Shown here: positions 1-64,000 of the stretch, piece by piece
How positions within the stretch are numbered: position 1 is the stretch's first letter
Layout of the letters: each line of letters starts with the position of its first letter
Origin: Lachnospiraceae bacterium
Lineage (GTDB): Bacteria > Bacillota > Clostridia > Lachnospirales > Lachnospiraceae
NCBI GenBank assembly: GCA_017470935.1
Contig: JAFUXG010000014.1
Coordinates: 1-64,000, forward strand
Direction: 5' to 3'
DNA: 64,000 nucleotides
The notes under the pieces: model-generated
What the model saw: the letters and a program-made list of their open reading frames with translations, nothing else
Told to the model about the DNA's origin: nothing
Databases searched by the model: none
Program-made: the position numbers and the translations under genes

Positions 1-113
1 CAGACGGCTGTTTGTTGGCAAAAGATACTTAATAAAATGTAAATATTAAACAATCATTTGTATAATTGGGACTTATAAAGTATATTGTGTTATAGTTTCG
101 GTATCCACGACCA

Positions 114-353
114 GCAGGTAAGCTGACAGTATGGTGCGTTTTGTATGACATCTGGGAGGTGATATAGAGTCTCTTAGTATCCCTAAAATCACCAGCGGAT
201 GCGAGGCATGGATGCCGAGCAGGTGCGCCGGAGCCATGGATGGCGACTAAGCACCTTGCCGCGTACGTCATCAAAGCTTTAACGGGATACTTAGAAACTC
301 TTATCGCCGTACAGAAAGTCATACAAAACGTACCATACTGTCAGTTTACCTGC
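114..353. repeat. Nested inverted-repeat element
   Basis: Two 36-nt arms at 114-149 and 318-353 are inverted copies with only two differences, and both differences would be G-U pairs in a plus-strand transcript. Inside lies a second pair at 167-183 and 284-300 with two mismatches, and short GC-rich hairpins at about 205-216 and 233-244. No open reading frame of substance lies within. It could be a miniature inverted-repeat element or a structured RNA; it ends 58 bp before the regulator gene at 411. Confidence 0.65.
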
Positions 354-410
354 GTACGTCATACAAAAACAAAAATTAACTAAACAGCAATTTAGTCGAG
401 GAGGAGAGAC

Positions 411-839
411 ATGTTCAAGGATAACCTTGTGGAGCTTAGAAAATTGAATCAGTTGACCCAGGAGGAGCTTGCGGAGAAGGTTGGAGTTACAAGGCAAGCT
501 GTGGCGAAATGGGAATCCGGCGATAGTGAGCCATCCCTTGATAAATGCAAGCTGTTAGCGGAAGCATTTAATGTGTCCATTGATGATCTTGCCAACTACG
601 AGCCGACGGATAATATGGGAATAGGTGTTCCTCCAAAGGGAAAGCATCTTTTCGGGATTGTGACAGTGGGCGATAAGGGACAGATTGTTATTCCTGCAAA
701 AGCCAGGAAGATATTTGATATTTCACCTGGAGATCAGCTAATTGTATTGGGAGATGAGTCTCAGGGAGTTGCCATTGTGAAGACCGACAGCTTTTTAAAG
801 ATTGCGGAGACTATAAGAAAGCAGGGGAAGAAGAAGTAA
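411..839 (+). CDS. XRE-family regulator fused to an AbrB/MazE-type domain
   Basis: This 142-aa protein is a predicted DNA-binding regulator. Residues 5-60 form an XRE helix-turn-helix, with the recognition stretch VTRQAVAKWESG followed by the usual PSLDKCKLLAEAFNVSIDDL. Residues 75-125 match a SpoVT/AbrB swapped-hairpin domain, seen in GDKGQIVIPAKARKIF and SPGDQLIVLGDE. The ATG is preceded by a strong GAGGAGGAGAG site. Fusions of this kind are common in Clostridia and usually act as transcription switches. The target is unknown. The gene is followed by a perfect palindrome at 868-906 and then the HicAB pair, but it has its own ribosome binding site and appears to be a separate unit. Confidence 0.85.
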   Translation: MFKDNLVELRKLNQLTQEELAEKVGVTRQAVAKWESGDSEPSLDKCKLLAEAFNVSIDDLANYEPTDNMGIGVPPKGKHLFGIVTVGDKGQIVIPAKARKIFDISPGDQLIVLGDESQGVAIVKTDSFLKIAETIRKQGKKK

Positions 840-867
840 AAATATTTTATTTGTAAATACGTTGTAT

Positions 868-906
868 AAAAATTGTGTATGTGTTCTTGACACATACACA
901 ATTTTT
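868..906 (+). promoter_or_regulatory. 17-bp perfect inverted repeat: terminator and probable HicB operator
   Basis: Arms at 868-884 and 890-906 are perfectly complementary with a 5-nt loop and the right arm ends in a T run, so in RNA it can terminate the regulator transcript. The same palindrome covers the -35 box of the hicAB promoter, where a ribbon-helix-helix antitoxin would be expected to bind. The two roles are inferred from position and symmetry. Confidence 0.7.
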
Positions 907-915
907 GTGTATAAT
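887..915 (+). promoter_or_regulatory. Sigma-A promoter of hicAB
   Basis: A consensus TTGACA at 887-892 is separated by exactly 17 bp from TATAAT at 910-915, 26 bp upstream of the hicA start. The -35 box lies inside the inverted repeat, which suggests autoregulation. Confidence 0.85.
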
Positions 916-941
916 ATAGTGTGGTTGGGATGGAGGTGCCA

Positions 942-1112
942 ATGAAAAGAAGGGATTTAGTTAAAAAGTTGGAAGCAGTGGGTTTTCAATTAGTTAGAAA
1001 CGGAAGCCGACATGATGTATACAAAAGAGGTAGTGATGAAGAGCAGATACCTAGGCACAAAGAAATAAACGAACAGTTGGCAAAAAGTATATTAAAAAAA
1101 TGGAATATATAG
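942..1112 (+). CDS. hicA: HicA family toxin (mRNA interferase)
   Basis: The 56-aa product matches HicA, a small double-stranded-RNA-binding-fold toxin that cleaves mRNA. MKRRDLVKKLEAVGF is the usual first helix, and the strand around GSRHDVYKRG carries the catalytic histidine typical of the family, followed by a proline-rich turn and a C-terminal helix. I start it at 942 because GGAGGTG at 932-938 is correctly spaced; an in-frame ATG at 921 has no ribosome binding site. The hicB gene follows after 21 bp with its own site, so the pair is one operon. Confidence 0.88.
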   Translation: MKRRDLVKKLEAVGFQLVRNGSRHDVYKRGSDEEQIPRHKEINEQLAKSILKKWNI

Positions 1113-1133
1113 AATTTAGAAGGAGATAATGAT

Positions 1134-1550
1134 ATGGTGCTTATATATCCGGTAGTTTTTACCCAAACTCATGATTCAAAAGATACCTATTTAATTAATA
1201 TTCCGGATTTAAAAGGATTCACAGAAGGCTTCGGAATAGAGGATGCCTATTCTATGGCAAGAGATTATATAGGATCAGCATGTTTTGACAAAGAAGATTC
1301 AATGCTTCCAAAACCAAGTAATATTTCAGAAATTGTAGTATCAGAGACAGAGTTTGCGGGAAATGGCGATTCATTTGTCTCTCTTGTGGATGTAGATCTG
1401 GATGCTTATAGGCAAAAAGTTAATAATAGAGCAGTTCGGAGAAATGTTAGCATTCCCGGATGGCTTAATCAGGCGGCAGATGAAGCTAATTTAAATGTTT
1501 CAAGAATATTGCAGGATGCATTAATGGAAACTTTGAAAATAGCAAAGTAA
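1134..1550 (+). CDS. hicB: HicB family antitoxin with C-terminal ribbon-helix-helix
   Basis: This 138-aa protein has the partly degraded RNase-H-like HicB fold at residues 3-70 (YPVVFTQTHDSKDTYLINIPDLKGF, with DLKGFTEG as the family turn) and a C-terminal ribbon-helix-helix from about residue 100 (RRNVSIPGWLNQAADEA). The first part neutralises HicA; the second binds DNA. GAAGGAGATAATGAT precedes the ATG. HicB normally represses its own operon, and the perfect palindrome over the -35 box at 868-906 is the obvious candidate site. Confidence 0.88.
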   Translation: MVLIYPVVFTQTHDSKDTYLINIPDLKGFTEGFGIEDAYSMARDYIGSACFDKEDSMLPKPSNISEIVVSETEFAGNGDSFVSLVDVDLDAYRQKVNNRAVRRNVSIPGWLNQAADEANLNVSRILQDALMETLKIAK

Positions 1551-1568
1551 GAGTATAGGAGGACGATT

Positions 1569-3311
1569 ATGTTAGCAGAGAATAGAATTTGGGTTGCCAA
1601 TAATGATAAGGGAGAGAGGGTGTATCTTACTCCGAAGCTTGCCAACCGTCATGGGCTGGTGGCAGGAGCTACGGGAACAGGCAAGACTGTGACCCTCAAG
1701 GTTATGGCAGAGAGCTTTTCAGATATGGGTGTACCGGTGTTTCTTGCAGATGTGAAGGGAGACCTTTCAGGAATTGCGGATGCAGGTGTAGACAGCCCTG
1801 ATATGCAGGCAAGGATTGAGAGATTCGGACTTGCCGGTGCAGGCTTTTCTTATAAAGGGTATCCGGTAACACTGTGGGATCTTTACGGACAGAAGGGGAT
1901 TCAGCTAAGAACAACCATTTCCGAGATGGGACCGCTTCTTCTTGCAAGGATCATGGAATTAAATGATCTTCAATCGGATATTCTATCCATAGTTTTTAAG
2001 ATTGCAGATGACAACAGCCTCCTGCTTATTGACACAAAGGATCTTAAGGCAATGCTCAATTATGTGTCGGAGAACAGCAAGGACTTAGAGGCAGAGTACG
2101 GTAAGATGAGTCCTCAGTCCATCGCAGCTATCATTCGTGCAGTGGTTGCCCTTGAGATTGCAGGCGGGGAGACATTTTTCGGAGAGACAGCTCTCAATGT
2201 TGCGGATCTGTTTGCCATAGGTGAGGGCGGCAGAGGAATGATCAATGTGTTAGATAGCAGCAGCCTTATTGGAAATGGCAAGCTGTATTCCACATTTTTG
2301 CTGTGGCTCTTGTCAGAGCTTTTTGAGTGCCTGCCTGAGGTGGGAGATCTGGATAAGCCAAAGATGGTGTTTTTCTTTGATGAAGCACATTTACTTTTCA
2401 AGGATGCACCCAAGGCATTAGTGGATAAGGTAGAGCAGGTTGTTAAGCTCATACGTTCAAAGGGCGTGGGAGTATACTTCTGCACACAGAATCCCAAGGA
2501 CATTCCTGACGGAGTGCTGGCGCAGCTAGGCAACAAGGTGCAGCACGCATTACATGCATATACGCCGGCGGACCAGAAGGCGGTTAAGGCGGCGGCAGAA
2601 TCCTATAGGGAAAACCCGGAGTTCAATACGTTCGAGACCATCATGGCATTGGGAACCGGTGAAGCGGTGGTATCCTTCCTGGAAGAGAGCGGCGTACCGG
2701 GAATAGTACAGAAGGTTTCCATCCTGCCGCCACAGTCAAGGATGGCTGCATTAGATGACAGTAAGAGAGATTCACTAATAAAGGGAAGCATGCTGTATAG
2801 CAAGTATGCCCAGACCATAGACCCTGATTCTGCTTATGAGTTCCTTATGAGAAAGGGCTTGGAGGATCAGGCAAGAGCCGAGGAAGCAGCGGCAGCGGTG
2901 GCCAAGGCAAAGGAAGAAGAGAAGGCGGCAGCAGCGGCTGCAAAGGAGGAGGCTAAGGCAGCGGAAGCACAGAAGAAGGCAGAGGAGAGAGCCCAAGCTC
3001 AGGCTGCCAAGGAGCAGGAAAGACTTGCAGCATCCCAGGCAAAAGCAGAGGCAAAGGCGGCTGAGATGCAGGCAAGGGCTGAGCAGAGAAAGGCTGAGGC
3101 GGAAGCCAAGGCAGCAGCAAAGCAGGCGGCAGCGGACGAGAGAAGAAAGAAGCAGGCGGTCAAGTCTGTGGGCAATTCTGTTGCAGGAACTGTGGGGCGT
3201 GAGGTTGGAAAGGAGCTTACCTCAGGAATGGGAAGCTTCGGAAAGAGACTTGGAGGCAACGTGGGAGCAAGTGTTGGAAGAGGGCTGTTCTCTACGCTTT
3301 TCAAGCTGTAA
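1569..3311 (+). CDS. HerA-like ATPase (DUF853/YjgR family)
   Basis: The 580-aa protein is a cytoplasmic FtsK/HerA-superfamily ATPase. A Walker A motif GATGTGKT lies at residues 33-40, Walker B is MVFFFDEAHLLF near residue 265, and a sensor stretch VYFCTQNPKDIPD follows. This arrangement defines the DUF853 group often annotated as helicase HerA-like. From about residue 430 to 520 it carries an Ala/Glu/Lys-rich coiled coil, and it ends in a glycine-rich tail. The ATG at 1569 follows a good AGGAGGA site. No NurA-like nuclease partner lies next to it. The biological role of this family is not established; DNA translocation is a family-level inference. Confidence 0.85.
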   Translation: MLAENRIWVANNDKGERVYLTPKLANRHGLVAGATGTGKTVTLKVMAESFSDMGVPVFLADVKGDLSGIADAGVDSPDMQARIERFGLAGAGFSYKGYPVTLWDLYGQKGIQLRTTISEMGPLLLARIMELNDLQSDILSIVFKIADDNSLLLIDTKDLKAMLNYVSENSKDLEAEYGKMSPQSIAAIIRAVVALEIAGGETFFGETALNVADLFAIGEGGRGMINVLDSSSLIGNGKLYSTFLLWLLSELFECLPEVGDLDKPKMVFFFDEAHLLFKDAPKALVDKVEQVVKLIRSKGVGVYFCTQNPKDIPDGVLAQLGNKVQHALHAYTPADQKAVKAAAESYRENPEFNTFETIMALGTGEAVVSFLEESGVPGIVQKVSILPPQSRMAALDDSKRDSLIKGSMLYSKYAQTIDPDSAYEFLMRKGLEDQARAEEAAAAVAKAKEEEKAAAAAAKEEAKAAEAQKKAEERAQAQAAKEQERLAASQAKAEAKAAEMQARAEQRKAEAEAKAAAKQAAADERRKKQAVKSVGNSVAGTVGREVGKELTSGMGSFGKRLGGNVGASVGRGLFSTLFKL

Positions 3312-3380
3312 TAATACCTGTTGTGACAGCATCGTCATTTAGCTGAGACAGATGTTTCTTTGATTTGGGGAGAACATATT

Positions 3381-4016
3381 ATGGATTACGAAATGTTATT
3401 AGATAGTATAAAAGAACGATTTGAGAAGGAACCGGAGCTTCTTACATTACCTTCAAGACCAAGATGGATGAAGGGAGACGATCCGCTTAATTGTATTTAT
3501 CAAAATTATCTTGATTTGAAAAAAAGAGGAAAAATTACATATGGATGTCTTGTACAGGCCAATTCAATGCTTTTTGAAGAGGGAGATATTGACTGTCCTG
3601 CGGATATCATTTTTACAGAGAGTCCTTTGGGGAACGTATATCCTGAGGAGCTGATCTTAATCGCAGAAGAATTATTTTCTTATAAGAGTAAGCCCCTTTT
3701 TAAGGCTCCGCGTAGCATGAGAAAGGTGGTCAAACAAATTAAGGATGAGATGGATAGGTCTGCCAGATATATTGATTTTACTAAGAAGGGTGAGCACAGT
3801 TTTAATGTATATAATGTGGCAATAATGGTATATCGTGAACATTTGTATGCCAGAAAGCTAGAGGGAAGGCTGTTTCCAATTATATACCTGCCGGATAATC
3901 CTGCCGTGGCAATGATAATTCCTGATGCGTTTTATAAGGATCCGCCTGAGGAACAAAATATTCCGCAGGACGATACCAATTCGCAGAATCAAAGCGGACT
4001 TAGACTGAAGATGTAA
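3381..4016 (+). CDS. Hypothetical protein, 211 aa
   Basis: I do not recognise this protein. It is soluble, with no signal peptide or membrane segment. It mixes helical stretches with a central basic part (APRSMRKVVKQIKDEMDR) and ends in a polar tail rich in Gln, Asn and Asp. I start it at 3381 because GGGGAGA at about 3366-3372 fits that ATG; a TTG at 3360 is in frame but has no site. It lies 69 bp behind the HerA-like gene, so co-transcription is possible. It ends 7 bp before the stop of the convergent EAL gene, with no obvious terminator between them. Confidence 0.6.
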   Translation: MDYEMLLDSIKERFEKEPELLTLPSRPRWMKGDDPLNCIYQNYLDLKKRGKITYGCLVQANSMLFEEGDIDCPADIIFTESPLGNVYPEELILIAEELFSYKSKPLFKAPRSMRKVVKQIKDEMDRSARYIDFTKKGEHSFNVYNVAIMVYREHLYARKLEGRLFPIIYLPDNPAVAMIIPDAFYKDPPEEQNIPQDDTNSQNQSGLRLKM

Positions 4017-4023
4017 TAATGTA

Positions 4024-5922
4024 TCATAATTGCTGCCCATACACCAGCTTAATGAACTCCTCTGCCGGTACCGGCTTTGAGAAGTAATAGCCCTGTATGA
4101 AATCAATGTCTATCTTAGAAAGCTCATCCAACTGGTACTTCTCCTCAACACCCTCGGCAACGATTTCCAGATCCACAGCCTTGATCATATTGATTACGCC
4201 GCCCATGACCGCGCGGCGTTTTTCATTTTCAAAATACGCCTGGGTCATTTTCCTATCGAACTTAACGATGTTGATAGGAAGCTCTAACAGGTAGTCCAGG
4301 TTGGAGAAGCCTGTCCCAAAGTCATCAAGAGAAAATGTTATGCCAATGCTCCTAAGCTTTTCCATGTTACTTATAAGAATATCTGCTGACTGAATTGCCT
4401 TGGATTCTGTAATCTCAAGATTAATTCTCCTAGGATCAAGACCTACATCCTTGATTACCTTAATGAATTCATCTGCCAGGTCAGTACGCATACACTGCAC
4501 TGCTGACAGGTTGATCTCAAAATATTCAATGCCCTTTTCATAGAGCCTGCTTTCCTTCATAAACCGGCATGCCTTTTCAAAAACTATACGTCCTATCTCC
4601 AATATTAGACCGGTATCCTCTGCCACAGGAATAAATGCTCCAGGCGGGATAAGCTCACCCTCTGCATTAACTATTCTCACAAGGGCTTCAGCAGACACAA
4701 AGCGTTTCTTTGCAGTGGAATATATAGGCTGGTAATATACCATAACCCTGTCGTCCTTGATGGCTGAGATTATCATATCCTCAACCTCCTGTTCCCTGCG
4801 GTAGCCATCTGCCCATTCCTCATCCATAACAAGCATGCTTTCTGAGCTGTTTCTGTAATCCCTTCTAAAGGCACGCATCATTTCAAGCATGGATTCTGCA
4901 TCTCTTGCAATAAATGTGCTTGGGATCTCCGTATATACAAGCTCTATCTCTGCCTCGTCCCCCTCAATGATCCAAGCCCTGTCAAGAGCACTCTGAATCT
5001 TTTCTGAGCCTACTTCAATAGGGGTCTTTCTGGAAAATGTCACAACGTATTCCCACTCTCTGTATTTAAACACCTGTCCGCCGGAGCTTTGATCAAGTAC
5101 CTTTGCAAAATCCTTCAGGAAGCTGGCAACATTTTCATTGTAATAACGCTCGTAGAGATAATGTGGATTGGTGAAACGGATGGTGAGCATGGATATGAGC
5201 TCACCCCTGTTGTAGCACTGCTCAAGAAAAGCACTGAAGGCCAGGTCGTTGAAGCAGCCGCTTTCCCTGTCGATAAAGCTTTCCGGATTCTCAAGACGAA
5301 TGAACACGATAAGAGTTCCTATAGCGCTGGCAAAGCCAATGATAAGCAGCGCATTGTTCATGAACTGAACTGCAGCGGATATTACGAGCATAAACATCCA
5401 GGTCATCTCTGCGCCCCATCTTCTGCGGTTCATACGCCGTCTAAAGATTATGAGAATGGCAACATTTATAACCGTGAAGATAAATGCTGAAAGATATGTC
5501 ATGATCACCGCCGGACCATATGTATATAGGTCGGTACGGCTTGTGTGGTGAATACTGACCGGAATAATGGGAATGATGATTGTTACAATACCTAAGAATA
5601 TCTGGGAAGCAATTCTGTGAATGCGGATCATTCTGTTCTTCGCCCCCACATCAACGCTTGTGTAGTAATTCATGGCAAAAGCCATCCAGACCAAAGACAC
5701 AAGATAGGTCTTGCACACTGCCCGTGTAAATGAAGTATAATTGCCTGCTGCAGTGACAATGGCAACAATTGAAAGGGTATCAAAAATAAGCGCAATCAAA
5801 GTAGTAAAAAGAGCAACAAGAAATGCCTTCTTTGAGCGCAGCCATATTGTTTTTCTATTAAGTGACATTATGATGAGCAGTGATACCACCACAATGCCGC
5901 ATATCTGTACCTGTATATTCAT
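4024..5922 (-). CDS. Membrane EAL-domain c-di-GMP phosphodiesterase
   Basis: The 632-aa protein has about seven N-terminal membrane helices (residues 3-210), a degenerate GGDEF-like region at about 215-370 that lacks the signature, and a complete EAL domain from about 390. Key EAL residues are present: EALVR at 412-416, NLSAVQC, E503 in EITES, DDFGTG at 533-538, the loop K in IVKFD and E590 in AEGVEE. It should therefore hydrolyse c-di-GMP to pGpG. The start follows AAGGAACATAATTC on the minus strand. The architecture matches the protein at 20380, so the two are paralogs. The upstream 290 bp, shared with the divergent sigma gene at 6215, is AT-rich and shows no clear element. Confidence 0.88.
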   Translation of the reverse strand: MNIQVQICGIVVVSLLIIMSLNRKTIWLRSKKAFLVALFTTLIALIFDTLSIVAIVTAAGNYTSFTRAVCKTYLVSLVWMAFAMNYYTSVDVGAKNRMIRIHRIASQIFLGIVTIIIPIIPVSIHHTSRTDLYTYGPAVIMTYLSAFIFTVINVAILIIFRRRMNRRRWGAEMTWMFMLVISAAVQFMNNALLIIGFASAIGTLIVFIRLENPESFIDRESGCFNDLAFSAFLEQCYNRGELISMLTIRFTNPHYLYERYYNENVASFLKDFAKVLDQSSGGQVFKYREWEYVVTFSRKTPIEVGSEKIQSALDRAWIIEGDEAEIELVYTEIPSTFIARDAESMLEMMRAFRRDYRNSSESMLVMDEEWADGYRREQEVEDMIISAIKDDRVMVYYQPIYSTAKKRFVSAEALVRIVNAEGELIPPGAFIPVAEDTGLILEIGRIVFEKACRFMKESRLYEKGIEYFEINLSAVQCMRTDLADEFIKVIKDVGLDPRRINLEITESKAIQSADILISNMEKLRSIGITFSLDDFGTGFSNLDYLLELPINIVKFDRKMTQAYFENEKRRAVMGGVINMIKAVDLEIVAEGVEEKYQLDELSKIDIDFIQGYYFSKPVPAEEFIKLVYGQQL

Positions 5923-6214
5923 GAATTATGTTCCTTATATGTAGCTGTTAAAAATAGTGCGAAGCTAATTTTATCACACTTTTCAATATTTGAAAACAGT
6001 AAATGGAAATAAAATAAATGTATATGTTGAAATAGATTTTCTTTACTGATAAAATTAAAAGAGCAAATATTTTGGAACCTTTTTGGCCGTGCGGCAATCG
6101 TAAATTATATGGGATATAATAATTATTTGTGAAATATTATATGATCAAGCCTTTATTTACTATTACATAATACGGCTTAAAGGGTATGTTTGTTTTATAG
6201 AAAGAGAAATACAA

Positions 6215-6703
6215 ATGAATCGAGCAGAATTTTCGGAAAAAACCAATGAATACAGAAATCAACTTTATATTGTAGCATTTACTGTATTAAGGAATGAAGC
6301 CGACGCGCAGGATGCCGTGTGCAGTGCCATATTGAAGGCCTATGAACATCTTGACCAGCTTAAGGATGTGAGGAAGTTCAAGGCATGGATCATTACTATT
6401 ACAAGAAATGAAGCGCTGCAGCTCAAACGAAAAAGGCTGGAGCTTCCAGGAGATAAGCAGGTTGAAGCTATGCTCCCTACCTTTTCGGACAGCTACAATG
6501 AATTGTGGGATGTTATACAGAGTCTGTCTGATGAATACAGAATGGTGATAGTGCTGTTCTATTACAATGATCTGTCTGTCAAGGACATATCTAAGATGCT
6601 GGAAATCCCCGTAGGTACAGTAAAGTCCAGGCTTAATCGCGGAAGGGAACAGATTAAGGCTGCCATCACTGAGCATACCGGCAGAGGGGAGGGAGGAGAA
6701 TGA
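6215..6703 (+). CDS. ECF-type RNA polymerase sigma factor
   Basis: The 162-aa protein has the two conserved ECF regions. Sigma region 2 lies at about residues 10-75 (AFTVLRNEADAQDAVCSAI and the FKAWIITITRN helix). Region 4, the -35-binding helix-turn-helix, lies at about 105-155 (LSVKDISKMLEIPVGTVKSR). It resembles the SigV/SigW-like group of Firmicutes. The stop overlaps the start of the next gene as ATGA, so sigma factor and anti-sigma factor are translationally coupled. The ribosome binding site is weak (AAAGAGAAATACAA). Confidence 0.9.
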   Translation: MNRAEFSEKTNEYRNQLYIVAFTVLRNEADAQDAVCSAILKAYEHLDQLKDVRKFKAWIITITRNEALQLKRKRLELPGDKQVEAMLPTFSDSYNELWDVIQSLSDEYRMVIVLFYYNDLSVKDISKMLEIPVGTVKSRLNRGREQIKAAITEHTGRGEGGE

Positions 6704-7800
6704 AGGAGTTTGATAAAATGATGAAGGATAATTCTGATAAGGTGCATATTCCTGATGGCTTTGACAGTAAGGTAAAGGATGTGCTGGATTCTCTCCCTGA
6801 GAGGGCTGATACAAAGAAAAGAAGCGGTTTCCGCTTAAGTGTGTTGATGGCTGCAGTTATCATTGTGGCAGCGGCCGTGCTGGGCATTACAGCAGGAAAG
6901 AGTGATGCAAATATTATTGATACATTTAAGATGACATTGAAGGATATATTCTATAGCGGCGAAGGAGAAGGGGCTGACGGAACAGATGACAATAAGGCTT
7001 TGAAGGATGATTCGGCTGGAATTGAAAGCAATACAGAAAGCATCAGGGCAAAGAGGGATTTGATGATCGAGCTTAACGAAACCATAATAGATTCGAATGG
7101 AATATATGCGCTAGTTCAGATTACCGCCCCCTCAGATGTTGAGCTGGATAACACCATAGGCTTCGATTACTGTGCTTTGTGCCAGGGTACTAATTACAGT
7201 GCAGACAACCTTATAGGTGGAGCGATATCCTGTGATTATTTTGAGGGAACAAGGACAAGACCCAATGTTGCCCTGTATGTAGTGAAATTTACAGGTGATA
7301 TTAGTGAATATGAGGGGAAGGATATCTCGGTGTGCCTGAAGGATTTAACAAGGGACCCCAACGGAGAAGAGAGAGAGGTACTAGTGGAGGGAATGTGGAG
7401 TGCATCCTTTGTGGCAGATAAGACAGTTAGAGACAGTGTAGCCTTTACAGGGGATGAAGAAATCGATATTCCATATATTAACTCCACGGCCACAATTGAA
7501 GAGCTGGAGTTAACTCATTTGGGAATTTCGCTCACAGCGAATGTTTCTGGCATACCCTTTGACCAGCTTGGAGTTTCTGATACCACCATTTCCTTAAAGC
7601 TGATAATGGCTGATGGAGAAGAGCTTATCATTTCGCCCTATGATGAAAAGGGAAGATATATCGTGGAAAGCGGAGAGTCTGAGTTTGACCAGGTGGATGG
7701 TATATCATATCAGAAGGACATCTATTCCTTTACGGAGGCTGTTGACATTAACAGTGTGGTGGGAGTATATGTTCAGGGAGTATTCGTTCCTGTCAACTGA
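6700..7800 (+). CDS. Membrane anti-sigma factor, DUF4179 type
   Basis: This 366-aa protein starts 4 bp inside the sigma gene after GGAGGGAGGAGA. It has a short cytosolic part (residues 1-45, expected to hold the sigma factor), one membrane helix at about 46-66, and an extracytoplasmic part of about 300 aa rich in beta structure, with an acidic linker just after the membrane. This is the layout of DUF4179 anti-sigma proteins that sense envelope conditions. The signal is unknown. A strong hairpin at 7827-7852 closes the operon. Confidence 0.85.
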   Translation: MKEFDKMMKDNSDKVHIPDGFDSKVKDVLDSLPERADTKKRSGFRLSVLMAAVIIVAAAVLGITAGKSDANIIDTFKMTLKDIFYSGEGEGADGTDDNKALKDDSAGIESNTESIRAKRDLMIELNETIIDSNGIYALVQITAPSDVELDNTIGFDYCALCQGTNYSADNLIGGAISCDYFEGTRTRPNVALYVVKFTGDISEYEGKDISVCLKDLTRDPNGEEREVLVEGMWSASFVADKTVRDSVAFTGDEEIDIPYINSTATIEELELTHLGISLTANVSGIPFDQLGVSDTTISLKLIMADGEELIISPYDEKGRYIVESGESEFDQVDGISYQKDIYSFTEAVDINSVVGVYVQGVFVPVN

Positions 7801-7826
7801 AAAAGGGATATAATTTTACAATTAGG

Positions 7827-7852
7827 CAAATGGCAGCTGCGGCTGCCATTTG
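7827..7852 (+). terminator. Terminator of the sigma/anti-sigma operon
   Basis: An 11-bp perfect stem (7827-7837 with 7842-7852) and 4-nt loop is followed by a T-rich stretch, 26 bp after the anti-sigma stop codon. Confidence 0.8.
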
Positions 7853-7864
7853 TTATTTATTCTG

Positions 7865-7893
7865 TTGAAAATCAACAAAGGGGGCTTTATAAT
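7865..7893 (+). promoter_or_regulatory. Sigma-A-like promoter of the sigma fusion gene
   Basis: TTGAAA at 7865-7870 and TATAAT at 7888-7893 are 17 bp apart, 37 bp ahead of the start codon at 7931. A housekeeping-type promoter implies that at least basal expression does not depend on the ECF factor itself. Confidence 0.75.
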
Positions 7894-7930
7894 ATACCAC
7901 AGAAAACATTAAAAAAACCGGGAGGAAGAT

Positions 7931-9349
7931 ATGGCAATAGATAAGGAGCTGGCCGCAGCAGTTAAGCAGGTGTTAGCAGGAGAGGAGCAGGGTTTTAATT
8001 ACATTTACAACGAGACATACAGCTATGTATTTTCAAGATGCAGAATGATCATGAAAAATGATGATGACGCGTCAGAGCTTTTGCAGGAGACCTATATAGC
8101 TGCTTACAAATCCCTGGACAAGCTTTCGGATGTGAACAGCATTTTTTCATGGCTTGGCTCAATCGCATACAATCAGGGAATGAAAATGTTCCGCAAAAGA
8201 AAGGATGTACTGCTTGATGAGGATGGGGAAGGGTTGTTTGAGGTCCAGGAAAATGCAGACGTCAGCACTATTCCGGGACATGAGATGGAGATCAAGGAGA
8301 TTGCCGGAATAATCAAGGACATAATTGATGATCTGCCGGAGGCTCAAAGAGCAGTGGTCATGGCGTATTACTATGACGAGATGAGTGTAAATGATATAGC
8401 AGCAGCTATGGAGGTATCGGCAGGTACTGTCAAATCAAGGCTCAACTATGCCAGAAAGCATATTGAGGAAGCGGTTAATGCAAAGGAAAAGCAGCTTGGA
8501 ATCAAGCTTCATACACTGGTTGCACCTGTTCTTTGCACGGCTCTCGGACTAAGGCTTTCTGCAGTTGCCATTTCAGAAAACACCGCAAGAAAGCTATATG
8601 TTGGAATTTGTGCAAAATCAGGCATTGCCGCGCTTAGTGCTTTAGAGGCAACCGGTTCAGGTGCGTTATCCTCCGTGGCAGTGGGAGCTTCTTCCTCCGG
8701 AGCAACGGCTTCGGCAGGTGGCAGCGTGTCAGCAGCAACAGGAAGCGCGATCTCCGGAGCAGCAGCCTCGGCAGGAAGCAATGCGGCAGCAGGAGCTATA
8801 GCGGAAGGTGTTTCGGGAGTCACATCCGTAGCCGCAGGCAAGGCAGCGGGAGCAACCCTGGTATCAACCCTTGTTAAGGCAGCGGCAGCAATAGTATTGG
8901 TGGGTGCCGGAACAGCAGGAGTTATATATTATACAACACACAAGGACAACAGATCAGATTCCACAGATAAAATTGAAGCCACAACGGAGGTCATGAATGA
9001 TATATCAGATTCAACAAAGGATAATGTTACAGATGCGGATGATAAGGCGTCAGTATCCTCAGATGACAATAATTCCGGTGATAATGTGACGGATAAGACC
9101 TTAGGAAATGATAATGAGACCGGCTCTAACGGAACAGACAATGCTACCGGCAACACATCAGGCAACGCTGCCGATGGAACAACCGAGAACGCTTCTACGG
9201 AGGATGAATCGGTAGAAAATCCAAATATTGAAGCTGTAGAACAGGAAGGTGCCACCACCCAGGCAACCACCCAGGCTGCAACGCAGCAAAAGACAGAGAA
9301 CAAATCTACCAGGAAACAAGAGGTAGAGTTTGATGATATGGAGTTTTGA
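7931..9349 (+). CDS. ECF sigma factor fused to a membrane anchor and extracytoplasmic tail
   Basis: The 472-aa product starts as an ordinary ECF sigma factor: region 2 at about residues 20-90 (SELLQETYIAAYKSLDKL, FSWLGSIAYNQ) and region 4 at about 135-185 (MSVNDIAAAMEVSAGTVKSR). It then continues through an Ala/Ser/Gly-rich stretch (about 225-310), a membrane helix at about 313-337 (AAAAIVLVGAGTAGVIYY) and a 130-aa Asp/Asn/Thr-rich low-complexity tail. Normal ECF factors stop near 165-180 aa. There is no separate anti-sigma gene next to it, so the anchor may hold the sigma part at the membrane until it is released (inference). The start follows CCGGGAGGAAGAT. Confidence 0.85.
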   Translation: MAIDKELAAAVKQVLAGEEQGFNYIYNETYSYVFSRCRMIMKNDDDASELLQETYIAAYKSLDKLSDVNSIFSWLGSIAYNQGMKMFRKRKDVLLDEDGEGLFEVQENADVSTIPGHEMEIKEIAGIIKDIIDDLPEAQRAVVMAYYYDEMSVNDIAAAMEVSAGTVKSRLNYARKHIEEAVNAKEKQLGIKLHTLVAPVLCTALGLRLSAVAISENTARKLYVGICAKSGIAALSALEATGSGALSSVAVGASSSGATASAGGSVSAATGSAISGAAASAGSNAAAGAIAEGVSGVTSVAAGKAAGATLVSTLVKAAAAIVLVGAGTAGVIYYTTHKDNRSDSTDKIEATTEVMNDISDSTKDNVTDADDKASVSSDDNNSGDNVTDKTLGNDNETGSNGTDNATGNTSGNAADGTTENASTEDESVENPNIEAVEQEGATTQATTQAATQQKTENKSTRKQEVEFDDMEF

Positions 9350-9500
9350 AAAAAGAGAATGAAAAGCAATATGAAAAAAATAAAAAAAATAAAACCAAAT
9401 GAAATCTTACCGGTACTTATATATGTGGAACACAAAATGAAAGGTAAAAAATCAGGTGTGTTCGGCAAGATATGAAAGGCATAAGGAGGAAAGGTACATA

Positions 9501-12041
9501 ATGAGAAAGATATATAACAGAAGGTGTATGTCGGCGGTTTCAGCATTTATAATGGCATTAACAATGGCTGTTGTAACCATGGGAAGCGGCATAACGGCAA
9601 AGGCTGCGGAGACGGGGGTAAGCAGCCCGCGCATTGCGGATGATGGAACGGTGACATGGGATAAGGTGGCATTTGGAAGCTATTATCAGGAGATGAATGA
9701 GCCGGAGCCACAGCAGATCAAATGGAGGATTCTTGCTGTAAATGGAGATGATGCATTACTTCTTGCAGATAAGGCTTTGGATTGTAAGACTTATAATGAG
9801 GAGAACAAAGCTGTTACATGGGAGACCTGTTCTCTTAGAAAATGGCTGAATGGCATCGATGACAGCTATAATTATTCCGCAGATGCAGATGCTTTCATTA
9901 ATACTGCCTTTGATGACAGCGAAAGAGCTGCCATTAATGAGACAGAGGTCATAAATGATGATAATACCGATTATGGTATATCAGGCGGCAATGATACGAG
10001 GGATAAGGTTTTTCTGTTATCTTATGATGAGGCATTGAAGGCAGAATATGGTTTTGAAGAGAGTGCTTCATATAGTAAAACGAGATCTGCGAAAGCGACG
10101 GAATATGCGTGTGTAAAGGGCGCAAGCTACGATAGTGATAATAATACGGATTGGTGGCTGCGTTCACCCGGTATTAGCGGCAACACTGCTAAAGCTGTTC
10201 ATCATAACGGTTTTGTAAGCATCGGGACTGTCGGCATCGACGATTATGGTATCCGTCCGGCTTTGCATATCAAACTGTCTGCGGTTTGTGTAACGGATGC
10301 AGGAACAGTGAACTCGACCGGAGAAACCACACCGGAGGATAATGATAAGCCAAAGAGCAGCTATAAGGCTCCGTCAAAAAGTGGAGATGTCACAACTTGG
10401 GACTGTGTGTATTTTGGGAAATACGCACAGAAGCTGGAATTTGAGAAGAAGCCCATTGAATGGCGGGTGCTTTCAGTAGATGGAGATGATGCATTACTTC
10501 TTGCAGATAAGGCTTTGGATTGTAAGACTTATAATGAGGAGAACAAAGCTGTTACATGGGAGACCTGTTCCCTTAGAAAATGGCTGAATGGTATTGATGA
10601 CAGCTATAATTATTCCACAGATGCAGATGCATTCATCAATATAGCCTTTGATGACAGCGAAAGAACTGTCATAAATGAGACGGAGATACCTAATAACGGC
10701 AATACCGATTATAATGTTGCAGCAAGCAGTGCTACTGCCGATAAGATCTTTCTGCTTTCTCTCGATGAGATCATAAGGGATGATTACGGCTTTGCTGAAG
10801 ACATTATGAAGCGAAGTGTTACAAGGCAGGCAAAGGTGACTGACTACACATATATGAATAACGGAATGGTATCAAAGACATATCCGGAAAATGAGGTATG
10901 GTGGCTGCGTTCACCCGGTGCTAGCTTGAAAACTGCAGCGCATGTGTCTTTTGGAGGCGACGGTGAAAGTGCGGGTGGGTACGTCTATTTCAATTATGGC
11001 GTTCGCCCTGCATTGCATATCAGCCTGTCTAAGGCATTAGAATTAGATTCATTTAAGATTTTAGACCCCGTTTCTATGAGAGAGCAGACAGAGGCAGAAA
11101 GGTGGGCGGCGGCTGCGGCTAAGGTTGACAAGCTGATAGAAGCCATCGGACCGGTAACCTTGGACAGCAAGGATAAGATAGAGGCGGCAAGAGAGGCTTA
11201 TGACGGATTGGCAGATGGCGCAAAGAATAAGGTGACAAAGTATGATGATCTGACTGCTGCGGAGGCGAAGCTCGCAGAGCTCGTAAAGCAGGAAAAGGAT
11301 GACAGTGAGGCAGCAGCAAAGGTAGATAAATTAATATCCGATATTGGCGAGGTGACGCTTAATAGCAGGAATAAGATTGAAGCGGCAAGAGAGGAATACA
11401 ATACACTTACAAGCGGTGCCAAGTCCAAGGTTACCCAATATGATAAGCTGCTGGCGGCAGAGGCAAGGCTTAATGGTCTTCTCAAGCAGGAGAAACAGGA
11501 GAAGGATGACAGTGAGGCGGCAGCAAAGGTAGATGAGCTGATAGGGGCCATTGGGGATGTGACATTAGACAGCAAGGATAAGATAGAAGCGGCAAGGGCA
11601 GCATACAACGCTCTTTCAAGCGGGGCTAAAGCAAAGGTAACTAAGTACGCTGTTGTGCAGGCTGCCGAGACAAAGCTTGCTGAGCTTGAGACGGCTGCAG
11701 CCGAAGAGGCTAAGGAGGAGGCCGCTAATGCCGTGATGGTGAAGACAACACCCGCTATGGCTGCCGTTAAGGCGGAAAAGACCAAGAAGGGCAAGGCATC
11801 CGTTACGATCAAGTGGAAGAAGGTGAAGGGTGCCAATGGATATAAGGTATATAGAAGCACTAAGAAGAATAAGGGATATAAATGTGTTAAGACCATCAAG
11901 AAGGCTGCCACAAAATCATGGAAGGACACAGGTGTTAAGACCGGAAAGACCTATTATTACAAAATGAGAGCCTATAAGAAATCCGGCAAGAAAACCATAT
12001 ACAGCAAATATTCATCGACCAAGAAGATCCGCGTGAAATAA
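9501..12041 (+). CDS. Secreted protein: two DUF6273 domains, three helical repeats, fibronectin-like end
   Basis: The 846-aa protein begins with a signal peptide (MRKIYNRRCMSAVSAFIMAL, ending near AKAAE). Two DUF6273 domains follow (about 45-262 and 300-520), each with WRxL, WETCSLRKWLNG and WWLRSPG. They share a stretch of about 45 almost identical residues, and the DNA there is nearly identical too. Next come three helical repeats of about 70 aa (AAKVDKLI...LDSKDKIEAAREAY) resembling FIVAR-type spacers. The protein ends in a lysine-rich fibronectin type III domain finishing KKIRVK. No wall-anchor motif is present. The start at 9501 is set by AAGGAGGAAAGG; an upstream in-frame ATG at 9456 would spoil the signal peptide. 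Confidence 0.85.
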   Translation: MRKIYNRRCMSAVSAFIMALTMAVVTMGSGITAKAAETGVSSPRIADDGTVTWDKVAFGSYYQEMNEPEPQQIKWRILAVNGDDALLLADKALDCKTYNEENKAVTWETCSLRKWLNGIDDSYNYSADADAFINTAFDDSERAAINETEVINDDNTDYGISGGNDTRDKVFLLSYDEALKAEYGFEESASYSKTRSAKATEYACVKGASYDSDNNTDWWLRSPGISGNTAKAVHHNGFVSIGTVGIDDYGIRPALHIKLSAVCVTDAGTVNSTGETTPEDNDKPKSSYKAPSKSGDVTTWDCVYFGKYAQKLEFEKKPIEWRVLSVDGDDALLLADKALDCKTYNEENKAVTWETCSLRKWLNGIDDSYNYSTDADAFINIAFDDSERTVINETEIPNNGNTDYNVAASSATADKIFLLSLDEIIRDDYGFAEDIMKRSVTRQAKVTDYTYMNNGMVSKTYPENEVWWLRSPGASLKTAAHVSFGGDGESAGGYVYFNYGVRPALHISLSKALELDSFKILDPVSMREQTEAERWAAAAAKVDKLIEAIGPVTLDSKDKIEAAREAYDGLADGAKNKVTKYDDLTAAEAKLAELVKQEKDDSEAAAKVDKLISDIGEVTLNSRNKIEAAREEYNTLTSGAKSKVTQYDKLLAAEARLNGLLKQEKQEKDDSEAAAKVDELIGAIGDVTLDSKDKIEAARAAYNALSSGAKAKVTKYAVVQAAETKLAELETAAAEEAKEEAANAVMVKTTPAMAAVKAEKTKKGKASVTIKWKKVKGANGYKVYRSTKKNKGYKCVKTIKKAATKSWKDTGVKTGKTYYYKMRAYKKSGKKTIYSKYSSTKKIRVK

Positions 12042-12072
12042 CAGCATAGCAGAATTAAGGTGATGTTATAAT

Positions 12073-12234
12073 TTGGAAAAGGAGTATATATATAACGACA
12101 AAGAATTTGACAAGGAATTAGAGCAGCTCATACGCCTTTCTATCATGCAGATGGTGGAGAAGGAACAAGAAGAGATCAGACCTGATGAATCAACATTTAG
12201 AAGGATCAAGGAGCTGACGATTGAAGGCAGATAG
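12073..12234 (+). CDS. Small charged protein, 53 aa
   Basis: An open frame starts with TTG at 12073, preceded by AAGGTGAT at about 12059-12066, and encodes 53 mostly helical, charged residues (EKEYIYNDKEFDKELEQLIR through FRRIKELTIEGR). I do not recognise it. It follows the surface protein by 31 bp and is closed by the hairpin at 12251-12284. The TTG start and short length keep confidence moderate. Confidence 0.5.
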   Translation: MEKEYIYNDKEFDKELEQLIRLSIMQMVEKEQEEIRPDESTFRRIKELTIEGR

Positions 12235-12250
12235 AATTATTGTATGAAGG

Positions 12251-12284
12251 AAAGGGTATGTACCATGTTTGATACATACCCTTT
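12251..12284. terminator. Hairpin between convergent genes
   Basis: A 12-bp perfect stem (12251-12262 with 12273-12284) with a 10-nt loop lies between the small gene and the convergent ATPase gene. There is no long T run, so it may be a weak terminator. Confidence 0.55.
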
Positions 12285-12334
12285 CGTGATTCCACAGCTT
12301 TAATTATGAATCCATGTGGAAATATCCATACTAT

Positions 12335-13684
12335 TTATAACAAACCTGCCATATACGCAGGAATATAAGTAATTCCATCTTCAAATTTAAGATCCTTGGT
12401 ATAAATGATATAACGTTCCTGAAGCTTGATCGGATACTTTTCTTTGAAATAATCAAATGATTTGTGTGTGGCATATCCTGATGATTTAACTTCTATCGGA
12501 CATACCTTTTTATTCTTTACCAACAAGAAATCTATCTCATATTTCTTTTCGTTTTCTGCATCCTTAGGAGTATATTTATATTCATGAAAATACAACGCAT
12601 TGCCACTTGTTTTAAGCATCTGTGCAACTACATTTTCAAAGATCATACCAAGATTTGAACCTAATTTATCATAGATAAGAGCTCTGTAAATATCTTCGGT
12701 CTCGTCACCCTCTCTGATCATTTGAGAAACAAGTAATCCCGTATCTCCCATATAGAGTTTGAAATTACTCCTGTCTGCGTATAGTTCCATAAGAACATCC
12801 GGCATGGTAACATTTGCACATAGATTACCTATCATTGATTCTGCAACAAATTCAACGGATTCAACATAATTAACATATCTTGCATTTGCATTTATTTCAG
12901 AAAATGTAAAATGCATATTATGGTCTGATAGCTGTTTTGGAATGGTCTTAAAAATAAGAGAGGCTTTTTCTTTTTCGTTATCATCGTACTTTTTGAGGTC
13001 ATCTTCATACAGAGAAAGAATACCCTGCTTGACACGGTCTATTGATGAAAAGCTATTGCCATTCACATACTCTAATACTGCCTGTGGCATGCCTCCCACA
13101 GCAATATATTCCCTAAACAACTGCAGCGTCTTTCTGTGAATCAAATCTCCTAACGGTTTTCTTTTTTCAAACGCTTCTTTTATTGCAGGCATAGTTACGG
13201 TATTGCCTTTTGCCCACAAAAACTCCTCAAAATCCATAGGGTACATTTTTATCTTTTCTTCTTCGGATGGAATAAGAATGTCTTTGACATTTTTTTTAAT
13301 ACTGATTAAGGATCCGGTCTCAATATAATCATATCTTCCATCAGCAACAAGGTACTTTATTGCCTGTCTTGCAGTGGGGAAAAGCTGAATTTCATCAAAA
13401 ATTATTACAGCCTGTCTTCTGGGTAATTCTTTTCCTTTAATTACAAAGAGATTTCTAAAAAAGGTATCAAGATCTCCCATATTATCCTCAAAATTTTGGC
13501 GGACCTCTTTAGTTTCCAAAGCAAAATCCAGCAAAATATAATCACTGTATTCATTCTCAGCAAATTCCTTTGCTATTGTACTCTTTCCTACACGGCGTGC
13601 TCCTTCGATCAGAACAGCGCTTTTACCATTAGACTCTTTTTTCCACTCAAGAAGTCTGTCATATATTTTTCTTTTTAGATTCAT
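12335..13684 (-). CDS. AAA ATPase with DUF4143-type C-terminal domain
   Basis: The 449-aa protein has Walker A GARRVGKS at residues 28-35, Walker B AVIIFDEIQLF, and a C-terminal DUF4143-type domain with the nuclease-like signature PIEVKSSGYATHKS. These AAA_14/DUF4143 proteins are common in gut Firmicutes and have no assigned function. I start it at 13684 because AGAGGTGAT lies just ahead of that ATG; the GTG at 13696 that would add four residues overlaps this site. Upstream are four 33-bp direct repeats (13741-13872), probably control sites. Confidence 0.88.
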   Translation of the reverse strand: MNLKRKIYDRLLEWKKESNGKSAVLIEGARRVGKSTIAKEFAENEYSDYILLDFALETKEVRQNFEDNMGDLDTFFRNLFVIKGKELPRRQAVIIFDEIQLFPTARQAIKYLVADGRYDYIETGSLISIKKNVKDILIPSEEEKIKMYPMDFEEFLWAKGNTVTMPAIKEAFEKRKPLGDLIHRKTLQLFREYIAVGGMPQAVLEYVNGNSFSSIDRVKQGILSLYEDDLKKYDDNEKEKASLIFKTIPKQLSDHNMHFTFSEINANARYVNYVESVEFVAESMIGNLCANVTMPDVLMELYADRSNFKLYMGDTGLLVSQMIREGDETEDIYRALIYDKLGSNLGMIFENVVAQMLKTSGNALYFHEYKYTPKDAENEKKYEIDFLLVKNKKVCPIEVKSSGYATHKSFDYFKEKYPIKLQERYIIYTKDLKFEDGITYIPAYMAGLL

Positions 13685-13740
13685 TAAACTGATCACCTCT
13701 CTAATAGTATGTCTCCGTATATAGAGAATAAACCATTTTC

Positions 13741-13872
13741 ACGAAAATAGCAAATGTTTTATTGTATTTTTTAACGAAATGAAGAAAAGTTAATGACTGA
13801 TTTTTAACGAAATAAAGAAATGTTTGTTTCCTTTTTTTAACGAATTTAGGAAATGTTTGTTATTTGAAAAAA
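13741..13872. repeat. Four direct repeats at exact 33-bp spacing
   Basis: ACGA boxes begin at 13741, 13774, 13807 and 13840, each followed by an A-rich block and mostly by AAATGTTT or a close variant. The copies differ in detail but keep an exact 33-bp period, close to three helical turns. They lie in the leader region of the ATPase gene (minus strand) and about 100 bp before the hydrolase gene at 13971. They may be repeated binding sites for a regulator. Confidence 0.7.
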
Positions 13873-13970
13873 GATTTGATATAGGGTAAAATAATGCGAG
13901 ACAGCTTTTAAGTAGAAATGATAGAAGGTATTGAAAAGACTATTTATGGATAGGATGAGATGATGATATT

Positions 13971-14873
13971 ATGAAGAATCATTTAGGAATAGTACGCTTG
14001 CTTTTGATAATAGCCATATCTGCCAGTTGTGTGACCGGTTGTAAGGTTTATGTACATGCAGCCCAGACAACACAGGCTGCAACGGAAAACACGGAACAGG
14101 CGACAGAGGCAGTTACACAAGACACTAATGAGACAGAAGAACTCAAATCCCCTGAAACCGGGAAGGCTGGTCTTAGTGACCTTAAGAAGAAGCTTAAGAA
14201 GGAGCTTAAGGGAAAGTCAGGGCAGTGGTCGGTGTATGTGAAGAATCTGGATACTAATGAATACCTGCTTATTAACAACAAGAAGCTTCCTTCCGCAAGT
14301 CTTATCAAGCTGTATGTTATGATGGCAGCTTATGAGGAGGCGAAAGGTGGAGAAGCTGTTAAGGAGAATAGTTCATTTAAGAGCCTTATGAAGAAAATGA
14401 TAACGGTAAGCGATAACGAATCGGCTAATGTGCTTGCGAAGAGGCTTACAGGAAAGGGAACATTTAAGGCAGGAATTAAAGTGATCAACAAGTACTGTAA
14501 GACCAACGGATATACAAAGACCAGGTTCCTTGTGGAGATGGGCAAGAGTTCACCGAAGAATGTAACAAGTGCAAGGGACTGTGGCTGGGCTCTTGAGCGG
14601 ATGTATAGGGGAACAGCCGTAAGCCCTAAGAGCTCAAAGAAGATGATAAAGCTTCTTAAGGCCCAGACAAGGAGAAGCAAGCTTCCTGCGGGAGTTCCAA
14701 AGGGAGTGACCATAGCCAACAAGACCGGGGAGACAAGCTTTGCGGAGAATGATGCTGCCATCGTTTATTCTGATGGTGCAGACTATGTTATAGTCGTGAT
14801 GTCCAAGAACGGTAAGGGAGCTGTTGAGGAAATCCGAAAGATATCACAGATTGTGTATAAGTATTTTAATTGA
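13971..14873 (+). CDS. Lipoprotein serine hydrolase, class A beta-lactamase fold
   Basis: This 300-aa protein has a lipoprotein signal (VTGC, Cys24), a Thr/Gln/Glu-rich spacer to about residue 60, and a penicillin-recognising domain with S110-LIK113 (SxxK), S147-D-N149 (SDN) and K251-TG253 (KTG). The set is complete. I see no ExxN motif for the deacylating glutamate of true class A beta-lactamases, so a wall-peptide hydrolase or transferase role is as likely as drug resistance. Lys-rich segments flank the domain. A paralog with a transmembrane anchor lies at 40841-41995. The ribosome binding site is weak (GGATGAGATGATGATATT). Confidence 0.85.
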   Translation: MKNHLGIVRLLLIIAISASCVTGCKVYVHAAQTTQAATENTEQATEAVTQDTNETEELKSPETGKAGLSDLKKKLKKELKGKSGQWSVYVKNLDTNEYLLINNKKLPSASLIKLYVMMAAYEEAKGGEAVKENSSFKSLMKKMITVSDNESANVLAKRLTGKGTFKAGIKVINKYCKTNGYTKTRFLVEMGKSSPKNVTSARDCGWALERMYRGTAVSPKSSKKMIKLLKAQTRRSKLPAGVPKGVTIANKTGETSFAENDAAIVYSDGADYVIVVMSKNGKGAVEEIRKISQIVYKYFN

Positions 14874-14893
14874 TGCAATACAGTGAATTATAC

Positions 14894-14937
14894 ATGACGT
14901 AAGAAATGGCAGCGGGTGCTGCCATTTCTTACGTCAT
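14894..14937. terminator. Bidirectional terminator
   Basis: A 20-bp perfect stem (14894-14913 with 14918-14937) with a 4-nt loop lies between the hydrolase gene and the convergent toxin gene; its right arm covers the toxin stop codon. Confidence 0.8.
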
Positions 14938-15275
14938 AATATGTTGTTGTCTATATGGTAATAATTATGTTTATTAATGATGCGCTGCCAATTACGTTTT
15001 TGATGTAAGACCCTCAATACAGTAATTGTATCATCATCAAAAATGTAAAAAACATTGTATATATCATACGGCAACAGATATATATTATAATTGCGATAAT
15101 TTATATGTGTATCTTTGAATCCGTGTGGAAATATTGATATTGAGCTGATAGCTTCATAAAAAACATTATATACATTAATGGAGTAATCTAAACTATAGGT
15201 ACTCCTAAAAATATAACTTGAAAAATCAAACAAATCATCAAGAGCTTCGTCGGCCAACTGGATATTGTTCAGCAT
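14934..15275 (-). CDS. RelE/ParE-type toxin
   Basis: The product of about 113 aa matches the RelE/ParE fold: a first helix pair (LADEALDDLFDFSSYIF), the PHGFKD turn, and the late strand VLRVLHQKRNWQRII that carries the family's characteristic VLHxxxxW pattern. ParE-type members poison gyrase and RelE-type members cut mRNA; the sequence alone does not decide which. ATGs at 15275 and 15281 are both possible. The start lies inside the upstream antitoxin gene (overlap of about 38-44 bp), so the two are translationally coupled. Confidence 0.8.
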   Translation of the reverse strand: MLNNIQLADEALDDLFDFSSYIFRSTYSLDYSINVYNVFYEAISSISIFPHGFKDTHINYRNYNIYLLPYDIYNVFYIFDDDTITVLRVLHQKRNWQRIINKHNYYHIDNNIL

Positions 15276-15408
15276 AATCATGTAATCGCTGTCGGAGGAT
15301 TACCATAGCTTCATCTAATGGCGTAACTCTGCCAGCCTCATAATCATCAATACCCTTGTCGAGTTCCCGTAATAGTTCATCATCAATATGTATAGTTGAA
15401 GTATCCAT
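15238..15408 (-). CDS. RelB/ParD-like antitoxin, 56 aa
   Basis: A short frame on the minus strand encodes 56 aa beginning MDTSTIHIDDELLRELDKG and containing DDYEAGRVTPLDEAM, a segment typical of antitoxins paired with ParE toxins. GGAGGTAATACA directly precedes the ATG at 15408. It overlaps the toxin start. The N-terminal strand-helix could be a ribbon-helix-helix DNA-binding part, and the C-terminal helix would bind the toxin. It is short enough to be missed by length filters. Confidence 0.8.
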   Translation of the reverse strand: MDTSTIHIDDELLRELDKGIDDYEAGRVTPLDEAMVILRQRLHDYAEQYPVGRRSS

Positions 15409-15807
15409 TGTATTACCTCCTGATCATAGTTCCACATCTTTGTTCCGACTGTTGCGGTCATCTTCACAAAGCTGCTGTTATCAGCGTCCTCCTTTCCCAA
15501 GTAGTTAGTGAAATCAACTGCTTTTGGGAAAAAAGTAATGGAATTGTAATGTATTATTATAGAGAATAAATGTGTAGCTAAAGTTTACATCAATGGTCGT
15601 GAAAAGTCAATTAGAATATTAGTTTAATGGTGGCTATTTGGTTGGCAGTATTTGTTTAACAAATAAATATTGTTGCCCGACAAAAATATATTTGTTATTA
15701 TTAAGTTATAAGGATTAATAAAGATATTTACATTAAAAAGATATTAATAGGTATTTTAATAGCAGAAACTTAGTAATAGTAGACAAAAGAGAAAGGATTT
15801 GCATAAT
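15409..15807. other. AT-rich intergenic region
   Basis: About 400 bp between the divergent antitoxin and amidase genes. The first 90 bp can be read as a short leader frame on the minus strand without support. The rest is AT-rich and must hold promoters for both genes, but I see no clear element, RNA gene or repeat. Confidence 0.5.
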
Positions 15808-16932
15808 ATGACAATTGTGAAAGAAGGTAAACAGAAAAAAATCGAGCACTTGAAAGAACTAATTCAGCTGGCACTTGCTGTAGTATGCCTGCTTGCTTTA
15901 TGCAGCATAAGCTTCAAAGCTAATGCAGCGGGAACGGTCGGTGACAGAGCACAAGTCAGCAAATTACAGGCTGGCAGAAGTGTGGCAGCAGATGGAGCCG
16001 GCACAGTAGGTACTGCCGACACCGCCACTATAACAAGAGCGGTGTGGGATGCATTTACTCCGGAGTTTACGGATGTGCCGAAAAGCCTTAAGGCCACAAA
16101 GGATGTTACGATAGAGACTAACGCACCTGCAGGAGTTAAGGTGACCTACAAGGTATCCAAGGACAAGTATGCAGCTGTGGATGACCAGGGCGTGCTTACA
16201 GGAAAGCAGGTGGGTAAGGTTACGGTTACGGGAACATTTACCGCACAGGTTGAGGGCGTAGAGGAGACGAAGACCGCCCGGTTCAGCATTAAGATCACAG
16301 GCAAGAAGAAGGTATATATCGATCCGGGCCATCAGAGCAAGGCAAATGGAGGACAGGAGCCGGTGGGTCCCGGAAGCAGTGTCACCAAGGCTAAGGTTGC
16401 CGGGGGCTGTACCGGCGTATCCACAAAGATTCCGGAGTACAAGTTCGCACTGACTATAGGGAAGAAGCTTAAGAAGGCTCTCCTTGCGCAAGGGTATGAT
16501 GTGGCAATGAGCCGCACCAAGAATGATGTGAATATAAGCAACGTGGAGCGTGCCAAGAAGGGCAACAAGAGTGGCGCGGATATTTGTATAAGAATCCACT
16601 CAGACAGCATCGGAGATTCATCGGTCAGGGGCGTGTCGGTGCTCTATCCATCAACCTCCAATCCCTATCCGGTGAAGAAGCAGGCGAAGAAGAGCAAGAA
16701 GCTTGCCAAGGCGCTTATTAATGAATACTGTAAAGCAACAGGAATCAAGAAGCGTGGAATCGTAGTGCGCAACGATCTTTCCGGGACCAACTGGAGCACA
16801 ATCCCCACAGTTCTTATTGAGTGCGGATTTTTCAGCAATCCCACAGAGGACAAGCTTTTAAATGATCCGGATATGCAGGAGAAGATGGTGGACGGCATGG
16901 TTGCCGGAATTGACAAATATTTCGGATATTGA
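15808..16932 (+). CDS. Exported N-acetylmuramoyl-L-alanine amidase with Ig-like domain
   Basis: The 374-aa protein has a signal peptide (cut near KANAAG), an Ig-like Big_2-type domain at about residues 85-165, and an Amidase_3 domain from 168 to the end. Zinc ligands are H175 (DPGHQ), E210 (KIPEY) and H264 (RIHSDS); the catalytic glutamate is E338 in LIECGFFSN. It should cut the bond between muramic acid and the stem peptide, at the outer face of the cell wall. The ATG at 15808 is correctly spaced from GAAAGGA; the TTG at 15799 sits too close. No clear terminator follows; an inverted-repeat element begins 106 bp downstream. Confidence 0.9.
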   Translation: MTIVKEGKQKKIEHLKELIQLALAVVCLLALCSISFKANAAGTVGDRAQVSKLQAGRSVAADGAGTVGTADTATITRAVWDAFTPEFTDVPKSLKATKDVTIETNAPAGVKVTYKVSKDKYAAVDDQGVLTGKQVGKVTVTGTFTAQVEGVEETKTARFSIKITGKKKVYIDPGHQSKANGGQEPVGPGSSVTKAKVAGGCTGVSTKIPEYKFALTIGKKLKKALLAQGYDVAMSRTKNDVNISNVERAKKGNKSGADICIRIHSDSIGDSSVRGVSVLYPSTSNPYPVKKQAKKSKKLAKALINEYCKATGIKKRGIVVRNDLSGTNWSTIPTVLIECGFFSNPTEDKLLNDPDMQEKMVDGMVAGIDKYFGY

Positions 16933-17038
16933 GAGCGCCCGTAAAAGAAGCAGATTTTTTGATGATCATCTCAAATATGGGTTAGACACACCTCCGTATT
17001 TATGTTATATTATACAGGTGATGGGATGTAATTATACG

Positions 17039-17239
17039 TTTGCGAAACTCATAAATAACGTATATTGTGTTGTGAATATTGTATAGATTCCATAAGCAGG
17101 TGCTTTGATGCCGCCGGTACTTAATGAGCAGTTTACTGCGAATTTAGTACCGCTGCGTGCATCGAGCAGCGAGAGCGTGCCTGCGTTGGAACTATACAAT
17201 GTTCACAACATAATATAGTGTACATATGAGTTTTGCAAA
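17039..17239. repeat. Long imperfect inverted-repeat element
   Basis: The ends match in inverted form: TTTGCGAAACTCAT at 17039-17052 and ATGAGTTTTGCAAA at 17226-17239. Inside them, TATATTGTGTTGTGAAT and its continuation to TTCCA (about 17060-17091) pair with about 17189-17219, and the centre holds nested GC-rich hairpins (for example GGTACT/AGTACC). It looks like a miniature inverted-repeat element or structured RNA. It ends 31 bp before the start of the HD-GYP gene. Confidence 0.65.
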
Positions 17240-17270
17240 TGGTAAAGGTTTTTTTCGGGAGAACGCATTG

Positions 17271-19631
17271 ATGGATGAACATATTAAAAAGATTAACAGA
17301 AGTCTTGTAACAGGATGGACGCTGATAGTTCTAATCCTGGCAGCGGCATACATTATGGAGGTTGTGAAGGGAGAGAGAAGCCTTGGCTATCTCTTTGTAT
17401 TTTTGCTGTTTACCATTCTTCCGGCGGCTTTTGTGTTGGTCCGCTATCTTACAAAGCCTGCAAGGGAAAGCCTCAAATATGAGATAGTTGTGGGCTATTT
17501 CATCATGTACTGCTTTGTTATGATAACAGGAAGCACCACCATGGTCTTCTGTTATATTCTTCCCATGCTCTCACTTCTTGTGCTGTTCCATGAGCCAAGA
17601 ATCATCTTAGCAAGCGGGATCGCTTCTATGATAGTCAATATCATTTCTGTCATAATCAGACTTTCCAATGGAGAATTAAATGAACACAACAGCAAGGATG
17701 TGGAGATTCAGCTGGCTCTGCTTTTCCTGTGCTTTCTTGGCTCTTATCTTGCCGCAAGGCTCTATGATGAGATCCATTCCCAGAATATCAAGTTTACAGA
17801 GGATCTTGAGGCTCAGAACGAGGAGATTCGTCAGCAAAGCGAAGAGCTTACAAGAAAGAATGATGAGATAATCGCCCAGAACGAGGAGATACGCCTTGCG
17901 GGTGAGGAGCTGGAGCGAAAGAACGAAGAGATAACTGCCCAGAATGAGGAGATAGCCGATATCAATGAGGAGCTTACGGCCCAGAATGAAGAGATTCGTG
18001 CCATGAACGAGGAGATACTAGAGCGCAATGACCAGATGGAGCAGATGACAATGCAGACCATCACCACCATTGCCAATACAATAGATGCAAAGGATGAATA
18101 TACAAGAGGCCACTCCCGCCGTGTTTCGGAATATTCAGCAGCCATTGCCAAGGAGATGGGATACAGTGATGAAGAGGTGGCGGATGTAAGATTTATCGGA
18201 CTTTTGCATGACATTGGCAAGATAGGAATTCCGGATGCGGTGCTTAATAAGCCGGGAAGACTTACCAATGAGGAATACCAGGTTATGAAGAGCCACACCA
18301 CTGTAGGTGCGGAGATCCTTAAGGATATTGATATGATCAAGGGTCTTGATATAGGTGCCAAGTACCACCATGAGCGGGTGGATGGCAAGGGCTATCCGGA
18401 TGGACTTAAGGGGGATGAGATCCCTATGATCGCACGTATTATTGCAGTGGCAGATGCCTATGATGCCATGTCCTCAAACCGTGTGTACAGACGTCATTTA
18501 AACGAGGACAAGGTGCTCTCCGAGTTAAAAAGGGGCGTGGGCACCCAGTGGGACAGTGAGTGTGCCCTTGCCATGATCAGGCTTATAGAGGAGAAGAGGC
18601 TTCCCAAGGTCAATACGGATGAGGATGCAGCCATGGTTCAGCAGGCAACAACCATCCTTTCCCGTGTCATTGATTATGCCGAGGATAAGGGTGCGGAGCT
18701 GGTTGGTGATCTTGACGATCTGACTGCTACCTTTGGAAGAGAAAGAGGACGCGCGGAGCTTCAGAATGCCATTGCTGAGAAGGGACATGGCTCCCTGTTT
18801 ATTTTCGATATAGATCATTTCCATAGGATTAACGAGACTGAGGGCTTTGTTGTGGGTGACCACTATCTGAAGGTCATGGTGGAGCTTATAAGAGCCTGTG
18901 CAGACGGTCTTGTAATGTCAAGATTCGGGGCTGATGAATTTGTAGTGTACTATGATAAGGCTGATACAGAGGCAGAAGCCAAGGAGTTTGCAGACCGGTT
19001 CTTCACGCTCCTTGAGGATAGAATTTCAGTGGACGAGAGAATACGCAATATGGCCGTATCCGTTGGTGCCACTGAGGTAATGACGGAGAAGGATCAGGTT
19101 ATGGTGCTCTATGAAAATGCAGACAAGGCAATATACGTTGCCAAGCAGCAGAAGGGCAACGCCTTCTACTGCCACCACATCAGTGATGACGAGGATTCCC
19201 TAAGCTACGTTGAGGCTGTGGATCTTAAGCAGCTTATTGACGTGATTCAGAATAAGGAGAGCTACAAGGGCTCAATGCTGACGGCATATCCTGAATTCAC
19301 CAGAATGTACACATACATAAGCAATATTGCTGAGCGCAACCAGCAAAATATTCAGATAATATTGTTCACCATAACCTCTGTCAATGGAATCAAGGTTACG
19401 GTGGAGGAGAGGGACCGTATTATGGGACTTCTTCAAAACGCTATCGTCAATTCCATCCGTAACGTGGATATATCTACAAGATACAGCAGTACCCAGTTCG
19501 CGGTGCTTCTCATGAATCTCAGTGAGAAGGATACCAAGGACGTGGCAACCAGGATCATGACGGAATTCTACCGCACCTACGATCTTCGCGAGGTGGAGCT
19601 GCACTATGATTCGGCGGACCTGTCTAAGTAA
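17271..19631 (+). CDS. Membrane HD-GYP phosphodiesterase with two GGDEF-like domains
   Basis: The 786-aa protein has about six N-terminal membrane helices (to about residue 175), a coiled coil at about 177-263 built on repeats of AQNEEI, an HD-GYP domain at about 267-450 with LLHDIGKIG and HHERVDGKGYPDG, then a GGDEF domain with GADEF near residue 552, and finally a second, clearly decayed GGDEF-like part (RYSSTQFAVLL). The HD-GYP residues are intact, so c-di-GMP hydrolysis is expected; cyclase activity is doubtful because the signature is altered. I choose 17271 because CGGGAGA fits it; an ATG at 17226 lies inside the inverted repeat. Confidence 0.88.
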   Translation: MDEHIKKINRSLVTGWTLIVLILAAAYIMEVVKGERSLGYLFVFLLFTILPAAFVLVRYLTKPARESLKYEIVVGYFIMYCFVMITGSTTMVFCYILPMLSLLVLFHEPRIILASGIASMIVNIISVIIRLSNGELNEHNSKDVEIQLALLFLCFLGSYLAARLYDEIHSQNIKFTEDLEAQNEEIRQQSEELTRKNDEIIAQNEEIRLAGEELERKNEEITAQNEEIADINEELTAQNEEIRAMNEEILERNDQMEQMTMQTITTIANTIDAKDEYTRGHSRRVSEYSAAIAKEMGYSDEEVADVRFIGLLHDIGKIGIPDAVLNKPGRLTNEEYQVMKSHTTVGAEILKDIDMIKGLDIGAKYHHERVDGKGYPDGLKGDEIPMIARIIAVADAYDAMSSNRVYRRHLNEDKVLSELKRGVGTQWDSECALAMIRLIEEKRLPKVNTDEDAAMVQQATTILSRVIDYAEDKGAELVGDLDDLTATFGRERGRAELQNAIAEKGHGSLFIFDIDHFHRINETEGFVVGDHYLKVMVELIRACADGLVMSRFGADEFVVYYDKADTEAEAKEFADRFFTLLEDRISVDERIRNMAVSVGATEVMTEKDQVMVLYENADKAIYVAKQQKGNAFYCHHISDDEDSLSYVEAVDLKQLIDVIQNKESYKGSMLTAYPEFTRMYTYISNIAERNQQNIQIILFTITSVNGIKVTVEERDRIMGLLQNAIVNSIRNVDISTRYSSTQFAVLLMNLSEKDTKDVATRIMTEFYRTYDLREVELHYDSADLSK

Positions 19632-19737
19632 ATTAGAGCATTTTATTGTATATGTTGCATTTGGTTTTATTTGTTAACTTTCACGATATAATGAGCTATG
19701 GTGAATAACTATAACTTAATGATAAGAAATAGAATTT

Positions 19738-19768
19738 AAGGACAGAGCAGAAGGCTCTGTCCTTTTAA
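19738..19768 (+). terminator. Terminator of the HD-GYP gene
   Basis: An 11-bp perfect stem (19738-19748 with 19754-19764) with a 5-nt loop is followed by TTAATT, about 105 bp after the stop codon. Confidence 0.75.
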
Positions 19769-19846
19769 TTATACCAAAATGGCAGTACAAAAAAATGTAC
19801 TGGGTAGATGATATAATCAAAACATAAAAAATAATTCATAAAAGCT

Positions 19847-19875
19847 TTGCACCTTACACAAAAACCCTTTATAAT
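19847..19875 (+). promoter_or_regulatory. Sigma-A promoter of the small gene
   Basis: TTGCAC at 19847-19852 and TATAAT at 19870-19875 are 17 bp apart, 35 bp before the start codon at 19911. Confidence 0.75.
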
Positions 19876-19910
19876 GTTGATATACATTAATAGGAAGGGA
19901 GGAAAGGATG

Positions 19911-20087
19911 ATGGATGAGATGACAGACAGAGAATTAATTGCAGTTACTATTGATAAATATACAGATTTGCAAAGAATTAAGAAGGCTAACGGTGAGCAG
20001 GAGAATCAGGAGCTTGAGTACCAGATCAAGATCACAACAGCGAAGCTTGCTTCCTATGGAGTATCGGTTGAGGATATCTCCTTATAG
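19911..20087 (+). CDS. Small coiled-coil protein, 58 aa
   Basis: An open frame beginning MDEMTDRELIAVTIDKYTDL follows a strong AGGAAGGGAGG site and a consensus promoter. The product is a charged, helical 58-aa protein (QRIKKANGEQENQELEYQIK is likely coiled coil) ending in GVSVEDISL. An ATG directly before it (19908) would add one residue. I do not recognise it. Good promoter, ribosome binding site and amino-acid composition support a real gene. It lies alone between inverted repeats. Confidence 0.65.
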   Translation: MDEMTDRELIAVTIDKYTDLQRIKKANGEQENQELEYQIKITTAKLASYGVSVEDISL

Positions 20088-20297
20088 ATAATATGTATCT
20101 AAGAGGCGAAGGTGCAAGGCTTTATAGTAATTATGATTAAGATGTGAGGGTAACTTTGGCATATTTCACAGTAAGGAAAATGGGCAAATAATATAGAAAA
20201 ATTATGTAACCTATGTTACAATCAGAAATGATACACTATTAATACATAAGATGTATGCTGGTGTATCAATTTTGTCGATTTAGATATTAAACTGGTA

Positions 20298-20345
20298 TTT
20301 GCGAAACTCATTAACAACAAATAAGGTGTTAATTTGAGTTTCACA
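20298..20345. repeat. Hairpin sharing the ends of the 17039-17239 element
   Basis: TTTGCGAAACTCATTAAC (from 20299) pairs with GTTAATTTGAGTTTCAC (to about 20343) around a short loop. The first 14 bases are identical to the left end of the larger element at 17039. It sits 35 bp before the EAL gene start at 20380, so two c-di-GMP genes carry related sequences in their leaders. Confidence 0.6.
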
Positions 20346-20379
20346 ATTGCATATATATGTAAGAAATATGGAGGGGAAC

Positions 20380-22305
20380 ATGTTTCCGGGTAATGATTTT
20401 CATCTGGCAAGTTATTTTGCTGCATTTTTAATAAGCTTTACATGTATTCTATATACATTTCTACAGAGAAGGACTGATAAGCCTCAGAACAGGCTTTATA
20501 TTACTATGCTCATAATTGTTACATTTAATGCGATCTCTGGAATGGCAACTGTTGTGGCAGAGCCTTTTCTTGCCACATCCTCCATTGCAAGGCTTGTGAC
20601 TAATTTAGGTGATTTTACATATTTTCTGTTTCACTCGGCTCTTTGTCCTGCATTTTTTCTATATGTATCATGTGTGTGCGGAGCAGCTGAGAAGTATGGG
20701 AATAAGGAGACCCTTCTATATGGATTTGTATTCTATGTGACGGAGATTATGGTGTTATTTAATCCCCTCTTTCACTGGGTATATTATTATGATGATAATT
20801 ATGCATTTACAAGGAACTGGGGAGAGAACGGAATATATCTTGCCGCTGTTTTGTACTTTATGTTCGCCATGGCAAGACTGCTCTTTTCCTGGAAGGCGGT
20901 CAATACCAAGAGACGCTTTGCGCTGCTATACTTTTTCATCATAGTTGTGGCAGGGGTATTGCTTCAGTTCATAGATATGAATATTAAGGGAGAGCTGTTT
21001 GCGGAGGCTCTTTCACTTATGGGAGTTATGCTGGCTGTGGAGGCTGAGGATGATCTTGTGGATGTGGATACAGGCTTTTATAACCGGAAGGCTCTTAGGA
21101 TGGATGCCAACAGCTATATTGTCAATAAGACTAAGTTTGAGATAATATGTATCAAGGTAACTAATGCGGATGTAATCCAGAAGCTGACGGGCTCTGCCAA
21201 TGTGAATATTTTGGCACAGGTGCTTTCGGATTATCTTAAGACTATAGTGCCCAGGTATTATATATATCAGACAAACCCGGAGACCTTTGTGCTTACCCTT
21301 ATGGAGAATAATCTTGAGGGTGGGAAACAGGTTGCCACTCGTATAAGTGAAAGGTTTGATAAGCCATGGGACTGTGGAATGGCAGATGTTATGCTGAATG
21401 CGGTTGTTATGGATGTGAAGGTGCCGGAGGAGCTAACCAATACAGTGGATCTTTTCTATATGGCAGACAGTGTCGTGCCGGATGGACATTCCAAAAAGGT
21501 GCTTACAGGGGAGGATCTTGATTACATATTGAGGCGTGGCGAGATTGAGAATGCCATTGCCAGGGGCTTGGATGAGGATGGATTTGAGGTATACTATCAG
21601 CCAACGTATCATCTTGACGGTTTGAAGCTTCATGGAGCAGAGGCTCTTATAAGATTAAATGACAGCATAATGGGAAGACTGTTCCCGGATGAATTCATTC
21701 CGGTAGCTGAACAGGCAGGCATGATAGATGCCATTGATGAATTTGTTTTGATGCAGGTGTGTGATTTCCTTGAGAGTGGAATTCCGAAGCAATACGGTAT
21801 GGATTGCATTAATGTGAATCTCTCGGTTATTCAATGTCTACAGCCGGGATTTGTGGATCGGATATGTAAGATTGTTGACGGATATGATATAGAGAAGTCA
21901 TGGATTAACTTTGAGATTACAGAGTCAGTGGCGGCAAGTGATTATGAGATATTAAGCGGGGTTGTTAAGGACCTTAAGAGCCGTGGGTTCAGATTTGCCA
22001 TGGACGATTACGGAACAGGATATTCCAATATGCAGTCAATATTTGCAATTGATTTTGATGTGGTCAAGATTGACAAGAGTATTCTCTGGGGTGCTGAGGA
22101 GACTGAGCTTGGCAGGATCATACTTGGCAATTCCGTAAGAATGATAGACCAGATGCACAGACAGATACTTGTGGAGGGTGTTGAGACCAAGGAGCAGGTA
22201 GAGATGTTAAGAGAACTTTGTGTGGATTATCTTCAGGGATACTATTTCTCTAAGCCTATACCTAAGAATGAGTTTATTGAGTATATCCAGGCGAAGGCAG
22301 GATGA
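20380..22305 (+). CDS. Membrane EAL-domain c-di-GMP phosphodiesterase
   Basis: The 641-aa protein has about seven N-terminal membrane helices (to about residue 215), a degenerate GGDEF region without the signature (about 220-370), and an EAL domain with all key residues: EALIR, NLSVIQC, EITES, DDYGTGYSN, VVKIDKS and EGVETKEQ, ending QGYYFSKPIP. It should degrade c-di-GMP. It is a paralog of the protein at 4024-5922 with the same domain order. The start is 20380, set by GGAGGGG; the TTG at 20347 lies next to the hairpin and has no site. A terminator follows at once. Confidence 0.88.
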   Translation: MFPGNDFHLASYFAAFLISFTCILYTFLQRRTDKPQNRLYITMLIIVTFNAISGMATVVAEPFLATSSIARLVTNLGDFTYFLFHSALCPAFFLYVSCVCGAAEKYGNKETLLYGFVFYVTEIMVLFNPLFHWVYYYDDNYAFTRNWGENGIYLAAVLYFMFAMARLLFSWKAVNTKRRFALLYFFIIVVAGVLLQFIDMNIKGELFAEALSLMGVMLAVEAEDDLVDVDTGFYNRKALRMDANSYIVNKTKFEIICIKVTNADVIQKLTGSANVNILAQVLSDYLKTIVPRYYIYQTNPETFVLTLMENNLEGGKQVATRISERFDKPWDCGMADVMLNAVVMDVKVPEELTNTVDLFYMADSVVPDGHSKKVLTGEDLDYILRRGEIENAIARGLDEDGFEVYYQPTYHLDGLKLHGAEALIRLNDSIMGRLFPDEFIPVAEQAGMIDAIDEFVLMQVCDFLESGIPKQYGMDCINVNLSVIQCLQPGFVDRICKIVDGYDIEKSWINFEITESVAASDYEILSGVVKDLKSRGFRFAMDDYGTGYSNMQSIFAIDFDVVKIDKSILWGAEETELGRIILGNSVRMIDQMHRQILVEGVETKEQVEMLRELCVDYLQGYYFSKPIPKNEFIEYIQAKAG

Positions 22306-22324
22306 TGGTTATACTGTGAATATT

Positions 22325-22358
22325 AACGGGCAGATGTTAAAGTCTGCTCGTTTTTTTC
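22325..22358 (+). terminator. Terminator of the EAL gene
   Basis: A stem of about 10 bp with one G-T pair (22325-22334 with 22343-22352) and an 8-nt loop is followed by a run of seven T. Confidence 0.85.
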
Positions 22359-22487
22359 TTGTGGAACACAAGCATATATGATAGAATGAAGCTAATTATG
22401 TCAATATGGCAAATATGAGGATTTTCAGGGTATAGCTGTTGTCGAAGAAGCCTGAGGGCTTGTTGCAGGGAAAGGGGTATTTCAGGG

Positions 22488-25400
22488 ATGAAAGAGCGTG
22501 TGCTTGGAAGAATGGTAAGAAGAAGACGTATATGGGCATGGATGGCGGTTATTATCATGATGTCATCACTGGTTATAGTGCCGGGTGGCAGAACTGACAC
22601 GATGGCTGCAGAGCTTAAGGATAATCTGAGGGATTTTGTAGATAAAGTGGAAATTGATGCCGCGAAGGATAATGGGGCTTATGTTATCAAGCCTAATACT
22701 CCATACGAAGTTACTCTTACATTTAAGGAGAATGGTGTGGATAATCAGATGGCTTATGGCAATGGAAAATCATTAACCTATACGTTGCCGGACGGTTTTA
22801 GTGTTCCCACAGACAGATTTCCCGGAGGATATAACGACAAAGTAACGGTTGAGATTACCGGTGCGGTGACGGTATCACTTTCGGAATGTACTTATAATGT
22901 TTCCGGAAATACGCTGACATTTACATGGGATTACGGAAGCTACGATGAGGCTCAGATTGACGAGTATCTGGGTAATTCCAGCACCACCGACTTGATCGTG
23001 ACGTTTAAAGGCATATTTGACGGCACAGAAGAACACCTTGAATTTGGTAATGGGAATGATATTGATATCAATTATGATACAAATAAGAAATTAACGGTTG
23101 AAAAGAATGTTGTTGCATTTCACGAGGATACCGGGATAGCAGATTATAAGATTCAGATCACCTCGGAGGGAAATAATCAAAATATTCTGTTAAATGATGT
23201 GTTTGCAATATCAGATATATTGACATCGACCGGTATTATAGCTGATTCGATTAAGGCGACAAGAGAAGCACCGTCATCCAGATGGGAGGATGATATTGCT
23301 TTAACGGATAAGACCTGTACATCGGACGGTTTCACATGCAAGATTGACAATATGGATGATGGGGATGTTATTGTGCTTACATACTCTGCTGCTATTGATA
23401 TGAGCAATTTCACCCCTGTATCAGGAACGTCGGCATTAGATGAGCGGATACATCTGTCTGCTTCTAAGGATACGACTAATACAGTTACATTAACACCGGA
23501 ACCATCATATAATGGTCCAACTCCTATTACTGCAGATGCTGAGCTTACATCAACGATTACCTATCCGGGTATAGCCAAGGGCGGAGATGCCAATACACCG
23601 GATGATGAGGGTATTGCTGTTGTGGATTGGGAGGTGTCTGTAAACTCTTATTATAATTGCAGTCTTGCAGGGCAAACATTAACAGATGTCTTTGGTTCGG
23701 CTTATATTGATCGTATGTCCAATGATTCAGTAGATACCTTTGAGGTCTATAAGACAGTATATAGGAAGAACGGTTCTGAATTTCAGGCAGAAGGAGTACC
23801 AGTTTTGTTCACTACAGGTACACTTGAATATACAGAGGATGGAAAGGGTTGGAATTACAAATTCCCTGATACAGATACACCGGGAAGTGAAGAAGAGTAT
23901 TATGCATACACAATCAAATATAAGACGAAGGTGGATGTATCGGACAAGATTGAAGCGATCAATGTAAGTAATACCGTTTCATGGGATGACTACACTTCTT
24001 CGACAGCTATGGTTGGTGTGGGACCGGCGGAATATAACAAGCCGGAGGTGAATAAAGCTGTTACAGCAGGACATGAATATATGGATTGGACTGTTACTAT
24101 AGACATACCTGCAGTAGGAATTGACAGCAGTACACCGATAGTTTTGGAGGACATATATCCGAGCATAGAGACAGGAGAATCATCATATGCGGATCCGGAG
24201 ACCAATGAATGGATTACACCGAAATATTATGACACTTTAGAAGGGGATATATCCGTACTGTGGCAGGGAAAGACCGATAATGAAAGCTTTGACATTGACA
24301 AGTCTGATCCTAAGAAATTCCGTATAAGTTTTACGAAAACTACCGGAGACAATGATTATGGATTTGAAGCTACCGGAAGCAAGAGGACTATTACGATCAA
24401 TTATAGGACTAAGAATAACACCGACTGGGTGCAGAGATCGGATGCCGGGGATACAACTTATCTTCAACATGAAAATGTTGCAACCTTGACTATCGGATCT
24501 CAAAAGGTAAAGGGTGATGCTATCGGACGCACTATTGTACGCGAGATGGAAAAGATAATCTATACGGAAACAGCCAATGAATATATTTACGGCACCACGC
24601 CTTTGTATAAGAAGGTGCCTAATCCGTGGTGGGTTGAGGGTCTGCCCAAGTATATAGATGATACGGTGGGGAATGTGCCGTATTACAAGTATGACATTAT
24701 ATTAAGCTCTGTGGATGAATCTCTCTTTGATGACGGAGAAGGAAATCTCACGAAGGAATTCATTGTGACAGATACTTTTGACGGGGATTATCTTGCCTAT
24801 GCGGATCGGGATGGTCTTGAGGCAGTTATCGGAGGGTCGAATGATAAGACAGAGCATTACATAAGCAATACCAAAGCCATTACGGTAGATGCTTCCACAG
24901 AGGGTACGATCAAATTCCTGATCAAGGAGTCGGATCTTCCCAAGAATGGGGACAATTACTATTCTTTCTATCGGATAGAGTATAATCTGCGATTCAAGGA
25001 TCTGGATACGGAATCAAAGCTTGCCGCGCTTGCCGTGGCTTCCTCTAGTGGGAAGTATATACTCACCAATGAGGCAGCGGCGGACGGATATATAGGAAGC
25101 TCTGTTGATGTTCCGTACACATACAATCTTATTGAAAAGAAGCTTACGGGAACATCAGGAGAGATTGAACGTAACAGTTCATTTTCCATTGTAGTCAATC
25201 CGGACAGATTGGATATGGATCCGAATAGTGATGAGCTGACCGTGACAGATACATTTGTCAATCTGAGTATTCATCTTATGGATATCAAGGCAGAAGTAGA
25301 TACCGGTTCGGGATATGTGGCAGATGCAGCATATCCGAACAATAAGGTCAACTGGATCATGAATAACGGTGTGCTCACATTTACTATTCCTGACGAGGCG

Positions 25401-27386
25401 GCGGTAAAGATTACATATACGGCAACGGTCATCGGAGCTAATGGGGAAACTTATTCCAATACCGCAGAGGTGCTGGGCAGGACATCTAACGTTACAAAGA
25501 GCATCAGTTTTAGCTCTAGTGCCATTGGAACATCGGAATTCGTAGGAATATATATACTTAAGCATGATTCGGCAGATATGACACATACATTGGGAAATGT
25601 GCAGTTTGATCTGTTTGATGCGCAGAATAATAACAAGAAGCTGACCACATTTACCACCTCGGATCCCGGGGGAAGCGCGCTTGTTGTAGGTAGCTTGGAA
25701 AGAGATGAGTGGCAGATAGAGAAGGGTCACAGATACTATGTGAGAGAGGTTGAGGGGACACAGCCGGCGGGCTACATATATGATGATACCAAGTATTATT
25801 TTACGATTTCCGATTCTGCTGATGACATTGACTATTCAGAACAAGGTTACATATATAGAAACGGAGATGTCCTAACAGTCAAAAATGAGACTGAGGAATT
25901 GGAAATTCCCGTGACAAAGGTATGGATAGGCAAGGAGGGGGAAAAGGCTGAATTCCGATTGATGACAAAGGACGGAGCTTCTCTTATTCCTGCAAAGTAT
26001 AAGGATGGCAATGAGGTTTCAAAGCTTGTCTTAACAAAGGATAATTCTTGGAAAGGCAGCTTTACCAAGCTTCCAAGGTATACATCCGACGGTACAAAGA
26101 TTGAATATGTAGTGGAAGAGCTTCCGATATTCGGATATACATCAGATGGCGGAACATGGAAGAATGCGGAGGTCTATGATAAGGGAATAGTGTTCAGGAA
26201 TACTGAAAAGCTAACGATTACAAAGCTTGGAAAATATAATGAAATATGTGCATCGGATGCTGATGACACAAAAGCTATTCCCGGAGTGGAATTCACAATA
26301 TACAAGGAGGATACACCTGATACACCATACGAGGTACAGATAACCGCAGCTGACGGAAAGGCGGCATTCAGCAATCTTCCGGATGGAACATATCTTCTTA
26401 AAGAGACAGCAACGATTGGCACATACAAGCTTAGTACAGAAGTCTATACGGTGATAATTAAGGAAGGAAAGGCACCTTTGATAAAGGATTCAGCAGGTAA
26501 TGAGCTTGAGGACAAGACGATCATCAATGATGTATATCGCGCTGACATCAGCCTTCTCAAAGTAAATGAGAGTAATACGGATCAGAAGCTGCCATCATCG
26601 ACCTATGGACTCTATAAGGCTGATAAAGAGGGCAATACGGTACTGCTTGCCAAGGGTACAACGGATGCGGAGGGACTTCTCTCATTCAAGGGTGTACTGA
26701 CCGGAGTGGAGTACACTATCAGGGAGCTGGAGGCTCCGGATGGCTTCTATGTATCTGAGAAGCCCATCAAGCTTAAGTTTGTCCTGACAGAAGACAAACA
26801 GGTGGTTTTTGACACTGCAAGCTTTGATACGGGTAATGGAACGGCAACGGTTAATGCTAACGGAGAGATTACATGGCTTGAGCCGATAGTGAAGGCGACA
26901 TTTGCCAAGGTAGATGAAAGCGGTAATGCCCTTGCAGGAGCTACACTTCATGTGGAGGATGCGGGAGGCAGGATTATAGAGACATGGACAACGGATGACA
27001 AGCTCCACAGCATGGAGGGTAAGCTTAATTGTGGTGAAGACTACAAGTTAGTTGAGGATAAGGCTCCGGAGGGTTATAAGCTCGCAGCCCCCAAGACATT
27101 CTCCATTGAGAAAGAGATGGGACCGAATAAAGCTGTGGTGGTCACTCTTTCCATGACAGACCGAAAGGATGAGACAACAGAGACCACAACGGAGACTACG
27201 ACAGAGAAGAAAACAACGACGGAAAAGAAGACTACAGAAACCGGGGAAGAGGAGGAAACTACTGAAAAGAAGACGGGTTCAAGTGCGAAGACCGGGGATG
27301 CCATGCCTGTATATGGAGTATATGGACTGTTGGTGATATCAATTTGCGGAATGTGTCTGATGGTACGAAGAAGAGAGGATGATTAA
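22488..27386 (+). CDS. Large Cna_B/SpaA surface adhesin, 1632 aa
   Basis: A signal peptide (about residues 1-40) is followed by about 970 residues of beta-rich adhesive region, a SpaA-like domain (about 1019-1120), a Cna_B domain (about 1137-1235, start EIPVTKVWIGKEG), three more SpaA-like domains (about 1241-1570; for example ELEAPDGFYVSEKP and EDKAPEGYKLAAP), a Thr/Glu linker, and a C-terminal KTGDAMPVYG motif with a membrane helix and basic tail. The last part resembles a sortase signal of variant type. Lys, Asn and Glu at the usual places suggest internal isopeptide bonds (family knowledge). Start and leader (AAAGGGG...TTTCAGGGATG) match those of the next gene, its larger paralog. No sortase gene is in the window. 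Confidence 0.85.
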   Translation: MKERVLGRMVRRRRIWAWMAVIIMMSSLVIVPGGRTDTMAAELKDNLRDFVDKVEIDAAKDNGAYVIKPNTPYEVTLTFKENGVDNQMAYGNGKSLTYTLPDGFSVPTDRFPGGYNDKVTVEITGAVTVSLSECTYNVSGNTLTFTWDYGSYDEAQIDEYLGNSSTTDLIVTFKGIFDGTEEHLEFGNGNDIDINYDTNKKLTVEKNVVAFHEDTGIADYKIQITSEGNNQNILLNDVFAISDILTSTGIIADSIKATREAPSSRWEDDIALTDKTCTSDGFTCKIDNMDDGDVIVLTYSAAIDMSNFTPVSGTSALDERIHLSASKDTTNTVTLTPEPSYNGPTPITADAELTSTITYPGIAKGGDANTPDDEGIAVVDWEVSVNSYYNCSLAGQTLTDVFGSAYIDRMSNDSVDTFEVYKTVYRKNGSEFQAEGVPVLFTTGTLEYTEDGKGWNYKFPDTDTPGSEEEYYAYTIKYKTKVDVSDKIEAINVSNTVSWDDYTSSTAMVGVGPAEYNKPEVNKAVTAGHEYMDWTVTIDIPAVGIDSSTPIVLEDIYPSIETGESSYADPETNEWITPKYYDTLEGDISVLWQGKTDNESFDIDKSDPKKFRISFTKTTGDNDYGFEATGSKRTITINYRTKNNTDWVQRSDAGDTTYLQHENVATLTIGSQKVKGDAIGRTIVREMEKIIYTETANEYIYGTTPLYKKVPNPWWVEGLPKYIDDTVGNVPYYKYDIILSSVDESLFDDGEGNLTKEFIVTDTFDGDYLAYADRDGLEAVIGGSNDKTEHYISNTKAITVDASTEGTIKFLIKESDLPKNGDNYYSFYRIEYNLRFKDLDTESKLAALAVASSSGKYILTNEAAADGYIGSSVDVPYTYNLIEKKLTGTSGEIERNSSFSIVVNPDRLDMDPNSDELTVTDTFVNLSIHLMDIKAEVDTGSGYVADAAYPNNKVNWIMNNGVLTFTIPDEAAVKITYTATVIGANGETYSNTAEVLGRTSNVTKSISFSSSAIGTSEFVGIYILKHDSADMTHTLGNVQFDLFDAQNNNKKLTTFTTSDPGGSALVVGSLERDEWQIEKGHRYYVREVEGTQPAGYIYDDTKYYFTISDSADDIDYSEQGYIYRNGDVLTVKNETEELEIPVTKVWIGKEGEKAEFRLMTKDGASLIPAKYKDGNEVSKLVLTKDNSWKGSFTKLPRYTSDGTKIEYVVEELPIFGYTSDGGTWKNAEVYDKGIVFRNTEKLTITKLGKYNEICASDADDTKAIPGVEFTIYKEDTPDTPYEVQITAADGKAAFSNLPDGTYLLKETATIGTYKLSTEVYTVIIKEGKAPLIKDSAGNELEDKTIINDVYRADISLLKVNESNTDQKLPSSTYGLYKADKEGNTVLLAKGTTDAEGLLSFKGVLTGVEYTIRELEAPDGFYVSEKPIKLKFVLTEDKQVVFDTASFDTGNGTATVNANGEITWLEPIVKATFAKVDESGNALAGATLHVEDAGGRIIETWTTDDKLHSMEGKLNCGEDYKLVEDKAPEGYKLAAPKTFSIEKEMGPNKAVVVTLSMTDRKDETTETTTETTTEKKTTTEKKTTETGEEEETTEKKTGSSAKTGDAMPVYGVYGLLVISICGMCLMVRRREDD

Positions 27387-27428
27387 GGAAGCTTGATCCA
27401 GTAGGAGCATCATAAATAATTACATAAT

Positions 27429-27480
27429 ATTGCAAAGAAAATGGCGTCTCATACATGGAGGACGCCATTTTCTTTGCAAT
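27429..27480. terminator. Terminator after the first adhesin gene
   Basis: A 20-bp perfect stem (27429-27448 with 27461-27480) with a 12-nt loop; the AT-rich stem ends give T-rich 3' flanks in both directions. Confidence 0.8.
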
Positions 27481-27969
27481 GTATTAACGGTAGCCGAAGC
27501 TTATGTTGAATAGAGATTGAGAGGTTAGAAGATATATCAACAATATATTGTGGTAATGTCTGTTCTCAATACGCCATATTTTGAAATTCAATATTATGTA
27601 TACCGGATTGCAATGTGCATGGGGAGTGTAAATAACAGGCATATGTTAGCCTTATATGAGTGCTAAAGACTTGATAATGCTTAAGAATAGCACATATATC
27701 CAACATTTTTCTGCTTGCATTATCAATATATCTGTGTTAATATGTCACTAATAATGTTATGTTAACAACTGCTGTTATGTTAATATAACTGATATCGTTT
27801 TCACAATAATTAGAATATAAGAATTCAGTTGAGAATACTAATTATGATAATTTAAAGGATCAGGAGCACGATAAAGAATACTAATATCCGGACAGGTTAA
27901 GAATACGAATGAAGCTAATATCAGAATAATTAAGAATATTATTACATGCTATGGAAAGGGGTTTCAGGG
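27481..27969. other. AT-rich leader region of the giant adhesin
   Basis: About 490 bp with no gene I can support. It is strongly AT-rich and contains AGAATACTAAT at 27832-27842 and 27875-27885, with variants at 27900-27910 and 27933-27943, irregularly spaced. These could be regulator sites or simple AT-rich drift. No clear -35/-10 pair stands out. The last 19 bp (AAAGGGGTTTCAGGG) match the leader of the adhesin at 22488. Confidence 0.45.
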
Positions 27970-30900
27970 ATGAAGGAGAATGTGTTTGGGAGAATCTATA
28001 AGTGGAGAAGAGTATGGGCGATACTAGGTGTGTTTATTATGTTTGCATCTCTTATAGTGTTGCCGGATAGGGATTTATCAAGGGTTGAGGCATCTACACC
28101 ACTTAATTCATATATAATCGGAACACCTACTATTAAGGTTTATAATAAGGATAAGGGTGTTTATGAAGAGGTTACAGATCCCAATGTTGTGTATGATGGA
28201 AGTGAGATCCAGATAAGCTTGAACTATAGCCTTCCCACAAATCTTTTAGCGGGTAAGAATCCTTCAAATGATGATGATATGACCTTCACCTATGAGCTTC
28301 CTGGTACAATTGATTTCGTGGGAGCATCTGAGACGGGAATGTCAGGAGATATTAACAGCTCTACACTTAACGGTAAGGCAGGTACTTATGTTATTGTGGA
28401 GGAGCCGGCAGGATCAGGCAAATATGTGGTTAAGATTACATTTATTAAGGATGTATATGATTATAATACCGGACAGGATGGAAAGAAAGCACAGGAGATC
28501 AATGGTAATTTCTATTTTGCATGTGACGCAGATCTAGAAGAAAATAATACTTTACAAGAGTTCTCATTTGATGGGAAAAGTACAGGAATTTTTATTGTTC
28601 CTTCAGAGGACAAGTATGATATTAATACGTCAAAGGATATGACATATGATGAAGGTACCGGAAAGATAACCAATACTGTTACAATTGGAACAACAAAGGG
28701 AACCCGTGGTGCTATTACATTTAGTGACAGCTTTGAGAATTATGTTCAATATCTTAAGGCGCCCAGCCCATTTACCCTTAGTGTTACTATGCCGGATAAT
28801 ACTGTTGTGGATTATTCCAACAAGGTGGTGGTGTCAGGCAATACATTTAAGCTTAAGGATGGTGAGATGCTGCCGGCATTAACAGCAGGGCAAAGCTATA
28901 AGATTTCTTATGAGCTTGAGCAGAATATTGATTCCAACGCAAATGTGACGGGGACTTGGGAGGAGAATAGATTTACCGCTAAAGCAGTGGGAGAGAAGGG
29001 TGAGACCTCCGGAAAGGATCAAAGTACCTCTAATAAGAGTGTTGAGCTTAAGCATTCACTTGTAGAAAAGTCTGCTAAGGATAATGGTGACGGAACCATC
29101 ACATATACTATAACCCTTAATAAGGCCCATGAGAACATGAAGGGTCTTCTGATTAAGGATGTGATGACCCTTCCGGAATCGGAGAATATTACTTCGGATA
29201 CAGAATTGAAGGACAGAATAAGCGGCGTTATAGTTACAGCAACACCGGCGGCCTCAGGTGAAACAGCTGCATCTATTGATAATGAAAAGGCACTCAATAT
29301 TATAGGGCTATCAGATGGTACAGGCTATACAGTTTCGGAGAATGATAATAACAGCTATGTGATTACATATACATACAGCATGGTCAACAAGACATCTGAC
29401 GTGGGAAGAACCTTTAAGAACAAAATTAACAGTGGGCCTAATTCCGCTGACGGAGATGTATATGTGGGACCTACCGATTATCAGACCAAGGCTGCATCAA
29501 CACCTGTTGCAGGAACGGATGGGCTTACTATAGGATGGACCCTTAAGGTCAAGAATCCGTCAGCCACTGCAATGACCGGAACATATACTGAGGATGTGTT
29601 CTCAGCAGCAGACAACAAGGGGAATGCGGTAGAGCAATATCTTACAGCACCGGTTACCATCAATCCATCAGCAGGAGTTACGGTTACTTATTATGCAAAG
29701 GATGGCACAACACCAGTGACACCAAGTGCCTCTACCCCTGCATACAGCATGAAGGTTAATTATACAAGCATAGATGCAGGTGCTGAGATTACCATCACCT
29801 ATAATACCTATGCGCCATATAAGATAGGTGAAGCGGATAATGTTAAGCAGGACAGTAATTACAAATATACATTTACCAATACAGCTATTTACAAGGATTC
29901 AACGAATAAGCAGCTTGATAAAGAAACACCGGCAACCACCTATGAGTATAAGAGTCTGTTCAAAAAATACAGCTCGGATTCAACATGGGGTAACTGGATT
30001 GACGGTTCCTCCTCTACACCGAGAACAATTGATTATTCCTCTGATGCCAGACTTTATTATGTGATTGAGATAAAAACTAAGGGTGCAGCCACAGAGGATC
30101 TAGTGCTTAAGGATACTATTCCGGCAGGGACTACCCTGGAGACTGCTTCTCCGGCACCGGCTTTAAAAAGATATTGGGTCAGCGGGGATGATATTACATC
30201 AAAGCTCTCATATAGCGGAACAGGCGGCGAGGTAACATTTACTATTTCTAAGGATGAGCTTCCGGCTGATAGAACAGTATATCTTATGTATGCCCTGAAG
30301 CTTCCATCAAAGGCTCCTGAAGGTACAGTGGGCAATGTTGCTGTATTTGAGAATACAATGGAGGGGGCCGGAGATAAATCAAGCGTTACCCAGAAGGTTA
30401 ACTATGATGTTGTGGATGGCGACAAGATAATCAACAAGGAGGATCCCGCAGTTGATCCGGAGAACAGCACAGCAACCTATCAGATTGTTGTTAACAGGGA
30501 TGGTATAGATGTGGATGGAGATCCCTCTACAAGCACGATTACACTGACGGATGTATTAAGTGTAAATGAGGACTATGTGGCAGGGTTAAACATCAAATCT
30601 ATTGGAGTATATAATTATGATGAGAGCAAGCCGAATAATAAGGGCGCACAGCTTGGCTCATCGGATTATAGCTATCAGACGCCCAATGCAGCCACATCGG
30701 GAGGTAACATCCAGTCCACACTTATTGTGACGATCCCTGATAATACCCCTCTCATAGTGGAGTATACATATAAGTTCAGCTTTAGCAGTAACTATAAGAC
30801 CGACGCAAGTGGTACAAGATATGTGCCTATCACCAATGAAGCCCACCTTACCGGCGGACACTCTGCAAAAAATGAGAACTTTGAGTATCATGTTACATCC

Positions 30901-33900
30901 TCCGGAGGTTCTGCGGTAATGCATCCCAGCATTGATCTTTATAAGGTTTCTGCTAAGAACTTTGCCACAAAGCTTTCAGGAGCAACTTTCAAGTTAGATT
31001 ATTTTGACACAGAATCGGGCACATTTAAGACTGCGGTTGAAAATGTTCCTGTTACTGTTGCAGGTATCAAGATGGACTCCAACCTGAAGGAAGGAGAAAA
31101 TGAATCCATAACCGGTGATGTATTAAGTCTTCATTCACATACGCTTTACAGACTGACTGAGAAGGAAGCCCCTCCGGGATATATATTGTCAACGGATGCC
31201 CATTATATGATCTTTGGTAATGAGGATAACAGTGTAAGTAAGCTTAGAAATGCTACGGCTGCCTTGGTTGCCCAGTCGGGTATCGATAGCAATAATATTA
31301 AATTTGTGGCAGCCAATCAGGAATATCCAATTAAGAACGAGCCTAGTGGAGATACATTTATTAATGTTAAGAAGGTTTGGAAGGATACCTCGGGCAATGA
31401 GATCAATGTATCTGATGTCGTAAAGACCTTAGGAGATGTTAAGATTAACGCACAGCTATACAGAGTGCCATGTGAAAAGACTCATTATACAGTGACACTT
31501 AATGTCCGCACATATTCAAATAACATAGAGCAGACCAGAGTTGTAAATGTGAAAAAGGGCAGTGACATATCATTTACCTTTGGTTCCCATGACTCATATA
31601 ATGCCGCAGACCCGATGAATATTAGGGTATGGGACACAAGCGATGCATTACTGGAGTCTGCTTCCATGGACTCTATAGCAGTAGGCTCAACGGTAACAAA
31701 GACATTTACTGTTAATCAGGATATAGTTATTGATGTGGGCAATGATGCATGGAGAACACCTAGTATTAAGGGGATTTCCTATACTGAGCCGGAGATAAAG
31801 CTTCCTGTGCTTGCAGAGGGCGCAGAGGGTGAGCTTGTGGGCGCTGTACAGGAGTTGAATTTTGAAAACGGCTGGTCTCATATGTATACAAGCCTTCCTG
31901 CAACAGACAGCAATGGATGTATGTACTACTATTATGTGGTGGAGCAGGATGCGGATGGTTATATTACCAACTACACAGCCTCTAATACATCAGGCATGAC
32001 AGAGGGCTATGATGCTGTATATGAGGACAGCAGACATATATATTCACTTGTGGGCGGAGAGCTTGTGGTGACTAATCAGAAGGCTACAGACCAGAAGGGT
32101 AAGCTTGTTGTCAGCAAGTTATTGGCTACAGGTAGTGATGCTTATTCAGGAACGGTGACCTTCCCGATTCAGATTACACTGAAAAATCGTAATAATGAGC
32201 TGGTTAATAATGAGACCTATGGAGGCTATAAGTTTACAAATGGCATCTATACAGCAAATCTTAAGATTGGGGATAGCATAACATTTACGGATATTCCATA
32301 TGGCTATCGCTATGAGGTAACAGAGACGGACCTTACTCCTGAAACAAGCTATTATGGTTTTGTAGGCAAGACTATTACTAATGGCGCAGGAACGATTGCG
32401 GCAGCCGAGACAGATGCTGATGTTGCCAATAAGTATAAGACTCCTACAACATTTAAGATAACCAAGGTTTGGGCGGATAACAATAACAGTGCCAGCGTGC
32501 GCCCGGCAGAGCTTAATGTGCAGCTTTACAGAAAGGCAGGTACTGCTGCTGAGACAGCCTATAAGGCTCCTGTGGCATTAAATGAAGCCATTAGCTGGAC
32601 CTACACATGGACTAATCTTCCGGCAGAGGATGAGGATGGAAATGCTTATTCTTATCTTGCAAAGGAGGTAGTAGTCCCTTCAGGGTATACAGCCACAACA
32701 ACCAAGAACTCCAATACCTCCTACACTATAACCAATAGGCTTGAAACCACCAAGCTGAAGGTTACAAAGGTATGGGATGATGGAGGCTATAGTGAAAGAC
32801 CTACATCGCTGCCGGTCAAGCTTGTTGCAAAGAACAGTGATGGCGTGACGGTTAACCTTGCTAAAAAAACGACCATTGAGATTAATAAGAATCTGACAGC
32901 GGCAGACGCATGGACCGATGAATGGACTGATCTTCCCCAATATATTGACGGTAAGAAGCTCACATATGGTGTGGAGGAAACATTGCCGGAGGGCAAGGGC
33001 TATACCTCATCTAGCGATAAGCCGGATGAGACAACAGTGATACTAACTAACCACAGGGATGCGGAGGAGACCGTACTTAATGTGGAGAAGATATGGGATG
33101 ACAGCGATAACAAGTATAGCAATCGTCCTGCCACAATACAGGTTCAGCTTTATCAGACCGTGAAAGGAAATAAGTCATCAGTTGGATCTGCTGTAAGCAT
33201 TTCAGAAGATCCTGTCACTCACAAATGGCTCTATAAATGGACCGGTCTTCCTGTAGAAGATGGTTCAGGAAATGTCATTACCTACAGTGTTGAAGAGGTG
33301 GGAGCAGTTACGGGTTATATTGCACCCACATATAAAGAGGATAAGACAAACAATAAGATTACCATAACTAACAAGGCAGAAGGCAATACCAGTGTTACTG
33401 TCAATAAGATATGGGATGATAACAATGATCAGGACGGAAAGCGTAAGGCCTTTAATGCAGTTCTTTCTGCTGCTACTGCTGACGGGGATGTAACCTCTAG
33501 ATTAACGGGGGTAGTGACCACTCAGGAGCTGAATATGAAGGGTAACTGGACCTTTACATGGACCAGCCTTCCGAAGTATATTGATGGCAAGGAGGTAACC
33601 TATAGCGTTACTGAGCCGACACCGCCTGATGGATACACATTAGCGGGAACATCACAGGACGGCAATACCTTCACGCTTACCAACAAGCATACCCCGGAGG
33701 TCGTTACCAAGAGGGTTGAGAAGAAATGGGATAATGAAAGTGGTAATCCTGAACCCGGCTATGATAACATATATGTACGCCTCACAAAGAATACAGAGGC
33801 AATAGAAACATCTCAGAAGGTACTTAATGCGGCAAGCAACTGGAAGGCAGAATGGACGAATCTTCCAAAGTATGAGAATGGAGTAGAGATTGCCTATTCT

Positions 33901-36900
33901 GTTGAGGAGCTTACCAAGATTCCTAATTATGGATGGACGGTAATGGCGGATGACACAGATCCTGATAAGATTTGGCTGTATAACTCTCTGCCCGCTGTAT
34001 ATACAGATGTAAATGTGGAAAAGACCTGGGATGATGCTTATAATCAGGATGGAAAACGTCCTGAAACCATAATGGTTAAGCTGTTAGCTGACGGAGCAGT
34101 AGTTGACACCCAGATCCTTAGTGCCGGCAACGGCTGGAAGTATCAGTGGAAGAATCTTTTGTATAAGACAAATAAACCGATGCATGTGGTCCAGTATACA
34201 GTTGCCGAGGTGGAATTACCTGAGGACTACACCATGACTCAGACCACAAAGACCTCTGATTCCTCCAATGCAGAGGGAGTATACACAACGGATATTGCCA
34301 TTAAGAATTCTTATACCCCTAAGACTGTAGAAAAGACAGTTAAGAAGATATGGACAGATAAGGATAATGCAGATAATACAAGACCTGCTCAAGTGGCTGT
34401 AAAGCTTGTGGCGAAGGTAGATGGAACAGATATCACAGGTGAACTTACAAGCGTGGCCGCAGATCAGACACTGGATGCTGCAGTAAGCTGGACCTACACA
34501 TGGACAGCTCTTCCCCAATATCATGGCGGTAAGGAGATAGAATATTCGGTTGTTGAGACGATAGATTCTTCATGGGCAGATGATTATTCTACCTACTATA
34601 TCACTAACTCATCAGGAGAAATGGAGATCCATAATGTTTATCCTAAGTCACGTAACATCAGTGTCAACAAGAAGTGGAGTGATGAAAATGACCGTGACGG
34701 TATAAGACCTGATAATGTCACAGTGCACCTTCTTGCAGACGGAGTTGAGGTTACAGGGAAATCACCTCAGGTATTGAATGCAGGAAATGACTGGACCTAT
34801 GTATGGTATGACCTTCCTGTACAGAATTCTAATCCCACACCTTCTGATATTAATTATTCAATTATTGAAGATAAGGTTACAGGGTACGAGGAGCTTATTG
34901 ACGCATCAGACATGGAGTCAAAGGGAGAGATTACAATAACCAATACCCATGAGTCCGAGGTGACTGAGGTGTTTGTTAATAAGCAGTGGGAGGATAAAGT
35001 TGACAGTAACAAGCGTCCTGCTTATGTAAGAGCACAGCTCTATGCTGATGGTGTTGCTCTTGCAGGAAAGACGATTACTCTTGATGCCGCCGGCAGCTGG
35101 AAGGGATCATGGAAGGATCTTCCAAAGAAGAAGGATGGTAATAATATTGTATATACAGTGAAGGAAGTAAATGTTCCTATAGGGTATAAGTGCACAGTGG
35201 CTTCCAGTGGGGCTGATAATACATTTACTCTCATTAACACACGAGTAATACCTAAGGATGTGAGCTTCAGTAAGCGTGGTATTACGGGAGATGATGAGCT
35301 TATAGGCGCTAGGCTTAAGGTGATTGATTCAAGTGGAAATGTAGTGGAGCAATGGACCTCGGGTCTGGATATGGACGACAAGCAGGATAACTTACCGCAT
35401 ATCATTACTGATCTTGAGGTCAATGAAATCTATACGTTGATTGAGGACACTGCTCCGGCGGGCTATGAGGCCATAACAGAGACGCAGTTCAAGGTTAATA
35501 CTGAGGGTAAGGTGGAGCTTATTACAGATAAGGCTGATGAAAATGTGTCTGTAAGCGGAGACAGGTCCGTGATCATCAACGATCAATATACCTCTGTTAA
35601 GATAAGCAAGGTGGATATAACCACTGATAAGGAGCTTCCGGGAGCACATTTGCAGATATTAGATGAAGCCGGTAAAGTGGTTGTAATTGATGGTAAGAAT
35701 GTTGAGTGGGATTCGACAGATACCTCATATGAGGTTAAGGGACTTACCACAGGCAAGAAGTATATAATCAGGGAGACCGTTGCACCTTCAGGATATACCA
35801 TAACCACTGATACCTACTTCCAGCTTGATAAATACGGTAAGGTTGAGAGCTCTACATCCCTTACTACTGCTAAGATATCCGGCAAGGAAGAAAATCTGTT
35901 ATTAGTTGAGGATGGTCTTACAAAGCTTAACTTTACCAAGGTGGGACTTATCAATGAAAGCTGCTCCGATGAGGCATCAGCAACAGCACCGCTTGAGGGT
36001 GTTTCATTTGGCGTATATACTGTAGGAGCTGATGGAAAGCCTGGTGATACACCTGTTAAGACGGCAGTAAGTAATAAAAACGGAACGGTGGTATTTGATG
36101 GTATTCCTGCCGGTAAGTATGCAGTTAAGGAGATTTCAACAATAGAGCCGTATGTGCTTGATACTAACATTTACTATGCAGATGTTTCAGATGATGAGAC
36201 CAAGAATTTTGAAGGTCTTAAGGATGCGGATGGCAAGCTCATTACAGGTAACAAGCTTGTGAATGACCAGTACCGTGCGGATATTGTTCTGACCAAGGTA
36301 AGCGAATATAATCCGAAGGAAGCTCTGCCGAATTCGACCTATGGACTTTATAAGGTAACTGATGCCGTGGGAACAGAGAAGCTTATAACCACTGCCGTTA
36401 CGGATGAACAGGGACTATTGACATTCAAGGGAGTAGTTACCGGAGTGACCTATAAGGTACGTGAGATGGCACCTCCTGATGGATATTATGTTTCAAAGAA
36501 TCCGGTTACGATTTCATTTAAGGTGGATAACGGTAAGGCAGTGCTCAGTGCCGTAGATGGTGGAGATGGTACTGCAACCATTGATGCAAATGGCAATATT
36601 ACATGGCTTGAGCCTTCGGTTATTGTAAGCTTTGCCAAGACTGATGAAGCAGGCAACTATCTTGCAGGAGCAGTGCTTACAGTTAAGGACGCTAATGGGA
36701 ATGTTGTGAAGGCCAAGGATGGAACCACAGATCTTACATGGACCTCCACATCGGCAGCCTATGAGGTTGAGGGTGTGTTTGAGATAGGCAAGACCTATAC
36801 CTTAGAGGAGGTCACTGCGCCTAAGGGATATAAGAAAGCAGAGCCGGTGGCATTTACCATACCAAGCGAGACCGTAGCTTCTAATGAGAATAAGATTGTA

Positions 36901-37092
36901 ACGGTTACCATGGTGGATAAGAAGAGCAAGAAGACCACTGACGAGGATGAGGAAGAGACATCCACAACAGGTACGAAGAGCAAAACCAAGACCAAGACAG
37001 GTGACAATGCGCCGGTGAAGACGGCAGCGGGACTGTTCGTTGCAATGTGGCTTATGTTCATATATCTTCGTATCAAGAAAGAGAAGCTGTAA
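27970..37092 (+). CDS. Giant Cna_B repeat adhesin, about 3040 aa
   Basis: A signal peptide (MKENVFGRIYKWRRVWAILG...) precedes about 1080 residues of beta-rich adhesive region. Ten Cna_B-type repeats follow (about 1128-2430), each opening with a V-x-K-x-W-x-D pattern (KVWADN, KIWDDS, KTWDDA and so on) and mostly a following RP. The first repeat is split by an inserted segment of about 105 aa. Five SpaA-like domains (about 2430-2980), a Thr/Asp/Glu linker and a KTGDNAPVKT membrane anchor end the protein. The W-x-D Lys and later Asn/Glu residues fit isopeptide-stabilised stalk domains. I use 27970 rather than the ATG at 27946 because AAAGGGG is spaced for it and the leader copies that of the paralog at 22488. 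Confidence 0.87.
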   Translation: MKENVFGRIYKWRRVWAILGVFIMFASLIVLPDRDLSRVEASTPLNSYIIGTPTIKVYNKDKGVYEEVTDPNVVYDGSEIQISLNYSLPTNLLAGKNPSNDDDMTFTYELPGTIDFVGASETGMSGDINSSTLNGKAGTYVIVEEPAGSGKYVVKITFIKDVYDYNTGQDGKKAQEINGNFYFACDADLEENNTLQEFSFDGKSTGIFIVPSEDKYDINTSKDMTYDEGTGKITNTVTIGTTKGTRGAITFSDSFENYVQYLKAPSPFTLSVTMPDNTVVDYSNKVVVSGNTFKLKDGEMLPALTAGQSYKISYELEQNIDSNANVTGTWEENRFTAKAVGEKGETSGKDQSTSNKSVELKHSLVEKSAKDNGDGTITYTITLNKAHENMKGLLIKDVMTLPESENITSDTELKDRISGVIVTATPAASGETAASIDNEKALNIIGLSDGTGYTVSENDNNSYVITYTYSMVNKTSDVGRTFKNKINSGPNSADGDVYVGPTDYQTKAASTPVAGTDGLTIGWTLKVKNPSATAMTGTYTEDVFSAADNKGNAVEQYLTAPVTINPSAGVTVTYYAKDGTTPVTPSASTPAYSMKVNYTSIDAGAEITITYNTYAPYKIGEADNVKQDSNYKYTFTNTAIYKDSTNKQLDKETPATTYEYKSLFKKYSSDSTWGNWIDGSSSTPRTIDYSSDARLYYVIEIKTKGAATEDLVLKDTIPAGTTLETASPAPALKRYWVSGDDITSKLSYSGTGGEVTFTISKDELPADRTVYLMYALKLPSKAPEGTVGNVAVFENTMEGAGDKSSVTQKVNYDVVDGDKIINKEDPAVDPENSTATYQIVVNRDGIDVDGDPSTSTITLTDVLSVNEDYVAGLNIKSIGVYNYDESKPNNKGAQLGSSDYSYQTPNAATSGGNIQSTLIVTIPDNTPLIVEYTYKFSFSSNYKTDASGTRYVPITNEAHLTGGHSAKNENFEYHVTSSGGSAVMHPSIDLYKVSAKNFATKLSGATFKLDYFDTESGTFKTAVENVPVTVAGIKMDSNLKEGENESITGDVLSLHSHTLYRLTEKEAPPGYILSTDAHYMIFGNEDNSVSKLRNATAALVAQSGIDSNNIKFVAANQEYPIKNEPSGDTFINVKKVWKDTSGNEINVSDVVKTLGDVKINAQLYRVPCEKTHYTVTLNVRTYSNNIEQTRVVNVKKGSDISFTFGSHDSYNAADPMNIRVWDTSDALLESASMDSIAVGSTVTKTFTVNQDIVIDVGNDAWRTPSIKGISYTEPEIKLPVLAEGAEGELVGAVQELNFENGWSHMYTSLPATDSNGCMYYYYVVEQDADGYITNYTASNTSGMTEGYDAVYEDSRHIYSLVGGELVVTNQKATDQKGKLVVSKLLATGSDAYSGTVTFPIQITLKNRNNELVNNETYGGYKFTNGIYTANLKIGDSITFTDIPYGYRYEVTETDLTPETSYYGFVGKTITNGAGTIAAAETDADVANKYKTPTTFKITKVWADNNNSASVRPAELNVQLYRKAGTAAETAYKAPVALNEAISWTYTWTNLPAEDEDGNAYSYLAKEVVVPSGYTATTTKNSNTSYTITNRLETTKLKVTKVWDDGGYSERPTSLPVKLVAKNSDGVTVNLAKKTTIEINKNLTAADAWTDEWTDLPQYIDGKKLTYGVEETLPEGKGYTSSSDKPDETTVILTNHRDAEETVLNVEKIWDDSDNKYSNRPATIQVQLYQTVKGNKSSVGSAVSISEDPVTHKWLYKWTGLPVEDGSGNVITYSVEEVGAVTGYIAPTYKEDKTNNKITITNKAEGNTSVTVNKIWDDNNDQDGKRKAFNAVLSAATADGDVTSRLTGVVTTQELNMKGNWTFTWTSLPKYIDGKEVTYSVTEPTPPDGYTLAGTSQDGNTFTLTNKHTPEVVTKRVEKKWDNESGNPEPGYDNIYVRLTKNTEAIETSQKVLNAASNWKAEWTNLPKYENGVEIAYSVEELTKIPNYGWTVMADDTDPDKIWLYNSLPAVYTDVNVEKTWDDAYNQDGKRPETIMVKLLADGAVVDTQILSAGNGWKYQWKNLLYKTNKPMHVVQYTVAEVELPEDYTMTQTTKTSDSSNAEGVYTTDIAIKNSYTPKTVEKTVKKIWTDKDNADNTRPAQVAVKLVAKVDGTDITGELTSVAADQTLDAAVSWTYTWTALPQYHGGKEIEYSVVETIDSSWADDYSTYYITNSSGEMEIHNVYPKSRNISVNKKWSDENDRDGIRPDNVTVHLLADGVEVTGKSPQVLNAGNDWTYVWYDLPVQNSNPTPSDINYSIIEDKVTGYEELIDASDMESKGEITITNTHESEVTEVFVNKQWEDKVDSNKRPAYVRAQLYADGVALAGKTITLDAAGSWKGSWKDLPKKKDGNNIVYTVKEVNVPIGYKCTVASSGADNTFTLINTRVIPKDVSFSKRGITGDDELIGARLKVIDSSGNVVEQWTSGLDMDDKQDNLPHIITDLEVNEIYTLIEDTAPAGYEAITETQFKVNTEGKVELITDKADENVSVSGDRSVIINDQYTSVKISKVDITTDKELPGAHLQILDEAGKVVVIDGKNVEWDSTDTSYEVKGLTTGKKYIIRETVAPSGYTITTDTYFQLDKYGKVESSTSLTTAKISGKEENLLLVEDGLTKLNFTKVGLINESCSDEASATAPLEGVSFGVYTVGADGKPGDTPVKTAVSNKNGTVVFDGIPAGKYAVKEISTIEPYVLDTNIYYADVSDDETKNFEGLKDADGKLITGNKLVNDQYRADIVLTKVSEYNPKEALPNSTYGLYKVTDAVGTEKLITTAVTDEQGLLTFKGVVTGVTYKVREMAPPDGYYVSKNPVTISFKVDNGKAVLSAVDGGDGTATIDANGNITWLEPSVIVSFAKTDEAGNYLAGAVLTVKDANGNVVKAKDGTTDLTWTSTSAAYEVEGVFEIGKTYTLEEVTAPKGYKKAEPVAFTIPSETVASNENKIVTVTMVDKKSKKTTDEDEEETSTTGTKSKTKTKTGDNAPVKTAAGLFVAMWLMFIYLRIKKEKL

Positions 37093-37110
37093 TTAATTAA
37101 ATCACTATAT

Positions 37111-37143
37111 ACCGGGTGGGAGCTTTATTCCTGCCCGGTTTTG
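37111..37143 (+). terminator. Terminator of the giant adhesin gene
   Basis: ACCGGGTGGG (37111-37120) pairs with CCTGCCCGGT (37130-37139) with two G-T pairs, followed by TTTT. Confidence 0.75.
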
Positions 37144-37257
37144 CTGTGTCAGTTATTTATGTTTTATTTGTGAAATACTTGTTATGGGAAAGCTTTTCTG
37201 ATATATTATGTTGAGATTACCAGTATTGACAGTTTTTTAAAGGAGGCGGGATATACA

Positions 37258-37965
37258 ATGTCGCTTATTAAATGCACTGAGCTTATGATAGGCTACAATA
37301 TGCCAATTCTAAGCCAGGCGCTTGATTTCTCCGTTGAAGAGGGAGACTATCTGACTATAGTGGGAGAGAATGGGGCAGGCAAAAGTACATTGATGAAGAC
37401 AATGCTGCGGTTGATACCGGCTCTTTCAGGTAATATAGAATTTGGAGACGGACTTAGTGCCAATGAGATTGGATACCTGCCACAGCAGACAATTGTGCAG
37501 AGAGATTTCCCTGCCTCAGTGAGAGAGGTAGTGGTATCAGGCTGCCAGGGAACAGCAGGCTTTAGACCATTTTATAACGAAGAAGAGAAGAAGCTTGCTG
37601 AGAAAAATATTAAGAGAATGGGAATGGAGGAATATATTAACCAGTCTTATCGAAACCTTTCCGGCGGACAGCAGCAGAGAGTATTGCTGGCAAGAGCCTT
37701 GTGTGCTACAGGAAAGCTGCTGCTCTTAGATGAGCCGGTGGCAGGACTTGATCCAGGAGCCATGAAGGACCTTTATGAGCTGATACAGCGCCTTAATAAA
37801 GAGGGTGTTGCTATTATAATGATATCCCATGATGTTCAGGTTGCGTTCCAGTATGCAAAGCATATTCTGCATGTGGGAGAGGATATGTTCTTTGGGACAG
37901 CGAAGGAGTATATGGAGAGTGAGATGGGCAGGCGTTTTGCACCCGGGAAGGGTGGTGAGCAGTAA
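37258..37965 (+). CDS. ABC transporter ATPase, zinc/manganese (ZnuC-type)
   Basis: The 235-aa ATPase has Walker A GENGAGKST (near residue 37), the Q loop in YLPQQ, signature LSGGQQQRV, Walker B LLLLDEPVAGLD and the H loop ISHD. Similarity of the permease that follows puts it in the metal ABC-3 group (zinc or manganese uptake). The start follows AAAGGAGGCGGG. The stop overlaps the permease start by one base. The metal cannot be told from the sequence, and I found no clear Zur-type palindrome upstream. Confidence 0.9.
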   Translation: MSLIKCTELMIGYNMPILSQALDFSVEEGDYLTIVGENGAGKSTLMKTMLRLIPALSGNIEFGDGLSANEIGYLPQQTIVQRDFPASVREVVVSGCQGTAGFRPFYNEEEKKLAEKNIKRMGMEEYINQSYRNLSGGQQQRVLLARALCATGKLLLLDEPVAGLDPGAMKDLYELIQRLNKEGVAIIMISHDVQVAFQYAKHILHVGEDMFFGTAKEYMESEMGRRFAPGKGGEQ

Positions 37966-38816
37966 TGGGAGACATGATAGAAAAGCTGCAGTATTATCTG
38001 CAGTATCCTTTTGTACAGTATGCGCTGATAGTAGGAGTGCTCATAGCCTTATGTTCATCCCTGCTTGGTGTAACATTAGTGCTTAAGAGATTTTCATTTA
38101 TCGGAGACGGATTATCCCATGTGGCCTTCGGTGCTTTGGCAATTGCCTCGGTGTTAAAGGTGCAAAACAGCATGTTCGTTGTGATGCCAATAACAATAGT
38201 AAGTGCAGTGCTGCTGCTTAGAACAGGGCAAAATGCCCAGGTGAAGGGCGACGCAGCGATTGCCATGCTTTCAGTATCGGCTCTTGCCTTGGGCTATCTT
38301 ATTATGAATCTTTTTTCCACATCCTCTAATCTGTCAGGTGATGTGTGTACCACTCTTTTTGGTTCCACCTCTATTTTGACATTGACAGTGGGGGAGGTAT
38401 GGCTATGTGTTATACTTTCGGTGGTTATTGTTATAATATTCATAGTGTTCTATAATAAGATATTTGCGGTCACCTTTGATGAAAGCTTTGCAAAAGCAGT
38501 TGGAACCAATGTAAACAGATATAATCTGCTGATAGCAGTGACGATTGCGGTAATCATAGTGCTTGCTATGAATCTGGTGGGCTCCCTGCTCATATCGGCA
38601 CTTATAATATTCCCGGCATTGTCGGCTATGAGGCTTTTTAACAGCTTCAAATCCGTAACTATATTTTCAGCAGTGTTCTCTGTTGTATGTGCGCTGCTTG
38701 GGATGGTGACAGCAATACTTGCAGGTACGCCCGTGGGCTCCACCATCGTTGCTATTGACGGTGCTGCATTTCTTGTGTGCAGCATTATTGGAATCTGTAA
38801 AGGAGTGAATAAATGA
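37965..38816 (+). CDS. Metal ABC transporter permease (ZnuB-type)
   Basis: The 283-aa protein has about eight membrane helices and the ABC-3 family features GLSHVAFGALAIA near residue 50 and a late NLVGSLLISALIIFPALSA stretch. It pairs with the upstream ATPase (TAATG overlap) and overlaps the next gene by 4 bp (ATGA), so all three are translationally coupled. It should form the channel of a zinc- or manganese-type importer in the cell membrane. Confidence 0.88.
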   Translation: MGDMIEKLQYYLQYPFVQYALIVGVLIALCSSLLGVTLVLKRFSFIGDGLSHVAFGALAIASVLKVQNSMFVVMPITIVSAVLLLRTGQNAQVKGDAAIAMLSVSALALGYLIMNLFSTSSNLSGDVCTTLFGSTSILTLTVGEVWLCVILSVVIVIIFIVFYNKIFAVTFDESFAKAVGTNVNRYNLLIAVTIAVIIVLAMNLVGSLLISALIIFPALSAMRLFNSFKSVTIFSAVFSVVCALLGMVTAILAGTPVGSTIVAIDGAAFLVCSIIGICKGVNK

Positions 38817-39526
38817 TGAAAAGCTTGAACAGGATGTTAATTGGCGGTCTTATGACCTGTGTGCTTATAGGCTCTCTTGCAGCCTGCGGACAGGATGATG
38901 GCAGTGCTGGCAAGACAGGTATCGGAGTGTATAGCACATCTAAGTCAGTAAATGATGTGCTAGAGGAACAGGCGGGAAGTGCCGGGGACAATGGCAGTGC
39001 ATCTGCGGACAGTACAGAAGCAGGCAGTGATGCGGTGGCTGAAGCTGCTGGCACAGCAGGAAACGCAGATGGTACAAGTACCAGCTCAGGAGATGGGGCT
39101 GACAGCACAGATGATACAAAGGCAGCAATGGATGCGGTTAATTCCCAGCTTGCGGCGGCAGATGAACAGGCTAAGGCAGTTGCCGGCGGAGACGTGGATG
39201 TGGACCTTACGAAGCTTACAAGCACGATGGTATATTCAGAGGTATATAATATGGTGACAGATCCCTCGCAATATATGGGAAAGACAGTCCGCATGCAGGG
39301 AACAACGTCAGTATACCATGATGATGTGGATAACAATGACTATTATGCCTGTGTGATTCAGGACGCAACAGCCTGCTGCGCCCAGGGTATTGAGTTTGTA
39401 TTAAATGATGGCAAATATCCGGATGCAAATTCGGAAGTTACGGTTGTGGGAACATTTTCTTCTTATAAAATCGCTGACTATGAATATTATACATTAAAGG
39501 ATGCAACTGTTGAGAGAGTTGAATAA
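38813..39526 (+). CDS. OB-fold lipoprotein in a metal ABC operon
   Basis: The 237-aa product has a lipoprotein signal (LAAC near residue 24), a long Gly/Ser/Asp/Ala-rich linker (about 40-130) and a C-terminal domain of about 95 aa (VTDPSQYMGKTVRMQGT through CVIQDATACCAQGIEFVL) that resembles the OB-fold end of YcgQ/TIGR03943 proteins, including a CC pair. It sits exactly where a ZnuA-type binding protein is expected but has no such fold. YcgQ-like proteins are linked to zinc in Bacillus, which fits the operon. Whether it binds metal itself is an inference. The start follows AAAGGAGTGAATAA. Confidence 0.75.
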   Translation: MMKSLNRMLIGGLMTCVLIGSLAACGQDDGSAGKTGIGVYSTSKSVNDVLEEQAGSAGDNGSASADSTEAGSDAVAEAAGTAGNADGTSTSSGDGADSTDDTKAAMDAVNSQLAAADEQAKAVAGGDVDVDLTKLTSTMVYSEVYNMVTDPSQYMGKTVRMQGTTSVYHDDVDNNDYYACVIQDATACCAQGIEFVLNDGKYPDANSEVTVVGTFSSYKIADYEYYTLKDATVERVE

Positions 39527-39592
39527 AGAATTGTTTTAATGTGAAAAATGTGTTAAAATGAGGAATATTATTAAATGGGGGGTAATTCTATA

Positions 39593-40834
39593 ATGAGTAT
39601 GAAGGTTAAAAGAGCTGTTTCAAAAATTACAGCATTAATTATTGCGCTGGCAATGGTGTTCGCAACAGGCAGAATTAAAATGACAGCGTATGCTGATGGT
39701 CCTGATCCGACCACCACATTGCAGACTGCATTTACTGCATTTGATTCCAATGAGAAGGTGTTTGTTCAGTTTTCCCTGACAGGTGAAGGAAATACATTGA
39801 TCGCCAGTGAGAAGGTGGAGCTTGACAGGACTAAGAACGTTAAGAACGCCCTGGCTCAGGACGTGGATTCGGGGACATGGACTACAATCTATACTGACTT
39901 GGCAGAGAAGGTCTCTTATTATCAGGATGATGGACAGTGGTATAAGTATCCGACTGAGGAGGAGGATCTTGTGGGCCTTGGAAAGACATTAAAGGATAAC
40001 GGAGTGGAGACCTCAATAGTTACAGGTGCTGTATATACTTACGCAGGTGAGGAGAAGAAATCCGTGGTTAATTCCCATACAGGAGTTGCCACAGAGTTTG
40101 ACTGTAATGTATTCAAGGCAGACATACCGGTAGTTATCACTGATGATGAAGAGGATGAGGATGCTGATGACGAGGACGATGAAGATGAGGATGATCCAGA
40201 TGAAGAGAAGGAGACAGAGATAATTACTGTATACTACTATATTGCAAAGGATTCAGGCACATTTGTCCATGCAGAAACAAGAGAGGGATTGATTGTTAAT
40301 GCGGACATAGCATATCCTGCAAAGGACGATCCCGCCGTAGAATTAGTGATTCCTGAGGAGGCTGTTGAAAACGCTATTTTGGAGGAGGGCTATGAGACTC
40401 CACAGAGCGCAACAGGCTCAATCAGTTATAAGGTTGTTTATAAAGGCAAGAAAGCATATCTTTCAGTTGTAAAGGGTGCATCAAAGAAAAAGCTTACAGT
40501 TCCAAAGTCAGTTAAGATTCTTGGCAAGGCTTATCCTGTCCAGGAGATTGGTGCAAGCGCATTTGCAAGCAATAAGAAGCTACAAACCCTTGTGATAAAG
40601 GCTGATATTAATAAGATCGGCAAGAAGGCCTTCTATAATTCTAAGAAGCTGAAAACCATTACAATTAATTCTAAGAAGGTTAAGAGTGTTGGTAAGAATT
40701 CCTTTGATACCTATTCTAAGAAGCTTATTGTTAAGCTTTCAGGTAACAAGAAGTATAAGGCTAAGGTTAAGAAGCTTATAGATAAATCAAGAGCTAAGAA
40801 GGCAGTAAAAAAGACAAAGCTTACAGTTAAATAG
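39593..40834 (+). CDS. Secreted protein with BspA-like leucine-rich end
   Basis: About 413 aa: a signal peptide (to about residue 33, AYADG), an unassigned N-terminal domain, a run of about 27 nearly all Asp/Glu residues near residue 185-212, and a C-terminal BspA-like leucine-rich part (VQEIGASAFASNKKLQTLVI, KAFYNSKKLKTI) with a strongly lysine-rich end. A Ca2+ or matrix role for the acidic run is only a guess. The start at 39593 fits GGGGGG at 39577-39582; the ATG at 39575 overlaps that site. It ends 6 bp before the convergent hydrolase gene. Confidence 0.75.
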   Translation: MSMKVKRAVSKITALIIALAMVFATGRIKMTAYADGPDPTTTLQTAFTAFDSNEKVFVQFSLTGEGNTLIASEKVELDRTKNVKNALAQDVDSGTWTTIYTDLAEKVSYYQDDGQWYKYPTEEEDLVGLGKTLKDNGVETSIVTGAVYTYAGEEKKSVVNSHTGVATEFDCNVFKADIPVVITDDEEDEDADDEDDEDEDDPDEEKETEIITVYYYIAKDSGTFVHAETREGLIVNADIAYPAKDDPAVELVIPEEAVENAILEEGYETPQSATGSISYKVVYKGKKAYLSVVKGASKKKLTVPKSVKILGKAYPVQEIGASAFASNKKLQTLVIKADINKIGKKAFYNSKKLKTITINSKKVKSVGKNSFDTYSKKLIVKLSGNKKYKAKVKKLIDKSRAKKAVKKTKLTVK

Positions 40835-40840
40835 GCGGTT

Positions 40841-41995
40841 TTAGTTGAAATAGTCATACACAGTTCGGGAAATATTCTGAATATTGGTGATAGCAGCACC
40901 ACAATTGCTGCTCATGACTACAATAATATAATCTCCTCCGGGAGAGTACACAATGGCGGCATCATGTTGAGATTCATTGGTGTCGCCTGTTTTATTGGCG
41001 CATTTTGTCCCCTCAGGAAGTCCTGCAGGAATCTTGCCCCGATGCTCCTGGTTGAGAAGAAGCTGAAGGAATGCGTCCGAGGCATCAGCACTAACGCATT
41101 GCTTCTTATATATTCTTTCCAGAAGAAGCCCACAATCCTCCACTGTGGTATAGTTTCTTCCGGGTGAGGAAGGGGCCTTATATTTTGTGGGGACAAGAAT
41201 TGAGGTAATAGTGGTGTCCTTGTAGCCCTCCCTGTCGATATAATCCTGGATTACGGCACGTCCTGCAATATGGCTGTAGGTCTCTCCGCAGTTCATTACC
41301 ATCAGGTTAAATGCATCATTATCGCTGACAGATATCATCTGCCGCATTAAGCTGTCGATTTGTGGAGTTTCCTCCAGATCACCATTTTCCATCAGTTCAT
41401 AGGCTGTGGCTGCACAGTATAGCTTAATAAGACTTGCAGAAAAATGTTGAACATTGTTAATAGAAAGGTACTCGTGACCGGCAATATCCTTCACATATAC
41501 GGACCAGGTTCCTGTGTAGCCTGAGACCATATCCTCTAAGGTTCTGTCTAAGTCCCAGAGTCCCTTGCGGCTCCCTGCTGTTCCGACAGACTCGTCAATA
41601 TCACCATTTATATCCACATACATGCCATCAGGGGTCAGAGTGCTTACATACATTACTCCTGTTGCTCCCACATAGTGTCCGTCCACCCACTGGCTTTTGG
41701 CAATCTTGCCATCATTTCTCACGTACCGTATTGCACCATCAATCTCCTGCCAGCCGGTATCAATAGGCTTTTCAGTTGTGGCTTCGGTAGTGGTTTCGGT
41801 TTCAGAGGTGCTGCTGTCATTTGTATTGTCAGACGGAAAGAGTATGGACAAAATAAAAATAAGCAGGATAGCAGCCAGAGAGCCGACAACTATAATTTTT
41901 GTATTGTTAGCCCTGCTAAGGTTAGGGTAGCCTGTAGAGGCAATTTTGTCATTGACATTTTCCTGGGTGTTGTTATGGGGTCTGCTGTTTTTCAT
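40841..41995 (-). CDS. Membrane-anchored serine hydrolase, class A beta-lactamase fold
   Basis: The 384-aa protein has a cytosolic start, one membrane helix at about 34-54, a Thr/Glu-rich spacer, a segment at 81-115 resembling a choline-binding-type repeat (GWQEIDGAIRYVRNDGKIAK), and a penicillin-recognising domain with S188-LI-K191, S224-D-N226 and K335-TG337. As in the lipoprotein paralog at 13971, no ExxN glutamate is visible. Both end in a Y-x-YFN tail and share strong similarity in the hydrolase domain. I start it at 41995, where CTGGAGAA is correctly placed; longer in-frame extension upstream lacks a signal. Confidence 0.82.
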   Translation of the reverse strand: MKNSRPHNNTQENVNDKIASTGYPNLSRANNTKIIVVGSLAAILLIFILSILFPSDNTNDSSTSETETTTEATTEKPIDTGWQEIDGAIRYVRNDGKIAKSQWVDGHYVGATGVMYVSTLTPDGMYVDINGDIDESVGTAGSRKGLWDLDRTLEDMVSGYTGTWSVYVKDIAGHEYLSINNVQHFSASLIKLYCAATAYELMENGDLEETPQIDSLMRQMISVSDNDAFNLMVMNCGETYSHIAGRAVIQDYIDREGYKDTTITSILVPTKYKAPSSPGRNYTTVEDCGLLLERIYKKQCVSADASDAFLQLLLNQEHRGKIPAGLPEGTKCANKTGDTNESQHDAAIVYSPGGDYIIVVMSSNCGAAITNIQNISRTVYDYFN

Positions 41996-42315
41996 AATGT
42001 TCTCCAGTCTTTTATCTATGCATCTAAGCCTTCCCCTTTGAAGAAGGTGCCAGCGCACTAAACGGATGAGGGGTTACAAACTCAAAAATATCTGTAAATA
42101 TGCACAAAAACAATTATACAAAAATGAAGGCCTAAAAACAAGATAATTCTTGTATTATAGGGCTTTTTGTGTTATGTTTGAAATAGTTGATTCGTGGTAA
42201 AAAATGGAGTGCAAGGCACATCTGTTTATATCTAATAATTGTATAAAAAGATTGAATAAAACATGGAATAAAAAGATTGTAAGAAAGATATGTGAGAATG
42301 GAGTGTGATAGACGG
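41996..42315. other. Divergent intergenic region
   Basis: About 320 bp between divergently read genes. It has a small hairpin (ACAAGA at 42139-42144 with TCTTGT at 42149-42154) followed by a T-rich stretch, and otherwise AT-rich sequence. I cannot assign promoters with confidence. Confidence 0.4.
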
Positions 42316-43278
42316 ATGATTAACAAGAAAAAAATTATATATTGTCTGGCTGTGCCTGTATTGGTGATTACGGCTTTTCTAATGACCGGAGCGACCTCCT
42401 TGGCAGCATCTACAAAGGAGATCACAGGAGTCTGCAGGTATGATTATGCATACAAGGTGCTGGATAAGAGTAATGCAGCAAGGAAAGAAAATGGGAAGAA
42501 TGAGCTTACTATGGACAAGGAGCTTATGGAGGCAGCAATGATAAGAGCTGCCGAATGTGCGGTAAGCTTTGAGCATAACAGTCCTAATGGGAACAACTGC
42601 TTTGATCTCAGTGACAAGATATATGCGGAGAATCTTGCAGAAGGACAGGAATCACCCCAGGAGGTGGTGGAGGACTGGCTTGGCTCCTCAGGCCATAGAA
42701 CAAATCTGTTGAACAACGCCTACAAGTCAATCGGTGTGGGAGTGTTTGAGTATAACAACAGACTGTACTGGGTACAGCTTTTTGGCAAGGCAAAGGCAGA
42801 TGCAGTCGGAGAGCCTGATACAGGAGAGGCTACATATGCGATTGCTCTTACCAAGTCAGAGCAGACAAGGTGTATATCAGGAGCCGGGATCAGTGGCAAT
42901 CCATTGGCAAGCAAGGTGGCGAATGTTAAGCTTGCTGCCGGAAAGAACAAGCTGACCCTTACATGGGCTAAGAAGAGCGGGGTAACAGGATATATAGTTC
43001 AGATTTCCGATAAGAAATCATTTAAGAGCCCTAAGGAATATACCCTGGCTAAAAGCAAGAAGAAGCTTGTTATCAAAAAGTACAAGAATAAAAAGCTTAA
43101 GTCAAAAAAGAAATACTATGTACGGATCAGAGCTTATATAGAGACGGAGAATACTATTACAGATACCGGCGATAGTGTTGCCGCTGCAGCTTCAGACGGG
43201 GCGGCTGGTACATCAGAGGAAGCGGCGGTAAGTGTTAAGTACAGCAAATGGAAGACGCTTAATAAGAAGGCTAAGTAG
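42316..43278 (+). CDS. Secreted CAP-domain protein with fibronectin-like end
   Basis: About 320 aa: a signal peptide (MINKKKIIYCLAVPVLVITA), a CAP (SCP/PR1-like) domain at about residues 45-165 with FEHNSPNG, AENLAEG and GHRTNLLNNAYKSIGVGV, then a lysine-rich fibronectin-like domain and an Ala/Ser-rich stretch, ending WKTLNKKAK. Bacterial CAP proteins are usually extracellular; their activity is not settled. The start is uncertain: GTG 42292, ATG 42298 and ATG 42316 are in frame. I chose 42316 because it gives a standard signal peptide and GGAG lies at 42300-42303. Confidence 0.8.
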   Translation: MINKKKIIYCLAVPVLVITAFLMTGATSLAASTKEITGVCRYDYAYKVLDKSNAARKENGKNELTMDKELMEAAMIRAAECAVSFEHNSPNGNNCFDLSDKIYAENLAEGQESPQEVVEDWLGSSGHRTNLLNNAYKSIGVGVFEYNNRLYWVQLFGKAKADAVGEPDTGEATYAIALTKSEQTRCISGAGISGNPLASKVANVKLAAGKNKLTLTWAKKSGVTGYIVQISDKKSFKSPKEYTLAKSKKKLVIKKYKNKKLKSKKKYYVRIRAYIETENTITDTGDSVAAAASDGAAGTSEEAAVSVKYSKWKTLNKKAK

Positions 43279-43336
43279 CTGTAGCAAATAAAATGTTTGG
43301 GAAGTCTATTGTTAATGTTGAAAGGGAGGTTACAGG

Positions 43337-46300
43337 ATGCAGAGAGGAAGAAGCGTGAAGCGAAGGATAATGGCGTGGGTGCTGTCACTTGTGATGGTGG
43401 CAAGTGTTATCATGGTGCCGGCGGGGAAGGTTAAGGCGGCAGCTGTTGAGGTTGTTCTTGGAGCAGACAGTTCAGAGAAGATGGCAACAGCCGATGGCGA
43501 AGGGCATGTTGAGATAGGGTATTCTGCGCCGTCGGATTATAATACAACTGATAAGCTTGTTGCTGCGGGGATTAATAAGCTGCAGGTAACCTTTAAGACA
43601 GTTTCTTATACAGCATCAGGTGATGCAGGAGCACAGGCATTTATTAATTATGATGGGGGCTGGAAAAGCCAGTGGATTAATCTTTCACAGGGTACAGAGC
43701 AAACTGTAACACTGGATCTTTCTGCGTATCTAACGTCTGGTAAGAATATCACAAGCTTTGGTATTCAATTTGCAAACATAACCGGCTCTCTCTCATATCA
43801 GATTATTTCAGCAAAGCTGATCGGACCAGGAACATGGGATGTGGAAGATTCTAATGTTTCTATGAGTTATACAGCCCAGGAGCAGTATAATAGTTATATT
43901 GAGTATAAGTTTACTGTAGAAAATGGTAGCAATAGTGCAATCAATGGAGATTTGGTAATTCAGTTTGATCAAACCAGAGAAAAGAATTGGTGGATGGATA
44001 ATTATAATATTTCCTTAAGTGGAAGTACATTAACTATATCAAATCTTTCTATACCTGCTAATTCAAGTTCAGATGCTATTCAAGTTCAACTTAAGCCAAT
44101 CGGAGCATCTATTACTTCAGTGAGCTTTTCTGGTAAAGGTATTTCTGCAACAGGGACAACACTCAATCCATCAGGAAGCTCCTCAGGCGGATCTTCTTCT
44201 GGAGGAGGAAGCTTATCTGATACAACAACGGATCTGAATCTTGATATTGAATATAATTATGCTAAGCTTTTACAGGAATCATTATATTTCTATGATGCTA
44301 ATATGTGTGGACCTGATGTGTCCGAAACAGCAGGCCTTGGTTGGAGAGGGGATTGCCATACATATGATCAGACAGCTGTGTATAATGGCAAGACAATAGA
44401 TGTGTCCGGAGGATTTCATGATGCCGGAGATCATGTGAAGTTTGGTCTTCCCCAGGGATATGCAGCTACAGTTCTGGGATTGGATTACTATGTTTTCAAG
44501 GATGCATTTGATGAATTGGGGCAGACGGATCATTACCAGAAGATCATGGATTATTTCTGTGATTATTTTGTCAGGTGTACGGTATATGACAGCAGCAACA
44601 ATGTAGAAGCTTTCTGTTATCAGGTTGGAGAAGGTAATTCCGATCATGGTTATTGGGGAGCGCCGGAGCTGCAGAAAACAGCAAGACCTGCATATTTTGC
44701 AACCTCCTCTAATCCGGCAACAGATGAGGTGAGTGTAGCAATAGCGGCCCTTGCTTTACATGCATATAATTTCCCAGACTCGCCTAAGTCTGCCACATAT
44801 CTTAATACAGCAGAGAAACTATTCACTTTTGTGAAAAAGAACAGCAAGGGGTGTGCAACTGAAGGAGCAGGAAGCTTTTATGCATCTTCTGATTGGAAGG
44901 ATGATTACTGTACGGCAGCAGCAGCGTTGGCTCTTGCTACAAATAATAACACATATGCTACAGACCTGAGTGCCAATTATTCAAGTCTTACTACAGACTG
45001 GGTGCTGACATGGGACAATACATGGCCGGCAGCAGCATTGTTAAAGGGCGACTGGAATAATGTCAGTGCATTTGCAAGCTACGGCAATACCAATACTGCC
45101 CAGGGCTTCAAGTTCATTAACTACTGGGGTTCTGCCAGATATAACGCAAATTGTCAGTTCCTTGGATTAGCGTATGACAAAAATTTTGATAAATTAGACG
45201 TCACAAAAGGCAATTACAGTTCATGGGCTACAGGACAGATGAAATATCTGTTGGGCAACAATACAAACAAGAGATGCTTTGTTGTTGGATATAATGCCAA
45301 TTCAAGCCAATATCCGCATCATAGGGCTGCATCAAGATCAGGTGATGCGAGAGAGGTAAGAGCAGATCATTATACATTGCTTGGAGCCTTGGTTGGAGGA
45401 CCAAGTGATACTAACGATTCGTATGCTGACCTGCAGACAGACTATAACTGTAATGAGGTTGCCCTTGATTATAATGCCGGCTTTGTGGGAGCAGCTGCAG
45501 GATTGTATCTGCTTCATAAGAATGATGCTGACGCAGTGAATACTCTTGCCGAGGATACAGAGCTTTCAGCCATTGGCGTTACAAGCTTTTATCACCGTCC
45601 GGATGAGGTTACGGTAGAAATTACAGGCTTGAGCTTTGAAGAGGATACAATAACACTTGAAAAGGGTAAGACTAAGACTATTACACCTACTATCGAACCT
45701 GCAAATGCCACCAATAAAAAACTTACATGGACATCATCTGATGCTGAAGTTGCAGAGGTCAGCAGCAAAGGAATGATCACAGCTAAGAAAGCAGGGACAG
45801 CTATCATAACGGCAAAGTCCGGAGAGGTGTCTGCGACATTGCCGGTAAAAGTCATTGTCAGACCTACAGGGATTACGATTAATAAGGAATCATTGTCGCT
45901 GACCACAGCTTCTGGAAATAATGCAGTGCAGCTGCTTGCTGAAGTAGCTCCAAGTGATGTAACGGAGGCTGATGTGGTATGGACTTCTTCAAATACTGAA
46001 GTGGTAACCGTTACCGCTGACAATGAAAATTCCAGATCTGCCAGCGTATCAGTTGTGGGAAAGGGCTCTGCGACTATTATTGCCAAGATAGAGGGAACAG
46101 ATTTTGAAGCAGAATGTCCGGTCACCGTAACGGTTCCTCTTACAGGAATATCCCTTACAAAGGATGGGAAAGCTGTGACTGCAATAGAGCTTGAAAGAGG
46201 TGATAGTATTGCAATCACCACAAAGGGGACAGATGGGATTATTGCCAAACCGGTTCCTGCTGATGCTGTATTGGGTGATCTTTCCTTCAGTTCAAGCAAT

Positions 46301-49300
46301 GGAGAGTGCGTTAGTGTAGACGAAGAAGGAGTAATCACAGCAATAAAAAAAGGCACGGCAAATATTAATGTTACCTCGGGAGCTATATCAGCGGCTCTGG
46401 CAGTTAAAGTTGTTGTCAAGCCAACAGGCATTACACTTACTAAGTCAGCGCTATCTATGACTACGACAGGAGATGCGTCAGCTGCAGCCTTAACAGCGGT
46501 GATAGAACCGGAGGATGCTGATGATGTGAATATACAATGGAGCATAACACCCGAAGGTGTTGCTACGGTTACAAAGCAAGAAGGTGCTGCACTTACAGCA
46601 GATGTCAAAGCGCAGACCGCAGGTACAGCAAAGATAACAGCGGCTGTTGAAGGTTATGATGATCTGAAGGCCGAATGTAATGTGGCGGTAGGAATAGAAG
46701 TTACATCTCTTTCTGTTACACCTGATAAGCTTGCCATAAAGGTTGGAGGCGAGCCGGTTTCCCTGACAGCAACAGCTGATGTGGGGGATGGAGCAGATAT
46801 AAAGGATGTCAGATATGCATGGGGTTCGTCTGACAGCAGAGCAGTAATGATAAGTGAGAATAAGGAGAATGCTAACCCCACCACAATTAAGGCAACTGCA
46901 CCCGGAGAAGCGAATGTTACTGTTTCAGCAGGTGGCAAGGAGGCATTATGTAATGTGGTTTCCATACTTCCGATAGATAGTGTGGTAATTACTAATGGTA
47001 AAGATGACCTGGATGTAAGTAGTGGCAATCCGATGCTTTCCCTGACCAAGGGTGATGAGGTGACTCTTGGGACGAAGGTATTGCCGAAGGGTGCAACAGA
47101 TTCCGAGGTGGTTTCATGGAAGCTGGCAGATGGTGCAGCTGCAGATATAATATCAATCAATAATAAAGGTGAAGTTAAAGCGTCAAAGACCGGTAATACA
47201 AAGATAGAGGTAACTGTCGGCAAGGATATCACTAATGGTAATACAATCAATAATACGAAGATAGTAACAATAGATGTAGATGTTACTAATTATGCCAAGG
47301 CTGTTGATATTGCCAGGGATGAAGAGAAGAAGACAACAGGATCTGTTGAAATCGGCAAAGACCTTAATCTTGAGGCAGTATTATCTCCTGCTGATTGTGA
47401 TACGCCGGCTGAAATAGCATGGACAGCAAGTAATACCAGCAATGATGTGTCAGAATATGTTACGCTATCCAATGCTGACAGCAAAAAGGTAACGATCACC
47501 GCCAAGAAGTCCACCGGTAATGATAAGCCGATCACCATTATGGTTGCAGTGACTCCGGCTGCCGGAAAGACTCCGATCACAGCAGAATATGTGCTGACGA
47601 TCACAAAGCAAGCTCAGACTGCACCAGTGATCAACGATATCAAGGTGGCTGAAAGAACAGACAGCAGCATAACAGTTTCTGTTGACCCGCAAGCTTCAGA
47701 AGATGCCAAGTATGAGTATTCATTTGATGGAGGAACTAACTGGCAGGAATCTTCAACGATTACAGGCCTGCCAGTAGCCAAAGGAGCTAAGGTAATGGTA
47801 AGACTTGCGGGAGATGAAGAACATGAGGCAAGTCCTGCAGGTGTAACAGGCGCAGGGGCTGAATATTCAGTTATTACAGGAACATTGCTTGACAAGGACA
47901 GCAATCCTTATGTGATAGATGTGAGCAGGCTTCCGGGCGGTGCTAACTATAATGAAGCAGACGAGTTTAAGGATGCATATGTTAATGCTCTTTACATAAG
48001 TGATAATGGGTCTGTCAAGGAGCCGTCAGCGACTTATGAGGATGGCAAGCTTATACTGCTCCCCGGACGTGACTATAAGCTGGTTGGCAGTAACAATAGC
48101 CTGATCATAAGCTATAAGCAGGATGAGACAGCTTCTGGAACCGGCAGTGAAGACAACACTACGGTCACATTGGACAATGCAGCCATTAAGACAGTGGATG
48201 CACAGGCAACCATCAAGATAAGTGGCAAGACCACAGTGGATGGCGATATTAAGGCTGACAAGGTAGAAGTTACAGATGATGCTAAGGAGATCAAGGTCAG
48301 CGGTGATGTTGATGCTGATACAGTAAATGTGGCAGCAGGAAAAGGTGAGGTTTCCGTGACAGGCAAGGTAAGTGCTGACAAGGTTTCCGTTTCCTCTGGA
48401 ACAGTTAAGGTGGATAATGGAATCAAGGCAGCTTCTGAAGCTGCAATCACAGGCGGAACGGTTGAAGCCACAGGAGATAAGGATACTGCAGCTATTGAAG
48501 CGGCTGCTGTCAGCATTTCAGGCGGCAGTGTTACTGCTACAGGAACAGAAGGTGGAGCTGCAATCAAGGGTGATACAGTTACCGTAAGCGGCGGTGATGT
48601 GACCGCAACAGGAAAGGACGAGGGCTCTGCAGCTATTACCGGTGCAACAGTAGAATTGAATGGTGGAACAGTGGCGGCAACGGCAGGTGCAGGAGCAGCA
48701 GCTATTGAGGGTACAGATGCAGTTACCATCGGATCAAGTGTTAAGCTTTCTGTTAATTCTTCAAAGAAGAGTGACGGTACAGTTGTGGCAGCCATTAACA
48801 GTAAAGCGATAACCATTGATGAGAATGCAGATATCAAGGCAGATGACAATGCCAAGACCAATCTGTTCAGTGTAACTCCAAAGGATACTAACGGAGTGAC
48901 AGTGGATATTACAAAGTATACCGGTAAGACTGGTGAAAAGGAGCCGGTTCCTCAGCCTAAGGAGGGAACAGGACAGAGTGATGGCAGGGATCAGACACCA
49001 CAGCCGATAAAGGCAACAGCCATGACAATAACCGCAGGCGTCAAGGGAGCTGCAGGCGTGACACTCTCAGGAACCTACCAGCTGGCTCTTAAGAAGACCC
49101 TGACGGTGGCGGCAGCATTTAGTCCTGAGAACGCGGTGAGCGAGTCAGTGACAGTTACCTCATCAAATCCTAAGGTTGTGGCGGTCAGTGGATTAAAGCT
49201 TACAGCTAAGAAGGCAGGAACAGCTAAGATCACTGTAGCCTCGGAGAATGGACTTACAAAGACCTTTAGTGTGAAGGTTATGAAGAAGCCGGTCAGCAAG

Positions 49301-49543
49301 GTTAAGCTGAAAGCCTCTAAGAAGACAGTGAAGGCAGGCAAGAGCCTGAAGCTTAAGGCAACAACCACTCCTTCTAAGAAGAAGGCAAGCAACAAGCTAT
49401 ACTGGAGCTCATCGGATGAGAGCATTGCTACTGTAACCCAGAAGGGTGCTGTCAAGGGCATCAAGAAGGGTAAGGTCAAGATCACTGCAACCGCTCTTGA
49501 CGGAAGCGGCAAGAAGGCAACGGTGAAGATTACGGTGAAGTGA
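43337..49543 (+). CDS. Large modular GH9 cellulase (endoglucanase), 2068 aa
   Basis: Order of parts: signal peptide (1-33); beta-sandwich carbohydrate-binding-like domain (about 36-165); CBM2-like domain (about 168-278, with NWWMDNYNISLSG); Gly/Ser linker; GH9 catalytic domain (about 297-750); six or so Big_2 Ig-like domains (about 758-1428); a fibronectin-like part; a beta-helix-like repetitive region (about 1605-1845, SGGSVTATG-type turns); and two lysine-rich Big_2 domains. GH9 signatures are FHDAGDHVKFG (catalytic Asp, near residue 360), YPHHRAAS (near 658) and CNEVALDYNAGFVG (acid Glu, near 704). It should cleave beta-1,4-glucan outside the cell. No dockerin and no anchor motif are present. 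GGGAGG precedes the ATG. Confidence 0.9.
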   Translation: MQRGRSVKRRIMAWVLSLVMVASVIMVPAGKVKAAAVEVVLGADSSEKMATADGEGHVEIGYSAPSDYNTTDKLVAAGINKLQVTFKTVSYTASGDAGAQAFINYDGGWKSQWINLSQGTEQTVTLDLSAYLTSGKNITSFGIQFANITGSLSYQIISAKLIGPGTWDVEDSNVSMSYTAQEQYNSYIEYKFTVENGSNSAINGDLVIQFDQTREKNWWMDNYNISLSGSTLTISNLSIPANSSSDAIQVQLKPIGASITSVSFSGKGISATGTTLNPSGSSSGGSSSGGGSLSDTTTDLNLDIEYNYAKLLQESLYFYDANMCGPDVSETAGLGWRGDCHTYDQTAVYNGKTIDVSGGFHDAGDHVKFGLPQGYAATVLGLDYYVFKDAFDELGQTDHYQKIMDYFCDYFVRCTVYDSSNNVEAFCYQVGEGNSDHGYWGAPELQKTARPAYFATSSNPATDEVSVAIAALALHAYNFPDSPKSATYLNTAEKLFTFVKKNSKGCATEGAGSFYASSDWKDDYCTAAAALALATNNNTYATDLSANYSSLTTDWVLTWDNTWPAAALLKGDWNNVSAFASYGNTNTAQGFKFINYWGSARYNANCQFLGLAYDKNFDKLDVTKGNYSSWATGQMKYLLGNNTNKRCFVVGYNANSSQYPHHRAASRSGDAREVRADHYTLLGALVGGPSDTNDSYADLQTDYNCNEVALDYNAGFVGAAAGLYLLHKNDADAVNTLAEDTELSAIGVTSFYHRPDEVTVEITGLSFEEDTITLEKGKTKTITPTIEPANATNKKLTWTSSDAEVAEVSSKGMITAKKAGTAIITAKSGEVSATLPVKVIVRPTGITINKESLSLTTASGNNAVQLLAEVAPSDVTEADVVWTSSNTEVVTVTADNENSRSASVSVVGKGSATIIAKIEGTDFEAECPVTVTVPLTGISLTKDGKAVTAIELERGDSIAITTKGTDGIIAKPVPADAVLGDLSFSSSNGECVSVDEEGVITAIKKGTANINVTSGAISAALAVKVVVKPTGITLTKSALSMTTTGDASAAALTAVIEPEDADDVNIQWSITPEGVATVTKQEGAALTADVKAQTAGTAKITAAVEGYDDLKAECNVAVGIEVTSLSVTPDKLAIKVGGEPVSLTATADVGDGADIKDVRYAWGSSDSRAVMISENKENANPTTIKATAPGEANVTVSAGGKEALCNVVSILPIDSVVITNGKDDLDVSSGNPMLSLTKGDEVTLGTKVLPKGATDSEVVSWKLADGAAADIISINNKGEVKASKTGNTKIEVTVGKDITNGNTINNTKIVTIDVDVTNYAKAVDIARDEEKKTTGSVEIGKDLNLEAVLSPADCDTPAEIAWTASNTSNDVSEYVTLSNADSKKVTITAKKSTGNDKPITIMVAVTPAAGKTPITAEYVLTITKQAQTAPVINDIKVAERTDSSITVSVDPQASEDAKYEYSFDGGTNWQESSTITGLPVAKGAKVMVRLAGDEEHEASPAGVTGAGAEYSVITGTLLDKDSNPYVIDVSRLPGGANYNEADEFKDAYVNALYISDNGSVKEPSATYEDGKLILLPGRDYKLVGSNNSLIISYKQDETASGTGSEDNTTVTLDNAAIKTVDAQATIKISGKTTVDGDIKADKVEVTDDAKEIKVSGDVDADTVNVAAGKGEVSVTGKVSADKVSVSSGTVKVDNGIKAASEAAITGGTVEATGDKDTAAIEAAAVSISGGSVTATGTEGGAAIKGDTVTVSGGDVTATGKDEGSAAITGATVELNGGTVAATAGAGAAAIEGTDAVTIGSSVKLSVNSSKKSDGTVVAAINSKAITIDENADIKADDNAKTNLFSVTPKDTNGVTVDITKYTGKTGEKEPVPQPKEGTGQSDGRDQTPQPIKATAMTITAGVKGAAGVTLSGTYQLALKKTLTVAAAFSPENAVSESVTVTSSNPKVVAVSGLKLTAKKAGTAKITVASENGLTKTFSVKVMKKPVSKVKLKASKKTVKAGKSLKLKATTTPSKKKASNKLYWSSSDESIATVTQKGAVKGIKKGKVKITATALDGSGKKATVKITVK

Positions 49544-49660
49544 TAAGGATGTCAAAGCATAGGCAGAATGCTTGTTGTAGAATCGCAAGAGCCGAGTAAA
49601 AAAAACAAAAGAGAACAGGAATGAGAAGCATATAGTTTTTATTAATAGGTAATCATAGGC

Positions 49661-49706
49661 AGTCCATATTGCACCATGAAAAATTGTGCAATATGGGCTG
49701 TTTTTC
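49661..49706 (+). terminator. Terminator of the GH9 gene
   Basis: A 14-bp stem with one G-T pair (49661-49674 with 49686-49699) and 11-nt loop is followed by GTTTTT. Confidence 0.85.
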
Positions 49707-49839
49707 TATTGTTTATTAGATAAAATTGCCAATTTTGTCAACGCCTTGAAGGTTGCTTTTTTTAGCATAATATGGTATAGTGCTGAGTGGGAAAAAGATT
49801 GGATTGCTTTTTCATTTTATTTTTTAAGGAGGATAAGAT

Positions 49840-51486
49840 ATGAAGAGAATTAATCTCAAGAGAAGCGCAGCATTGGCGTTGGCAGCAGTTACTATCCTTG
49901 GTGGTATTGTTGTTCCGCAGGCCACAGCGCAGGCAGCCGGTAAATCAACCGTTTATCTCGTAACAGAGAGCCAGAGTAATGGCGGCGGTAAGACAAAGTA
50001 TTCTTATAACAGCAAGGGACTTTTGACAAAGGAGGTATACACAAGATCTTCAAAGAGCAAATCTTCGGAGGATTCGTATACGTCTACATCAAAGTATAGC
50101 TATAACAAGAAGGACCGTGTTGCAAAGTCAGAGTACAGCAGTGTCAGCACATCAGTTAATTATGACTTGGAGTATACAGATTCAAACAACGGAAGAGAGT
50201 TTTCTGACAGAAAGCCTGCTGAGGCCGGAAAGAATCCTACAACTACTACATACAAGTCAAATTCTTCTACATCATATACATATGACAAGAAGGGTAACGT
50301 AACACAGAAGGTCACTACAAGCACATCTTTGTCATTGCCTGAGAACAGTACATCAACAAATGAGGGCACAACCCGTACATATATTTATTCACGTTATGAT
50401 GAAAATGATAACAAGATTGAGGGAACAGGCCAGTATGTTGATGCGGCATATAAGACAGTATATGAATATACATATTCAGAGAATCCAGACGGATCACGTA
50501 CATATGTAAGCAAGAGAACCTCAACATCACTGGATGAGGAAAAGAGTACAGCAACTAATCTTCAATATGTCACAACAGTTTCAACAGATACAACAGTTTC
50601 AAAGACACAGACAGTTACTACAGCAACATATACATATGACAAGAAGAAGCGTGTTAAGAAGGCTGTATATGATACAGTAGAGACAACTAATTCAACAGAG
50701 ACAGATGTATATAATTACACAGATGGCACTTCAAATACAGATGAAACAGTAAGAACAACTGTTAAAACATCACGCAGCACAGATACATATACATATAACA
50801 AGAAGGGTAAGGCAACAAAGGTTGTAACTTTTTCTGAGCCTGATGTTTCAAATGTAACTGATGCTTCGTATACATACACATATCAGACAACGGACAGCAC
50901 AGGAGCAGTTAAGACTAATACAACCAAGTCTTCAAGCAATACTACAACTGCTAATGGTACAAGAACAAGAACCTCAACATCATATAACAGTGACGGTTCT
51001 ACAAGCAGTACAACAAAGGCAGTACCATATCCTGCAAATACAACAACTTATACTACTACAATTAAATATGACAAGAAGGGTAATGTTAAGTCTACATCAG
51101 GAAAGACTGTAGAGACTAACAACAGAGTGTATACATATACTGTTAATACTGATGGTGACAGGGAGATTCAGTACAATATGCTCACTAATTCTGATGGATC
51201 ACAGAGCAAGGATTATGATTCTCCTGTATATACAACAAGAACTTATACATCAACAAGTTCAAACAGCAAAGAGGTTGAGCTTAAGAAAAATACTGCTCGT
51301 CTTACAAAGGCAGTTGGAATGTATAAGAGCCTTGGTGAGGGAGAAAGTGATTCTTCATATAGTGTAAGCCGTACTACATATAAGGTTAAGGCTAAGAAGG
51401 TTGCTAAGAGCGCTGCTTCATCTGCTAATAAGCAGCAGTGGATCATGCAGAACGGCAGCTATAATGGTGTTATGGGATTACAGTAA
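49840..51486 (+). CDS. Secreted tyrosine/threonine-rich repeat protein, 548 aa
   Basis: A signal peptide (MKRINLKRSAALALAAVTIL, cut near AQAAG) leads into short beta-hairpin-like repeats of the type Y-x-Y-D/N-K-K-G-x-V/A-T-K-x (YSYNSKGLLTK, YTYDKKGNVTQK, YTYNKKGKATK). These resemble YD/RHS-type repeats in spacing but I cannot assign a family. Thr, Ser, Tyr and Lys make up most of the protein. A basic patch (YKVKAKKVAKS) is near the C-terminus. The leader and first codons closely match the next gene (AGGAGGATAA, then K/R-RINL). Its own terminator follows at 51524. Confidence 0.75.
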   Translation: MKRINLKRSAALALAAVTILGGIVVPQATAQAAGKSTVYLVTESQSNGGGKTKYSYNSKGLLTKEVYTRSSKSKSSEDSYTSTSKYSYNKKDRVAKSEYSSVSTSVNYDLEYTDSNNGREFSDRKPAEAGKNPTTTTYKSNSSTSYTYDKKGNVTQKVTTSTSLSLPENSTSTNEGTTRTYIYSRYDENDNKIEGTGQYVDAAYKTVYEYTYSENPDGSRTYVSKRTSTSLDEEKSTATNLQYVTTVSTDTTVSKTQTVTTATYTYDKKKRVKKAVYDTVETTNSTETDVYNYTDGTSNTDETVRTTVKTSRSTDTYTYNKKGKATKVVTFSEPDVSNVTDASYTYTYQTTDSTGAVKTNTTKSSSNTTTANGTRTRTSTSYNSDGSTSSTTKAVPYPANTTTYTTTIKYDKKGNVKSTSGKTVETNNRVYTYTVNTDGDREIQYNMLTNSDGSQSKDYDSPVYTTRTYTSTSSNSKEVELKKNTARLTKAVGMYKSLGEGESDSSYSVSRTTYKVKAKKVAKSAASSANKQQWIMQNGSYNGVMGLQ

Positions 51487-51523
51487 GATAACCTCAGAAC
51501 AGATAATAAGACTATTAAAACTG

Positions 51524-51554
51524 GGTGTGGAATCATATGTTCCACACCTGTTTT
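51524..51554 (+). terminator. Terminator between two surface-protein genes
   Basis: GGTGTGGAA (51524-51532) pairs with TTCCACACC (51540-51548), followed by TGTTTTT; it lies between the stop at 51486 and the next start at 51590. Confidence 0.85.
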
Positions 51555-51589
51555 TGCAGACATACCAATCGACACAAGGAGGATAATAC

Positions 51590-54500
51590 ATGAGAAGAAT
51601 TAATTTAAGAAAAAGCATTACTGCTTTTGCTCTTGCAGCAGTTATGGCGGCAGGCATTGTTCCGGCTGCTCCTGCAAGCGCTGATACAGTGAAGGTTTCT
51701 GAGGTGACCGGTCTTGGTGTCCTTCCGGCAGCTCCGGCAGCCCCGACCATTGCATTGAAGGATTCGGTAGTAAGTGGACAAACTACACGAAGCTGGACAT
51801 TTAATTACAGTAATGTTCCGGAAGATGTAAAGTATATGTATCCGGCATATAAATCTTATAATTATACAGATGAGAATGATGCATCGGGGAAAACTACCTG
51901 GAAGGTAACTGAGAAAGATAATCCTGAGTCTGCTGATCCCGCAGATATAAGTTCTTACTCTTATACAATGAGAGTTTTGATATTTAATGCAGGTGACAGA
52001 ACAAAGCCTGAAGGTGGTTCTATGAGTAAGGACAGTGCAGGGAAGTATGTTATTAAAGGGTCATACACTACAGCTTCGCATGTTGACTTGGTTGCATATC
52101 CTTATTCAACTCTTGAATTTACAGTAGAAGCAAGTGATTTAACACCGGGTAATAAGGAGGTTGTAGCATATTACTTTAATAAGCCTGCCTATGATTTTGC
52201 CTATGATGAGGCTCAGCGTGCAGACTATAAGGCATATTGTGAGGCTTATGTGGCATGGAGAAATGCTTATGAAGCAGCAAAAGATGCGTGGAAGGCAGCA
52301 GGAAGCAATGGTACAGCTCCACAGCTTGACTGGAGTGAAGCTCCTAGTGAGAATGATTATAAAGCAAACAGAAGAGCTGTTTCTGAAGCAGATTACTATG
52401 TGGCTTCAGCACCAGTAGCTATTACAGTTGATTCTGAGGCCTCAATTGATACAATCGTTACTTCGACATCTGTAAAACTCAGTTTTGGTTCTACTGGCGG
52501 AGCAACAGGCTATGAGGTATACCGTAAGGTTGGGAAAAATTATGTGAAGATTGCAACAGTATCGTCTGCAACATACACAGACTCTGGTCTTTTATCAAAA
52601 ACCACATATACATACAGGGTCAGACCGTACTATGTTAATTCTACAAATAATACAATAACTTACGGAAAGTATCGTTTTGTTGATGCTACGACTAAAGGCA
52701 GTGCATTTAATCTTAAAGCAACAGTAACAAGCAAGAATAAGATTAAGCTTACATGGAAAAAGGTTAGTGGTGCCACAGGATATGAGATATATCGTTCTAA
52801 TACGGCATCTGATCCCTCAAGTGTGTCTAAGGGTATTTACAACGGATTTGATACCTTTAAGAAGGTTAAGACACTTAAGAAGAGTAAGAAATCATGGACA
52901 GATTCTACCGTTAAGGCTAATGAAGGTTATTCCTATATTGTAAGAGCCATAATGCCTAAGAATAAGAATACTAAGAGTGATTCTAATCTGATTATTGAGG
53001 GAAGTGTCGGAGCATCTCTTAGATTTGGCTCTATTAGCACGAATGAGGATTATACAGATGCTAAGGGTAATCGTACGATTACTTGGAACAAGGTATATGG
53101 TGCTAATGGATATAAGGTTGAAGAGTATACTTATGATACGACAAAGGGATTCTGGGATTGGACGCCTGTAGTAAATCTGGGCAAGAATGCTACAAGCTAC
53201 AAGTTTGTGGCAGGAATATATTCATATTATAAAGACGCAGAAGCTCAGGCTAAGGGTGAGATATCTTACTCAACTCAGAGAAGGTACAGGATTACTCCAT
53301 ATAAATCAGAAACTGTATTGGGAACTGCCTCAATCTTTAATACATATTATTACGAAGGGATGGTACAAAAGGTAAATGCTAAGAAAGAGGCTTCAGGTAT
53401 TCGTATTACATGGACACCTGTAAGCGGAGCTGCATATTACGAGGTATATCGTACTAAATCCAGATCAAGAATTAATGATAAAGATATAGGTGGTTATAAT
53501 TCAAATGGAACACCGATAACAGAGTATGTAGATGCATCTGCGCCTGTTACTGTAGATGTTGCAGCATGGAATGCAGCAGTAGATACCAGCTATGCAGAGT
53601 ATAAGACAATCTATGCTCAACAAAAAGCAGCATATGATGCTGAATATAACAAGCAGGTTAAAGCGTATGATGATGCATGTAGCGCATATAATGGTTCAGG
53701 TGCATATCCAAAGCGGGATGATTATGTAAAGGTAAAAGAAAAGGATTTTATCACTGTTAAGGCTTCTGATTATCTTGATAAATATGATAAGCTTGATGCT
53801 GTGGATGGCTCGGGTAATCCAAAGGTATATTATTATCAGAATTATTCATATGCGAGAAGCTTATTCACTGATCAGGATGCATCAAAGGGCGTACTTGATT
53901 ACTATGGTGACGATATCTATAGTGGTACTATGCATGTTACAAAGAATGATGAGACTACAGCTCTCGGAGCAGATGGAAGGGTTAATGTTGCATTTGATTA
54001 TACAGCTGATCCTGTAGTTGAAGCGGATAATGCTATAAAGCTAGGAGAAAACGGACGTCCACAAGCCGGTGTAACCTATGATTACTATGTGGTTGCACAT
54101 ATGGATACAGCGAAGGCTGTTACGGATTACAAAGAATACTATGGGTATACATGGGATGCTATCACTAACAGTTATGTGCCTTCAAATACTTCGTATAGAG
54201 TGGCTGATGAGACAGCTTGGAGCGGCTATACTACCAAAACAGCACCTATAAGTGACGCATCTATTATTACATATCAGACAACACGTTCGGCTTATAATAA
54301 GGCGGTTACAGGACCTCAGGCTAAGTCTACTGCTTATGCTACAGCTATACCTTATATAAGTACAAAGCAGTATAAGGGTATCAGTACAGCTTCTTCTTAT
54401 GAAGGCAACAGAAATGTTACGGTAGGTGGAATTCATACATCTACTTTAGGTGTAAAGACCTATGGTACCGCAACATATACGTCTAAGGCAGCAGCTAAGA

Positions 54501-54784
54501 AACCTACACTTAAGAGTGTTAAGGCAACAAAAGGCAAAGTAACGATTACCATTAAGAAGAAGGTTGCTGGTGCAGATTACTACAAGGTATACCGTGCAAC
54601 TAAGAAGAAGGGTAAGTATCATTCAGTTGGTGTAACAAGTAGTGCTAAGACAACTAAATTTGTTGATAAGAGTGCAGTTAAGGGTAAGACATATTACTAC
54701 AAGGTTGTGTCTGTTGTAAAGAATGAGGCTAATGGTGAGCTTGAATCAGCAGCATCAGCGATCAAGAAGGTTAAGGCGAAATAA
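51590..54784 (+). CDS. Secreted fibronectin type III protein, 1064 aa
   Basis: After a signal peptide (cut near PASAD) comes an unassigned N-terminal domain (about 40-285), then about five fibronectin type III-like modules recognised by GYEVYRKVGKNYVKI, GYEIYRSN, GANGYKVEEY, AAYYEVYRTK and ADYYKVYRATKKKGKY. The fourth is interrupted by a long tyrosine-rich insertion. The last module is very lysine-rich and ends KKVKAK. No anchor motif is seen, so retention may be by charge. The start follows AAGGAGGATAATAC. A strong terminator follows. Confidence 0.8.
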   Translation: MRRINLRKSITAFALAAVMAAGIVPAAPASADTVKVSEVTGLGVLPAAPAAPTIALKDSVVSGQTTRSWTFNYSNVPEDVKYMYPAYKSYNYTDENDASGKTTWKVTEKDNPESADPADISSYSYTMRVLIFNAGDRTKPEGGSMSKDSAGKYVIKGSYTTASHVDLVAYPYSTLEFTVEASDLTPGNKEVVAYYFNKPAYDFAYDEAQRADYKAYCEAYVAWRNAYEAAKDAWKAAGSNGTAPQLDWSEAPSENDYKANRRAVSEADYYVASAPVAITVDSEASIDTIVTSTSVKLSFGSTGGATGYEVYRKVGKNYVKIATVSSATYTDSGLLSKTTYTYRVRPYYVNSTNNTITYGKYRFVDATTKGSAFNLKATVTSKNKIKLTWKKVSGATGYEIYRSNTASDPSSVSKGIYNGFDTFKKVKTLKKSKKSWTDSTVKANEGYSYIVRAIMPKNKNTKSDSNLIIEGSVGASLRFGSISTNEDYTDAKGNRTITWNKVYGANGYKVEEYTYDTTKGFWDWTPVVNLGKNATSYKFVAGIYSYYKDAEAQAKGEISYSTQRRYRITPYKSETVLGTASIFNTYYYEGMVQKVNAKKEASGIRITWTPVSGAAYYEVYRTKSRSRINDKDIGGYNSNGTPITEYVDASAPVTVDVAAWNAAVDTSYAEYKTIYAQQKAAYDAEYNKQVKAYDDACSAYNGSGAYPKRDDYVKVKEKDFITVKASDYLDKYDKLDAVDGSGNPKVYYYQNYSYARSLFTDQDASKGVLDYYGDDIYSGTMHVTKNDETTALGADGRVNVAFDYTADPVVEADNAIKLGENGRPQAGVTYDYYVVAHMDTAKAVTDYKEYYGYTWDAITNSYVPSNTSYRVADETAWSGYTTKTAPISDASIITYQTTRSAYNKAVTGPQAKSTAYATAIPYISTKQYKGISTASSYEGNRNVTVGGIHTSTLGVKTYGTATYTSKAAAKKPTLKSVKATKGKVTITIKKKVAGADYYKVYRATKKKGKYHSVGVTSSAKTTKFVDKSAVKGKTYYYKVVSVVKNEANGELESAASAIKKVKAK

Positions 54785-54843
54785 TTGATGTGTCGATGAT
54801 AAAAGTAGCAAGATACATCTAAGCAATCCAATAATTAAAAAAG

Positions 54844-54888
54844 GCTCCGGCTCGTATGTTGAAACATATACGAGCCGGAGCTTTTTGT
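54844..54888 (+). terminator. Terminator of the fibronectin protein gene
   Basis: A 14-bp perfect GC-rich stem (54844-54857 with 54868-54881) with a 10-nt loop is followed by TTTTTG. Confidence 0.9.
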
Positions 54889-54962
54889 TTGCAGGGTGAT
54901 TAATAATACATCCTAAATTATGTCGGTTTGTATGGCTTTTTTATCTTCATAAATGTTCATAG

Positions 54963-55051
54963 AAATTACATTTTTATGAATATTTTTACATAAATTACAT
55001 CAAAAATACATAATAAAAATTAAAATTACACAATTTTTCATTGAATTTACA
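54963..55051. repeat. Repeated AAATTACA boxes upstream of a promoter
   Basis: AAATTACA occurs at 54963-54970, 54992-54999 and 55023-55030, with a variant AATTTACA at 55044-55051. Spacings are 29, 31 and 21 bp. The last box touches the -35 element of the Rpn nuclease promoter, so these may be activator or repressor sites. Confidence 0.5.
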
Positions 55052-55080
55052 TTGAAGTTCATAATTTCATTTTCTATAAT
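55052..55080 (+). promoter_or_regulatory. Sigma-A promoter of the Rpn nuclease gene
   Basis: TTGAAG at 55052-55057 and TATAAT at 55075-55080 are separated by 17 bp, about 50 bp before the start codon. Confidence 0.8.
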
Positions 55081-55131
55081 AGTAGTATCAGATGCGCATC
55101 CGAAATATCAATTTGGAGGATACAATTTTAT

Positions 55132-56130
55132 ATGGGCAAACTACTTGAAGATATGGATATTATTGACAACTTTCTTATGAACGAGCTGGCTTCTAATGAG
55201 GAGGTTGGGGAACCGGCGTGTAAGGTGATGCTGAGCACACTGCTGGGGAAAAGACTTGGAAGGGTGCATGTGATCGCACAAAGGAATCTGACCCCGGGCC
55301 GTCCCGGTTACAGGGGAATAATAATGGATGTTGAGGTTGATGAGGACATTGATAATGGTGATAATAATGCACCAGGCATGAATATATATGACCTTGAACC
55401 ACACAGAAAACCCAAGGAGAAGGAGGATCTGCCAAGAAGAATAAGATTCTATCAGGCTAAGATTGATTATAGTAAGCTTAAGAGCGGAGAGAGAAGCTTT
55501 GCAAAGCTGCCTAATCTTTATATTGTGTTTGTGTTAGATTATGATCCCTTTGGATTTGATCAGGTATGTTATACTATTGAGAATGCCTGTCTTGAAGTAC
55601 CTGAATTAAAATATGAAGATGGTCTGACCATCAAATATTTCAATACAACAGGTACCATAGGAGGAAATGCTGAAATCAACAATATGCTGCATTTTATACA
55701 ACATAGTACGCTTCAGAATGTCGTTGACGACTCAACCAGAAAGATGTATGATTATGTTACAGTAGTTAAGGGAGAGGAGGATACGAGGATGCGGTATATG
55801 TCTTGGGAAGAATATTTTGCGGATGATATAGAAGAGGCAAGGGAACAAGCCATGAAAGAGGGGCGCGAAGCAGGACATGTAGAGGGACGTGCAGAGGGAC
55901 GTGCAGAAGGACGCGCAGAAGGTGAACTTAAGAGGCTTGTGAAACAGATCTGCAAGAAGCTTGTTAAGGAAAAGAGTCTTGAAGAAACAGCAGAGGATCT
56001 TGAGGAGAATGTGAATGATATAAGAGCAATATATCAAGTGGCATCCGGCTTTTCACCCGATTACGATGCTGATAAGGTGTATGAAACGTATATAAAAATG
56101 GACAATATGAAAGATGTTGTCGTAAGCTGA
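55132..56130 (+). CDS. Rpn-family PD-(D/E)XK nuclease (transposase-like)
   Basis: The 332-aa protein matches the Rpn/PDDEXK group of recombination-promoting nucleases. The core is at about residues 25-175, with GIIMDVEVDE as the acidic strand and PRRIRFYQAKID holding the second motif. A charged helical tail starts near residue 225 and contains three tandem EGRA units (12-bp repeats in the DNA). Rpn proteins are found in many copies in gut Firmicutes and are thought to nick or cut DNA. The start follows GGAGGATACAATTTTAT, with a good promoter upstream. Confidence 0.85.
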   Translation: MGKLLEDMDIIDNFLMNELASNEEVGEPACKVMLSTLLGKRLGRVHVIAQRNLTPGRPGYRGIIMDVEVDEDIDNGDNNAPGMNIYDLEPHRKPKEKEDLPRRIRFYQAKIDYSKLKSGERSFAKLPNLYIVFVLDYDPFGFDQVCYTIENACLEVPELKYEDGLTIKYFNTTGTIGGNAEINNMLHFIQHSTLQNVVDDSTRKMYDYVTVVKGEEDTRMRYMSWEEYFADDIEEAREQAMKEGREAGHVEGRAEGRAEGRAEGELKRLVKQICKKLVKEKSLEETAEDLEENVNDIRAIYQVASGFSPDYDADKVYETYIKMDNMKDVVVS

Positions 56131-56191
56131 ATGCATAAGGAGAAAACATTGCTGCCGCGAGGGCGGAAGCAGAAATAATAATGAAAGTTAG

Positions 56192-56222
56192 AATCGGCGG
56201 TCGAATGAACCGCCGATTTTGC
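56192..56222. terminator. Bidirectional terminator
   Basis: AATCGGCGGT (56192-56201) pairs with ACCGCCGATT (56209-56218), flanked by T-rich sequence, between the convergent nuclease and DEIAALF-protein genes. Confidence 0.85.
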
Positions 56223-56229
56223 TTTATCT

Positions 56230-57951
56230 TTATCCAATTGATGCAAACAATGCTGCAATCTCATCAGGTGAAAGCTGCTTGTTGGGATCGTCAGAAACCG
56301 GTGTCGGTGCAGGCTGTGGAGCAGGAGCAGGCTCCTCTTTCTTAGGAGAGGGTTCAGCGGCAGCGAACAGTGCAGCAATCTCATCAGCAGACAACTGCTT
56401 GTTAGGATCTTCAGAAACCGGTGCCGGCTGTGGAGCAGGAGCGGGCTCTTCTTTCTTAGGAGCCGGCTCAGCGGCAGCAAACAGTGCAGCAATCTCATCG
56501 GCAGATAACTGCTTGTTAGGGTCTTCAGAAACCGATGCCGGTGCTGGCTCCGAAGCAGGAGCGGGTTCTTCTTTGCCTACTACTGTAAAGGTAGGTGTAA
56601 ATGCTTCCTCGGCAGGCTCTTCTTGCGCAGGCTGGCTGGCCGATGTACTATCCGCAGCAGCAAATAGTGCAGCAATCTCATCAGCAGAAAGCTGCTTGTT
56701 AGGATCTTCGTCAAGTGGTGCCGGTGTTGGAGCAGGGGCTTCGGCAATCACAGGCTCAGGCTCAGCTGCAGGGGCTTCGGCAACCACAGGCTCAGGCTCA
56801 GCTGCAGGGGCTTCGGCAACCACAGGCTCAGGCTCAGCTGCAGGGGCTTCGGCAATCACAGGCTCAGGCTCAGCCGCAGGAGCTTCGGCAACCACAGGCT
56901 CGGGCTCAGCCACAGGGGCTTCAGCAATCACAGGCTCAGACTCAGCCACAGGAGCTTCGGCAACCACAGGTTCGGGCTCAGCCACAGGAGCTTCGGCAAC
57001 CACAGGCTCAGGCTGCTCAGCCACAGGGGCTTCGGCAACCGCAGGATCGGGCTCAGCCACAGGGGCTTCGGCAACTACGGGCTCAGGTTCTGATACAGGA
57101 ACCTCTTCAGCCATCATTGCTTCTTCTGGTAATGTCTCATCTGTCGAAGCAGAACCAGCATATGCATTCATATCAGGTGCCGGGGCTTCAACAGGGGGAA
57201 CAGGCTGCGCCATATCCTGATAGACAGGCTGTGCCATAGGCGGTACCTGCATACCCATAGGCGGTGCCTGCATTGGAACTGACTGTACCCGGGCAATATT
57301 GCTTGATATATTCTGTAATTCATGTGCCACATTGTTTATCTGCATACCAAGAGACTGATCCATGCCTGTGGGCTGGGATTTCAGATAGTCAACTATGGAT
57401 TCAAGCATTGCAACCACATCAGCATTGTTGGGCTGCTGTATCTGGTCAAAGCCCTGCGTCATGGTATCATTTAAATTATTGCGTATATCCTTAAGGGTTG
57501 AAATAAGTTTAGTCGTGTTGCTCTGGTCGTACTTTATCAAAAGCTTTGTTGACTTGTTCTGGGCATTGGCAAGAACTGAAAGATTCTTATGAAGGGCCTC
57601 CTGGCTGTCGGCGTAGTTGCCGCGAAGGGTTGCAACATTCTCAGCAGCCTGTCTTGTATATAAATATGTAGCCTTTCCAAGCTGTGCCTGAGCGCTGCTC
57701 ATTCCCTCAATCTGTGTGGACAGGTCATCCATGCCGCTCTTGATCTGGACATTGAGAGACTTATTCTTTATATTGATAAAGTTCACAATGTTCTGGGTTA
57801 AAATGTAGGCACATATAAGAAAAATTGCACTTACACCTGCCACCGCAAATATCAGCTGCGGATAAGCGATAAGAATGTAAATGACCGCAATTCCGGCAGT
57901 CAGTGTGGCAACAACGGAAAGTGCCAGTTTGTTGTCTTGTTGTTTGTTCAT
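56230..57951 (-). CDS. Membrane coiled-coil protein with four FliM-like DEIAALF motifs
   Basis: The 573-aa protein has two membrane helices (about residues 8-55), a helical or coiled-coil region (about 60-190), a Pro/Met-rich stretch, then ten imperfect 12-aa repeats (EPEPVVAEAPVA type), and finally four copies of PNKQLSADEIAALFAA, beginning near residues 415, 476, 514 and 554; the last ends the protein. The motif resembles the N-terminal LSQDEIDALL segment of FliM, which binds CheY. No flagellar gene is in the window. The function is unknown; the tail looks like a flexible arm with repeated docking sites (inference). The start is preceded by AAGGGGGCC. Confidence 0.8.
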   Translation of the reverse strand: MNKQQDNKLALSVVATLTAGIAVIYILIAYPQLIFAVAGVSAIFLICAYILTQNIVNFINIKNKSLNVQIKSGMDDLSTQIEGMSSAQAQLGKATYLYTRQAAENVATLRGNYADSQEALHKNLSVLANAQNKSTKLLIKYDQSNTTKLISTLKDIRNNLNDTMTQGFDQIQQPNNADVVAMLESIVDYLKSQPTGMDQSLGMQINNVAHELQNISSNIARVQSVPMQAPPMGMQVPPMAQPVYQDMAQPVPPVEAPAPDMNAYAGSASTDETLPEEAMMAEEVPVSEPEPVVAEAPVAEPDPAVAEAPVAEQPEPVVAEAPVAEPEPVVAEAPVAESEPVIAEAPVAEPEPVVAEAPAAEPEPVIAEAPAAEPEPVVAEAPAAEPEPVVAEAPAAEPEPVIAEAPAPTPAPLDEDPNKQLSADEIAALFAAADSTSASQPAQEEPAEEAFTPTFTVVGKEEPAPASEPAPASVSEDPNKQLSADEIAALFAAAEPAPKKEEPAPAPQPAPVSEDPNKQLSADEIAALFAAAEPSPKKEEPAPAPQPAPTPVSDDPNKQLSPDEIAALFASIG

Positions 57952-58265
57952 GTCAAAGGCCCCCTTTGTATGTTATGTCACAGGCACCTGAAAAATATAG
58001 AATACCTGCTCTTTGTTATTATAATAATGTATTTTTGCGTACAAAATAACATTTTTATTATACACGAAAACCTCGAGATAGTAAAGAAAAACCACACTAA
58101 AAAAGATATTCAAAAAATGTATATAAGTACAAAAGGACTTATAAATATTCTTAATATAGAGGCTGTGTAAATAAAAGCAGCATTAATTAGAAAAATATAT
58201 AAAATTATGAATATATATTGAAAAAAAGGGAATAACTAGAAGAAAAGGAAGGAAGGTACTAATTT
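57952..58265. other. AT-rich intergenic region
   Basis: About 314 bp between divergent genes, more than 70 percent A and T by eye. It must hold both promoters, but apart from a GGAAGGAAGG ribosome binding site before 58266 I see no clear element. Confidence 0.45.
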
Positions 58266-58697
58266 ATGACAGAACAGACTTTAGATCTGTTAGATCAGGT
58301 CAATACCGGCTGCAAGATGGCTATCAACAGCATGAAGCAGGTTAAGGAATATATCGTTGATGATAAATTAAAGAATCTGATCAACAGCTACACAGACGAG
58401 CATGAACGGTTAGAGAAGGAGACAGGAGACCAGCTGGCAAGATACGGCAAGGCTGAGGAAAAGCCCGGACTTATGGCATCTGCTATGTCATGGATTACCA
58501 CAGAGGCAAAGCTCATGATCAAGGATGATGCAAGACAGATAGCAAAGATAATAATGGACGGCTGTAACATGGGAATCCAGTCCGTATCCGAATATCTCAA
58601 CAAGTATGAAAATGCTTCCCCGGAGAGTATTCATCTGGCAAAAAAGCTGATTAAAACAGAGGAAGACCTGATGGGAGAGATGAAGCAGTTCATGTAA
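58266..58697 (+). CDS. Helical protein of unknown function, 143 aa
   Basis: This soluble, almost wholly helical protein reads as four amphipathic helices (TLDLLDQVNTGCKMAINSM, DKLKNLINSYTDEHERLEKE, TEAKLMIKDDARQIAKIIMD and SIHLAKKLIKTEEDLMGEM). The layout resembles ferritin-like four-helix bundles such as DUF2383 proteins. I do not see a full di-metal EXXH set, so no activity is claimed. A strong GGAAGGAAGG site precedes the ATG, and a terminator closes the gene, so it is a single unit. Confidence 0.6.
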   Translation: MTEQTLDLLDQVNTGCKMAINSMKQVKEYIVDDKLKNLINSYTDEHERLEKETGDQLARYGKAEEKPGLMASAMSWITTEAKLMIKDDARQIAKIIMDGCNMGIQSVSEYLNKYENASPESIHLAKKLIKTEEDLMGEMKQFM

Positions 58698-58735
58698 AAG
58701 AAATGAGCTGTCATTTATGGTAAATAATTATTTTC

Positions 58736-58774
58736 AACAGTGGGGGTGATGATGATCACAGCCCACTGTTTTTG
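58736..58774 (+). terminator. Terminator of the helical protein gene
   Basis: AACAGTGGG (58736-58744) pairs with CCCACTGTT (58762-58770) and is followed by TTTG, with a further small pairing inside. Confidence 0.75.
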
Positions 58775-58831
58775 TGACAGAGCAGATATAGAATATACTA
58801 AAATAAAGGCTATCATATGTTTATCTTGTGC

Positions 58832-58860
58832 TTGCACAAAACGTAAAAGAACCTTATAAT
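58832..58860 (+). promoter_or_regulatory. Sigma-A promoter of pta
   Basis: TTGCAC at 58832-58837 and TATAAT at 58855-58860 are 17 bp apart, 34 bp ahead of the start codon. Confidence 0.8.
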
Positions 58861-58894
58861 TATATGTATGATCATAATAGGAGGGTTGTACATA

Positions 58895-59878
58895 ATGTTT
58901 GGGTTTGGTGCGATGATAGACAAATTAAAGAAGGATCCCAAGACCATTGTTTTTACAGAGGGAGAGGATTCCCGCATTTTAGAGGCGGCATCAAGGCTTT
59001 TGGCAAGCAGCTTTCTAAAGCCGATCTTATTGGGTAATGAGGATAAGATAATAAATGCAGCAGAGGATGCAGGCTATAATATACGCGGTGCCAAGATCAT
59101 CGATCCGGAAAGGTACGAAAGATTTGATGAGATGGCAGAGATGTTTTATGAGCTCAGGAAGAATAAAGGTATTACGTTAGAGCAGGCTAAGGAAACAGTT
59201 ATTGCAAGGAACTATTTTGGCACAATGCTCATTAAGATGGGAGAGGCAGATTGTCTCCTTGGAGGTGCCACCTATTCAACAGCTGATACTGTACGGCCGG
59301 CATTACAGATAATTAAGACAAAGCCGGACAACAGTGTGGTGTCCTCATGCTTTATTCTTGTGCGCCCTTCCGCAACAGGTGGAAATGAAGTACTGGCAAT
59401 GGCAGACTGCGCCATCAATATTAAGCCGACAGAGGATGAGTTAGTGGAGATATGTGGGGAGACAGTACAGTGTGCAAGGATATTCGGTGTGGATCCAAAG
59501 GTTGCATTTTTGAGCTATTCCACAATGGGTTCAGGAAAGGGTGAGGACGTGGATAAGATGCGCAACGCAGCCATAAAGGCAAGAAAGAAGTACCCTGATA
59601 TTCCCATTGATGGGGAGCTTCAGTTTGATGCTGCCGTTTCACCAAGAGTTGCAAGGCAGAAGACACCGGACTCAGAGGTTGCGGGGTATGCTAATACATT
59701 TATATTCCCGGATATTAATGCAGGGAATATCGGATATAAGATTGCTCAGAGAATGGGTAATTTTGAAGCGTATGGTCCAATTCTTCTTGGACTTAACGCA
59801 CAGGTCAATGATCTATCCAGAGGATGTAATGCCTTAGAGGTATATTCTATGGCGATAATCACAGCGGCTTTGTCGTAG
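58895..59878 (+). CDS. pta: Phosphate acetyltransferase
   Basis: The 327-aa protein is a full-length short-type Pta, converting acetyl-CoA and phosphate to acetyl phosphate and CoA. Family signatures include VFTEGEDSRILEAA, STMGSGKGEDVDKMRNA, PDINAGNIGYKIAQRMG and NDLSRGCNALEVY. I start it at 58895, preceded by AGGAGGGT; an in-frame ATG at 58868 has no site. The usual partner, acetate kinase, is not next to it. A PaaK-family CoA ligase follows after 53 bp without a terminator. Related phosphotransbutyrylases are possible but the motifs favour Pta. Confidence 0.9.
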   Translation: MFGFGAMIDKLKKDPKTIVFTEGEDSRILEAASRLLASSFLKPILLGNEDKIINAAEDAGYNIRGAKIIDPERYERFDEMAEMFYELRKNKGITLEQAKETVIARNYFGTMLIKMGEADCLLGGATYSTADTVRPALQIIKTKPDNSVVSSCFILVRPSATGGNEVLAMADCAINIKPTEDELVEICGETVQCARIFGVDPKVAFLSYSTMGSGKGEDVDKMRNAAIKARKKYPDIPIDGELQFDAAVSPRVARQKTPDSEVAGYANTFIFPDINAGNIGYKIAQRMGNFEAYGPILLGLNAQVNDLSRGCNALEVYSMAIITAALS

Positions 59879-59931
59879 AGAGATATTACTGTTAGAACAT
59901 AGCTTAATGACAGTAGAAAGGAATAACAGGT

Positions 59932-61167
59932 ATGAGATTAAGTAAAGCACAGCTAAGCCAAGTCAATGACAGGATCAAAGCATTGGTATCTGCAGGAAGC
60001 TTTTATGGAAAGAAGCTTGCTGACGCCGGCATTAACAGCATCAGCTCCCAGGAGGATTTTGAGAAGCTTCCGTTTTCAGAGAAGAATGATCTTAGGGAGG
60101 CATATCCCCTGGGACTTATGACAGCACCGGAGGAGGATATAGTAAGGATTCACTCTTCTTCGGGAACTACAGGACTGCCTGTTATTATCCCATATACAGC
60201 AAAGGATGTGGATGACTGGGCAACACAGTTTGCCCGTTGCTATGAGATGGCAGGAATTACCAAGATGGACCGCATACATATTACGCCGGGGTATGGTCTG
60301 TGGACTGCGGGGATAGGTTTCCAGTTAGGTGCTGAGAAGCTTGGGGCAATGGTAATTCCCATGGGTCCCGGTAATACTGACAAGCAGATCCAGATGATGA
60401 TGGATATGAAATCCACAGTTCTCTGTGCCACCTCTTCATATGCCCTTCTTCTTGCAGAGGAGATCGAGAAGCGCGGGATCAAGGACAAGATACACCTTAA
60501 GAAGGGAGTTATCGGCTCGGAGAGATGGGGCTCTAACATGAGAGACCGCATAGCAGGTATTCTTGGTATTGAGCTTTACGACATATACGGACTTACAGAG
60601 ATCTATGGTCCCGGAATTGGAATCAACTGTCCTAATGAAAGCTATATGCATTACTGGGATGATTTCATTTACTTAGAGATAATCGATCCTGTGACAGGCA
60701 AGGTTCTGCCGGACGGTGAGTGGGGAGAGATTGTCATCACAACTCTTGTTAAGGAGGGTGCGCCTCTTATCCGTTACCGTACCCATGACCTTTCAAGGAT
60801 TATTCCGGATAAATGCTCATGTGGCAGCGAATATCCACGTATTGATGAGATCCGAGGACGTACTGATGACATGATCAAGATCAAGGGTGTAAATGTATTC
60901 CCTGCCCAGATAGAAGAGATCCTTGCACAGTTCCCGGAGGTATCATCTGAGTACCAGATACATATATCACATCTTGAGGGTAAGGATACAATGCGTCTTT
61001 ATGTGGAGACGGACGGAACTGTGGATTTTGCTAAGCTTGCAGAAAGGGTTGCTGCAAGGGTTAAGAGCAAGATAGGCTTTACTCCTCTTGTTAAGGTCGT
61101 GGAGATAGGTGTGCTGCCGCGAAGCGAGAAGAAGTCTAAGAGAGTCATTGACGAGAGATATGATTGA
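59932..61167 (+). CDS. Phenylacetate-CoA ligase family enzyme (PaaK-type)
   Basis: The 411-aa adenylate-forming enzyme matches PaaK-type aryl-CoA ligases: the P-loop-like SSSGTTGLPVIIPYT near residue 72, YGLTEIYGPG, RYRTHDLSRI, and the hinge region RTDDMIKIKGVNVFPAQIE, with a C-terminal ACT-like end. It joins a carboxylic acid to CoA via an acyl-AMP. In anaerobic gut bacteria the substrate may be phenylacetate, indoleacetate or another organic acid; the sequence does not say. It is probably co-transcribed with pta. AAAGGAATAACAGGT precedes the ATG. Confidence 0.88.
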   Translation: MRLSKAQLSQVNDRIKALVSAGSFYGKKLADAGINSISSQEDFEKLPFSEKNDLREAYPLGLMTAPEEDIVRIHSSSGTTGLPVIIPYTAKDVDDWATQFARCYEMAGITKMDRIHITPGYGLWTAGIGFQLGAEKLGAMVIPMGPGNTDKQIQMMMDMKSTVLCATSSYALLLAEEIEKRGIKDKIHLKKGVIGSERWGSNMRDRIAGILGIELYDIYGLTEIYGPGIGINCPNESYMHYWDDFIYLEIIDPVTGKVLPDGEWGEIVITTLVKEGAPLIRYRTHDLSRIIPDKCSCGSEYPRIDEIRGRTDDMIKIKGVNVFPAQIEEILAQFPEVSSEYQIHISHLEGKDTMRLYVETDGTVDFAKLAERVAARVKSKIGFTPLVKVVEIGVLPRSEKKSKRVIDERYD

Positions 61168-61326
61168 TATATGTCATTCACTTGAATATTTATGATATTG
61201 GAAACAATACATACCCAGACTGTCCAAAGGGTGGTTTGGGACATCTTGTAAGTGTTGATTGTTTGTAAATGACGAAGGATCTAAGTGTATTATTCTATTA
61301 TTTTTCAGTTGCTTAAAGAACTATTT

Positions 61327-61376
61327 GCCCTGTGATACCTTGTGCTTGTGTAAAAGGTATCACAGGGCTCTTTTTA
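61327..61376 (+). terminator. Terminator of the pta operon
   Basis: A 15-bp perfect stem (61327-61341 with 61354-61368) with a 12-nt loop is followed by TCTTTTTAT. Confidence 0.9.
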
Positions 61377-61510
61377 TACTATAAGTTGAATGCAATGTTT
61401 TAGCTTTTGTAGTATAATCATATATGAATAATTCTCTCTTGATAATTGGAAAAAGATACCGTTTTTATGGGATCGTTTTTATGGTAAAAAGTCATGGGTA
61501 ATCTAAATGT

Positions 61511-61560
61511 TGTTTACATTCGTGGTATAATAAAGTATAATAATATCACGAATGTAAACA
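61511..61560 (+). promoter_or_regulatory. abiE promoter flanked by operator half-sites
   Basis: TGTTTACATTCGTG (61511-61524) and its perfect inverted copy (61547-61560) flank TATAAT at 61536-61541; TTTACA inside the left arm (61513-61518) is the -35 box at 17 bp. AbiEi antitoxins are known to bind inverted repeats around their promoter, so this is the expected autoregulatory site. Confidence 0.85.
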
Positions 61561-61573
61561 AAGGGTGATGATT

Positions 61574-62167
61574 ATGACAAAATATGAAATAATGACTCAT
61601 TTGATAAATAAAAAAAACGGGTATCTATTTACTTCAGATGTTGAGAATGAGGGTATTTCGAGAACCTATATGGCGAGATATGTTAGGGAAAATAATCTTG
61701 AAAAGGTTGCTGAAGGAATATATGTGACTGTTGAAACATGGCCGGATCAACTGTATATTATTCAAACTAAGAATCCTAAGGTGATATATTCCGGTGAGAC
61801 TGCATTGTATCTGAATATGCTTTTGGAAAGAGAATATTCCGAGATACAGGTCAGTGTTCCCAATGATTATAATGGCTGGAGACTTAGGGAAAAGAAAATA
61901 AAAGTCCATAAAGAAAAAGATGAAATATATGGACTTGGCATGTGTGAAATAGAGACCAATTTTGGGAATAAAGTAAGGGCATATAATAGAGAAAGAAGTA
62001 TCTGTGACCTTATAAAAAGACGTTCCCAATTTGAAGTTCAGGATTATCAAACAGCCATAAGAACATATATGAGAGGCAGGGATAAGGATTTATCATTACT
62101 CGTAATATATGCTGAAAAACTCAAAATAAGGGATGAGGTTATGAAATACGTGGAGGTAATGGTATGA
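61574..62167 (+). CDS. abiEi: AbiEi-type antitoxin (type IV toxin-antitoxin)
   Basis: The 197-aa protein has an N-terminal winged helix (about residues 1-60; GYLFTSDVENEGISRTYMAR, ending AEGIYVT) and a C-terminal AbiEi domain (IYSGETALYLNMLLE through RERSICDLIKRRS). It acts both as repressor of its own operon and as antitoxin to the nucleotidyltransferase that follows. The ATG at 61574 fits AAAGGG at 61559-61564; in-frame GTG 61565 and ATG 61568 are too close to the site. The operator lies directly upstream. Confidence 0.85.
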   Translation: MTKYEIMTHLINKKNGYLFTSDVENEGISRTYMARYVRENNLEKVAEGIYVTVETWPDQLYIIQTKNPKVIYSGETALYLNMLLEREYSEIQVSVPNDYNGWRLREKKIKVHKEKDEIYGLGMCEIETNFGNKVRAYNRERSICDLIKRRSQFEVQDYQTAIRTYMRGRDKDLSLLVIYAEKLKIRDEVMKYVEVMV

Positions 62168-62184
62168 TATAATGAGCAAAGTGG

Positions 62185-62206
62185 CAGAACATGCTTGCAT
62201 GTTCTG
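62185..62206. promoter_or_regulatory. Palindrome between antitoxin and toxin genes
   Basis: CAGAACATGC (62185-62194) and GCATGTTCTG (62197-62206) form a perfect palindrome with a 2-bp centre; pairing can extend to GCAAA/TTTTGC outside. It lies in the 76-bp gap ahead of the toxin start and could damp toxin transcription or translation, or bind protein. Confidence 0.6.
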
Positions 62207-62243
62207 ACATTTTGCGAAAAAACACATGGAGGCGACAGACGAC

Positions 62244-63191
62244 ATGATATTAACAGCAGCCGCATTAAAGGGGAAAGTGAAGAGGGTAGCCAACAATGAT
62301 GCACGCAGAGCAGAAGTATTGATGAGGATTTTCTTCATGGAGAGATTGCTTGAACGTGTTTCATTATCAAAATATAAAGATAACTTTATTCTAAAGGGCG
62401 GAATGCTTGCATCCTCGTTAATCGGGGTTGACATGCGTACAACAATGGACATGGATACCACGGTTAAGGCATTGCCATTAAATGAAAAAGATATAACAGA
62501 TGTAATTAATGACATATGTTCCGTTGAAATAGAGGATAATATTACATTCGAAATTCAATATGTAGAAAAAATAATGAATGATTTTGAATATCCTGGAGTA
62601 AGACTTCATATACAAGGACATTTTGAAGGCATCAGGCAGCCGATAAAAATTGATGTTTCAACTGATGATGTAATAACGCCTTCTGCTATTGAATATGATT
62701 ATAAGCTTATGTTTGAAGATCGTACTATCCGTATAATGACTTATAATGTAGAAACACTATTGGCAGAAAAATTGCAGACAATATTGAGCAGGGGAATTGC
62801 AAACACAAGACTTAGAGATTATTATGATGTGCATATGATTACCATTAATACTGATTTTTCTTGGGAAACTCTTTCGGAAGCTTTTAATGCAACCTGCAAA
62901 AAGAGAGAAACGATTTTTTCTAAGGAGATAATACAAGAAGAATTACAGCACATAGACATGGACGATAAGATGAAAACAAATTGGGATCTTTTTAGGACAA
63001 AAAATTCTTATGCTGCGGAAATGGAATGGATGGATGTGTTGCGATCCATTAAGGATACTTTAGGTAAAATTGAAGAGCTTGCATTATATCGTTTAAAGCT
63101 TGAAATGGAAAAAGGAGAGAGAGAGCGATTCTTGAGGAAGGCACGATATCCTCAGATGATTAAAAAGAGAATTAAAGTTATAGATTTATAG
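62244..63191 (+). CDS. abiEii: AbiEii/AbiGii-family nucleotidyltransferase toxin
   Basis: The 315-aa protein is a DNA-polymerase-beta-like nucleotidyltransferase of the AbiEii group. Motif I is LKGGMLASSL (GG at 52-53) with the metal-binding pair D69 and D71 in MRTTMDMD; the third acidic residue is D137 in KIDVSTDD; the late family motif is LLAEKLQTILSRG followed by RLRDYYDVH. Members bind GTP and arrest growth, often giving phage resistance. I start it at 62244 where GGAGG at 62228-62232 is placed; the ATG at 62226 overlaps that site. A terminator follows the stop codon at once. Confidence 0.88.
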   Translation: MILTAAALKGKVKRVANNDARRAEVLMRIFFMERLLERVSLSKYKDNFILKGGMLASSLIGVDMRTTMDMDTTVKALPLNEKDITDVINDICSVEIEDNITFEIQYVEKIMNDFEYPGVRLHIQGHFEGIRQPIKIDVSTDDVITPSAIEYDYKLMFEDRTIRIMTYNVETLLAEKLQTILSRGIANTRLRDYYDVHMITINTDFSWETLSEAFNATCKKRETIFSKEIIQEELQHIDMDDKMKTNWDLFRTKNSYAAEMEWMDVLRSIKDTLGKIEELALYRLKLEMEKGERERFLRKARYPQMIKKRIKVIDL

Positions 63192-63194
63192 AAC

Positions 63195-63230
63195 AAGAGC
63201 GGTATCATTTGATATCGCTCTTCTTATTTT
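63195..63230 (+). terminator. Terminator of the abiE operon
   Basis: A 13-bp stem with one G-T pair (63195-63207 with 63210-63222) is followed by a T-rich stretch, starting just after the toxin stop codon. Confidence 0.8.
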
Positions 63231-63331
63231 CACTCTCAAATTATCAACTAATAATATAGTCTGATATAGTATAATTATCGAGCAATTATTCTTAATTGAG
63301 TTATTTTTACGATGAAAGGAAGGATGAAGAT

Positions 63332-63727
63332 ATGTGTAAAGTATATGCTATCGCCTCACAAAAAGGAGGTGTTGGAAAAACATTCACCGCTGAGAGTCTT
63401 GGTATTGGTCTAGCAAATAAAGGGTACAAGGTACTACTAATAGATACTGACTCTCAAGGTTCACTAACAGCCAGTCTTGGTTATACAGAGCCTGACGATA
63501 TGGAGACTACATTATATACAATTATGGCAAATGAGATTAATGATAAAGAGTACGATCATAATACTTTGGGGATATTACATCAAAAGGAAGGTATTGACCT
63601 TCTACCATGTAATATTGAGATGTCAGGGTTAGAATTAACTCTCGTTAGTGTTATGAGCCGGGAGATGGTCCTGAAGCGCTATATTGATACTATGACCGGG
63701 GGAAGATCAGAGAGGCACTTTTCATGA
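63332..63727 (+). pseudogene. ParA-type partition ATPase, truncated
   Basis: The frame opens as a normal ParA/Soj ATPase: deviant Walker A KGGVGKTF at residues 11-18, LLIDTDSQGS, and GIDLLPCNIEMSGLELTL. It stops after 131 aa, right where Walker B (normally DYILIDCPPSL) should begin; the last residues (GGRSERHFS) are unrelated to ParA. Complete ParA proteins have about 250-275 aa. The break is at about 63690-63702, where the reading continues in another frame as an HTH fragment. GAAAGGAAGG precedes the ATG at 63332. It is most likely a nonfunctional remnant of a mobile element's partition gene. Confidence 0.8.
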
Positions 63728-63977
63728 TGTACTATTTGATATTATTGATGAGAAGGGACTCTCAAATAAAGAAGTATATACTTGCTGCAACATAGAACGT
63801 AAGCAGTTTTCAAAAATGCAGTGTAGTCCAAATATGAAGCCGAGTAAGAAATATGTCCTTGCCTTATGCGTTAGGTTGGGGCTTTCATTAGAAGAATCTA
63901 TCAATTTGTTAGGTCGCACTGATAATGCTTTTAACCCTAATGATGCCAGAGATCAGTATGTAAAAGGTTTCATTTAG
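63696..63977 (+). pseudogene. HTH-domain fragment fused to broken parA
   Basis: Directly after the break in parA, frame +3 reads TFHDVLFDIIDEKGLSNKEV, then IERKQFSKMQ, KPSKKYVLALCVRLGLSLEE and SINLLGRTDNAF to a stop at 63975-63977. This matches the C-terminal helix-turn-helix module often found at the end of macro-domain and other defence-type proteins of Firmicutes. It has no start codon or ribosome binding site of its own and its expected C-terminus is altered. It looks like the end of a different gene joined to parA by deletion or recombination. Confidence 0.7.
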
Positions 63978-64000
63978 CAGGGGTGCGATGACATTTGGCA

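Follow-up and report, generated by a model that had tools for sequence, protein, structure and literature searches.

What purpose is served by a membrane protein that ends in four nearly invariant copies of a motif resembling the N-terminal segment of FliM, and that is encoded among c-di-GMP enzymes? This question is raised by the window, i.e. the whole 64,000-nucleotide stretch of Lachnospiraceae DNA analysed here, which a preliminary description had characterised as rich in c-di-GMP enzymes and free of flagellar genes. Of ten ORFs scanned, two encode EAL proteins and a third a protein with HD plus GGDEF domains (4027-5922, 17226-19628 and 20347-22302), which bears out the first part of this characterisation. 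The second holds for the 17 other window ORFs that were scanned, none of which matched a flagellar family, but not for the genome, which carries a flagellar-chemotaxis locus elsewhere: on contig C69, which is not the window contig, FliM was found with Pfam, together with CheY and, as judged by eye, FliY, CheC, CheD, CheW, FlhF, FlhG and structural genes. The genome is that of a flagellated bacterium; it has 61 receiver-domain matches at E<=0.001, and its FlhG matches ParA-type Pfam models. An AbiEi/AbiEii toxin-antitoxin pair (61565-63191) also lies in the window, with a ParA-like ORF next to it at 63296.

A membrane protein with four copies of a FliM-like motif

The array gene occupies positions 56230..57951 of the minus strand, to which all features below belong, and encodes a protein of 573 residues, whose membrane hairpin is followed by what is probably a coiled coil and then by an acidic, proline-rich tail and the motifs. 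By hydropathy, two membrane segments start near residues 8 and 27 and form a two-helix hairpin with a very short loop and conserved alignment columns (57808..57930); from the flanking charges, both of its ends are predicted to be cytoplasmic. The segment behind it (57277..57807) was called a probable coiled coil by eye, the helix and hairpin assignments being based on hydropathy and sequence, and in alignments it contains conserved residues that are common to distant proteins of the same class, here termed class I. The acidic proline-rich repeat stretch of the EPVVAEAP type (56731..57090, limits approximate), on the other hand, differs among orthologs.

The repeated unit, DPNKQLS[AP]DEIAALFA, occurs at 56659..56706, 56476..56523 and 56362..56409 (copies 1 to 3, each DPNKQLSADEIAALFA) and at 56242..56289 (copy 4, DPNKQLSPDEIAALFA), where only the residues SIG and the stop codon follow, placing it at the extreme C-terminus. 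Copies 1-3 are the same in protein sequence and differ by synonymous changes only, four to five per pair, while copy 4 departs from them by a single A-to-P replacement. A second conserved tail motif, FTPTFTVVGK (56572..56601), is interspersed among them and is found, by pattern, as an FTPTFTVV-type motif in 19 of 24 genus loci. The ORF, the copies and the hydropathy thus agree with the original description of four motifs at the C-terminus of a membrane coiled-coil protein, the coiled coil itself being a call by eye. Plus-strand ORFs that overlap the gene merely mirror the repeat and were dismissed as spurious.

Neither Pfam nor NCBIfam scans yielded a family name for this protein. The Pfam model Prok_Ub does match it at the motif, a match we consider spurious because no stretch passes alone and the best stretch covers the motif only. 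A solved-structure search with the tail, among chains of at least 20 residues and in a listing from which short FliM peptides are absent, returned one meaningless match.

The motif is under purifying selection while its surroundings vary

The protein was matched in 25 of the 26 genus genomes at E<=0.01, strongly in 24 and by a weak tail match in G017; the sole genome without a match, G007, is, like G017, less than 80% complete. A search for FliM across the genus was positive in 24 of 26 genomes: G012 (95% complete, 410 contigs) has the array and no FliM was found in it, G007 has FliM without the array, and G017 has neither, save for its weak tail match.

Across the 24 genus loci we counted 80 motif copies with a loose pattern that includes partial proteins. 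Intact genes carry two to five copies, single copies belonging to genes cut by contig ends. Within the core, Ile and Leu never vary and Asp-Glu hardly ever does; EI is followed by Ala in 77 of the 80 copies. In the genus alignment, the linkers between the motifs vary in both length and sequence, and in between-genome pairs drawn from 74 copies the uncorrected pN was 0.055, compared to a pS of 0.83. The near-invariance of the motif amid variable linkers, claimed originally from the window sequence alone, therefore extends to the genus, and the array of intact orthologs is under strong purifying selection. A profile search for the motif across the genus, a kind of search that had been suggested as a check, confined the strong matches (E<=2.1e-8) to the array gene or its contig-end fragments, the next-best matches lying at E>=0.026.

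These data bear on the simplest alternative, that the array is low-complexity filler produced by slippage and has no specific function. The copies do lie within repetitive, acidic, proline-rich sequence, and their number does vary between intact genes. A filler, however, would be at odds with the pN and pS values, with a motif held constant between changing linkers, with the position of the last copy, which ends 3-7 residues from the C-terminus in motif-bearing class I proteins, and with the association of the motif with FliM genomes described below. Poor conservation in orthologs had been named in advance as the mark of filler; selection and distribution point the other way, and we have discarded this explanation as scarcely credible. 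In four tails (L016, L023, L030 and L036), degenerate motif-like copies, such as LTTADLDALY and MTIDDIDALL, are seen upstream of the array, which suggests that copies continue to be gained and to decay.

The motif resembles the N-termini of FliY and FliM

CheY-P binds the conserved EIDALL motif of FliM and FliY (PMC9126983), and EIDAL-type N-termini of both proteins have been described as the CheY-P site (PMC6946799). We built a scoring matrix from the array copies and ranked the 56,068 windows of 147 ORFs of the same genome, a non-random background made up of retrieved stretches only, the flagellar locus among them. The N-terminus of FliY ranked first, a helix in the CheC domain of FliY second, and the N-terminus of FliM fourth with the genus matrix and third with a matrix from the family; in the profile search, neither FliM nor FliY was among the matches at E<=10. 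The FliM of this genome starts with MADVLSQSEIDALLKQ and its FliY with MDGMLSQEEINALLGNM. By pattern, FliM of the genus reads LSQ[SN]EIDALL, with one EIDTLL (26 FliM loci, including that of the window genome), FliY mostly LSQEEINALL (a few FliM loci showed only one of the two proteins), and the array mostly LS[AP]DEIAALF.

All three thus have in common the amphipathic helix pattern L-S-x-x-E-I-x-A-L-[LF], whereas the array replaces Asp or Asn by Ala and Leu by Phe, adds a DPNKQ leader, and stands at the C-terminus or in the interior of membrane proteins rather than at an N-terminus. The replaced residue corresponds to Asp12 of E. coli FliM; of the 80 genus copies, 77 have Ala there. Asp12 forms a salt bridge with Lys119 of CheY when the E. 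coli complex is simulated (PMC7012829), so its loss weighs against the array motif being a plain copy of FliM. FliY, it should be said, already carries Asn at this position in most of the genus. The CheY of the window genome is closest to those of entries 1TMY and 4IGA, both Thermotoga maritima CheY, in the latter with a FliM peptide; aligned on E. coli numbering, it has Ala at position 119. The core notion of membrane-tethered FliM-like motifs receives strong, if indirect, support from the ranks of FliY and FliM and from the company of FliM genomes; with the characteristic Asp missing, CheY is no more than a candidate partner. Membership of the FliM family was ruled out, as the motif lacks this Asp and is not N-terminal, and as Pfam finds no FliM, CheC or SPOA domain in the window protein.

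The likeness is also open to a different interpretation, namely that the motif docks onto another component of the flagellar or chemotaxis system, such as CheC, CheD, FliG or CheA, or helps the scaffold to self-assemble, its similarity to FliM and FliY being a convergence of helix starts. Aspartate carbamoyltransferase, with LSVEEIDELL, scores well too, and this generic LSxEEI helix start, together with the Prok_Ub match at the motif, implies that some of the similarity reflects a grammar common to helix starts in general; the second-ranked CheC-domain helix and the Ala in place of Asp point in the same direction. Such a convergence would nevertheless leave the FliY N-terminus as the top match and would have to account for a whole DPNKxLSxDEIAALF unit common to two architecturally different membrane proteins, and we consider it unlikely.

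The array is nearly restricted to flagellated genomes of one family

In a family sample of 299 genomes, one per genus except for two of the window genus, the motif was present in 65 genomes at E<=0.05, of which 63 are FliM-positive, with one to thirteen matches per protein. The two FliM-negative genomes had single weak matches (G213 at 0.011, G315 at 0.016), and at E<=1e-3 all 51 genomes with the motif had FliM, compared to 151 of 299 in the sample (Fisher p ~6e-18, with no correction for the tree). As the motif occurs almost only in flagellated relatives, the array probably recruits to the membrane a protein of the flagellar or chemotaxis system. Conversely, 100 of the 151 FliM-positive genomes lack the motif at E<=1e-3, so that the array must be dispensable for flagella.

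Among 398 genomes sampled across the phylum, eight matched at E<=0.01: three belong to the family and have strong arrays, and the remaining five have single matches at 0.005-0.01; strong arrays outside the family were thus absent from this sample. Eight named loci comprised four from Lachnospiraceae bins, two from other Clostridia bins and two from Chloroflexota, the last two of which were set aside as low-complexity; on this basis the family is taken to be Lachnospiraceae.

FliM scores in the family fall into a high group of 126 genomes and a low group of 25, a split that was chosen after the scores had been seen. The low group contains one genome with a motif match at E<=1e-3 (G132) and none with the second carrier described below. 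The two score groups suggest that the family harbours two flagellar lineages.

Two membrane scaffolds carry the array

A survey of 40 stretches retrieved around motif matches revealed two carriers that are set apart by their architecture, hairpin versus single span. Class I proteins are of the window type, with a hairpin, a coiled-coil-like segment and the last motif close to the C-terminus. In class II proteins, the array copies lie in the N-terminal part, ahead of a basic linker, a single membrane segment and an additional tail.

By profile, a class I protein was present in 36 of the 51 genomes with the motif at E<=1e-3. In the 15 others, with the carriers of G132 and G279 left out, the array sits on class II in ten, probably also on class II in G300, as judged by coordinates, on a protein of class I-like architecture in G182, and, by a crude test, on a protein unlike either class in G257. 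These counts rest on an N-terminal profile, A5, which replaced a narrower one (A3, reaching 5 of 299 family genomes) and matched 54 of 299 at E<=1e-3; its five FliM-negative matches (G043, G142, G143, G145 and G225) all had E>=8e-5. With a threshold of E<1e-9, picked after the list had been seen, A5 defines a class I set of 45 genomes, nine of which lack the motif at E<=1e-3. Seven of these nine were surveyed, G191 and G278 being left out: G147, G198 and G242 carry one diverged copy each, G152, G289 and G296 encode short proteins with no copy, and the protein of G178 is cut by a contig end.

Class II, too, exists without the array. In 20 genomes whose array sits on another protein, class II has no DEIAALF-type array, with the provisos that in G257 it bears one EEIDGLL and that one chain (L221) is truncated. 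Some class II members bear motifs close to FliM (MSEEDIDALLNAA, LSPEEIDAMLNAA). At locus L138 (G137:C22), a run of N interrupts an array that has at least seven copies, and ORFs were called to both sides of it. Class II N-termini read E-x-YLD-x-LL in 29 of 50 chains under a strict pattern, counting truncated chains and one protein twice, and are somewhat reminiscent of the FliM N-terminus.

One carrier lies near cheV, the other near parA-parB

We examined 34 class II loci and found cheV near class II, with at most three ORFs between them, in 28 of the 29 that were testable: nine of nine among the first ten (L149 at a contig end), 16 of 17 among the next twenty (L203, L204 and L221 at contig ends, L205 without cheV), and three of three in four genomes without FliM (L308 at a contig end). 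CheV was identified by CheW plus Response_reg domains with Pfam in two examples and by similarity to one of them in the others. That a second array family is encoded near cheV lends support to the original idea of a docking array.

At E<=1e-3, class II is present in 122 of the 299 family genomes, or 121 after removal of a FliM-negative match in G098 (E 1.8e-4). These are 117 of the 126 high-FliM genomes, none of the 25 low-FliM genomes, and four genomes without FliM. Its absence from the low-FliM genomes indicates that class II marks one flagellar lineage rather than flagella generally. The class II protein of the window genome (G000:C34, L203:7829-9820) has no array and adjoins hisH- and hisF-like genes, the upstream side of its locus missing at the contig end.

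The surroundings of class I are of another kind. No che genes were found among the scanned neighbours of the window gene, and 12 of 29 class I loci outside the genus lie near parA, parB, DUF4446 and DUF3881. The window genome has its own parA-parB-DUF4446-DUF3881 locus, which encodes a class I paralog of 190 residues (L267:6355-6927, G000:C4) with a hairpin and a coiled-coil segment and without a tail. In view of this tail-less paralog, the window gene has the appearance of a copy that has moved and bears the array.

Discussion

Taken together, the evidence makes it probable that the array is a scaffold on which some client from the flagellar or chemotaxis system docks. The hairpin would anchor this scaffold in the membrane and the coiled coil would probably oligomerise it, while the flexible cytoplasmic tail would present four short amphipathic helices that mimic the EIDAL helix, each binding the same partner as the N-termini of FliM and FliY. 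Since the second carrier lies near cheV, we favour a client with a receiver domain, either CheY-P or CheV through its receiver, tentatively and at somewhat less than even odds. Such a client could be collected or buffered at the membrane near receptors or motors, and an array that is multivalent, tethered and borne on a flexible tail would be well suited to buffering a weakly bound partner or concentrating it locally.

A serious rival, close behind the receiver, is FlhG, a MinD/ParA-like ATPase that determines how many flagella form and where. The array would then not bind CheY at all; it would play the part of a landmark or confinement factor, as GpsB, HubP or FipA do, and collect FlhG, alone or carrying FliM or FliY, at chosen sites, a possibility that we rate below the receiver and hold to be doubtful. 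FlhG is reported to contact FliY in B. subtilis and FliM in monotrichous species (PMC12826062, PMC12327844); it binds the extreme N-terminus of FliY, for which the first 36 residues are enough, and its site for GpsB, which confines B. subtilis flagella, overlaps that for FliY (PMC12327844). An FlhG client would fit the FliY N-terminus as the best match of the motif, the DQAxxLR-type N-terminus of the FlhG in the window genome (a motif taken from PMC12327844), and the position of class I next to parA-parB, where the short paralog lies too. It would not explain the second array family near cheV, and a parA-parB neighbourhood is no proof of FlhG.

Comparison with known systems yields partial parallels. 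HubP/FimV proteins have a membrane anchor and a long acidic cytoplasmic region, as well as periplasmic LysM-like and C-terminal FimV/TPR domains, as defined in PMC12918733. The window protein agrees with the anchor and the acidic region in hydropathy and composition, its orientation being a prediction, but its anchor is a hairpin, Pfam detects neither LysM nor FimV/TPR domains in it, and strong arrays are limited to this one family in the phylum sample. GpsB is a membrane-associated coiled-coil protein which is not known to bear repeated EIDAL-like motifs, and no GpsB/DivIVA-type domain was found in the window protein by Pfam. ChePep and CheO, compared here by description only, are presented as lineage-restricted accessory chemotaxis proteins confined to the Campylobacterota, of which ChePep helps to recruit CheZ to the poles and CheO, unlike the window protein, has no obvious membrane segment. 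In the literature searched, which comprised titles and the starts of abstracts with subscription journals mostly uncovered, EIDAL-like arrays of this kind were not described. As far as can be told, then, the kind of motif is known and its tandem display on membrane scaffolds is new.

Lachnospiraceae are major bacteria of gut and rumen, and the motor switch is where the EIDAL helix is known to serve for docking. A broader proposal, which we offer as possible though hardly probable, is that flagellated Lachnospiraceae possess a lineage-specific and hitherto undescribed layer of flagellar control. In it, interchangeable arrays of decoy EIDAL motifs would sit on two scaffolds, one frequently beside the chromosome-partition locus and the other beside cheV, and bind CheY-P or FlhG in competition with the motor; the array would have moved between these scaffolds in evolution. 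The cheV-linked class II is found in nearly all sampled high-FliM genomes, yet Pfam matched none of the six members that were scanned. If the proposal is true, CheY-P or FlhG would be stored or clustered at membrane sites, tuning switching or flagellar placement. Tandem EIDAL-like copies on membrane scaffolds would reproduce, away from the motor, the site at which it receives its input, and with such arrays a cell could buffer, position or compete for CheY-P or FlhG by simple means.
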